From Gilliamella intestini (GTDB lineage Bacteria; Pseudomonadota; Gammaproteobacteria; Enterobacterales; Orbaceae): a DNA stretch of 46,484 nt. A program made the translations under genes and the position numbers. Shown here piece after piece: positions 1 through 46,484 of this stretch. The stretch covers positions 1 through 46,484 of the forward strand of contig NZ_FMBA01000018.1 in assembly GCF_900094935.1 (NCBI RefSeq). The letters are read 5' to 3'. The notes beneath the pieces were generated by a model, which ran no database searches, had not been told where the DNA came from, and was given only the letters and a program-made list of their open reading frames with translations. The stretch's first letter is position 1. The number at the start of each line of letters is the position of its first letter.

Positions 1-204
1 TATGACAATGCGGTAGCGGAAGCGACATTTAAAACAATTAAAACGGAATTTGTAAAAGGCCAACGTTTCAACTCAACGGCTGAGTTACAACGCGCTTTTT
101 CGGCTTATGCTTATTGGTATAATCATAAACGATTACATTCTTCGTTAGGCTACTTGCCTCCCGTTGAATTTAAAAAACACTTACCCCTTAATTTTTTTGT
201 TTGA
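1..204 (+). mobile_element. IS3-family transposase (OrfB), C-terminal fragment
   Basis: An open frame runs in from the left edge and stops at 202-204. Its 67 residues carry the end of an rve/DDE integrase domain: DNAVAEATFKTIKTEF contains the last catalytic Glu of the DDE triad, and WYNHKRLHSSLGYLPPVEF is the tail motif typical of IS3-group OrfB proteins. The rest of the transposase lies outside the window, so whether the element is intact cannot be judged. The IS end probably lies about 20 bases past the stop, near TTGCCATTCCA at 212-222; no second end is available to confirm it. The family call is firm; the subgroup is not resolved. Confidence 0.85.
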
Positions 205-286
205 AAATGTGTTGCCATTCCAACATTTTATCAAAGAAGAATAAGTCTTTAATGGTAAAGCCTTTAAAGTCTATTTTTTTGTTCAT
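188..286 (-). pseudogene. possible 5' fragment of a gene truncated by the IS
   Basis: Reading leftward, an ATG at 286-284 is preceded by a GGAAAT Shine-Dalgarno-like stretch and opens MNKKIDFKGFTIKDLFFFDK. The frame enters the IS end near 222 and stops at 188, giving only about 32 residues. This looks like the beginning of a gene cut by insertion of the IS3-family element. I do not recognise the protein. It may be a chance ORF. Confidence 0.3.
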
Positions 287-404
287 TTTATTTCCTTTTT
301 AGTTGGATTGATTTTATTACTTCTATTTTTTTATATTTGCGTATAAAGTGATAATTTTTGAAAAGCGCAACAATTGTAACATAAAATTATTTTGAGATTA
401 ACTT

Positions 405-2171
405 ATGAAAACTTATATCCCCGGTAAAGATGCTGCTCTTGAAGATTCGATCAACTATTTTCAGCAGCAATTAGCAAAATATGATTTAGAAGTAAAAGAA
501 ACTTCTTGGCTAAATCCGGTACCTAATGTGTGGTCAGTGCATATTCAAAATACTAAGTGCCCACTGTGCTTTGCTAATGGTAAAGGCGCAAGCAAAAAGG
601 CTGCATTAGCATCGGCTTTAGGAGAGTATTTTGAACGGTTATCAACCAATTACTTTTTTTCAGATTTTTACTTAGGAGAGCAAATAGCGAATGCCGATTT
701 TGTGCATTATCCAAGTGAAAAATGGTTCACCATTCCTGAAGATAATTCCCTACCTAAAGGACTATTATCCAAAGAACTACTTAAGTTTTATGATCCTGAT
801 CATGAATTGAGTGCAACAGATTTAATTGATTTACAATCAAGTAATGGTGATCGAGGTATCTGCGCTTTACCATTTGAACAACAGTCTGATAAACAAACTA
901 TTTATGTGCCAGTTAATTTAATTGCTAATTTATATGCCTCTAATGGAATGTCAGCCGGTAATACTCGTAATGAGGCCCGAGTACAAGGGTTATCTGAAAT
1001 TTTTGAGCGTTATACGAAAAACAAAATTATTGCCGAAGCTATTAGTTTACCGAACATTCCCACTGAGGTTATTAATCGATATCCAGCAGTGTTATCGGCT
1101 ATTGATGCACTTGAAAATGAAGGATTTCCGCTTTATTGTTTTGATGCTTCATTGGGTGGCGAGTTTCCGGTTATTTGTGTAGTGTTATTTAATCCTCAAA
1201 ATGGAACATGTTACGCTTCGTTTGGTGCGCATCCAAATTTTGGCGTTGCACTTGAAAGAACAGTAACAGAATTATTACAAGGACGCAGTTTAAAAGATCT
1301 TGATGTGTTTTCACCTCCAAGTTTTGATAATGATGATGTTGCAGATCTTAGCAATTTAGAAACGCATTTTATTGATTCTAGCGGTTTGATTTCATGGGAT
1401 CTATTTAATGAGCAAGCAGATTACGAATTTGTCGATTGGGACTTTTCTGGCACAACCGAGCAAGAATTTGCTAATTTGATGACAATTTTTACCCGCCATA
1501 AAACTGAAGTGTTAATTATGGACTACGAACACCTTGGTGTTTATGCTTGCCGAATTCTGGCCGTTGGTATGTCTGAAATTTATCCTCCTGAAGATCTTAT
1601 AATTGCCAATAGCAATATGGCTATTGGATTACGAGAGCTTATTTTGTCATTACCTTACCAAAAACGTACAGCTAAACAGTACCTAGCAATTATTGAACGG
1701 CTTGATGATGAAGGGCTTGATGATTATGCTCGAGTTCGTGAACTTCTAGGTATTGCAACTGGTAACGATAATGCTTGGTTAACTCTTCGTGTTGGCGAGT
1801 TAAAAGCAATGCTGGCATTGGCAGGCAAAGACTTAATACAAGCACAACAGTGGATTGATTGGACGATTGAAATGAACGAGTCTATATTCACCCCATCACG
1901 CAATCATGCTTATCGTTGTTTACAGACATTAGTTAATTTTATTTTACAACGAGACAAAAAACAGTTTAATAACTATCAAGCTGCATTTAATAAAATGTAT
2001 GGCAAAACCTGTGTTGATGATATGTGGCAATATGCTAATGGTGACAAAATATTTTTTGGTTTAGCTGATTATAAGAAAATCGAAAAACAGACCAATAACA
2101 ATCTAGAACAGTTTGATATGCACCAAAAATTATTAGCTGTATATAATAAATTGCATCAGAAAATGTTATAA
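405..2171 (+). CDS. ycaO: YcaO, accessory factor of ribosomal protein S12 methylthiolation
   Basis: 588 residues, nearly co-linear with E. coli YcaO (586). The opening YIPGKDAALEDSI, GEYFERLSTNYF (from residue 73), GMSAGNTRNEARVQGLSEIFERY and SFGAHPNFGVALERTVTELLQGR are YcaO-domain segments that bind ATP. In E. coli the protein assists RimO in beta-methylthiolation of Asp in S12. The C-terminal part after about residue 420 is the TPR-like tail of this subfamily, which RiPP cyclodehydratases lack. No precursor peptide or RiPP enzyme lies nearby. The gene stands alone and is convergent with the next gene; it starts at an ATG after GAGATTAACTT. Confidence 0.95.
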   Translation: MKTYIPGKDAALEDSINYFQQQLAKYDLEVKETSWLNPVPNVWSVHIQNTKCPLCFANGKGASKKAALASALGEYFERLSTNYFFSDFYLGEQIANADFVHYPSEKWFTIPEDNSLPKGLLSKELLKFYDPDHELSATDLIDLQSSNGDRGICALPFEQQSDKQTIYVPVNLIANLYASNGMSAGNTRNEARVQGLSEIFERYTKNKIIAEAISLPNIPTEVINRYPAVLSAIDALENEGFPLYCFDASLGGEFPVICVVLFNPQNGTCYASFGAHPNFGVALERTVTELLQGRSLKDLDVFSPPSFDNDDVADLSNLETHFIDSSGLISWDLFNEQADYEFVDWDFSGTTEQEFANLMTIFTRHKTEVLIMDYEHLGVYACRILAVGMSEIYPPEDLIIANSNMAIGLRELILSLPYQKRTAKQYLAIIERLDDEGLDDYARVRELLGIATGNDNAWLTLRVGELKAMLALAGKDLIQAQQWIDWTIEMNESIFTPSRNHAYRCLQTLVNFILQRDKKQFNNYQAAFNKMYGKTCVDDMWQYANGDKIFFGLADYKKIEKQTNNNLEQFDMHQKLLAVYNKLHQKML

Positions 2172-2188
2172 ATTATTAAATTTTATTT

Positions 2189-2217
2189 AAATTCCACCGG
2201 TGAATACGGTGGAATGG
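2189..2217. terminator. hairpin between convergent genes
   Basis: An 8-bp inverted repeat ATTCCACC (2191-2198) and GGTGGAAT (2208-2215) lies in the 56-bp gap between two genes that end facing each other. The T-tracts are poor on both sides, so it is a plausible but weak shared terminator. Confidence 0.5.
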
Positions 2218-2227
2218 ATAACATTAT

Positions 2228-3058
2228 TTAACCTTGCCTTGCAAATTCTCCTGCCAGCCTTACTAACTCTTCGCTTGGTGTTACACCGGTATATAACACA
2301 AATTGTTCAAGTGCTTGTATAACAGCAACATCGGCACCTGAAATAACGATTTTATTTAGTTTTTGGGCATATTTTATCATAGGAGTATCAACAGGAAGGG
2401 CAACTACATCAAACACAATATCGGCATTTTTTATCATAGTTGTGGGAAATGCAAGCGTCTCAGACTCAATACCACCAAGCATACCAATTGGGGTAACATT
2501 GATAATCAATTTGGCTTGATGTGGCAATATTTCTTGCTCATCCTTTACCCATTTATAGTTATATCGTTTGGCTAATGCTTCGCCTTTTTGTTGGTTGCGT
2601 GCGGCAATAATACCATTTTTAAATCCCGCATCATAAAAAGCGCCGATCATCGCATTAGCCATGCCTCCGCTGCCTTTTAATACAAATGGTGTTGTGTTAT
2701 CAATCTTATTTTCTACAATGAGTTTAGCAACAGCAATATAATCAGTATTATAGGCTTTTAAATAGTGATTAGTGTTAACAATGGTATTAACCGATTGAAT
2801 GGATTTTACTGAATCATCTAATTCATCAATAAACTCAATACAAGCTTCTTTGTAAGGCATTGAAATAGCACAGCCACGAATTGCCAAGGCTTTAATGCCA
2901 TAAATAGCATCTTTCAAATTATTGGTAGTAAAGGCTTTATATAAGTAATTAAGATCGAGTTTTTCATACAAATAATTATGAAAACGAGTACCAAAATTGC
3001 TGGGTCTTGCTGAAAGGGACATGCAAACTGTTGTGTCTTTATTGATAATTCTTGCCAT
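2228..3058 (-). CDS. shikimate 5-dehydrogenase-like protein (SDH-L type)
   Basis: 276 residues of the AroE/YdiB superfamily, closest by memory to Haemophilus influenzae HI0607, the founder of the SDH-L class, which shares the NKDT..CMSLS opening and FGTRFHNYLYEKL. The substrate-site Lys is in AISMPYKEA and the paired Asp in AYNTDY. GSGGMANAMIGAF is the NADP-binding glycine loop. SDH-L enzymes reduce dehydroshikimate weakly, and their physiological substrate is uncertain. This is probably not the main aroE. The start follows AAGGATTTGTTGTA. Single-gene unit, convergent with ycaO. Confidence 0.88.
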   Translation of the reverse strand: MARIINKDTTVCMSLSARPSNFGTRFHNYLYEKLDLNYLYKAFTTNNLKDAIYGIKALAIRGCAISMPYKEACIEFIDELDDSVKSIQSVNTIVNTNHYLKAYNTDYIAVAKLIVENKIDNTTPFVLKGSGGMANAMIGAFYDAGFKNGIIAARNQQKGEALAKRYNYKWVKDEQEILPHQAKLIINVTPIGMLGGIESETLAFPTTMIKNADIVFDVVALPVDTPMIKYAQKLNKIVISGADVAVIQALEQFVLYTGVTPSEELVRLAGEFARQG

Positions 3059-3128
3059 TACAACAAATCCTTGTGATCATATTAGATGATTTTATTTTAC
3101 CACTTTCTTAATTAACGAGTATGCAATT

Positions 3129-3458
3129 ATGGTTGCGAACAATAACGGTCCTAAAATACAGCAAGAAAAAGTAACAGTGAGCGCAATGATTTATTTATAT
3201 TGCCGTAAACAACATCATAGCCAACATCATCAGTTATGTGAGGAATGCAACGATCTGTTGCAATATGCTATGCAGCGCTTAACAATGTGCCGTTTTGGCG
3301 AAGAAAAAACGACATGTGAACGTTGCCCTAAACATTGTTATCGTAAAGATTATAAACATAAAATAAAACAAGTAATGCGTTATGCTGGCCCAAGAATGTT
3401 AATTTATCATCCTACAATGGCATTGAGGCATCTTTATAAAAACTTGGTGAGTAGGTAA
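3129..3458 (+). CDS. YgbA-type nitrous-oxide-stimulated-promoter family protein
   Basis: 109 residues, rich in Cys and His: LCEECNDLL, MCRFGEEKTTCERCPKHCY, then MRYAGPRMLIYHPTMALRHL. This arrangement (CxxC, C, CxxCxxxC and the conserved C-terminal stretch) is that of YgbA (PF11756), a small protein induced by nitric oxide through NsrR in enterobacteria. The Cys cluster suggests metal or Fe-S binding. No NsrR site was recognised upstream. It lies between a divergent shikimate-dehydrogenase-like gene and alr. Confidence 0.85.
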   Translation: MVANNNGPKIQQEKVTVSAMIYLYCRKQHHSQHHQLCEECNDLLQYAMQRLTMCRFGEEKTTCERCPKHCYRKDYKHKIKQVMRYAGPRMLIYHPTMALRHLYKNLVSR

Positions 3459-3664
3459 GTTATTACTATTATTAACGTATACTATGGCAAAACAAATATT
3501 AACTCGCCATAAAGTTAAAATTACGGTTTAGTATATTCTATTGATTAAAAATACTAATTTCCTAAATAGCCTAAAACTTCCACCGATTTGTATACTGTGA
3601 AAAATTTGTTATTATTAGAAATAGAATTTAAAATAATGGCTCGATAAGAGTCTGGATCAAAGAA

Positions 3665-4765
3665 ATGTCTATTGCAGTTGTTGAAGTTAATCGTCAAGCA
3701 GTTATTCATAATGTTGAGTATCTCAAAAAAATGGCTCCAAATAGTCAACTAGTTGCGATTATAAAAGCCAATGCTTATTCACACGGTAGTGAGGAGATTG
3801 CTCAATTACTACATGATAAAGTGAATTATTTTGGTGTATCACGCTTTATTGAGGCCATGCAATTGCGGAACAATGGTATTAACACGCCGATTCTGGCTTT
3901 GGAAGGTTTTTTCCCGCATGATGATTTGGATTATTTTATTGATTTTAACATTCAACCAGCTATTCATAGCAAATGGCAAATTGACATGTTGCAAACATCT
4001 CTCCGTGAAGATCAAATTACCACATGGTTTAAACTTGATACGGGGATGCATCGCTTAGGTTTTTGTCCTGATGAAGCAAAGGCAGAATTTTATCGTTTGG
4101 CTAGTTGTTCAGTGGTTTGTAAACCGATTAATATTATGAGTCATTTTAGTTCGGCTGATGATCTCACTTCAAAACAAACGTTAAAGCAAATAGAACTATT
4201 TGATCAGTTTATTGACTCAATTGATGACAAATCACTGATTGGTAAATGTTCAATTGCCGCATCGGGCGGTATATTAGCCTGGCCAGAAGCTCAGCGTGAT
4301 GTTGTGCGTCAGGGTATTGCTTTATATGGTGTTTCACCTTTTGATGAACCAATTGCTGAGCTACAACCTGCAATGACGTTTAAATCTGAATTAATTGCAG
4401 TACGAAAACACAAAAAAGGTGAATCAGTTGGCTATGGTCAAATTTGGTGTAGTCAGCAAGACACTTTGCTCGGTGTGGTTGCCATGGGTTATGGTGATGG
4501 CTATCCACGCAATATTCCAGAAAACACCCCTGTATTGATTAATGGGCGAAAAGTGCCCATTGTTGGTCGAGTTTCAATGGATATGATTGTGGTTGATTTA
4601 GGTATTAATAGCCTTGAAAAACCCGGTGATGAAGTCATATTCTGGGGATCAGAACTTCCTGTTGAGGAAATCGCAAAGCACACAGGAATTAGTGCTTACG
4701 AATTAATAACGCGCTTAACTTCACGCGCAAAAATTCATTATATAGATAAATTAAATTATGATTAA
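3665..4765 (+). CDS. alr: alanine racemase
   Basis: 366 residues against 359 for E. coli Alr. PLP-dependent fold-III barrel enzyme that makes D-alanine for peptidoglycan. The PLP lysine is K34 in VAIIKANAYSHG; the second catalytic base (Tyr) is in VAMGYGDGYPR; VSMDMIVVDLG and YELITRLTSRAK belong to the C-terminal beta domain. The gene overlaps the following mltG by 8 bases, so the two wall genes are translationally coupled. Length and end motifs look complete. Whether it is the constitutive (alr) or catabolic (dadX) type cannot be told from sequence alone. Confidence 0.95.
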   Translation: MSIAVVEVNRQAVIHNVEYLKKMAPNSQLVAIIKANAYSHGSEEIAQLLHDKVNYFGVSRFIEAMQLRNNGINTPILALEGFFPHDDLDYFIDFNIQPAIHSKWQIDMLQTSLREDQITTWFKLDTGMHRLGFCPDEAKAEFYRLASCSVVCKPINIMSHFSSADDLTSKQTLKQIELFDQFIDSIDDKSLIGKCSIAASGGILAWPEAQRDVVRQGIALYGVSPFDEPIAELQPAMTFKSELIAVRKHKKGESVGYGQIWCSQQDTLLGVVAMGYGDGYPRNIPENTPVLINGRKVPIVGRVSMDMIVVDLGINSLEKPGDEVIFWGSELPVEEIAKHTGISAYELITRLTSRAKIHYIDKLNYD

Positions 4766-5780
4766 AAAAATATTTTTATACACTTTACTCACCCTTATAT
4801 TAATTGTGGGTGGCTCGATCAGTATTGCTTATTACTTTTTACAGCAGTTTTCTAAACAGCAAATGCACGTTACTGCCGAAAATCAAATGTTTGTTTTGAA
4901 AAAAGGCACATCCATGCATCAGTTAGTTGAGCAAGTCAAAGCAAGCCAATTGCTCGAAAGGGCATATTTGCTCCCTTATTTGTGTAAATTAGAGCCATCA
5001 TTAAGATCCATTAAAGCAGGGACTTACCAATTACATCCATACATGACGGTTGAAGAGTTTTTGCAATTATTGGTATCAGGCAAAGAGAGTAATTTTTCGA
5101 TTAAATTTGTTGAAGGTAAGCGGGCTAAAGATTGGTTAAATGTTGTTCAAAATACGCCGTATATTCAACAAACTTTAGCGGGAAAAACGGATGAAGAAAT
5201 TGCTAAACTACTTGGTATTGAAGGGTCGATAGAAGGTTGGTTATCACCTGATACTTATCTTTATACTGCAGATACGTTAGATATTAATATCTTAAAACGT
5301 GCGCATATGGTGATGAAAAGTAATTTGCAAAAAATCTGGGATAACCGCGATGGGGATCTTCCTTACCAATCTCCTTATGAGCTGCTTATTATTGCATCAA
5401 TTATTGAAAAAGAAACTAGCCTCAGTTCTGAACGGGCAAATGTCGCTTCAGTATTTGTTAATCGTCTAAAAAGAAAAATGAAGTTACAAACTGATCCAAC
5501 CATTATTTATGGTTTAGGTGACAACTATAAAGGTACCATTAGGCGAGTTGATTTAACTGATACCCAAAATCCTTATAATACCTATGTCATTGAGGGACTT
5601 CCTCCAACTCCAATTGCAATGCCAAGCCTTGCTTCTCTTGAAGCTGCAGCACATCCAGCTAAAACCAATTATCTGTTTTTTGTTGCGAATGGAACCGGTG
5701 GGCATACCTTCTCAACCACTTATAGTAATCATCTACAAGCAGTGAATGTGTATCGGCAATTATCGAATAATGGAAATTAA
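4758..5780 (+). CDS. mltG: MltG, endolytic murein transglycosylase
   Basis: 340 residues, same size as E. coli MltG (YceG). A single N-terminal membrane segment (about 5-27) anchors a periplasmic YceG domain. The catalytic Glu is E217 in IIASIIEKETS; GWLSPDTY, QTDPTIIYGLG and PYNTYVIEGLPPTPI are family signatures. The enzyme cuts nascent glycan strands and sets their length. E. coli has it upstream of tmk; here it follows alr with an 8-base overlap, which joins precursor supply and strand termination in one transcript. The ATG lies inside the end of alr. Confidence 0.95.
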   Translation: MIKKIFLYTLLTLILIVGGSISIAYYFLQQFSKQQMHVTAENQMFVLKKGTSMHQLVEQVKASQLLERAYLLPYLCKLEPSLRSIKAGTYQLHPYMTVEEFLQLLVSGKESNFSIKFVEGKRAKDWLNVVQNTPYIQQTLAGKTDEEIAKLLGIEGSIEGWLSPDTYLYTADTLDINILKRAHMVMKSNLQKIWDNRDGDLPYQSPYELLIIASIIEKETSLSSERANVASVFVNRLKRKMKLQTDPTIIYGLGDNYKGTIRRVDLTDTQNPYNTYVIEGLPPTPIAMPSLASLEAAAHPAKTNYLFFVANGTGGHTFSTTYSNHLQAVNVYRQLSNNGN

Positions 5781-5901
5781 CATTAAAAAAATCAAATAAA
5801 ATCAATTGTTTTACTGGCTGTTTTTATTAAGTCCTTTTGGTTTAACCATTGATATACATTAATGTACTGTATATTAATGCGGTACATTTTATCTTGTTAA
5901 T

Positions 5902-6753
5902 TTACGATAATTCATCAAGTTGTTTAATAAGATTGAGCAGATGATTAACATCTTGTTCTTGCTCTTTTAGTGCTTCTTCAAAATAAGGGTGCAGAGCGAA
6001 TTTTGGTAAATTTGCTTTGGCATCAATCATTGCTTGTATTCGTGGAATAAAAACCCACTGCAACCATTCGTGCGCTTGCATGGTATCAATAGCAAAGGGC
6101 TCTTGGCTTAAAAAAGCATGAGGATTTGGCGGTGTGGTTTGCCATAGATCGATTTTTTGCAATTCTATAATAATTTTTTCAAGTTGCTTAAGTAGCATGT
6201 CTGCTTGTGATTTTTGTGCAAGCAAATTTTGATAATACTGCCAATCAAAACAAGGCCCAGGATCGGTTTTGCGATCGGGGGCAATATCGCTATGACCTGC
6301 GATATCTTTGATAGCATAAGTCTGTTGTAATAATAATGTGATGTTTGCTAATTGTTGATATTGTTGTTCGGTAAAATTATCGCTATCACATCCTTCCATT
6401 TCGATACCAATCGAAAAATCATTACAATTTTCTTGCCCTTCAAATACTGACTTTCCTGCGTGCCATGCCCGTTTATCAAATGGAACAAATTGAATTATTT
6501 CACCACCTCGTCGAATAAATAGATGACTTGACACTTCAAGTTGATAAATCGACTCAAAATATGGATCTTGCTTAGGATCGAGCTTACCGGTAAATAACTG
6601 TTCAACATAAGGGCCGCCATATTGATTGGGTGGCAAGCTGATATTATGGATGACAAGTAACGATATCGGTTTATTTGTTGGACGTTCATTATAAAAAGGC
6701 GAAACAATCTGTTTTACACCTTGTAACCAACCATTAATAATTTTTAGGGACAT
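5902..6753 (-). CDS. ampD: AmpD N-acetylmuramoyl-L-alanine amidase fused to a YqcC (DUF446) domain
   Basis: 283 residues, about 100 more than E. coli AmpD. Residues 1-180 are a full AmpD: zinc ligands H36 (LLVIHNISLPP), H154 (AGHSDIAPDRKTDPGP) and D164, with the catalytic-region Glu in SIGIEMEG. It hydrolyses 1,6-anhydro-muropeptides in the cytoplasm during wall recycling; no signal peptide is seen. Residues about 185-283 are unrelated to AmpD and match YqcC: PNPHAFLSQEPFAIDTM, EWLQWVFIPR, ALHPYFEEAL. YqcC is normally a separate protein of about 109 aa with no assigned function. The frame is continuous with no stop or internal start signal at the joint, so it is a real fusion. Confidence 0.92.
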   Translation of the reverse strand: MSLKIINGWLQGVKQIVSPFYNERPTNKPISLLVIHNISLPPNQYGGPYVEQLFTGKLDPKQDPYFESIYQLEVSSHLFIRRGGEIIQFVPFDKRAWHAGKSVFEGQENCNDFSIGIEMEGCDSDNFTEQQYQQLANITLLLQQTYAIKDIAGHSDIAPDRKTDPGPCFDWQYYQNLLAQKSQADMLLKQLEKIIIELQKIDLWQTTPPNPHAFLSQEPFAIDTMQAHEWLQWVFIPRIQAMIDAKANLPKFALHPYFEEALKEQEQDVNHLLNLIKQLDELS

Positions 6754-6950
6754 ATTGACTCCAACTTATCTAATAAACCGATGTATGGATTTGTTTTGCG
6801 ATCTGTTTCACGAAAATTAGACATACAACGTAACAATCAAGTGCATAATGGATTTTGCATTCCAACCTAGCTATTTCGTTATTATTTCATTTTTTTGTCT
6901 TGTTATAAAGAATCCACTATTAAATAACTGACTGAAAAATTGAGGTGTTT

Positions 6951-7382
6951 ATGTCTAATCAATCGGGTTTTACATTATTTGAACTGATGATAGCCATTGT
7001 TGTCATTGCTATTTTAACCGCTATCGGCGTACCAGCCTATCAAGGATACGTAAAAAAAGCCGCACTGACTGATATGTTACAAATAATGACATCATATAAA
7101 ACCGCTGTTGAAATTTGTGCTGTTGAAAGAGGTGGTTTAACTAACTGTAGCAATGGTAACAATGGTGTGCCCGCAAGTCGAACGTCGAACTATGTAACTT
7201 CAATTACAGTCAATAACGGTATTATCACCTTGGTTGGAACCAGCGCTTTATCAGGGTTAACAACGACACTAACCCCTACAGTTAACGCCACTCATGGCAA
7301 TTTAGATTGGAGCCGCGTTTGTACCACATCACCTGTTGATACCAGTTTAACCAGTGCTTGTGAAGATATTTTTAAATTTTAA
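6951..7382 (+). CDS. ppdD: type IV pilin (PpdD/PilA-like major pilin)
   Basis: 143 residues beginning MSNQSG, then FTLFELMIAIVVIAIL. This is a class III prepilin signal: short leader, cleavage after Gly6, N-methylated Phe1, Glu5 and a hydrophobic alpha1-N helix. The ATG at 6951 is chosen over an upstream GTG at 6945 because GAGG at 6942-6945 is well spaced for it and the leader then has standard length. A Cys pair near the C-terminus (RVCTTS...SACEDIF) fits the D-loop disulfide. First gene of a four-gene pilus operon. Confidence 0.9.
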   Translation: MSNQSGFTLFELMIAIVVIAILTAIGVPAYQGYVKKAALTDMLQIMTSYKTAVEICAVERGGLTNCSNGNNGVPASRTSNYVTSITVNNGIITLVGTSALSGLTTTLTPTVNATHGNLDWSRVCTTSPVDTSLTSACEDIFKF

Positions 7383-7421
7383 TGTTTGTATTTAAAAATT
7401 AACTGATAAGGAAGCACCATT

Positions 7422-8531
7422 ATGCAAGAAGAACAGCTAATTGAAAGTATTGATAAATTACTGCTTGAAGCATTAGATAAGCGTGCTTCGGATATTCATT
7501 TTGAGCCTTATCAACATAGTTATCGTATTCGTATGCGTATTGATGGTGTTTTGCACGATATGCTATCACCACCTGTTGCATTAGCAAAACAAATTACCGC
7601 AAGGCTAAAAATTATGTCTAAGTTAAATATTGCTGAACATAGATTACCCCAAGATGGACAACTTGTGATTGACCGTTACACCATGCGTATTGCCACTTTA
7701 CCCGTCATGTATGGTGAAAAAATTGTTTTAAGAGTTATGGATAATCATGAATCAGAACTAACAATTAATGATTTAGGGTTAACAGACGCTGATCTTTTAA
7801 CATTCAAGCAAATTTTAAACTATCCACAAGGTTTGATCTTAGTTACAGGACCAACAGGTAGCGGTAAAACGGTAACACTATATAGCGGATTAAAGCGGTT
7901 AAATAAAACCGAACGTAATATTTGTAGTGTTGAAGATCCCATTGAAATTCCCCTAGAGGGCATTAACCAAACTGCGATTAATCTTAAGGCTGGCTTAACA
8001 TTTGCTATTGTATTGCGTACCTTACTACGGCAAGATCCTGATGTAATGATGATTGGCGAGATTCGCGATCGTGAAACCGCCGAAATTGCCATTCAAGCTG
8101 CGCAAACCGGGCATTTAGTGTTATCTACATTGCATACTAATTCAAGTGTCGAGGCAATAACACGATTAAAGCAAATGGGAATAGAAAATTATCTATTGTC
8201 ATCAAGTTTAAAATTAATTATTGCTCAGCGGTTAGTTCGAAAATTGTGCCCACACTGCAAAGTTGTGGCAAGTGATTTGGTTAAGTTAGACAATGAATAC
8301 CAACCCCATTATTTAGCTTCAGGATGCCCAAATTGTATTGGCGGCTATAAAGGGCGAATTGGATTATACGAGTTTTTAGTCATCAGCTCCGACATTCAAC
8401 AGCAAATATTAACCAATCAAACAATTTTACCTTCAAATATGACTTCGCTAAAAATGGCTGGACAAAAATTAGTGAAGCAGGGAATAACAACATTAGCTGA
8501 ATTAAATCGAGTCTTGGGTGATACAGTATGA
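7422..8531 (+). CDS. hofB: type IV pilus assembly ATPase (HofB/PilB/GspE family), short form
   Basis: 369 residues of hexameric secretion ATPase. Walker A GPTGSGKT is at 143-150, the Walker B region DPDVMMIGEIRD at 205-216, and His-box QTGHLVLSTLHTN follows. C276, C279, C302 and C305 form the CxxC pairs of the zinc site of PilB/GspE. The protein is about 90 residues shorter than E. coli HofB and about 190 shorter than PilB: the N-terminal platform-binding domain is missing and the chain begins almost at the N2/PAS-like domain (RASDIHFEP). It overlaps the next gene by 4 bases. Confidence 0.92.
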   Translation: MQEEQLIESIDKLLLEALDKRASDIHFEPYQHSYRIRMRIDGVLHDMLSPPVALAKQITARLKIMSKLNIAEHRLPQDGQLVIDRYTMRIATLPVMYGEKIVLRVMDNHESELTINDLGLTDADLLTFKQILNYPQGLILVTGPTGSGKTVTLYSGLKRLNKTERNICSVEDPIEIPLEGINQTAINLKAGLTFAIVLRTLLRQDPDVMMIGEIRDRETAEIAIQAAQTGHLVLSTLHTNSSVEAITRLKQMGIENYLLSSSLKLIIAQRLVRKLCPHCKVVASDLVKLDNEYQPHYLASGCPNCIGGYKGRIGLYEFLVISSDIQQQILTNQTILPSNMTSLKMAGQKLVKQGITTLAELNRVLGDTV

Positions 8532-9703
8532 AACGGCTCTATTATTGGTATGATGTCGATTTTAATCAACACAAAATTATCGCCGAATCATCACAGGCTG
8601 TTAAACGGCATTTATTGTTACAAGGTAAAATCGCCATTAAGATTAAAGCAGGTAATATTATTACCGCACATAGCTTTAATCGTACTGATTTGCTGATGAT
8701 TACTAAACAATTAGCGACGATGTTAAAAGCTGGATTATCTATTATTGATACATTGCAGTTACTCGCCCAAGAGCAAACTAAACCACACTGGCAATATTTG
8801 TTACTTGATATTAAGCAACAAATAGCTAAAGGCGAATTTTTATCCCAAGTATTACGGCAACATTCTTCGGTATTTTCTGCCCTGTATTGCGAAATTATAG
8901 CAACAGGCGAACTGACAGGGCAGCTTGATGAAAGTTTTGAGCAGTTAGCTGTATTGCTTGAAAAATCAATCAAACTACAAAAAAGCTTAAAAAAGGCAAT
9001 GCGTTACCCAATGTTTTTATTATTGGTTGCGGTAATTGTAAGTTTGGTGATGTTGTTGTTTGTTTTGCCAAAATTTTCCGATATTTATCAAGACTTTGAT
9101 GCCAAGTTACCTGCTTTTACACAAGGTGTTATTGATTTTTCTAATTATTTGCAACAAAGCTGGTTAATTTGGTGTGTAATTTTTTTTATTAGCTATTTTT
9201 GTTATCAGCGCTATTTAAAAGTACGCTATCGCTATAAAATCGAAAAGATAATAATCAAAAGTCCTTTTATTGGTCCAGTGATCAAAACCAGCTGCTTAAC
9301 GCAGATTTTTCAAACCATTGCGATCACCCAAAAAGCAGGCATACCATTATTAGCGGGTTTAGCTGCAGCGGCTAATACCACTTATTATTGCCTTTATCGT
9401 GATAGTCTTTCGAAAATTATAGCTAGTATTGAGCAAGGACATGCATTTAGCCATGTATTGCATCAGCAATTATACTTTCCTAGCTTATGTGCCCAGCTTA
9501 TTCATGTAGGCGAAGAGTCAGGTACGCTAGATTTAATGCTTGATAAGCTAGCTAACTATTATCAAGAACAAAATCAAACCCTAACCGATAATTTATCGCA
9601 AGCGTTTGAGCCACTATTAATGCTAGTATTGGCGTTGATTATTGGTAGTTTAATTGTAGCTATGTATTTACCGATATTCCAAATGGGCGAAGTGATTCAC
9701 TAA
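8528..9703 (+). CDS. hofC: type IV pilus inner-membrane platform protein (HofC/PilC/GspF family)
   Basis: 391 residues with two T2SSF domains. LATMLKAGLSIIDTLQLL and ITQKAGIPLLAGL are the paired GspF repeats; GELTGQLDESFEQLA and GEESGTLDLMLDKLANYY are the matching second halves. Membrane segments lie at about 160-182, 205-225 and 363-385. It anchors the pilus motor and is thought to turn ATPase movement into pilin insertion. Start ATGA overlaps the ATPase stop; the stop overlaps the next ATG by one base. Confidence 0.92.
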   Translation: MKRLYYWYDVDFNQHKIIAESSQAVKRHLLLQGKIAIKIKAGNIITAHSFNRTDLLMITKQLATMLKAGLSIIDTLQLLAQEQTKPHWQYLLLDIKQQIAKGEFLSQVLRQHSSVFSALYCEIIATGELTGQLDESFEQLAVLLEKSIKLQKSLKKAMRYPMFLLLVAVIVSLVMLLFVLPKFSDIYQDFDAKLPAFTQGVIDFSNYLQQSWLIWCVIFFISYFCYQRYLKVRYRYKIEKIIIKSPFIGPVIKTSCLTQIFQTIAITQKAGIPLLAGLAAAANTTYYCLYRDSLSKIIASIEQGHAFSHVLHQQLYFPSLCAQLIHVGEESGTLDLMLDKLANYYQEQNQTLTDNLSQAFEPLLMLVLALIIGSLIVAMYLPIFQMGEVIH

Positions 9704-10452
9704 TGTTAGTCTTTATTATTATCTATTTAGGTCTTTGTATCGGTAGCTTTGTTTATGTTGCTTATTACCGTTATTTGCCAACATTGACACCGTACCAATA
9801 TTTATGTCGAATTAGTTTTCATCGTTCTGCTTGCCCACATTGTCATAGTAAGCTTAAAGCTTGGCAATTGATACCGATTATTTCTTGGTTAATATTAAAA
9901 CGGCGTTGTTATTACTGCAATACTAATATTTCATGCCAATATCTTATTGTTGAATTATTTGTCGCTGTTTTATTTACTTTTATTTATATTGATAAAAGCA
10001 TCAATTATCAAAGCGGTATTTTAATGATTCTTGGTTGTTATTTTTTACTTTTAGCTTTAATCGATTTTAAATACTATTTATTGCCAGATTTGTTTACCCA
10101 ACCACTAATGTGGACAGGTGTAATGCTTGCCTATTTTGATTTGGCAAACATCGTTTTAACCGATGCTTTGCTAGGTATCTTTTGGGGATATCTATTATTA
10201 AAAATACCTGCTACTTTATTTTATTTGGTATTTAAAAAACAGGGATTAGGGGGAGGTGATATCAAATTGCTTGCCGCTCTTGGTGCTTGGTTGCCTTATA
10301 CATCATTACCAATGTTATTATTTTTTGCTTCCCTATTGGGGATTATATATTCTCTTTTTTTGCGATATGTGATCAATGAACCAAAATCAAAAGTTATTCC
10401 ATTTGGTCCTTTCTTATTAATTTCTGGTTATGTGATTTATTATTTCTGTTAA
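9703..10452 (+). CDS. pilD: prepilin peptidase / N-methyltransferase
   Basis: 249 residues, polytopic A24 aspartic protease. Four cysteines CPHC (44-47) and CYYC (69-72) form the cytoplasmic zinc site found in bifunctional PilD proteins. The catalytic aspartates are D121 (LIDFKYYLLPD) and D186 (GLGGGDIKLL). It cleaves the prepilin leader and N-methylates the new Phe. As last gene of the pilin-ATPase-platform-peptidase operon it supplies maturation for the pilin at 6951. Confidence 0.92.
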   Translation: MLVFIIIYLGLCIGSFVYVAYYRYLPTLTPYQYLCRISFHRSACPHCHSKLKAWQLIPIISWLILKRRCYYCNTNISCQYLIVELFVAVLFTFIYIDKSINYQSGILMILGCYFLLLALIDFKYYLLPDLFTQPLMWTGVMLAYFDLANIVLTDALLGIFWGYLLLKIPATLFYLVFKKQGLGGGDIKLLAALGAWLPYTSLPMLLFFASLLGIIYSLFLRYVINEPKSKVIPFGPFLLISGYVIYYFC

Positions 10453-10512
10453 AAAGTTTCAGGAAAATAGGTGTTTTAATCAATTTATTGTTAATCAATA
10501 AGTGTTAAAAGT

Positions 10513-10544
10513 GCATAAATGTATTATTTTTTCATTAAATGCAA
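10513..10544. promoter_or_regulatory. inverted-repeat operator candidate upstream of the M20 gene
   Basis: TGCAT and ATGCA flank an AT-rich spacer in the region before the amidohydrolase gene. The layout is operator-like, but I cannot assign a regulator. A TATAGT that could be a -10 box lies about 80 bases downstream. Confidence 0.25.
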
Positions 10545-10663
10545 TATATAACTAAAATTGATATCCATAGTAAAAATAGTTATTTTTATAAAAGTGAAAA
10601 TCGCGTTATAGTGTTAGCTAGGTTTGTTGAACCGCAGGTTATTCACCTACTAAGGAATTACTT

Positions 10664-11821
10664 ATGATATCTAATAGTATTAATCAATTAAAAACCGAAA
10701 TGATAACATGGCGCCATCATATTCACGCCCATCCAGAAACAGCCTTTGAAGAGGTTAAAACCACGCAATTTATTATCGAAAAGTTACAATCCTTTGGTAT
10801 TACCGAGCTATATACTGATTTTGCGCCAACTGGGGTTGTTGGTATTATTAAAGGTAATTGTGATGGGCGATGGATTGCTCTGCGAGCTGATATAGATGCA
10901 TTAGATATTATTGAATCAAATAATATTGATTATTGCTCAACCATTTCCGGCAAAATGCATGGGTGCGGTCATGATGGGCATACTGCTATGTTACTAGGAA
11001 CGGCTAAATATCTTAGTGAACACCGTGATTTTGCCGGTACTGTTGTTGTTATTTTTCAACCAGCTGAAGAAAACGAAGGTGGAGCCAGAGTAATGGTTGA
11101 AAATGGCTTATTTGAACGATTCCCGATTGAAGCCGTATATGGCATTCATAACCAACCTAATATGGAGTTAAATCACTTTTATATTAATCATGGTCCTATG
11201 ATGGCTTCGTATGATGTATTTGAGATCAAAATAACGGGTGTTGGTGCTCATGCTGCTGCGCCTCATCTAGGGAAAGATACAATTTTAACAGCTACGCAAA
11301 TCGTGAATGGATTACAAAGTATTGTGAGCCGTAATGCTGATCCTTTAAGTTCGTTGGTAGTTAGCGTAACGCAAATTCATAGCGGCGATACTTGGAATGT
11401 GTTACCACAAGAAGCGGTGATTCGTGGCACGGTTAGAACATTTAGTGCACAAGTACAAGATATGGCTGAAAATCGTATTAAACAAATAGCAACAGGTATT
11501 GCCACAACATTTGGCGCCAAGGCGAAAGTAGATTATCAACGTCGTTACCCAGCCACCATCAATTACGCTAAACAAGCTGATATTGCTATTGCCGCTGCTA
11601 AACAAGTTGTGGGACAAGATAACTTAATTATTGATCCTCTTCCTTCAATGGGTTCAGAAGATTTTGCTTTTATGCTACAAAAAATCCCAGGTGTTTATGT
11701 ATGGTTGGGCGCTGGTAAAGGGGCTAATTTGCATAATCCAGCTTTTAACTTTAATGATGAAGTGTTAACAACTGGTGTAAGCTATTTTGTTGAAATTGTT
11801 AACCAAGAACTTGCTAATTAA
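10664..11821 (+). CDS. M20D-family amidohydrolase (hippuricase / N-acyl-amino-acid hydrolase type)
   Basis: 385 residues. WRHHIHAHPETAFEE, KMHGCGHDGHTAMLLG (C101, H103), FQPAEENEGGARVM (E135/E136), VYGIHNQP and the final GANLHNPAFNFND supply the metal ligands and catalytic Glu of the M20D group, which uses a Cys ligand. GAHAAAPHLGKD is the lid/dimerisation domain signature. Relatives cleave hippurate, N-acetyl amino acids, indole-acetyl-amino acids or acetyl-diaminopimelate; the exact substrate cannot be read from sequence. No signal peptide, so cytoplasmic. A clear AAGGA precedes the ATG. Monocistronic; convergent with ygfZ. Confidence 0.88.
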   Translation: MISNSINQLKTEMITWRHHIHAHPETAFEEVKTTQFIIEKLQSFGITELYTDFAPTGVVGIIKGNCDGRWIALRADIDALDIIESNNIDYCSTISGKMHGCGHDGHTAMLLGTAKYLSEHRDFAGTVVVIFQPAEENEGGARVMVENGLFERFPIEAVYGIHNQPNMELNHFYINHGPMMASYDVFEIKITGVGAHAAAPHLGKDTILTATQIVNGLQSIVSRNADPLSSLVVSVTQIHSGDTWNVLPQEAVIRGTVRTFSAQVQDMAENRIKQIATGIATTFGAKAKVDYQRRYPATINYAKQADIAIAAAKQVVGQDNLIIDPLPSMGSEDFAFMLQKIPGVYVWLGAGKGANLHNPAFNFNDEVLTTGVSYFVEIVNQELAN

Positions 11822-11835
11822 GTTAGAATGATAAA

Positions 11836-11881
11836 CCAACGACAGCTAGGATAAACGTTGTGTCATTCCAGCTGTCGTTGG
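11836..11881. terminator. long hairpin between convergent genes
   Basis: A perfect 12-bp inverted repeat, CCAACGACAGCT at 11836-11847 and AGCTGTCGTTGG at 11870-11881, fills most of the 70-bp gap between the amidohydrolase and ygfZ stops. It probably ends both transcripts. Confidence 0.65.
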
Positions 11882-11891
11882 GGTTAAAAAA

Positions 11892-12767
11892 TTAAAATGT
11901 CATTCGGCTGTTATCATTTCCATATACTCTAAATGGCGTATTTAAATCAATTCCATTATTAAGTACCACTTGGACACAAACACCGTCTTTTTCGTCCAAT
12001 TTTGCCGCAGCTAACACAAGTCCCCCTTCTCGCCAACCACCAGCAAGTTTATACTCAAGCGTACTGCCTATTTTAGGTAGAACATCACTCGTACCTTTTA
12101 TTACATACATTCCACGAGTATTTGCTCCACGGAATTGCGCTCTAGCTACCATTTCTTGCCCACAGTAACAACCTTTTTCAAAGCTGATTGCGTCATAAGA
12201 TTGTAAATTACAGGCTTGTGGTAATAATATTGCCATATTGTCATTATCAATAATAGGGTAACCAGCTTGCAAATCAAGTTTTAGCCAGTCGCTACATGGA
12301 TGTAAATCTTCAGAAATAGGCTCCGGTGTTACCATAATAACACGCATTTGCGGTAAAGGTAGTTTGATATAGGTGATCTTATTTTCAGTAAAACAGTTTT
12401 TATCGCTTAATTTTCTTGCGATTTCAGTGGGAATCGCATCTCCAACCAAGCCGACCATATTTAAATCGTCGACTGGTGTAATAGTAACTTTAGAAAAAAC
12501 AGCATATTTAGCTAGTTCGGCAACCTGTTTTTTAACAACACTTTTGCGCTCAATATAGTAAATATCGTTACCTCGTTGAAATAACAATAAAGTACTCCAC
12601 ATTCTGCCTTTATTGTCACAATGAGCAGCATAAAGCGTAGATTGTTCTGAAAGTCGGTTAATATCGTTGGTTATTTGACCTTGCAGGAAAGTGCGGTTAT
12701 CCTCACCAGTAACTTTAACTAATTGCCAGTCAGCAAGAGAGGTTGGTTTAGAAGAAATATTGCTCAT
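11892..12767 (-). CDS. ygfZ: YgfZ, folate-binding Fe-S cluster/tRNA-modification protein
   Basis: 291 residues, related to the GcvT/aminomethyltransferase fold. The diagnostic motif is FEKGCYCGQEMVARAQFRG, with the conserved Cys of K-G-C-Y-x-G-Q-E. YgfZ binds tetrahydrofolate and helps maintain Fe-S enzymes such as MiaB. It is about 35 residues shorter than E. coli YgfZ, mainly in the N-terminal and mid loops. The ATG follows AAAGG. It is divergent from ilvI, with an IS481-derived mini-element between them. Confidence 0.92.
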   Translation of the reverse strand: MSNISSKPTSLADWQLVKVTGEDNRTFLQGQITNDINRLSEQSTLYAAHCDNKGRMWSTLLLFQRGNDIYYIERKSVVKKQVAELAKYAVFSKVTITPVDDLNMVGLVGDAIPTEIARKLSDKNCFTENKITYIKLPLPQMRVIMVTPEPISEDLHPCSDWLKLDLQAGYPIIDNDNMAILLPQACNLQSYDAISFEKGCYCGQEMVARAQFRGANTRGMYVIKGTSDVLPKIGSTLEYKLAGGWREGGLVLAAAKLDEKDGVCVQVVLNNGIDLNTPFRVYGNDNSRMTF

Positions 12768-12914
12768 ATTTGTACCTTTGGGTGAAGAAGAATCCTAGTA
12801 CCGTTATGGCTAGAAATACTTATCTTCTGAGTTTATATAAAAAATAAAAAAATAACAATAAAATCAATCTGCAATATTTGAATAAAATTGTTAGTTTTAT
12901 GGGTATTATTCATG

Positions 12915-13113
12915 TGTAGAAGTTTTTCGCGTTGTTTACTGTAATTTGAGAAATTACTGTTATAAAAAACAAAATTAAAACTCTATCACATAAAAGCGAT
13001 AGGGCTCTGATAAAATAAACAAAAATAACCGTTACTAATTTGGTTAAACGCTTTATGGGTTTTTAGCGAATTATTTTAACTATAAAGTGTAAACAAGTCG
13101 GCGTTCTCCTATA
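12915..13113 (+). mobile_element. IS481-derived miniature element, copy A
   Basis: The left end (TGTAG at 12915, then GCGTTGTTTACTGTAATTTG) and the right end (AAAGTGTAAACAAGTCGGCG, ending CCTATA at 13113) are inverted versions of one another. Both resemble the terminal repeat of the IS481 transposase remnant at 20473. The last 70 bases align with the 3' end of that remnant, while the middle lacks a transposase ORF. I read it as an internally deleted, non-autonomous copy of about 199 bp. Hairpins occur inside: GTAATTT/AAATTAC and CTCTATC/GATAGGG. No clear target duplication. It fills nearly half of the ygfZ-ilvI divergent promoter region. The remaining 12768-12914 shows nothing recognisable. 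Confidence 0.7.
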
Positions 13114-13203
13114 ACTTAGCTAATTGACTTTATTGATTTTTATTACAAGTTGATGCAAAATGACTCACTATATAATAAATCAATAACATTGGAGGCAACA
13201 ACC

Positions 13204-14922
13204 ATGGTGAAGCTGTCAGGTGCAGAGATGGTTATTCAATCTTTGATTGACCAAGGAGTAAAACAGATATTTGGTTATCCCGGTGGTAGTGTTCTTGATA
13301 TTTATGATGCAATTCATACACTAGGTGGAATTGAACATATTTTAGTTCGCCATGAACAAGCTGCAGTACATATGGCTGATGGTTATGCAAGAGCAACGGG
13401 CGATGTGGGCGTGGTTTTAGTTACATCAGGTCCAGGTGCAACTAACACTATTACAGGTATTGCAACCGCTTATATGGATTCGGTACCGTTAATAATATTA
13501 TCTGGGCAGGTTGCTAGTAATTTAATTGGCAATGATGCATTTCAAGAGTGTGATATGGTTGGTATTTCACGTCCAATTGTAAAACACAGTTTTTTAGTCA
13601 AAGACAGCAAAGACATACCTGAAACCATCAAAAAAGCGTTTTATATTGCCTCAACTGGTCGGCCTGGTCCTGTCGTTATTGATTTACCTAAAGACATTGT
13701 GAATCCTGCCAACAAATATAATTACCATTATCCAAAATCAGTGACTATGCGCTCTTACAACCCAACTATACAAGGGCATAAAGGGCAAATTAAAAAAGCG
13801 TTAACCACTTTATTAACAGCTAAAAAGCCTGTTTTGTGTATCGGTGGTGGGGTGATTGCGGCAAATGCCAGTGATGTAATTAAAAAATTTGCTGAAAAAT
13901 TAAATTTGCCAGTAACGTCAACACTAATGGGAATTAGTGCCTTTCCTGGTACTGACAAACATTACCTTGGCATGGTTGGTATGCATGGTGTTTATGAAGC
14001 CAATGTAGCTATGCATAATGCTGATGTTATTTTGGCTATAGGGGCAAGGTTTGATGATAGAACAACAAATAATGTTGAAAAATATTGCCCAAAAGCTAAA
14101 ATCATTCATATTGATATCGACCCAACCTCAATATCAAAAACCATTATGGCAAGTATCCCAGTTGTGGGTGATGCTAAAATAGTGGTTGAAACAATGTTAT
14201 CTCAAATTGATGAGCTAAATGTAACGCGTGATTTAGATGCATTAGTTGATTGGTGGAAGCAAATTGAGCATTGGCGAGCTCGTCACTGTTTAGCGTATAG
14301 CCATGAAGGTGAAAGCATCAAACCTCAAGAAGCGGTTGAAGTATTGTATAAATTAACGAAAGGCGATGCATTTGTAGCAACCGATGTTGGCCAGCACCAA
14401 ATGTTTACAGCGCTTTATTACCCATTTGATAAGCCACGTCATTTTATTACCTCCGGAGGGCTTGGCACAATGGGATTTGGATTGCCAGCAGCGCTTGGAG
14501 TTAAATTGGCGTTCCCTAAAAAAACTGTAGTTTGTGTAACGGGCGATGGCAGTATCCAAATGAATATTCAAGAGTTATCAACCGCATTGCAATATGACTT
14601 ACCTGTGCTTGTTTTAAATTTAAATAATCGTTTTTTAGGTATGGTTAAGCAATGGCAAGATATGATTTATGCAGGCAGGCATTCTAGCTCTTATATGGAA
14701 TCACTCCCCGATTTTGCCAAGATTGCCGAAGCCTATGGTCATGTTGGAATGGTAATTACTAAACGTGAAGAACTAGAACCAAAACTCAAACAAGCCTTAG
14801 CCATTAAAAACCGCTTAGTTTTTGTTGATGTTATGACCGATGCTACTGAACATGTTTACCCAATGCAAGTTCGTGGTGGTGCAATGAACGAAATGTGGCT
14901 TAGCAAAACGGAGAGAACCTAA
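13204..14922 (+). CDS. ilvI: acetolactate synthase III, catalytic subunit
   Basis: 572 residues from the chosen start (E. coli IlvI 574). The upstream ATG at 13150 is rejected because GGAGG at 13191-13195 sits just before 13204 and the protein then opens [14 protein letters not shown] like E. coli IlvI (MEMLSGAEMV). [17 protein letters not shown] holds the catalytic Glu; [15 protein letters not shown], then GDGSIQMN with [12 protein letters not shown], is the ThDP/Mg site; FDDRTTNN contacts FAD. It condenses pyruvate (or pyruvate plus 2-oxobutyrate) in valine/leucine/isoleucine synthesis. The stop overlaps the ilvH start. No leader peptide was found. Confidence 0.96.
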
Positions 14923-15416
14923 TGCGTTATATCTTATCAATTTTAACCGAAAACGAACCGGGCGCATTGTCACGAATTATCGGCTTGTTTTCGCAACGTG
15001 GTTTTAATATCGAAACTATCACCACTGCGCAGACTGAAGATCCTACCATGCACCGCATGACAATACAGACTAGTGGTGACGAACACGTCCTTGAACAGAT
15101 CCAAAAACAGCTACATAAGCTAGTTAATGTTTACCGCGTACATGATTTAACCGAAGGACCTCATGTTGAGCGCGAAATTATGCTAGTTAAAGTCGCTGCA
15201 AAAGGATCTGATGCTCGTGATGAAGTTAAACGTTGCGCTGATATTTTTAGAGGATCAATTGTAGATGTAACAGCAACACATTACATCGTACAATTATCGG
15301 GTACTAGCGAAAAACTAGACTCATTTTTAGCCTTGATACGTGAAACTTGCAACATTGTTGAAACCGTCCGTTCTGGCATTATTGGTTTATCGCGTAGTGA
15401 AAAAACAGTTAAATAG
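14922..15416 (+). CDS. ilvH: acetolactate synthase III, regulatory subunit
   Basis: 164 residues (E. coli 163). N-terminal ACT domain: RYILSILTENEPGALSRIIGLFSQRGFNIETIT, with the Gly/Asn positions that bind valine; a C-terminal ALS-SS domain follows (HVEREIMLVKV, IFRGSIVDVT, VRSGIIGLSRSEK). It gives feedback inhibition by valine and full activity to IlvI. TAATG overlap with ilvI. A decayed second copy of its last 55 bases lies at 21356. Confidence 0.96.
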   Translation: MRYILSILTENEPGALSRIIGLFSQRGFNIETITTAQTEDPTMHRMTIQTSGDEHVLEQIQKQLHKLVNVYRVHDLTEGPHVEREIMLVKVAAKGSDARDEVKRCADIFRGSIVDVTATHYIVQLSGTSEKLDSFLALIRETCNIVETVRSGIIGLSRSEKTVK

Positions 15417-15460
15417 CTATATTTATAATTAAGATATTTATAGATAACTTATTTAATCAA

Positions 15461-15486
15461 AGGCGTATTATACGCCTTAATTTTGT
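15461..15486 (+). terminator. ilvIH terminator
   Basis: AAGGCGT, ATTAT, ACGCCTT form a 7-bp hairpin at 15461-15479 followed by AATTTTGT. It lies 45 bases after ilvH and separates it from the IgaA-like genes. Confidence 0.75.
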
Positions 15487-15572
15487 CAAAGATACAATAA
15501 TAAAAAATATAAAAGAAAAGTTATATTGTTAACTTTATTTAATACCAGCAATAATATAAGGAAAATATAGGG

Positions 15573-17750
15573 ATGGAGTTTTATTGGTTATTTAAAGTTT
15601 TTTTGATAGGTCTTGCTTTATTCTCTTGGATTAGCTATAGGTCAGAAAGACATCAAAATAAACAAAATTTAAATGATATTATTAATGAACGCATTTCAAT
15701 AAGAAAATTAACAGAAGACGAATTTCAACTTCTACAGCCTTATCTAGATAATAAATGGTTAGTATTCCCTTATAAATATCAATCTTCTTTAATTGATTTA
15801 GAGGTATCAAAGTTAGCAGGAAATTGTGTCCGCCATAGTTTATACACTAATACTGAAGAAACATCTTTTTATTATGAGATTGGGGGGATTGAACTCTTTT
15901 TTCCATATAACATGTATCGCTATATTACAGCTTTTAACGTTGTAGAAGTCGTTTTTACTAAAAAATATGCATTTGTCGTTAAAATCAATGATTATGATAT
16001 AAAAACAGTTGCAGATTCTCAAGACGGAGTCATATACTCAGAACTCGATGAACCTTGGCTATACGAACAATCTCTTGATCTTGAAACTTTAGAAGATGAT
16101 GAGCTAAGTAGTGGCAAAGCAGCGAAAATAAAATCAGAAACTGATAACAAAATTAACTATGTTCAATTGTTAGAGCGAGAAGAAACATCATTAGAATCAA
16201 AAAATAGAAACAAAAAAACTAATGGTATATTATCAGCGTTTTTTTTGGTATCAATGACAGTATCTTTCCTGATGTATTGGTATTTGAATAATTCAGCCAT
16301 TCTTTTTTTAGTCATTTTTAGTTTTATTTTTTTTATTCTATTTTATTGGTATCAGCCAAAATCTAAATACGATTTATATAAAGTAAATTGCATTAAAGGA
16401 TTAATTAATAATAAAAAAACTAATAAAAAAGAAGTTACCATAGGTAAAAACTATATTTTAAAAGTTCCGCATTATTGGTTGCCGTTTTTGCCTGAAAAAT
16501 CGTTTATTCCAGCTAACATGGATGTAACAGTAGATGATAGAAAGTTAATTCGCTATGAAAACACGCTTTCAATTAACCAAGAAATTGAACAATTTGGGCC
16601 ACCAAAATTTGTTAAACGTAATTTAATACTCTTTATTACTGGAATTATTTTATCTGCTGTTGTCTATTTTCAAACAAATATTGTTGGTAATGCGTTATTA
16701 GCTTATCGGATTTTCAATCAAAATGTAATATTTTGGAAACTAGAAGATGAATCAGTCTTAAAAAACAGCCCAATTCAAAAAGGTGATCTGGTTAACATAC
16801 AAATGCGTAATGCATCATGTGATGTCAATGAAAAGAGTAATGAAAAAGGATGCCATACATTATTTATCAACGATCAACCTATTGAAAATAACCACGTAGT
16901 ATCAATGGCGGATCAAATGAAAAGCTTGTTTGATAACAATTTTATTGATACTCATATCGATCGTGATGTTATGAGAGTTCAGCAATATCAAGACAGATTG
17001 AATGAAATGTATAAACAATATGATAGGCAAGCATCAATCTATAGCATGAATATCAAAAGCCTTTATACAAAACTAAAAAATATAGGAAAAATTGTTACTA
17101 CTTTAGATAAAGCTTGCAACGTTTTTGAATTGGATTGTCATAACGTTAGAAAAGAATTATCTATATTTTATAATAGTTCTAATTGGCAAGAAATAGTTAA
17201 AAATGCTGAAAAGAATCCAAATTATAATGAGGTGGTTGATAACAAATTTGTATCTAGGCTTGATAGCCTAATTTCAACATTAAAGAAAGATATATTAGTA
17301 AAAATAAAGGATAAAGTTTCAAATTATCAGCATCAAAAATCAAGCCTAAGAATTGATTTATTTAATTATAGCTACAAAGACATAAGCACTCTAGATCGTG
17401 TAAATAATGGAAATCTTCAACAAGATTCATTATTAGAATTAAAGTTAAATCATTATTATGATGTTCTATTGGCCAAAGCAGGAACAATTAATATTATTGG
17501 ATTGGTTAAAGACATTTATTATCAAGATAACAATACAATATCAGGTTTAAAGGTTGATGCAAATTATTGTTACAGTATGAATTTAAATGATCTATTTTCA
17601 TTAACATCACCAGTTTTAATAAGCCTTGTTATTTTTAGTGTTACTAGCTTAATCTCATTCTTTAATGGCATAATAATGTGTTATAAATTAATTGCAAATC
17701 GTCGACGACAAACAGAAATCATTAAATTTTATAAAAATAGAATAATCTAA
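15573..17750 (+). CDS. IgaA/UmoB-family membrane protein, paralogue 1
   Basis: 725 residues, close to enterobacterial IgaA (about 710). Predicted layout copies IgaA: TM1 3-22; cytoplasmic domain 23-218 with KLTEDEFQLLQPYL; TM2 219-237 and TM3 242-260; cytoplasmic domain 261-348 ending EIEQFGPPKF; TM4 349-367; large periplasmic domain 368-679; TM5 680-705. The periplasmic Cys pairs C416/C427 and C515/C522 correspond in order to the four Cys of Salmonella IgaA, and SSNWQEIVKNAEKNP matches its NSKDWNALVKRANAG. IgaA restrains the Rcs phosphorelay through RcsD. This copy is the most canonical of the three. It has its own RBS (AAGGAAAA) and a strong terminator behind it. No rcs gene is in the window, so the target is inferred. 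Confidence 0.85.
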   Translation: MEFYWLFKVFLIGLALFSWISYRSERHQNKQNLNDIINERISIRKLTEDEFQLLQPYLDNKWLVFPYKYQSSLIDLEVSKLAGNCVRHSLYTNTEETSFYYEIGGIELFFPYNMYRYITAFNVVEVVFTKKYAFVVKINDYDIKTVADSQDGVIYSELDEPWLYEQSLDLETLEDDELSSGKAAKIKSETDNKINYVQLLEREETSLESKNRNKKTNGILSAFFLVSMTVSFLMYWYLNNSAILFLVIFSFIFFILFYWYQPKSKYDLYKVNCIKGLINNKKTNKKEVTIGKNYILKVPHYWLPFLPEKSFIPANMDVTVDDRKLIRYENTLSINQEIEQFGPPKFVKRNLILFITGIILSAVVYFQTNIVGNALLAYRIFNQNVIFWKLEDESVLKNSPIQKGDLVNIQMRNASCDVNEKSNEKGCHTLFINDQPIENNHVVSMADQMKSLFDNNFIDTHIDRDVMRVQQYQDRLNEMYKQYDRQASIYSMNIKSLYTKLKNIGKIVTTLDKACNVFELDCHNVRKELSIFYNSSNWQEIVKNAEKNPNYNEVVDNKFVSRLDSLISTLKKDILVKIKDKVSNYQHQKSSLRIDLFNYSYKDISTLDRVNNGNLQQDSLLELKLNHYYDVLLAKAGTINIIGLVKDIYYQDNNTISGLKVDANYCYSMNLNDLFSLTSPVLISLVIFSVTSLISFFNGIIMCYKLIANRRRQTEIIKFYKNRII

Positions 17751-17770
17751 TTATGATATAACTTATTGTG

Positions 17771-17814
17771 ATGTAGAGATTAAACGTAATTGCATTTAAT
17801 CTCTACATTTTTAA
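17771..17814 (+). terminator. terminator between IgaA-like paralogues 1 and 2
   Basis: A perfect stem, TGTAGAGATTAAA (17772-17784) and TTTAATCTCTACA (17795-17807), is followed by TTTTTA. With 13-14 pairs it should separate transcription of the two neighbours. Confidence 0.8.
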
Positions 17815-17856
17815 AAATAAAAATAATAACTGGCAAGAATAAGGAAAACACAAAAA

Positions 17857-20457
17857 ATGGATACAATTTCCACTTTAAAAATCATTTTACTCTTAATTAC
17901 GTTATTTAGTGCCTTAATTGGTCTAAGTAAATGGTCTGATTTTAAATCTGAACGTAAGCAAAACAAAAAAAATCTAGAAGAGTTTATTAATAATCGCAAA
18001 ACAACAAGAAGATTAACAGCAGAAGAACTTGAGCTTATAACACCTTACCTTACCAATAAAAAATTAGTTAAACCTTATAAATTAAAATCATCATTAATTG
18101 ACTCCGAAGTATCAATTATTGAGGGTTCTTGTATTCGCCACAGTTTTTATACCAATTCAGAAGAAACGGATTTTTATTATGAGATAGATGGTATCGAAGC
18201 CCTATTTCCTTATAATTTACAGCTATTTTCTTTAAGTCATAATGTTGCGGAAGTGGTTTTTACCTCGAATTATGCGATAGTCGTTAGTTTTAATGGCTAT
18301 CGTTTAGACGCGTTAGCGGATTTTGGGGCTACACCTAATAAAAAAACTAACATATATGATTCATCATCATTTTTTTCCGACTTAACTCGGCCAATCAAAG
18401 AAGAAGAACAGCAACTACTTGAACCTTATCTTAACAACCCAACCATGGTTGGACATTATGAACATAGCTCCACGTTAGTTAGTTCTGATGTGTCAATTAT
18501 TGTTGGTTCATGTATTGCTATTAATCATTCTAATAATAGTAATGATCCTATCTATACTTATCAAATTGGTGATATTGTTGTCTTTTTCCCTTATGACATG
18601 GAACGATATGTTGAAGATATTAACATCGTGCAAGTTGTCGTTACTGAACACTATGCATTAGTAGTCAAAATCAATCAATATGACTTAAAAACAGCAAAAC
18701 AAAAACAAGAACAACTGCAGCAACAACGGCAAAAGCAACAAAATAAAAAAACTTATTTTGAATCCGCTTGGAAAAGCAAAAAAGAAGAAATCTTACCGGA
18801 ACAAAACCTAGCCGATGCCAATGACAGCATAATGAAATTTGATGAAGAATATATTGAAATAGAACCTATAATTAGTTATAAAATAGTTGAACAACGTCAA
18901 GAAACACCGATAGAATCTTCAAATAGAAACAAAAAAAACAATGGCATATTGGCCGCTGTTTTTTTAGCTTTAACTGTTATACTCTTTATTAAGTATTGGT
19001 ACACTTTTGACTCATGGTTACCGCTATTTATTGGGCTCAGCTTGCTTGTATCTATTGTCTTTTACCTGCGTAAGGCACAATCTTGTACCTTAGAGGTTAA
19101 CCGCATAAAAACAAAAATTCACTATAAAGACGACATAAAAAACAGAATACTCGTTGGCGATGATCGAACTTTAAAATATCCCGCCTATTGGACTCCTTTT
19201 TTACCTTATAAATCTGATGAAGATGTTGATATCGATGTCATTGTAAAAAAAGAAAAACTACTTCGTTATGGCAATTTATTATCCATCAGCCGTGAAATTG
19301 AAGAATTTGGCCCACCCAAATTTATAATGCGCAACCTTATTCTATTTGTTACTGCGTTTATTTTATCTATTATGACTTTCAAACTAGTTGATATCACCAG
19401 CAACTTGCAACTAGCTACTTATCCTTTAGATAGCAATGTTTCTGTTTGGGAGATTAAAGATGCCAAGTCTTTAAAAAACAGCCCAATCAAAAAAGGCGAT
19501 TTAATTAATATAAAACTTAAAGGTGCATCATGTAATGCAGAAAGCGATATGTATTTGGAAGATTGTGATAAAGTGTTTATCAACCAACAAATTGCGAGCA
19601 ATATTGAAGAAGCCAAAGCGAATAGTAATTTAGTCGACGCATTATTTGACGGCGACTTAATTAAAACAGTACGAGACAACGACGTAAAACAGCTTGAAAA
19701 AGAGCTAAATAGCGAAAAAAACAAAAAAAACAGCAGCTACAACAAGGAATACCAACCCGGCAGTGTGTTAAGCAAACTGTTACATGTTGATCGCTTAATT
19801 CTAACTGTTGACCAAAGCTGCCAATTGTTAGAAGAAGACAAATGCAAACGAATAAAACTAATTCTAATCAAGACTATCAAACTAACCGACTCTAAGCTAG
19901 AGCAATGGCCACAACTAGTTGAATATAGCAAACAACACCATAACTACGACAAAATTATCGTAGCGAGTACGCTTGAATACCTAGAGACACAAATCAGCAA
20001 CTTACAAAAAAGTATGTCATTTTACTACCTAGAAAAAGCGAACACAGCTCTAACTAATTATCAACAATCACCACAAAGTGTCAGCTTAGCGTTAGCAAAT
20101 GCAAATGAGATCAAAATCAACTATCCAGATGAAGACAAAGATATAGTCCTATTACAAACATACTATAACGCCTTATCAGGAAAGGGCGGAAAGGTCAATG
20201 TTTCAGGTTTAGTGACAGAGGTTGATTACCAAAATGACAACACCGTTTCGAATCTAACTATCGATGATGACCTGCTATATCGCATCTATCAACAGCGGCT
20301 ATTATCACTAACATCACCTGTATTTATTGGTGTTGTTATTTTTATTATTACAGCTTTAATAGCATTGTCTAATGGTATAATAATTTGCTGCAAACTTATT
20401 GCCAATAATCAACGAAAAAACAACATTATCAAAGCATATGAAAATAGAATCAAATAA
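17857..20457 (+). CDS. IgaA/UmoB-family membrane protein, paralogue 2, with duplicated N-terminal cytoplasmic domain
   Basis: 866 residues, about 140 longer than paralogue 1. The extra length is a second copy of the first cytoplasmic domain. Residues 52-150 (RLTAEELELITPYL ... SIIEGSCIRHSFY ... DFYYEIDGIEALFPYN ... YAIVVSFNGY) are repeated at 178-276 (RPIKEEEQQLLEPYL ... SIIVGSCIAINHS ... IYTYQIGDIVVFFPYD ... YALVVKINQY). A Gln/Lys-rich linker (280-298) follows. The remainder is standard: TM2/TM3 at about 363-403, EIEEFGPPKF, TM4 493-511, periplasmic Cys pairs C559/C570 and C655/C663, TM5 820-845. RBS AAGGAA at 17841. Function inferred as IgaA-like; whether it controls Rcs is unknown. Confidence 0.83.
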   Translation: MDTISTLKIILLLITLFSALIGLSKWSDFKSERKQNKKNLEEFINNRKTTRRLTAEELELITPYLTNKKLVKPYKLKSSLIDSEVSIIEGSCIRHSFYTNSEETDFYYEIDGIEALFPYNLQLFSLSHNVAEVVFTSNYAIVVSFNGYRLDALADFGATPNKKTNIYDSSSFFSDLTRPIKEEEQQLLEPYLNNPTMVGHYEHSSTLVSSDVSIIVGSCIAINHSNNSNDPIYTYQIGDIVVFFPYDMERYVEDINIVQVVVTEHYALVVKINQYDLKTAKQKQEQLQQQRQKQQNKKTYFESAWKSKKEEILPEQNLADANDSIMKFDEEYIEIEPIISYKIVEQRQETPIESSNRNKKNNGILAAVFLALTVILFIKYWYTFDSWLPLFIGLSLLVSIVFYLRKAQSCTLEVNRIKTKIHYKDDIKNRILVGDDRTLKYPAYWTPFLPYKSDEDVDIDVIVKKEKLLRYGNLLSISREIEEFGPPKFIMRNLILFVTAFILSIMTFKLVDITSNLQLATYPLDSNVSVWEIKDAKSLKNSPIKKGDLINIKLKGASCNAESDMYLEDCDKVFINQQIASNIEEAKANSNLVDALFDGDLIKTVRDNDVKQLEKELNSEKNKKNSSYNKEYQPGSVLSKLLHVDRLILTVDQSCQLLEEDKCKRIKLILIKTIKLTDSKLEQWPQLVEYSKQHHNYDKIIVASTLEYLETQISNLQKSMSFYYLEKANTALTNYQQSPQSVSLALANANEIKINYPDEDKDIVLLQTYYNALSGKGGKVNVSGLVTEVDYQNDNTVSNLTIDDDLLYRIYQQRLLSLTSPVFIGVVIFIITALIALSNGIIICCKLIANNQRKNNIIKAYENRIK

Positions 20458-20472
20458 TTACTATATTTAATT

Positions 20473-20755
20473 TGTAGGAAAACGCCGAGTTGTTTACACT
20501 TTATGATTAAAATAATCCTCTAAAAACTCATAAGGCGTTTTTCCAAAAATCGCTTTATGCGGTTTAACGGTATTATAAAAATTAATAAAGCGTTTAAGCT
20601 TTTGTTTTCTATCTATTGAATCGCTAAATATATGCTGATTATGCCACATCGCAATTCAAAGTTTGTATCACTCTTTCGGCTTTCTCATCGGTTTGTGGGC
20701 AGGCGGGATAGGTACATTTTTGCTTGATGCGCCGATTATCACGCAGTTTATCTAA
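20473..20755 (-). mobile_element. IS481-family transposase remnant with right terminal repeat
   Basis: On the minus strand the frame from about 20752 gives DKLRDNRRIKQKCT, then CPQTDEKAERVIQTL, the IS481 integrase-core motif (usually PQTNGKAERFIQTL). A frameshift near 20645 moves to another frame with NQHIFSDS, RKQKLKRFINFYNTVKPHKA and GKTPYEFLEDYF, ending at 20493-20495. The terminal repeat TGTAGGAAAACGCCGAG begins at 20473. The N-terminal half is missing and sequence above about 20760 no longer resembles the family. Dead element; parent type of the two mini-elements. Confidence 0.8.
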
Positions 20756-20941
20756 ACAAATCAATACAGTATAATTTTTGTTAAAAAGTTTCAGGAGTGC
20801 ACTACGTTTATGTATAAAAAACTTAAAAATCAAATAGATACTATCTAGTAAATATTCTCTAGTTTGCTGCTTCGTTTGATTTTTAAGTAACGGCAAACCG
20901 TAGGTATCAGTCTGTCGCATTTTACTCAGAGAGGTTTTTTT

Positions 20942-21166
20942 ATCGCCTTCGATCTTTATCAGTATTATTTAAATATACATTCTGTCAGTAATTTTCAAAA
21001 AAACCTTGAAGCTGAGCTTTTTGGAACTACTGATCGAGTTTATTACAGTGCTGTAAATGAGCTAATTAAGTTAGATATTGTTGAAAAAAGTGAAGGAAAA
21101 TTAGAAATCAAAAATATAAATAAACTTAAAGAATTTATTAAATGTAAGGGCAAAATTCCAGTTTAA
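20942..21166 (+). pseudogene. C-terminal fragment of a Crp/Fnr-like regulator (tentative)
   Basis: An open frame without a start codon reads NLEAELFGTTDRVYYSAVNE, then LIKLDIVEKSEGKLEIKNIN, and stops at 21164-21166. The pattern (helix, 'GTT.R' turn, 'L..L...GIIE...G.I.I.D...L') is that of the winged-helix end of Crp/Fnr-type regulators such as YeiL. The N-terminal effector domain and start are lost; an IS481 remnant lies just upstream. Remaining sequence of the 20458-21497 gap is described in the neighbouring entries. Confidence 0.4.
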
Positions 21167-21204
21167 ATATCTAATACAAACAGACACAATTTGCTAACTC
21201 ATAC

Positions 21205-21360
21205 AATTAAAACATCAATTAAAATTAATTATTCAATTGTGAGATAAGGTTGATTCTTGTTTGTTGTATTGGTTTTTATGTTTTAAAAATTGATGCAACA
21301 TTGTTCTTATAAATTAATAATGGTCTGTATATAATGGTCACGAATTATATTTTTAGTTAA
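21205..21360 (+). pseudogene. decayed duplicate of the pyrG promoter region and first seven codons
   Basis: TTAAAATTAATTATTCAATT and TAATGGTCTG followed by the start ATG at 21334 repeat the region upstream of the real pyrG (23285-23464). The encoded start MVTNYIF is identical to PyrG residues 1-7, then the frame becomes Ser-stop. The duplicated promoter keeps a -35 (TTGTGA at 21237) and 17-base spacing, but its -10 reads TTTGTT in place of TATACT, so it is probably dead. Confidence 0.85.
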
Positions 21361-21411
21361 AATTGTTCGTTCTGGTATTATCGGTTTTCTCGCAGTGAGA
21401 AAACAGTAAAT
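21356..21411 (+). pseudogene. decayed duplicate of the ilvH 3' end
   Basis: CGTTCTGGTATTATCGGTTT and AAAACAGTAAA repeat the end of ilvH (15358-15416). The translation gives VRSGIIGF, identical through residue 7 of IlvH's VRSGIIGLSRSEK, then a one-base shift breaks the frame. It abuts the pyrG fragment directly, with GTT shared at the joint. Confidence 0.85.
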
Positions 21412-21497
21412 CATTAATTTTCGTGGTTAAGAAATTAAGACTGAATTTTTTCAGTTAGTTATTATTATAAAATAAGATTTATAAGGAATAAGTTACA

Positions 21498-23210
21498 ATG
21501 CAAATATTAGGTTTGGTTGTCTTAATTCAATTTATTATTTCATTTATTTTTTATCCTATAAAAAAGTATAGAAGTACTAAGTATAAAAAAAAGCTAATGG
21601 CAGGTAGTTCGGTTAACAACCTCAAATCTATTAGAATGTTAACTGAAGAGGAAAGAAAAAGTGTAGAAAGCTATTTATCGATAACATGTGACCAATCATC
21701 AGGGAAAAAAAAGTCATCATTAGTTTCTCGAGAAGTGATGTTAATATCCGGTGAGTGTATTAAACAAACTGAATTTTCGCATTCTGAAAACACTTATTCC
21801 TATAAAATCCATAATATTGATGTTGTATTTCCTTTCAAAATGGATCGTTATCTTAGTGATTATAACGAAGTTGAAATTGCGCTTACGCAAAATTTCGCTA
21901 TCGCTGTTAAGTTAAATGATCACAAAATAGGTTCAGCATTATATGCTACCTATTTGGCAGATGAAAAAAATGAAAAACAAAGTTCGGTATATTGGCTGAG
22001 CGGCGCTTCAAAATTCTCAAAAGGCGAAAACTTAGATGAAAATATTAAACACACTGTAAGTCCACATCCTAAACTGAGTGAAAAATTGGGTTACGAAATT
22101 TTATCAGTTCGAAAAGAAACATCGCAAGAATCAGCTTCCCGTAATAAATTAAATCGAGGGATACTCACGGCATTTTTTTGTTTTTTTGTAGTAAGCTATT
22201 TTAATCGTTTTTGGGATACAAAAGAGTTGAACGATCTGTTTTGGTTTGGAGTGAATTTTCTGGCTGCTATTTACTTTTATTTTCGTAAACCAAAATCTAA
22301 AACAAAAGTGCAATTTATTAATCAAGTAAGAGGAAAAATAAATAAAAAAATTGTTAAATCCAATGAGATTAAAATTGGTCATGATTTGATATTAAAGTAT
22401 CCTAAAAATTGGCAATCATTTATTCCTGAAAATAGCACTTTTGATGTTGATTTGGATGTTGATATTGACAGTAAAAAAATTGTCCGTTATGGCTACGACA
22501 TGTCGGTTAGTAAAGAGGTTGAACAATTTGGTCCACCAAAATTTTGGGGGCGTAATTTATGGCTTTTTTTATTTGGCATGTTCTATCTTTATGCTGTCAA
22601 TTATCAAGCAAAAGTGAGTGATAATTTCTCATTTGTTTATCATCAATTTAATCACGATTCAAAACGTTGGTTTTTTGATGATGCATCAAAATTAGTCACT
22701 AGTAATATTAAGTCGGGTGATGTAGTAAAATTAAATTTTTTAGACGTGTCATTGACATGTGAAGTATCTGTTAAAAATAAAGCCGATAGATGTATTCAAG
22801 CATTAATTCACAGTGCAACTACCGATACCTCTTTTCATTTAGCCAATTCCACAAGATATTTTGTTTTACATGGTATAAATGAAAAGATAAGTTCTCAATC
22901 GGGTGAAAGTGTAGTTCCACAATCTGACAAAAACTTTCATACAGATCATATCGTGGTCACGATGTCGGGATTCGTTTCAAATGTTGATTATGACACTAAT
23001 CATACCATTTCAACATTAACCATAAATACGCAAGAGTTATACCAAAAAGATATAAGCGAAAATCTATTGCCAATTTGTTTAAACCTGCTGTTATTTTTGC
23101 TTTTAGCTTCAGTGACCATTTTTAACGGTATTATGTTCTTGTTGAAACTGATTCAGAATCGACTTCGTAACAATAGAATTAAAAAGTTATACGCTAATGG
23201 TATAATTTAG
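21498..23210 (+). CDS. IgaA/UmoB-family membrane protein, paralogue 3, short periplasmic domain
   Basis: 570 residues. It keeps TM1 (4-22), cytoplasmic domain 1 (MLTEEERKSVESYL, closest of the three to E. coli IgaA LPEERSAVENYL), the SVRKETSQESASRN segment, TM2/TM3 (220-262), domain 2 (DLILKYPKNWQSFIP ... EVEQFGPPKF), TM4 (353-369) and TM5 (523-548). The periplasmic domain is only about 150 residues against 310 in paralogue 1: the first Cys pair (C421/C432) remains, but the segment with the second pair and SNW motif is gone, before resuming at MSGFVSNVDYDTNHTISTL. There is no frameshift at the deletion and the ends are intact, so it looks functional. RBS AAGGAA upstream; the pyrG promoter follows. 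Confidence 0.83.
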   Translation: MQILGLVVLIQFIISFIFYPIKKYRSTKYKKKLMAGSSVNNLKSIRMLTEEERKSVESYLSITCDQSSGKKKSSLVSREVMLISGECIKQTEFSHSENTYSYKIHNIDVVFPFKMDRYLSDYNEVEIALTQNFAIAVKLNDHKIGSALYATYLADEKNEKQSSVYWLSGASKFSKGENLDENIKHTVSPHPKLSEKLGYEILSVRKETSQESASRNKLNRGILTAFFCFFVVSYFNRFWDTKELNDLFWFGVNFLAAIYFYFRKPKSKTKVQFINQVRGKINKKIVKSNEIKIGHDLILKYPKNWQSFIPENSTFDVDLDVDIDSKKIVRYGYDMSVSKEVEQFGPPKFWGRNLWLFLFGMFYLYAVNYQAKVSDNFSFVYHQFNHDSKRWFFDDASKLVTSNIKSGDVVKLNFLDVSLTCEVSVKNKADRCIQALIHSATTDTSFHLANSTRYFVLHGINEKISSQSGESVVPQSDKNFHTDHIVVTMSGFVSNVDYDTNHTISTLTINTQELYQKDISENLLPICLNLLLFLLLASVTIFNGIMFLLKLIQNRLRNNRIKKLYANGII

Positions 23211-23319
23211 ATTGATTTTCGCGATTATTGATATTATTTAATAAAAGTTCATTAGCTAAACTAGTTATAAGTTTGGCTAATATGCTTGTTGAAAACATCC
23301 GTTAAAATTAATTATTCAA

Positions 23320-23348
23320 TTGTTAGGTAAGGCAGATTCTGTTATACT
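23320..23348 (+). promoter_or_regulatory. pyrG promoter
   Basis: -35 TTGTTA (23320-23325), a 17-base spacer and -10 TATACT (23343-23348), about 95 bases before the pyrG ATG. The same stretch is present in decayed form at 21237-21265. Confidence 0.65.
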
Positions 23349-23422
23349 AGTTTCCCGTCTGATTCATCATATATTGCATTGGTTTTTTATCATTTAGCCT
23401 TAGTGTAATATTATTCTATTAA

Positions 23423-25081
<1,659 letters not shown>

Positions 25082-25101
25082 TTTTAAATTAACATTTGTA
25101 A

Positions 25102-26430
<1,329 letters not shown>

Positions 26431-26456
26431 TTCGTTTTTACAAAAGACGTTATTGC

Positions 26457-26488
26457 TTAAAAAACGGTGACTAGTTCACCGTTTTTTA
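26457..26488 (+). terminator. eno terminator
   Basis: ACGGTGA (26464-26470) and TCACCGT (26476-26482), flanked by A6 and T6, form a classic intrinsic terminator 30 bases after eno. The A-tract on the other side could make it work in both directions. Confidence 0.85.
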
Positions 26489-26654
26489 TTTTCATTTAAT
26501 TTAATCTTGCATAATCATAGGAACAGTTGCACCAACTCAGGTTGTGTTGTACTCTTATCGTTTGATTTTTTTATGGCTGATTATAAATATCAATGCGTAT
26601 TGATTTAATCGCCAGTAATTAACAGAATAACTAACTCGATTTTAATTTCTACTT

Positions 26655-27599
26655 ATGAATAATATTACGAATATGTCTAGGCCAAAAAGTAAATGGCAAC
26701 TTTTTAACTGGCTTTATACTGGTAAATTACCGTTAAACGAATTATGGCTTAATCCGACTTATCGTTATAAGTTTTTTTTCAGAACCTTGTTTTTAAGCCC
26801 AATCACCTTAAAATGGCTTGATAAATTAAGACAGTACCCTCTACTTGGCGATTATTTTTCGTGCCAAACAAATTTGCCGTGTAAATTACAGCGTCCTTAT
26901 TTAGCCTCTTGCTTGAGTCAAAAAGCCCGTTATGACGCTTTGGCGTATCACTATGATTTTTTAGCTAAACAACCTGACAGTGTAAGCAAGGCTTTTTATA
27001 ATCCACAATTGCCTTTTGTATTGGCAGATGTAACGGTTAAAAATGAACAAAACATCCAAATAGCAGTGCAAGCCCGTAATAAATTTGCAAGAGAGGGCGA
27101 AATCAGCCTTTATTTTTATGATAGTGATGGCATTGATTTAGCCACTTTGACGTTTTCAATCGTTGAATATCAAGGTAAGCCAACACTGTTTATTGCTGGC
27201 TTACAAGGGACAGGGCATGATGATGCGCGTACGCGTGTGCAAAAAGCGACTAAAGCGTGCTATGGACTGTTTCCTAAACGCATTGCGGTCGAAGCCGCAC
27301 TAACGATTGCGCGTTATTACCAGTTAACGCAAATTGTTGCCGTGGGCAATAAAACCCACATCTATAATAATTGGCGTTATAACAGTCGTCAGGAGCGTAT
27401 TTTGTCTGATTATGATAATTTTTGGTTAACACTTGATAGCAAACAAGATGCCAATGGTTTATTTATATTACCAAGTCAAATTAATCGAAAATCAATTGAA
27501 GAAATCGCCAGTAAAAAACGTTCAGAATACCGAAACCGTTACGCTTTATTGGATCAGCTTCAACTTAATATTGAGCAAAAATTAGCATCATTGATTTAA
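26655..27599 (+). CDS. VirK/YbjX (DUF535) family protein
   Basis: 314 residues, with the DUF535 pattern: LNPTYRYKFFFRTLFLSPI near the start, ARNKFAREGEISLYFYDSDG in the middle, AGLQGTGHDDARTRVQKATKACYGLFPKRIAVEAAL and HIYNNWRYNSRQERILSDYDNFW at the end. In Salmonella and Shigella, VirK/YbjX contributes to envelope resistance and virulence-factor expression under PhoP; the biochemical activity is unknown. It neighbours lysO (ybjE) here, and ybjX and ybjE are near each other in E. coli too. No membrane segment is evident. Nothing but the eno terminator was seen upstream. Confidence 0.85.
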   Translation: MNNITNMSRPKSKWQLFNWLYTGKLPLNELWLNPTYRYKFFFRTLFLSPITLKWLDKLRQYPLLGDYFSCQTNLPCKLQRPYLASCLSQKARYDALAYHYDFLAKQPDSVSKAFYNPQLPFVLADVTVKNEQNIQIAVQARNKFAREGEISLYFYDSDGIDLATLTFSIVEYQGKPTLFIAGLQGTGHDDARTRVQKATKACYGLFPKRIAVEAALTIARYYQLTQIVAVGNKTHIYNNWRYNSRQERILSDYDNFWLTLDSKQDANGLFILPSQINRKSIEEIASKKRSEYRNRYALLDQLQLNIEQKLASLI

Positions 27600-27683
27600 T
27601 GATTAGCAGTAACATGTTTAAAACATAGGTTTGATCCAATTATTTAAAAATCAAAATCAGGAATAGTTAAGGAATAATAAAAT

Positions 27684-28598
27684 ATGTATTTTGGTATTCT
27701 TATTGCGTTAGTGCCATTGTTTATTGGTTACTTAATTAAGATTAAAAATGATAATTTGATAGCCAAGATTAACCAAACGTTGAGTTGGATGGTTTACCTT
27801 ATTTTATTCATTATGGGATCTGAACTTGCACATTTAGATAACTTAACTACAAATTTACAAATGATTTTATGTTATACCGGTGTTCTTTTTGTTTGTACAT
27901 TTGGCGGTAATTTTGTTGTTTTAATTATTTTTGATTATTTTCTTTCTACCCAGGCATATAAAACAGATCAAACTTACGAATCATGTTTTAAAATGATTTT
28001 TGAGTCATTGCGTGTTTGTATTGCATTAATTATCGGGTTTATTTGTGGATTATTTCCATTATTTATTTGGCAATATGCAGAAAGTACCACTCAGGTTGTA
28101 TTGGTTTTTTTATTGTTTTTAGTCGGTATTCAATTGCGCAGTAATAATATTTCAATCAAGCATATTCTGCTCAACAAAATAGGCATAATTACAACGCTAG
28201 TAGTTACGATTAGTGCATTTTTGGGGGGCTTTGTTGCGTCATTTGTTTTAGATTTGCCCGCACGAGTTGGTCTTGCTATGTCATCGGGTTTTGGTTGGTA
28301 TTCGTTATCGGGTATTTTAATGACAGAAGCTCACGGCCCAGTTATTGGTAGTGCTACTTTTTTAAATGATATTCTGCGTGAATTATGCGCAATTATCTTA
28401 ATCCCAACACTAATTAAACGCTACCAATTAACCACATTAGGTCTGTGTGGTGCAACATCAATGGATTTTACCCTACCGATGTTACAAAAAGGCGGTGGGA
28501 TAGCAATTGTCCCTGCCGCTATTGCTCAAGGTTTTTTATTGACACTTATAATGCCGATATTAATCACGCTATTTAACTATGGAGGGGTTTGGCTTTAG
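27684..28598 (+). CDS. lysO: LysO, L-lysine exporter
   Basis: 304 residues with about eight hydrophobic segments, matching E. coli LysO (YbjE). Shared stretches: NQTLSWMVYLILFIMGSELA, LVFLLFLVGIQLRSNNIS, GFGWYSLSGILMTEAHGPVI, GLCGATSMDFTLPMLQKGGG. The conserved acidic residues (E in MGSELA, D in ATSMDFT) are the ones tied to lysine binding in E. coli LysO. The 84-base upstream gap is too short for a lysine riboswitch; E. coli uses ArgP control, not visible here. Confidence 0.93.
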   Translation: MYFGILIALVPLFIGYLIKIKNDNLIAKINQTLSWMVYLILFIMGSELAHLDNLTTNLQMILCYTGVLFVCTFGGNFVVLIIFDYFLSTQAYKTDQTYESCFKMIFESLRVCIALIIGFICGLFPLFIWQYAESTTQVVLVFLLFLVGIQLRSNNISIKHILLNKIGIITTLVVTISAFLGGFVASFVLDLPARVGLAMSSGFGWYSLSGILMTEAHGPVIGSATFLNDILRELCAIILIPTLIKRYQLTTLGLCGATSMDFTLPMLQKGGGIAIVPAAIAQGFLLTLIMPILITLFNYGGVWL

Positions 28599-28640
28599 CT
28601 TAATAAAAGCAAAGCCTACTTAAATGGAGTAAAAAAGGTA

Positions 28641-29525
28641 ATGGGAAAGTATAGTTTATTAAAAGGTAAAGTAAGATATTTAAAAATATCTAAAGAAAAA
28701 GAAGAAAAGTATAAAAATCCTGAAGAAAGTGGTTTTATTGAGTCAATTTTGGGGCTATTTATTATCGAGATGATCGGTGGATTTATTCTAATAACCGTAG
28801 CTATATGTAAGTTTGTTTATGAATTTGTGCTTAGTTTATTAACTTTTGGGTTACTACAAACCAAGCTATTAAAAGGCACACCATTTGTTTGTTATATCGG
28901 TAATGTCAAAGTTAAAGGTAAGCTAGAAAATGTCGCTTTTAACAATGGTGATTACGTCGAAATGGTCGTCAAAAAAATTGATAAGAACACATATCAAGCT
29001 TATGCCGTCCGCTTTCCTAAATATCATGCTTTATTTTTTCCTAAAGGAGTTGGTCTTTCGACGTTGCAATTGCTGAAGTATTGTATGTTTGGTGTTGGCT
29101 CGATAATATTATGTACTGATATTCTGATTTTCATTAGTATATTATTCAATCATGAGTGGGGTTCTTCAGAAGTGATAGAAATTACCACAACAAGCTGTAT
29201 TGGCTTTGTTGCTTTTGTGTTCTTTTTCTTCTTCGTTTTTGGTGGGCGGTCAACTTTTATTTGTAACCGTATTTATGCCACTTTAGGTTATCCAAAACCG
29301 TGGTTACACAACAGTTGGTATGAAGAATTCTTGTTTTTCAAAATGAATCGTCGTCGGGATCCTGAGCTATTTGATGATCCTCAAACGCCAGAATTTCAAA
29401 AAATTAGAAATAAAGATATACAGCATTCAGCTAATTATTACTGTCGAACACCCATTATACCAAGTTGGGTAAATATTATAGATGAAAGTAAATATGATGT
29501 ACAAATAACCAATCACTTAAAATAA
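28641..29525 (+). CDS. unknown membrane protein; possibly an immunity/effector-associated family
   Basis: 294 residues. Hydrophobic segments at about 39-70 (one or two) and paired ones at about 149-170 and 183-202. Between them is a small beta-rich region, KGTPFVCYIGNVKVKGKLEN then VAFNNGDYVEMVVKKIDKNTYQAYAVRFPKYHALFFPKGVG, that recalls the domain in proteins annotated as putative type VI effectors/immunity factors (gain of 'V.G.ENV.F..GD.V..V.......YA..RP'). This resemblance is from memory and weak. The C-terminus is soluble, with RRRDPELFDDPQTPEF. It follows lysO by 42 bases with its own RBS (GGAG). I do not assign a function. Confidence 0.75.
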   Translation: MGKYSLLKGKVRYLKISKEKEEKYKNPEESGFIESILGLFIIEMIGGFILITVAICKFVYEFVLSLLTFGLLQTKLLKGTPFVCYIGNVKVKGKLENVAFNNGDYVEMVVKKIDKNTYQAYAVRFPKYHALFFPKGVGLSTLQLLKYCMFGVGSIILCTDILIFISILFNHEWGSSEVIEITTTSCIGFVAFVFFFFFVFGGRSTFICNRIYATLGYPKPWLHNSWYEEFLFFKMNRRRDPELFDDPQTPEFQKIRNKDIQHSANYYCRTPIIPSWVNIIDESKYDVQITNHLK

Positions 29526-29549
29526 ACAAATTAAAAAGATTTCGTTTTT

Positions 29550-30095
29550 TTAGATTGTGCTTAAATGACCTTGTTTAGGCATAAAAAATAGTGTGGTGTC
29601 GACCCCTTCGTGTTGTAGCAATTGAATTTTTTTATCTATACCCCCAGCATAACCCGTTAAATTACCGTTTGCGCCGATAACTCGGTGGCAAGGAATAATG
29701 ATTGATATGGGATTATGACCAACAGCCCCGCCTACGGCTTGGCTAGACATGTTTGCTTTGTTTGTTTTAATGGCGATCTGTTTTGCGATATCGCCGTAAG
29801 TAATGACCTGACCATATGGAATTTTGCATAAAATTTCCCATACTAAGCTTCGAAAAGGCGTGCCATTTGGTGCAAGCTCAAGTTGAGATAGATTCGGTTT
29901 CTTTCCTGAAAAATAATCATCAAGCCATTTTTTAGTTGAGTTAAAAATCGATAAATTTGGGTTTTCTTCCGTTTGTTTATTGATTGTATGACCAAAATAT
30001 TTTTCACCTTCAATACAAGCCCCAACGAGCTTATTTTGTTGACTGGCTAGGGTTATTAGTCCCACTGGAGATGAATAATTGCATAAATAAAACAT
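29550..30095 (-). CDS. ogt: methylated-DNA--protein-cysteine methyltransferase
   Basis: 181 residues (E. coli Ogt 171). The acceptor Cys is C136 in the invariant SIIIPCHRVIG; the recognition-helix region PYGQVITYGDIAKQI and QAVGGAVGHNP complete the DNA-binding part. Suicide repair of O6-alkylguanine and O4-alkylthymine. It lacks the AdaA-type N-terminal domain, so it is not Ada. AAAGG precedes the ATG. Single gene, convergent with 28641. Confidence 0.94.
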   Translation of the reverse strand: MFYLCNYSSPVGLITLASQQNKLVGACIEGEKYFGHTINKQTEENPNLSIFNSTKKWLDDYFSGKKPNLSQLELAPNGTPFRSLVWEILCKIPYGQVITYGDIAKQIAIKTNKANMSSQAVGGAVGHNPISIIIPCHRVIGANGNLTGYAGGIDKKIQLLQHEGVDTTLFFMPKQGHLSTI

Positions 30096-30204
30096 ATTGG
30101 CCTTTTAGTAACATTTAATAAATACACTATTAAATTATGCTTGTTTATGGCGATAAATACTACAAATTTATCGATTAATATTATGAGCTAATAGTAAATG
30201 TGGA

Positions 30205-30228
30205 ATATGGCTCATTGGTGAGCCATAT
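30205..30228 (-). terminator. hairpin after the periplasmic phosphatase gene
   Basis: A perfect 10-bp stem, ATATGGCTCA (30205-30214) and TGAGCCATAT (30219-30228), begins 10 bases past the stop of the phosphatase gene. The T-tract is poor on the minus side (TTCCACATTT), so termination may be partial. Confidence 0.6.
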
Positions 30229-30237
30229 ATTTTGAAG

Positions 30238-31002
30238 TTATTTTGCTTGATTTTTGCCTTTTTCGACGTAGCTCATATCTCCAAGGCTTTCAACAATAAA
30301 TTTACCATCGTCGGTGTAACGAATTTTAGTAACACTTGCGTTACCTAACCCAGCTGTAATTGGTTTATCTTGCCACTCTTGAACCATAGCCATAATTGCT
30401 AAACCGTGAGATACTACAAGTACGTTGCCACCACCTTGTGATTTGGCTGATTCAGCTATGGCTTTTAATGATGCTTGCATACGATTTTTTACTTTATTGT
30501 AGTCTTCGGCTTCGCCTGATTTCTCAACTGCGGCGATTGCATCCATCATTGTTTTTAGGGTAACCTTGCCTTGAGCCATATCCGCCATTAGCTCTTTATC
30601 TGATGCATAACCTAAATGCTGTGCAGCTGGTGTCCACATGTTCGGATCAAAATCTCCTTCATAATCGCCAAAACACTGTTCACGTAAACCTTCCATTTCA
30701 TTAATTTGAATTTTATCGCCTTTAGCTTCTAAAACAATGCGAGCAGTTTGTCGTGCTCTACCTAAATCACTTGAATAGACTGAAATAAATTTGACATCTT
30801 TCAACCCTCGTCCTAGTTGTTCAGCCACCTCGACACCTGGTTTTGTTAGCGGTGTATCAGACCAACCTTGAGCACGATGTACGTTATTGAACATGGTTTT
30901 GCCATGCCTAGTGACGTAAAGGTAAACATCATCAGCAAAAGCTTGTGATAGAGTTGAAATAGCGATGATTAATGAGCTGATTAATATAATAAATTTTTTC
31001 AT
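30238..31002 (-). CDS. periplasmic histidine phosphatase family protein
   Basis: 254 residues from MKKFIILISS. The longer start at 31041 is rejected because AGAGGA lies just before 31002 and the shorter protein begins with a clean signal peptide, predicted to be cut after AFA (residue 23). Catalytic RHG (32-34, YVTRHGKTMFNN) and the second His in VVSHGLAIMAM place it in histidine phosphatase clan branch 1. The substrate is unknown; periplasmic relatives include sugar phosphatases and phytase-like enzymes. It lies 13 bases after the porin and seems to be the last gene under the second RAT site. Confidence 0.88.
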   Translation of the reverse strand: MKKFIILISSLIIAISTLSQAFADDVYLYVTRHGKTMFNNVHRAQGWSDTPLTKPGVEVAEQLGRGLKDVKFISVYSSDLGRARQTARIVLEAKGDKIQINEMEGLREQCFGDYEGDFDPNMWTPAAQHLGYASDKELMADMAQGKVTLKTMMDAIAAVEKSGEAEDYNKVKNRMQASLKAIAESAKSQGGGNVLVVSHGLAIMAMVQEWQDKPITAGLGNASVTKIRYTDDGKFIVESLGDMSYVEKGKNQAK

Positions 31003-31015
31003 TGTTTTGTCCTCT

Positions 31016-32347
31016 TTATAATAAATTAAATCGGTAATCAATTACCGTTTCCGCCGAAAGTGAAGGTGAACGTTGGTATTTTCCATGTCTAAGTTTAGGT
31101 GTAAGGTCTGAAGCACTGACAGTTTTATAAGACCAACCATATCCAACCTTCGATAAAATAGAAAAATTTTTAAAAGCGCCACTAGTTGGTTTCCATATAT
31201 CAAAAACGTTAATTTCGCCATTTTTTAATGTATTATGTTTGTAGTTAAATTGTCCATAATTCATATATAGACCAGTGCTATTATCTTTAACAAAATCATA
31301 ACTCATTACTGTTGTTAGTACTAGTTCACCATCACGTAAATAATCTGAGCCAGCAGCGGCAAGACCGTTAAAGCGAGCACGAGTATTTTTACCTAAATGT
31401 CGATTATAATATCCGATAGCGTTATGTTTGTTAGCGTCTGTATAGGCTAAACCGACTTTAATACTCCAGTCTTCTTCTTTCCATTCGACATCGGTTGCAT
31501 AGTGCCATGCGTGATCTTCAAACTCTTTTTTGTTTTGTTTCATGGCATCATAATTGTCAAGAGCATAACTTCCGTAGAATTGTCCGCCTAAGATTAATTT
31601 TTGTATTGGTTTATACGATAATTCAATCACATGGCGTCTTAAATAATCTTTAGCAACACCATAAGAATAATCTAAAGTAAGATTTTTATCTTTATAAGCG
31701 ATTTCAGCTGTTGAAATATTATTAATGATTTTTTTACGATCGGCCGTTAAAAAACGTAATTTTTTAGCAGATTCGCGGGGTAGGGTGCTATCAATATAAG
31801 CCAATGAAAAGTAGAAGTTATCATATTTTAGCGTACCACTATAACCCAAATAACTATTGCGAGTAAGATGTCTTGATGAGCTTATTACCCCAAAATCTTT
31901 CAAACTATGCCAGCCAACTTTGCCTTTGAAATTAATGGTGTCATTACCAACTTTAATTTTGGCATAGCGTTGGGTAAATTTATTAAAACCGTGAGCGTTG
32001 TGCTTGTTATAACCTTTGCCATCGTTATAAAGTAGGTTACGGGTCGCAAAGTAATCACTGGCGCCTAATCTTATTATGTTATCATAGGTGACATCAAAAC
32101 CAATCATGTCAAATAAATAACCTGATTTATAATCAAAACTAAATGCTTGCCCCCAAGCGCTGTGTACCTCTTTAGGTTGGGATGCATTTTCTTTTAAATA
32201 TTTCCAATGGTTTCGGGTAGAAAATACAAATTTGGTGTCTTTAAAAAATGTATCATCGAGGATTGAGTTGTTGTGGGCTGTTGCATTTGCTAGCATAGAA
32301 TAACTTGATATCCCTAATAGCATTATTGTGAGATATTTTATTTTCAT
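31016..32347 (-). CDS. OprD-family outer-membrane porin
   Basis: 443 residues with a signal peptide (MKIKYLTIMLLGISSYSMLANATA). The start of the mature chain (FFKDTKFVFSTRNHWKYLKE, AWGQAFSFDYKSGY, GFDVTYDNIIRLG) follows the OprD/ChiP porin pattern, and alternating beta strands continue to the end (VIDYRFNLL). OprD-type porins admit specific small solutes such as amino acids or chito-oligosaccharides. Placed downstream of bglA and behind its own antiterminator site, it probably admits aryl-beta-glucosides or cello-oligosaccharides. The E. coli bgl operon likewise has a porin, BglH, though of the LamB family. The role is inferred from context. Confidence 0.88.
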   Translation of the reverse strand: MKIKYLTIMLLGISSYSMLANATAHNNSILDDTFFKDTKFVFSTRNHWKYLKENASQPKEVHSAWGQAFSFDYKSGYLFDMIGFDVTYDNIIRLGASDYFATRNLLYNDGKGYNKHNAHGFNKFTQRYAKIKVGNDTINFKGKVGWHSLKDFGVISSSRHLTRNSYLGYSGTLKYDNFYFSLAYIDSTLPRESAKKLRFLTADRKKIINNISTAEIAYKDKNLTLDYSYGVAKDYLRRHVIELSYKPIQKLILGGQFYGSYALDNYDAMKQNKKEFEDHAWHYATDVEWKEEDWSIKVGLAYTDANKHNAIGYYNRHLGKNTRARFNGLAAAGSDYLRDGELVLTTVMSYDFVKDNSTGLYMNYGQFNYKHNTLKNGEINVFDIWKPTSGAFKNFSILSKVGYGWSYKTVSASDLTPKLRHGKYQRSPSLSAETVIDYRFNLL

Positions 32348-32373
32348 TGTTCTTTTTCCTAATCGTTTTTATA

Positions 32374-32430
32374 TTAAAAAAACCTAAATACCAAATCAGA
32401 GAATAATTCTCTAATTAATATTTAGGTTTT
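32374..32430 (-). terminator. conditional terminator before the porin gene
   Basis: On the minus strand AAAACCTAAATA pairs with TATTTAGGTTTT (plus positions 32419-32430 and 32379-32390; 12 bp), ending in T7. An inner hairpin, AGAGAA/TTCTCT, sits in the loop. The 5' arm overlaps the RAT sequence, so binding of BglG would prevent the hairpin. Confidence 0.85.
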
Positions 32431-32455
32431 GCCTGCCAAAAAGCAGTAACAATCC
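32424..32455 (-). promoter_or_regulatory. RAT (ribonucleic antiterminator) site upstream of the porin
   Basis: GGATTGTTACTGC, a TTTTTG loop and GCAGGCAAAACCT give a 32-nt stem-loop that matches the known BglG-family RAT consensus closely. It overlaps the terminator arm. The transcript start is not resolved; it may be read-through from bglA or a promoter in 32460-32580. Confidence 0.88.
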
Positions 32456-32571
32456 AATAATTTAAAGTTTTGTTTTATTTTTATGTATATATGTTTTTTA
32501 TAGTAATATGATTAATTTAAATAATTTATATCTCCATTCGATTAGCTATTTACCTTGTCACATGTTTATTA

Positions 32572-32608
32572 AAAAATAATAGGGGGGATGAGTAGCGTCA
32601 ATCCTCCC
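32572..32608 (-). terminator. probable bglA terminator
   Basis: On the minus strand GGGAGGAT and ATCCCCCC flank TGACGCTACTC and are followed by TATTATTTTTTA. One A-C mismatch weakens the stem. It implies that part of the transcription stops after bglA. Confidence 0.55.
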
Positions 32609-32616
32609 AGATTATC

Positions 32617-35928
<3,312 letters not shown>

Positions 35929-35944
35929 TTATCCTTATTTTTTA

Positions 35945-35990
35945 ACAAAAAAAAACCTAGATCCCTAAAACAGTTTGGTATCTAGGTTTT
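35945..35990 (-). terminator. conditional terminator before bglF
   Basis: On the minus strand AAAACCTAGAT pairs with ATCTAGGTTTT (11 bp; plus 35980-35990 and 35952-35962), followed by T-rich sequence. Its first arm is the 3' end of the RAT. Confidence 0.85.
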
Positions 35991-36030
35991 GCTTGCAAAG
36001 TAAACGATTTTAACTTTGCAATAACAATCC
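35983..36030 (-). promoter_or_regulatory. RAT site upstream of bglF
   Basis: GGATTGTTATTGCAAAG ... CTTTGCAAGCAAAACCT matches both ends of the BglG RAT consensus. The loop is wider than usual (13 nt between the GCAAAG/CTTTGC arms). It overlaps the terminator arm, as expected for antitermination. Confidence 0.85.
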
Positions 36031-36046
36031 AATTAATAGTTTGTCT

Positions 36047-36118
36047 AGATTAGCATAAATTAAAAAAAACAGATAAGACTTCCACAATAATGATCATCAA
36101 ATTGTGATTTACTTCACA
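36047..36118 (-). promoter_or_regulatory. bglF promoter with a perfect CRP site
   Basis: TGTGATTTACTTCACA at 36103-36118 fits the CRP consensus in all ten core bases. A candidate -10, TAATCT on the minus strand (36047-36052), would put the start near 36040 and CRP about 70 bases upstream, a class I spacing. It directly follows the bglG stop. Confidence 0.75.
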
Positions 36119-36961
36119 TTATGAATTTTTAAGTTCAGTGCGTAGCCTTTCAATATGAATGGTTAAATAAAGGCTGTCATCATCAGAAAGCGGATGCTGA
36201 TACTGTTGTATTAAATGCAGATCGATTTGTTTAGTACATAAATAGGCTTCTTGGTATTTTTGGCGGATAATTTCATATAACGAAGCATCTTGTTGTGTTT
36301 GTGATTGTTGATTTAATATACGGTGCGCAAAAAATTTTAAATGAGTAACAAAGCGTTGATAAGATAGGCAGCTTTCATCATATTCAAAGTTAAAATGGTA
36401 TTTTACAATATTGAGTATTTCACGCATGATGTTAGTCATATTAACAACATTAGGCATAGTACCATCAAGTTGCGCATTAATAATATGGAATGTAATAAAG
36501 CCTGCTTCGTCTTCCGGTAGTTCAATGGCTAAACGTTCTTTAATGACTGACAGAGCATATAAACCAATTTTAAACTCTTTAGGATAGAATTTTTTAATTT
36601 CCCACAAAAAACCGTTAGGAATATCAAAGCCGTGCTTGTGGCGTTCAATCGCCGAATAAATATGGTCGGTTAATGAAATATAGATACTATCTTGCAAATT
36701 ACCTTCAATAAACTGTTTTGCATGATTAATAATAATTTCAGATGTGGTCAATACCTCAAGCGGTATTTGAGACAGTAATTCGGAAAATTTGGACACAGTG
36801 TTTTTATCGTCTAATGAAAACTTTTTTTCGATAAGATTGGAATCAATTAAATCGCCTTCGCGTTTTTTGAAACCAATACCACGACCAGTAAGAATTAACT
36901 CTTTACCTTTTGCATCAAGGGTAACAACAACATTATTATTTAGTACTTTATAAACTTTCAT
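36119..36961 (-). CDS. bglG: BglG-family transcription antiterminator
   Basis: 280 residues. RNA-binding CAT domain at 1-57 (YKVLNNNVVVTLDAKGKELI, GRGIGF), then PRD1 (about 65-170; DHIYSAIERHKHG, EDEAGFITFHIINAQ) and PRD2 (about 175-280; FVTHLKFFAHRIL, YLTIHIERL). The PRD histidines are the PTS phosphorylation sites. Active dimers bind the two RAT sites found downstream. Unlike E. coli, no RAT lies before bglG itself, so it may be made without its own antitermination; a CRP-like site is upstream. Confidence 0.94.
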   Translation of the reverse strand: MKVYKVLNNNVVVTLDAKGKELILTGRGIGFKKREGDLIDSNLIEKKFSLDDKNTVSKFSELLSQIPLEVLTTSEIIINHAKQFIEGNLQDSIYISLTDHIYSAIERHKHGFDIPNGFLWEIKKFYPKEFKIGLYALSVIKERLAIELPEDEAGFITFHIINAQLDGTMPNVVNMTNIMREILNIVKYHFNFEYDESCLSYQRFVTHLKFFAHRILNQQSQTQQDASLYEIIRQKYQEAYLCTKQIDLHLIQQYQHPLSDDDSLYLTIHIERLRTELKNS

Positions 36962-37035
36962 TACGTTAAATCTAATTTTTAGATTAAACTATTATCAATC
37001 TCATTGAGAAAATAGAAAGCAGAAATATAAAAAAG

Positions 37036-37051
37036 TGTGATAGGTATCAAA
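37036..37051 (-). promoter_or_regulatory. CRP-like site upstream of bglG
   Basis: TGTGATAGGTATCAAA has TGTGA and TCAAA at the right spacing (nine of ten core bases). It lies about 75-90 bases before the bglG start. Confidence 0.55.
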
Positions 37052-37097
37052 CTTTTACCTGATAACTTCTTTGAAAATTAATCAATATTAGTAAAAA

Positions 37098-37125
37098 GCC
37101 CCGATTGGCTAAAATCTATCGGGGC
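37098..37125 (-). terminator. htpG terminator
   Basis: GCCCCGAT (37098-37105) and ATCGGGGC (37118-37125) form an 8-bp GC-rich stem, followed on the minus strand by TTTTTAC. It lies 22 bases past the htpG stop. Confidence 0.85.
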
Positions 37126-37147
37126 AGTATTTTATTATTTATCGTGA

Positions 37148-39022
37148 TTATTGCGCTAACAATTTATTCATGGTTTGAATAAATTTACTTGGATCGCTAA
37201 GTGAACCTTTTTCAGCAAGTAAAGCCTGATCTAGTAGTAGTTCTACCCAATCGTTAAATGCGCTTTCATCTTGCGTATCAGCAATACGTTTAACCAACTT
37301 ATGATCTGGGTTGATTTCAAACGTGTATTTGATTTCTGGTGCTTTTTGTCCTGCAGCAGCAAATAGTTTTGCCATTTGTGTGCTCATTTCGTCGGCGGCG
37401 GTGGTAACAATCGCAGGTGTATCAGTTAAGCGATGCGTTAATTTTACTTCTTTCACTTTATCGCCTAATGCAGTTTTAACACGTTCAATAAATGGCTCAA
37501 GTTCTTTTTCAACTTGCTTTTGCTGTTCACTATCTTGATCGGCTAGTTTTTCGATTGACTCGTCTGATTTACTGATAGATTGGAACTGTTTACCATCAAA
37601 TTCCGTTAAATTGCTCATCATCCATTCATCGATGCGATCAGATAATAATAAGACTTCAATGCCTTTTTTACGGAATAGCTCTAGGTGAGGGCTATTTTTA
37701 GCGGCACCATAGCTGTCAGCAGTAATATAGTAGATCTTTTCTTGACCTTCTTGCATTCTGCTAATGTAATCTTCTAGTGATACAGTTTGCGCATCGCTAT
37801 CAGTATGAGTTGACGCAAAACGAAGTAATTTTGCAATTGTTTCACGGTTGGTAAAGTCTTCACCTGTACCTTCTTTTAGTACTAAACCAAACTCACTCCA
37901 GAATTGTTGATACTGTTCTTTATCGTCTTTGGCAAGTTTTTCAAGCATTTGTAACACACGCTTAGTACATGCGTTACGCAAGTTTTGGGTGATTTTGTTA
38001 TCTTGTAAAATTTCGCGCGATACATTTAATGGCAGATCATTGGAATCAATTAAGCCTTTAACAAAACGTAAATAGTTTGGCATAAATTGTTCTGCATCAT
38101 CCATAATAAATACGCGTTGTACATACAATTTTAAACCATGTTTGTTATCGCGATTCCACATATCCCAAGGCGCTTTTGATGGGATATAAAGTAGACTAGT
38201 ATATTCTTGTTTACCTTCGACACGGTTGTGGCTCCAACTTAATGGATCGGCAAAGTCGTGCGAAATATGCTTATAAAATTCTTTATATTCCTCGTCGGTC
38301 ACTTCAGATTTACTACGTGTCCATAGTGCTTGGGCTTTGTTGACTTTTTCCCATTTAACTTCTTTACTTTCTTCGTCAGTGGTTTGCACTTCAACAGGGA
38401 GTGAAATGTGATCAGAATATTTGCTAATAATAGAACGCAAACGCCAATCGTCTAAAAACTCTTTTTCATCTTCTTTTAAGTGTAAAGTGATTTCGGTACC
38501 ACGAGTTTCTTTATTATCGTCAGATATTGTATATTCACCTTCACCTGCTGACTCCCACATAACCGCTTCGTCAGCTTTTGCTGTGGCTGCGCGTGTTCTA
38601 ACCGTGACTTTATCGGCAACAATAAAAGCAGAATAAAAACCTACGCCAAACTGACCAATTAATTGACTATCTTTAGCCTGATCACTACCAATAGACTCTA
38701 AAAACGCTTTAGTGCCGGATTTAGCAATAGTACCTAAGTTTTCAATCACTTCATCACGTGTCATACCAATACCGTTATCGGCAATCGTTAAAGTACCAGC
38801 TTCTTTATTGGTTGAAATGCGCACACCAAGTTCGCCATCACCCGCGTATAAATCTGGATTTTCTAGCGCTTTAAAACGAAGTTTGTCAGCGGCGTCGGAT
38901 GCGTTTGAAATAAGTTCTCTTAAAAAAATCTCTTTATTTGAGTATAAAGAGTGAATCATTAAATGTAGAATTTGTTTAACTTCGGATTGAAATCCACGAG
39001 TTTCAGTGCCTTGCTTACTCAT
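37148..39022 (-). CDS. htpG: HtpG, Hsp90-family chaperone
   Basis: 624 residues, identical in length to E. coli HtpG. GHKL ATPase domain: [42 protein letters not shown] and [14 protein letters not shown]. Middle domain: [21 protein letters not shown] and [15 protein letters not shown] with the catalytic-loop Arg. C-terminal dimerisation domain to the end. RBS AGAGG. No convincing sigma-32 promoter could be read upstream. Confidence 0.96.
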
Positions 39023-39294
39023 TAACTAGTACCTCTATTATATTTAGTCATTCCAATCAATGCTAACAATAAAAATGATCTTGTTATAACCACTTTTATC
39101 ATTTTGCACCATTTTTTGGCGCATTGTAGTTAGTATTAACTGAATAAAATTAACATAATGGTTTGATTTATTGATGTATTGCTATATGGGAATAAAAAAG
39201 AGAATTTCAATAGAAATGAGTAAATTTATTCATTATTTAAATATTGTTTGGTTGTTTTTTGTTAACAACCCTAACTGAAACCACTACAAAAATG

Positions 39295-39333
39295 GAGTAA
39301 AAAAGCCTTGAGCGAATCAAGGCTTTTTTACTC
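39295..39333. terminator. 17-bp perfect inverted-repeat terminator
   Basis: GAGTAAAAAAGCCTTGA (39295-39311) and TCAAGGCTTTTTTACTC (39317-39333) around GCGAA. It ends the transporter transcript on the minus strand and, being symmetric, would also stop plus-strand transcription. A smaller hairpin, GGTTGTT/AACAACC, follows at 39250-39270. The rest of the 39023-39358 gap holds only the htpG upstream region. Confidence 0.85.
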
Positions 39334-39358
39334 ATAAACACATTATGCTCAATGGCAA

Positions 39359-40720
39359 TTACATAAATCCATAAATAAGAATTAGGATAACCGCAATAGG
39401 AATAACGAATCGTGATAATAAAGTCCAAACACTAAACCAAAAATCACTTAAATTTAATTCTTCACGGATGCGTTTTTGATTCATCATCCAAGCCCCAAAA
39501 ACTACTGTACCTAAACCAGTCACAGGTAACATGATTTTACTTGTTAAATAGTCTAATAAATTAAAAATGTGTTTATCGAAGAGTTTAACGTCGGACCATA
39601 AGTTAAAGGATAGCAAACAAGCAATACCTAAAGCCCAAATGACGATACTACTTGCAATGGTTGCTGATTTTCTGCCTAGTGGAGTTTTTTCTTCTAATAA
39701 TTCAACGGTTGGTTCAAGTAACGAAATAGAAGACGTTAATGCCGCAAAAGTTAAGAATATAAAGAACAATATACCTAAAATCGTACCACCAGCCATATTA
39801 CCAAATGCAATAGGTAAAGTAACAAAAATAAGTCCTTCGCCTACGGCAACTTTTAAACCGTTAGCAAAAACTAATGGGAAAATAGCTAAACCAGATAATA
39901 TCGCGACAATAACATCTAATATTACAACTGTACGCGCAGTTGATAATAAGTTGACGTCTTTTCCTAGGTATGAGCCATATGCCATCATAATACCCATGCC
40001 TAATGATAAGCTAAAAAATGCATGTCCTAATGCTGCTAAAATAGCATTACCACTTAATGCAGACCAATTAGGTGAAAATAAGAATTTACATGCAACCCAA
40101 AAAGACGGACCACTAACATAACACGCATAGCCAACAAGAATTAATAATAAAATACCTAATCCTGGCATCATCAGCTTACAAGCACGCTCTAAACCAGCAC
40201 CAACACCTAAGGCAACGATAAGTGCAGTGATGGCCATAAATACGGTATGCCAAGTTAATAAATGGCTTACGTTACCACGGAAATCATCAAAAATTTGTTG
40301 TGTAATTGTACCATTTGCTCCATTAAATGAGCCTTTAGCTGCTATAAAAATATAATCGGTCGCCCAACCACCAATAACGCTATAAAACGATAAAATTAAA
40401 AATGAACCTACAACGCCAATGATGCCGACCCAACGCCATGATCTAGAACGGCCTTCTGAAACAGCTACATCTTCCATTGTATGAATTGGATTTTTTTGTC
40501 CACGACGACCAATCAGCCATTCTAAAACTAAAATTGGTAAACCTATAACGAACATAAATAGCAAATAGGTAAGCACAAATGCAGACCCCCCCATTTGACC
40601 TGCCATATAGGGGAATTTCCAAATGTTACCTAACCCAACAGCAGAACCCGCTGCAGCTAGCATAAATCCCATGCGTGAACTCCACTGTGAGTGGCTTTTT
40701 TTCATAGTACCAGTACTCAT
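39359..40720 (-). CDS. sodium-dependent transporter of the neurotransmitter:sodium symporter (NSS) family
   Basis: 453 residues with about 11 hydrophobic helices, the number common in bacterial NSS proteins. The TM1 signature GSAVGLGNIWKFPYMAGQMG supplies Na1/Na2 and substrate contacts. Relatives such as LeuT, MhsT and Tyt1 carry amino acids with sodium; the substrate here is not readable. RBS AAAGGAAAA before the ATG. Single gene ended by the 17-bp hairpin. Confidence 0.92.
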   Translation of the reverse strand: MSTGTMKKSHSQWSSRMGFMLAAAGSAVGLGNIWKFPYMAGQMGGSAFVLTYLLFMFVIGLPILVLEWLIGRRGQKNPIHTMEDVAVSEGRSRSWRWVGIIGVVGSFLILSFYSVIGGWATDYIFIAAKGSFNGANGTITQQIFDDFRGNVSHLLTWHTVFMAITALIVALGVGAGLERACKLMMPGLGILLLILVGYACYVSGPSFWVACKFLFSPNWSALSGNAILAALGHAFFSLSLGMGIMMAYGSYLGKDVNLLSTARTVVILDVIVAILSGLAIFPLVFANGLKVAVGEGLIFVTLPIAFGNMAGGTILGILFFIFLTFAALTSSISLLEPTVELLEEKTPLGRKSATIASSIVIWALGIACLLSFNLWSDVKLFDKHIFNLLDYLTSKIMLPVTGLGTVVFGAWMMNQKRIREELNLSDFWFSVWTLLSRFVIPIAVILILIYGFM

Positions 40721-40947
40721 TAATATTTTCCTTTAATCTCAATTAGTTTAATTCAGCGTTGTTGTAAAAATAGTACATTTTCGTTAGTAAACTTTTAATC
40801 ATGCCATGAAATAAATCTATAAACAAGACATTATTCAGGTTATTAGCTATATTTGCTAGAAAACCTAGTAGGTCAAATGACAGGTATTATCTGTAATTTT
40901 AAGGCGTATATATTAGCACTTATATCATATTGAACATCTGTAATACC

Positions 40948-41208
40948 CTAAAAAAGGAAAATAACAACCAACAAGGAACAAACATAATCGCAATTTTTGA
41001 TTTTAAAAATAAAAGACAAGATAGCATTATAAAAGGTGACCAGTATTTGAATAATAGCGGTTTCGTGAGTATAGCCATAAGGCCATATTGCATCAATAAT
41101 AATAGTAATAGGAATGATCGCCAATAAGAAAATAACATAAGCACCAATCACAGAAACGTGCATTACACTGTTTAAGCAAGCATAGGTTGTTTTAAGTGAA
41201 ATAATCAT
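40948..41208 (-). CDS. possible small membrane protein
   Basis: 86 residues, MIISLKTTYACLNSVMHVSV, then a long hydrophobic stretch (about 18-42) and a second one (about 53-84). A weak AGGA lies 13-16 bases upstream. A competing frame (40920-41147) is also hydrophobic, which suggests that AT-rich noncoding DNA could explain both. No homologue recognised. It is the only candidate in the 680-base gap between the transporter and ubiG; the rest of the gap is AT-rich with no clear signal. Confidence 0.3.
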   Translation of the reverse strand: MIISLKTTYACLNSVMHVSVIGAYVIFLLAIIPITIIIDAIWPYGYTHETAIIQILVTFYNAILSFIFKIKNCDYVCSLLVVIFLF

Positions 41209-41399
41209 ATTTAAATTAAATTCCTGCTAGATATTTAACTTATTGATATGATGATTTTTTAAACTTAAATTATATATCAAATCGTGTAGTTTGCTATACC
41301 ATTTCTAAAACAGACAAGAATAATTAGGGTTGTTTATTGATAATTACAAGGACATAGCATATAGTTGATTGCAGATTTTATTGATATTAAAGAGCAACC

Positions 41400-42098
41400 A
41401 TGTCACAAAATATTGATCTAAACGAAATCGACAAATTTTCACAACTTGCTGTCGATTGGTGGAATCCCAATGGCAAATGTAAGCCACTGCATATAATCAA
41501 TCCATTGCGAGTGGATTATATACAACAAAAATGCGGATCGTTAACTAACCAAACTGTGTTAGACGTAGGGTGTGGTGGCGGAATTTTGTCTGAAAGCCTA
41601 GCTAAATTAGGGGCAAATGTTACCGCTATTGATCTTGCTGATGAGTCGCTTGCTGTTGCTAAAATGCATGCTGAGCAAAATGATCTTACAATTAATTATC
41701 AAAAGCAAACAGTTGAAGAACATGCACAGCAACACCCTGAGCATTATGATGTAATTACCTGTATGGAATTATTAGAGCATGTGCCAGATCCATTTTCAGT
41801 TATTCAAGCTTGCTCAGTATTACTTAAACCTAATGGAAAATTATTTTTATCAACCATTAATCGCAATCATAAAGCCAAATTATTATTAATTTATGGGGCT
41901 GAATATATTGCTCGCTTAGTGCCTAAAGGTACGCACGACTTTAACCGTTTTATTCGCCCATCAGAGTTAATGGCACTTGTTGAGCAAGCAAATTTAGATG
42001 TGGAGGCTATTATTGGTATGGAATATCTTTTATTTAAAAATCAATTTAAATTAAGTTCAAATGTGGATATAAATTATATATTAATGGCACAAAAATAA
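41400..42098 (+). CDS. ubiG: UbiG, ubiquinone-biosynthesis O-methyltransferase
   Basis: 232 residues (E. coli 240). SAM-dependent class I methyltransferase: motif I VLDVGCGGG (53-61), the acidic end of strand 2 in VTAIDLADESL, ITCMELLEHVPDP and FLSTINRNHKAKLL. DKFSQLAVDWWNPNGKCKPLHIINPLRVDYI is the UbiG-specific N-terminus. It catalyses both O-methylations of ubiquinone. The family also includes a membrane-lipid-binding insertion, seen in LVPKGTHDFNRFIRPSEL. Confidence 0.96.
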   Translation: MSQNIDLNEIDKFSQLAVDWWNPNGKCKPLHIINPLRVDYIQQKCGSLTNQTVLDVGCGGGILSESLAKLGANVTAIDLADESLAVAKMHAEQNDLTINYQKQTVEEHAQQHPEHYDVITCMELLEHVPDPFSVIQACSVLLKPNGKLFLSTINRNHKAKLLLIYGAEYIARLVPKGTHDFNRFIRPSELMALVEQANLDVEAIIGMEYLLFKNQFKLSSNVDINYILMAQK

Positions 42099-42113
42099 GA
42101 TTTATTTTAAAAA

Positions 42114-42194
42114 TGTGATCAAATTCTCATTTTAGATATTTTCCCCCTGTATTTTTTTTTAAATCCTCTATAATTTAGCATGTTACCGATAACA
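42114..42194 (+). promoter_or_regulatory. gntT promoter with CRP site and GntR-like operator
   Basis: Three elements in order: TGTGATCAAATTCTCA (42114-42129), nine of ten CRP core bases; -10 TATAAT (42169-42174) with no good -35; and ATGTTACCGATAACA (42180-42194), an inverted repeat like the E. coli GntR operator ATGTTACCnnTAACAT, overlapping the expected start site. CRP is centred about 60 bases before that start, class I spacing. This predicts catabolite activation and gluconate-relieved repression. No gntR gene is in the window. Confidence 0.7.
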
Positions 42195-42223
42195 AGGGAT
42201 AATTTATTTTAGAGGATCTATTT

Positions 42224-43546
42224 ATGCCGTTAATAATAATTGCTATTGGTGTAGCACTGCTACTTATTTTAATGTTACCACTTCGAGTCAATGGTTTCAT
42301 TGCTCTAATTCTAGTTGCACTAAGTGTTGGTGTAATGGAAGGCATGCCAGTTATGGATGTGGTGAAATCCATAAAAAATGGAGTAGGTGGTACGCTTGGT
42401 AGTTTAGCCTTAATTATGGGCTTTGGAGCAATGTTGGGAAAACTATTGGCCGATTGTGGTGGAGCTCAACGTATCGCAACAACGCTAATTGAAACATTTG
42501 GCGACAAGAAAATCCAATGGGCGGTTACACTTACCGGTTTTATTGTTGGTTTTGCACTTTTCTATGAAGTTGGCTTTGTTCTGTTATTACCATTAGTATT
42601 AACTATTGCTGCCACGTTACGTATATCGCCACTATATATTGGTATTCCTATGGCTGCGGCTTTATCTGTGACCCATGGCTTTTTACCTCCTCATCCTGGC
42701 CCTACAGCTATTGCAGAAATTTTTAAAGCAGATATGGGACGTACCTTACTCTATGGTACTATCATCGGTATCCCAACAGTAATTTTAGCAGGGCCAGTAT
42801 TAGCAAGATTACCATTTATTCGCGTAATTAATCATCCAATTGAAGAAGGTTTATATAATTCTAAAAAATTTACTGATGAGCAAATGCCAAGCTTTGCTGT
42901 CAGTGTTTTTACTGCTTTAATTCCGGTTATTTTAATGTCAATTCGTGCGGTTTGCGATATGACTTTAGATAAAGGACATGTAGTATTACCTTATGTAGAG
43001 TTTCTAGGTGATCCAGTCATTGCAACTTTAATTTCTGTATTAGTTGCGGTATTTACATTTGGTCTTTTACGTGGACGAACCATGACTGAGGTTAATGCTA
43101 CTCTAGTTGATTCAATCAAAATTATTGCCATGATGTTATTAATTATTGGTGGTGGTGGAGCATTTAAACAAGTGCTAGTTGATAGTGGTGTAAAAGTTTA
43201 CATTGAACAAATGATGCATTCATCGAATATTTCACCTATTATAATGGCTTGGTTAATTGCGGCATTATTACGTTTGGCACTAGGTTCAGCGACAGTAGCA
43301 GCATTAACTGCTGGTGGTATTGTATTTCCACTAATTGCCTCAACAGGAGTAAGTCCTGAGCTGATGGTTATTGCAACGGGTGCAGGTAGCGTTGTGTTTT
43401 CACACGTTAATGATCCAGGGTTTTGGTTATTTAAAGAGTATTTCAATTTAAGCATTACTGAAACAATGAAATCATGGTCATTGTTAGAAACAATAATTTC
43501 TGTTTGTGGGTTAGCAGGTTGCTTAGTGATTAATATGTTTATTTAA
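42224..43546 (+). CDS. gntT: GntT, high-affinity gluconate:H+ symporter
   Basis: 440 residues (E. coli GntT 438), strongly co-linear: NGFIALILVALSVGVMEGMP, GTLGSLALIMGFGAMLGKLL, GFALFYEVGFVLLLPLV, ALSVTHGFLPPHPGPTAIAE, IIAMMLLIIGGGGAFKQVLV, SHVNDPGFWLFKEYFNL. About 12 membrane segments, no signal peptide. Closeness to GntT and the GntR-like operator support gluconate as substrate. RBS AGAGGA. No kinase gene adjoins it. Confidence 0.92.
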   Translation: MPLIIIAIGVALLLILMLPLRVNGFIALILVALSVGVMEGMPVMDVVKSIKNGVGGTLGSLALIMGFGAMLGKLLADCGGAQRIATTLIETFGDKKIQWAVTLTGFIVGFALFYEVGFVLLLPLVLTIAATLRISPLYIGIPMAAALSVTHGFLPPHPGPTAIAEIFKADMGRTLLYGTIIGIPTVILAGPVLARLPFIRVINHPIEEGLYNSKKFTDEQMPSFAVSVFTALIPVILMSIRAVCDMTLDKGHVVLPYVEFLGDPVIATLISVLVAVFTFGLLRGRTMTEVNATLVDSIKIIAMMLLIIGGGGAFKQVLVDSGVKVYIEQMMHSSNISPIIMAWLIAALLRLALGSATVAALTAGGIVFPLIASTGVSPELMVIATGAGSVVFSHVNDPGFWLFKEYFNLSITETMKSWSLLETIISVCGLAGCLVINMFI

Positions 43547-43566
43547 TCAAGCTTCATCGTCTATTT

Positions 43567-43605
43567 TACCTCATCAGGTTTATCTTACTGATGAGGTATT
43601 TTTCC
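43567..43605 (+). terminator. gntT terminator
   Basis: TACCTCATCAG (43567-43577) and CTGATGAGGTA (43588-43598), 11 bp, followed by TTTTTCC. Confidence 0.85.
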
Positions 43606-43701
43606 TATATCTTCACACATTTTGAACTCATTCATTTTTATTTATTTTCTATTTTAATAGAAAATAAAATTTTACTGGTTTTTTAAATTAAAAGCAGATA
43701 G

Positions 43702-45217
<1,516 letters not shown>

Positions 45218-45219
<2 letters not shown>

Positions 45220-45240
45220 AAGAGGGGAACCCCTCTTTTT
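45218..45240 (+). terminator. guaB terminator
   Basis: AAAGAGGGG, AA, CCCCTCTTTTT directly after the guaB stop: compact GC-rich hairpin with T-tract. Confidence 0.85.
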
Positions 45241-45328
45241 ATTTTGTATTTTTGTTAGATTTTGATTTGGTTTTTACTAAAAAATAAATATTTCTACTTG
45301 TTAATTTTTTAACAAAACTTACTTAAAG

Positions 45329-45533
45329 TATAGCAATTCCTCGTGTTGTTTGTAGTAATTTGAAAAACTACTGTAATAAATATACATAAAAAACCAAAAT
45401 TAACGCCCTATCACAGACAAGAAATAGGGCGCTGATATCATAAAGAAAAATAACCGTCACTAATTAGGCCAAACGCTCTATGGTCATTCGCTAGAGCATT
45501 TATAATATGCTAAACAAGCCTGATGAAAGCTGT
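45329..45533 (+). mobile_element. IS481-derived miniature element, copy B
   Basis: Aligns with copy A (12915-13113) over its whole length: GTGTTGTTTGTAGTAATTTG, CCCTATCACA, ATAGGGC, AAATAACCGTCACTAATT, AAACGCTCTATGG, AAACAAGCC. Ends are more worn than in copy A. The inner hairpin is better here: CGCCCTAT (45404-45411) and ATAGGGCG (45424-45431). GCTCTA/TAGAGC forms a further stem near the right end. No ORF. Sequence from 45534 to about 45770 shows nothing I recognise. Confidence 0.6.
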
Positions 45534-45770
45534 CAGTTCTTTTAACCTGCTAGAATGAACACTATAAAAAACTGCCTGTCAAAATGCGATTTCTATCTAG
45601 AACATGCTATTTATAACCTCAAAAAACGCATTTAACATTAAATAACATCACTCCTCTGAATATAACACACTAATAAAAGTGTAATTTTTTAGGTTAAATT
45701 TTTGTAAAAAATATTCAGGAGTCTATACCGTCTGGAGATTAAAAAATGAAAAGAGTGATATGAACTTTAA

Positions 45771-45933
45771 ATTGAAATATGGCATAATCAACAAATATTT
45801 AGTGATACAAAAAAGACAACAAATACTTAAATGTTTTATTAATTTTTATAATACCGCTAAACTGCATAAAATGATTTTAGGGAAAACGCCTTATGCGTTT
45901 TTAGAGGATCAGTCAGCCCTTGGTCTTAACTAA
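45771..45933 (+). mobile_element. IS481-family transposase 3' fragment
   Basis: The frame reads NQQIFSDTKKRQQILKCFIN, FYNTAKLHKMILGKTPYAFLEDQ and stops at 45931-45933. It is the same protein end as the minus-strand remnant at 20473 (NQHIFSDS, FINFYNTVKPHKA, GKTPYEFLEDYF). No terminal repeat follows, and no N-terminal part exists. Dead fragment. Confidence 0.8.
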
Positions 45934-45969
45934 AAAATAATTAATTTTACCAAAAAAAGAGATAACTAT

Positions 45970-46484
45970 ATGGAACTAAGAGACAAATTAAACTCCCTAG
46001 AAGGGTATCAAGAAATTATAGATTTAAAGATACAGTTCATTAAAGAACGTTTTGAAAAAATTGAAAATTTAAAACAAGATGAAAAGGAAGGAATACAGAA
46101 ACACCCCAAACCAAATAATGAAATTATAAAATCGACATACAAAGGTATTTTCATTTATCAATCTGATATTTTAATTGCCAAATACTCCATAGGACAACCT
46201 ATACCAAACTTAATAGAAGATTATAAAAGAAGTGTTTCTTTTATGGAAAAAGGTTGGAAAGCAATATCCGGTTATATTGATATGGTTTGGATGTTGTCTA
46301 TCGGTATTATGCTGGAAGCAGAGCCAGATATATTTGAAAAATTAAAATCTTTGGTTAAAAGGGATCATCTCAATGATTATCTGGTTGATTTTCTTTTACA
46401 AAACAGTACCCAATGGAGCAAACAAACGGCAAAGTTTGAATTTCCAAGACCTTATAAAGCAACCCAAGACATTATTTCATTGGC
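45970..46484 (+). CDS. PoNi-like (DUF1910/DUF1911) immunity protein, cut by the window edge
   Basis: 171 codons visible, open at the right edge. MELRDKLNSLEGYQEIIDLK followed by a charged helix fits DUF1910; LIAKYSIGQP, YIDMVWMLSIGIMLEAEPDI, FEKLKSLVKRDHLNDYLVDFLL fits DUF1911. These paired domains define PoNi proteins that neutralise PoNe DNase toxins delivered by type VI, type VII or contact-dependent systems. The assignment is from memory of the family pattern. No toxin gene lies upstream: the preceding 750 bases are IS481 debris. The RBS is a weak AGAGA. Confidence 0.7.
   Translation, partial: MELRDKLNSLEGYQEIIDLKIQFIKERFEKIENLKQDEKEGIQKHPKPNNEIIKSTYKGIFIYQSDILIAKYSIGQPIPNLIEDYKRSVSFMEKGWKAISGYIDMVWMLSIGIMLEAEPDIFEKLKSLVKRDHLNDYLVDFLLQNSTQWSKQTAKFEFPRPYKATQDIISL

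Follow-up and report, generated by a model that had tools for sequence, protein, structure and literature searches.

What did the third of three IgaA-like genes between ilvH and pyrG grow out of? In the stretch of Gilliamella intestini DNA analyzed here (contig NZ_FMBA01000018.1, 46,484 nt, hereafter the window; its genome is G000), a short segment ahead of this gene joins what resembles the beginning of pyrG to what resembles the end of ilvH. The original prediction explained this order by the tandem duplication of a unit of the array itself. The genes of this locus lie on the + strand. Intact ilvH, the left anchor gene (14922-15416, identified by Pfam/NCBIfam), is followed by iga1 (15573-17750), iga2 (17857-20457) and iga3 (21498-23210), and then by intact pyrG (23444-25081). 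The three iga genes matched the IgaA profile PF07095 with 74.4, 102.8 and 80.4 bits, respectively (curated cut-off 25), and iga1 and iga2 are approximately 33% identical to iga3 over long matches. From these profile matches and the gene tree described below, we assign iga1 and iga2 to a probable resident haplotype and iga3 to a probable added one. The N-terminal domain of iga2 is apparently doubled, as residues 1-155 and residues 178 onward both align with the start of iga1.

The segment at 21209-21354 consists of a decayed pyrG promoter (21209-21333) and seven codons identical to those of pyrG, beginning with an ATG at 21334 (21334-21354), and it directly abuts an ilvH 3' end (21355-21412) that differs from the live ilvH by small indels. 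AGT TAA can be read in frame after the seven pyrG codons. Local alignment of 21180-21420 with the upstream region and head of pyrG scored 105, against a maximum of 33 in 500 dinucleotide shuffles, and alignment of 21300-21500 with ilvH scored 57 (shuffle maximum 35). The similarity to both intact genes is therefore above shuffle expectation, and the reading of this segment as a pyrG promoter and seven codons joined to the end of ilvH, ahead of the third paralogue, was borne out. We also scanned 302 overlapping 300-nt blocks on both strands (604 scores, the surroundings of the real parent being excluded): the junction was the top block for both parents, with scores of 102 for pyrG and 57 for ilvH, and the next best blocks elsewhere reached 34 and 28. 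In its own genome, 21200-21500 had two matches, namely itself and the real pyrG head. A tail-to-head junction of an ilvH...pyrG unit is thus present, with the order expected of tandem ilvH...pyrG units. The original prediction also proposed a GTT common to both parents at the joint, as a sign of recombination at short homology. Immediately before GTT the fossil has an A, which agrees with ilvH of G004 (ATAGTTG), the nearest parent, and differs from pyrG (TTTTTG), so the nearest parents' sequences do not support this microhomology. The sequence overlap at the present joint is 0-1 nt, and this joint may itself be secondary, through an inserted A or later trimming.

The fossil promoter has decayed at a position that is otherwise conserved. 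When the fossil was aligned with the live pyrG promoters of 19 relatives and the window, TATACT was present in 18 and replaced by TAAACT in G013, and the fossil alone was missing the approximately 27 nt that include this position. By the sigma-70 consensus, we read TATACT as the -10 box and TTGTTA as the -35 box; in the window's own live promoter, which lies in the iga3-pyrG spacer (23211-23443, collinear with G004), they occupy 23343-23348 and 23320-23325 and are 17 nt apart. In the promoter tree, the end branch of the fossil measured 0.17 against a median of 0.033, and one live promoter, that of G007, had a longer branch (0.24). Judged from its sequence, the fossil pyrG head is dead.

We then compared each arm of the junction with the relatives. 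The fossil ilvH tail matched G004 best (54/57, vs 47/57 for the window's own ilvH), and so did the spacer carried with it (21413-21497, + strand), which matched at 77/83 the G004 spacer between the real ilvH and an iga3-type gene. In a tree of 16 ilvH ends (13 chosen ilvH ends and three fossils), one side of a split supported at 100/100 comprised the fossils together with those real ilvH ends that precede an iga3-type gene. The other side held the window's own ilvH and the remaining ends, which precede iga1 (a broken iga1 in G005). Forcing the fossil tail and spacer together with the own ilvH gave a p-AU of 1e-53, although p values in this tree are inflated by unlike spacers that are perhaps not all homologous. 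The only ilvH match in G004 (locus L017) contains a stop codon close to the end of the gene. Second ilvH tails, each with the stretch that follows it, were also seen directly after ilvH in G003 (L021, 12087-12191) and in G015 and G035 (L023 and L022). These are tandem repeats of approximately 165 nt located right at ilvH, and we rejected them as instances of the same junction.

The pyrG-head arm has other kin. Its six top alignment scores were obtained with G019, G020, G025, G021, G008 and G009 (89.8-92.5% identity), a group, hereafter the sister clade, that was defined only after these identities were known. The fossil was identical to G019 at 136/148 positions and to G020 at 136/147, vs 125/146 (85.6%) for the window's own pyrG. 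Many other promoters also exceeded 85.6%, and those of G010 and G033 reached approximately 90%, but with more gaps and lower scores. In the promoter tree (33 rows, after setting aside seven distant or poorly alignable promoters), the fossil fell in one clade with the six sister-clade promoters (support 99/94). Constraining it to group with G000, G014 and G024 was rejected (p-AU 0.0013), and less strongly so when G023 and G004 were added to that group (0.025).

Upstream of the fossil, the + strand at 20942-21160 encodes a remnant of the last ~74 residues of a regulator with a cNMP-binding domain, assigned through the Pfam match of the G020 protein. The remnant shares 78% amino acid identity with residues 156-229 of this protein, and at the DNA level 82% with G020 vs 71-76% with the other loci found. 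The intact regulator gene stands directly 5' of pyrG in G020. According to Pfam, a block of nucleoside phosphorylase, MFS transporter and regulator genes, with Tsx in addition in G020, occurs 5' of pyrG in G020 (L014) and G003 (L021), and reading frames of similar size are located 5' of pyrG in G006, G015, G017, G034 and G035. Between iga2 and the junction, a remnant resembling a repeat or insertion sequence spans approximately 20461-20930. Parts of it recur in the window at 13039-13118 and 45750-45909 and in several relatives, and its reading frame at 20639-20920 had no Pfam match.

The IgaA-like genes themselves were compared as well. The loci contained 50 reading frames of this type, and we built a quick tree of 44 of them (six fragments shorter than 400 aa were omitted); it carried long-branch warnings between groups, and the point we use is the make-up of the iga3 clade. 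This clade has nine members, of which those of G000, G014 and G024 stand later in their arrays, and the others belong to G004, G006, G010, G026, G027 and G033. In all six of the latter genomes, the gene is the first after ilvH, starting at most 400 nt from the ilvH end. The ilvH tail 5' of the window's iga3 can therefore be seen as an old neighbor carried along. The enclosed paralogues are not each other's closest relatives, since iga3 is placed apart from iga1 and iga2, and among the iga1-type and iga2-type genes in the tree, those of G000, G014, G024 and G023 stand beside those of G020 and G025, as expected of a resident pair. The body of iga3 is nearer to G026 and G027 (90-91%) than to G004 (83%). 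Together, these alignments and trees show the arms to be a pyrG head and an ilvH tail with affinities to different relatives.

We consider it probable that two diverged haplotypes of the variable ilvH-pyrG locus, ilvH-iga1-iga2-pyrG and ilvH-iga3-pyrG, were concatenated by horizontal transfer with illegitimate joining at one end, and that this segment is the resulting recombination scar. The recipient chromosome would have carried ilvH-iga1-iga2-...-regulator gene-pyrG, and the donor haplotype would have had the order ilvH-iga3-pyrG, which G004 shows. At one end, homologous exchange would have taken place inside pyrG, as suggested by a change in similarity at ~24.0-24.65 kb; at the other, the donor ilvH tail would have been attached, with hardly any homology or none, within the beginning of the resident pyrG. 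Of the resident pyrG head only a stump would have remained, and the live gene would now begin with the incoming pyrG start. The stump would have decayed afterwards, losing its -10 box, and the joint was perhaps trimmed later. Such a course would match homology-facilitated illegitimate recombination (HFIR). The arm affinities and the iga3 clade indicate a gain of DNA from another lineage; which arm represents the gain, that a single event was responsible, and by which route the DNA entered are points that we infer.

The live pyrG is consistent with this proposal, being a mosaic. Its first ~0.6 kb is 95-97% identical to G004, and the sister-clade genomes reach 80-90% over 23.6-24.04 kb. From ~24.04 kb, G019, of the sister clade, is nearer (93-99%), and beyond 24.64 kb G004 falls to 84-86% and G020 stands at 91-93%. 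The change of similarity thus lies between about 24.0 and 24.65 kb, where other exchanges overlap it. The window is collinear with G004 all the way from the ilvH tail of the fossil to pyrG, iga3 included. For G026, G027 and G006, similarity is lost where iga3 ends.

The proposed fusion of haplotypes would hold for either direction of transfer. An unlikely alternative is the reverse course, in which an ilvH-iga3-pyrG recipient took up a sister-clade ilvH-iga1-iga2-...-pyrG head through ilvIH homology, and this DNA was joined illegitimately to the recipient's own ilvH tail. G023 has the same G004-like pyrG start without iga3, so this type of pyrG could be native to the clade. Moreover, the ilvI of G004 is 90-96% identical to that of G000 over 13.3-14.2 kb, outside the proposed fragment, so the G000 clade may have passed DNA to G004, which could have been the receiver. 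What weighs against the reverse course is that iga1 and iga2 group as the backbone genes do, which fits a resident pair: left of ilvI, G000 is 79-89% identical to G020 and G025 and 68-77% to G004, a grouping taken from identity tables rather than a tree, with G023 having no data left of ilvI. In addition, iga3, at 90-91% to G026 and G027, looks like a newcomer, the left backbone genes of G027 being 67-82% identical to those of G000.

Duplication of the locus's own ilvH-tail...igaX...pyrG-head unit, whose copies then diverged or were overwritten, appears very unlikely. It would leave exactly the order pyrG head followed by ilvH tail, and if the outer ilvH and pyrG were afterwards replaced by homologous recombination, the original match could be masked. 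Such a duplication predicts arms nearest to the own flanks and an iga3 nearest to iga1 and iga2; neither was seen, and self-duplication is therefore not supported. Both arms group away from their own flanks, and iga3 is at ~33% to iga1 and iga2 while the arms still share 82-86% of aligned bases with those flanks. The tree of the igaA-like genes, proposed with the original prediction as a check, likewise places the kin of iga3 directly after ilvH in other lineages and not with iga1 or iga2. Hence, of the predicted tandem-unit junction, its position between two ilvH-tail...pyrG-head units and its marking of the step at which iga3 joined the array stand, and the duplication of the unit from itself falls. 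The suggestion that the junction dates this expansion falls as well: the own flanks are not the parents, so the distance from fossil to flank dates nothing, and we rejected dating on that basis.

A circular molecule (ilvH tail-iga3-pyrG head) integrated through one crossover in the pyrG start would yield the same gene order, and the integration of circularized linear DNA by a single crossover is among the events reported for E. coli (PMC3240628). We give this route little credence. It predicts a switch of parent in the promoter or first codons, and the G004-like stretch extends ~0.6 kb into pyrG, although later exchanges could have produced this stretch, which weakens the objection. An assembly chimera of two strains is scarcely credible, for while the exact joint is known from this assembly only, the fossil is decayed (lost -10 box, indels) rather than a copy of a live gene, contamination stands at 0.02, and an ilvH tail 5' of iga3 is also found in the separate assemblies G014 and G024.

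The relatives also bear on the proposed scar between two haplotypes. The exact joint of pyrG head and ilvH tail was present in this assembly alone among the relatives compared. At E 1e-4, no further pyrG-head fossil was detected in 40 loci from 38 other genomes, 25 of which had the whole ilvH-pyrG interval in one locus (G032 and the upstream stretches of G039 and G041-G043 were outside this search). The junction was thus not found in genomes with a single igaA-like gene, an occurrence that had been named beforehand as speaking against the duplication. G014 and G024 have the same order of iga2, ilvH tail, iga3 and pyrG, but their joint consists of ~20 nt after iga2 followed by an ilvH tail that reaches ~34 nt further upstream, with no pyrG head. 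The one joint cannot have given rise to the other in either direction, which implies either a longer ancestral joint and two deletions or two events. The G004-like pyrG start of G023, in the absence of iga3, likewise calls for a loss or a separate exchange. The pyrG genes of G014 and G024 are 85-88% identical to that of G000 over 24.34-24.79 kb, and these differences within the trio suggest that exchanges continued afterwards and blurred the right end.

PF07095 matches were found in 27 of the 44 genomes of the family. RcsF was detected in 0/44 genomes and the RcsC domain in 0/44, with a positive E. coli control, making Rcs control an unlikely role for these IgaA-like genes. Mobile-element or defense carriage was considered and rejected: PADLOC gave no match for the iga1, iga2 and iga3 proteins, and for iga1 there was no match among phages and a single weak one among plasmids. 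No solved structure was matched by the sequence of iga1, and our literature search returned no paper joining IgaA with Gilliamella or with Orbaceae. The ilvH-pyrG interval is short and empty in G011, G012 and G031; other intervals contain between one and three IgaA-like genes, in some cases together with the nucleoside phosphorylase/MFS/regulator block or a TonB-dependent receptor. Broken IgaA-like copies in G014, G024 and G005 suggest from their sequence that these genes are dispensable. As a speculative and rather doubtful extension, the ilvH-pyrG interval of Gilliamella might be an array site where Rcs-free IgaA-like membrane proteins are gathered from other lineages by repeated allele addition, like polymorphic immunity or surface-recognition genes, the scar being one addition with both parental types identifiable. 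The scar in any case draws attention to an array of IgaA-like genes in bacteria where neither RcsF nor an RcsC domain was detected. As a natural scar, it allows each of the haplotypes joined in it to be assigned to relatives alive today, and it illustrates that a paralogue array can grow by concatenation of foreign alleles and yet resemble a tandem duplication. If junctions of this kind were scored as self-duplications, the growth of gene families would be assigned the wrong date and the wrong place.

Comparable processes have been described elsewhere. In Streptococcus pneumoniae, incoming DNA creates tandem units in merodiploids made by transformation (PMC3784515), but those described there depend on repeats that donor and host have in common, and the duplicated part of the host's own chromosome measures ~100-900 kb. 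Closer in taxonomy, paired homologous and illegitimate recombination was proposed for the C-terminal displacement of Rhs/VgrG in bee-gut Orbaceae (PMC8125069), the same bacterial group as here, although that account concerns toxins. HFIR, as outlined in PMC3240628 and PMC5361080, combines homology at one end with non-homologous joining at the other and results in a net gain of foreign DNA. A defining trait of HFIR is RecA dependence, with the event observed during transformation or conjugation. The scar reported here would share the scheme of one homologous and one non-homologous end, which in our case is deduced from an old two-allele scar of one locus with a joint that was perhaps trimmed. 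A close parallel is found in the T6SS immunity-gene arrays of Vibrio cholerae, for which sequential displacement was described, HFIR proposed and duplication rejected (PMC5361080), the last by the argument, as presented there, that we use for the iga3 junction. In both cases, genes were apparently added from other strains, paralogues of the same genome do not cluster, and the leftover end of a displaced gene can mark the step. They differ in that no effector gene was recognized here and that the stump consists of the start of one housekeeping gene, pyrG, and the tail of a second, ilvH. The process was already known from the Vibrio arrays; its setting here, an IgaA-like locus in genomes where RcsF and RcsC were not detected, is new.
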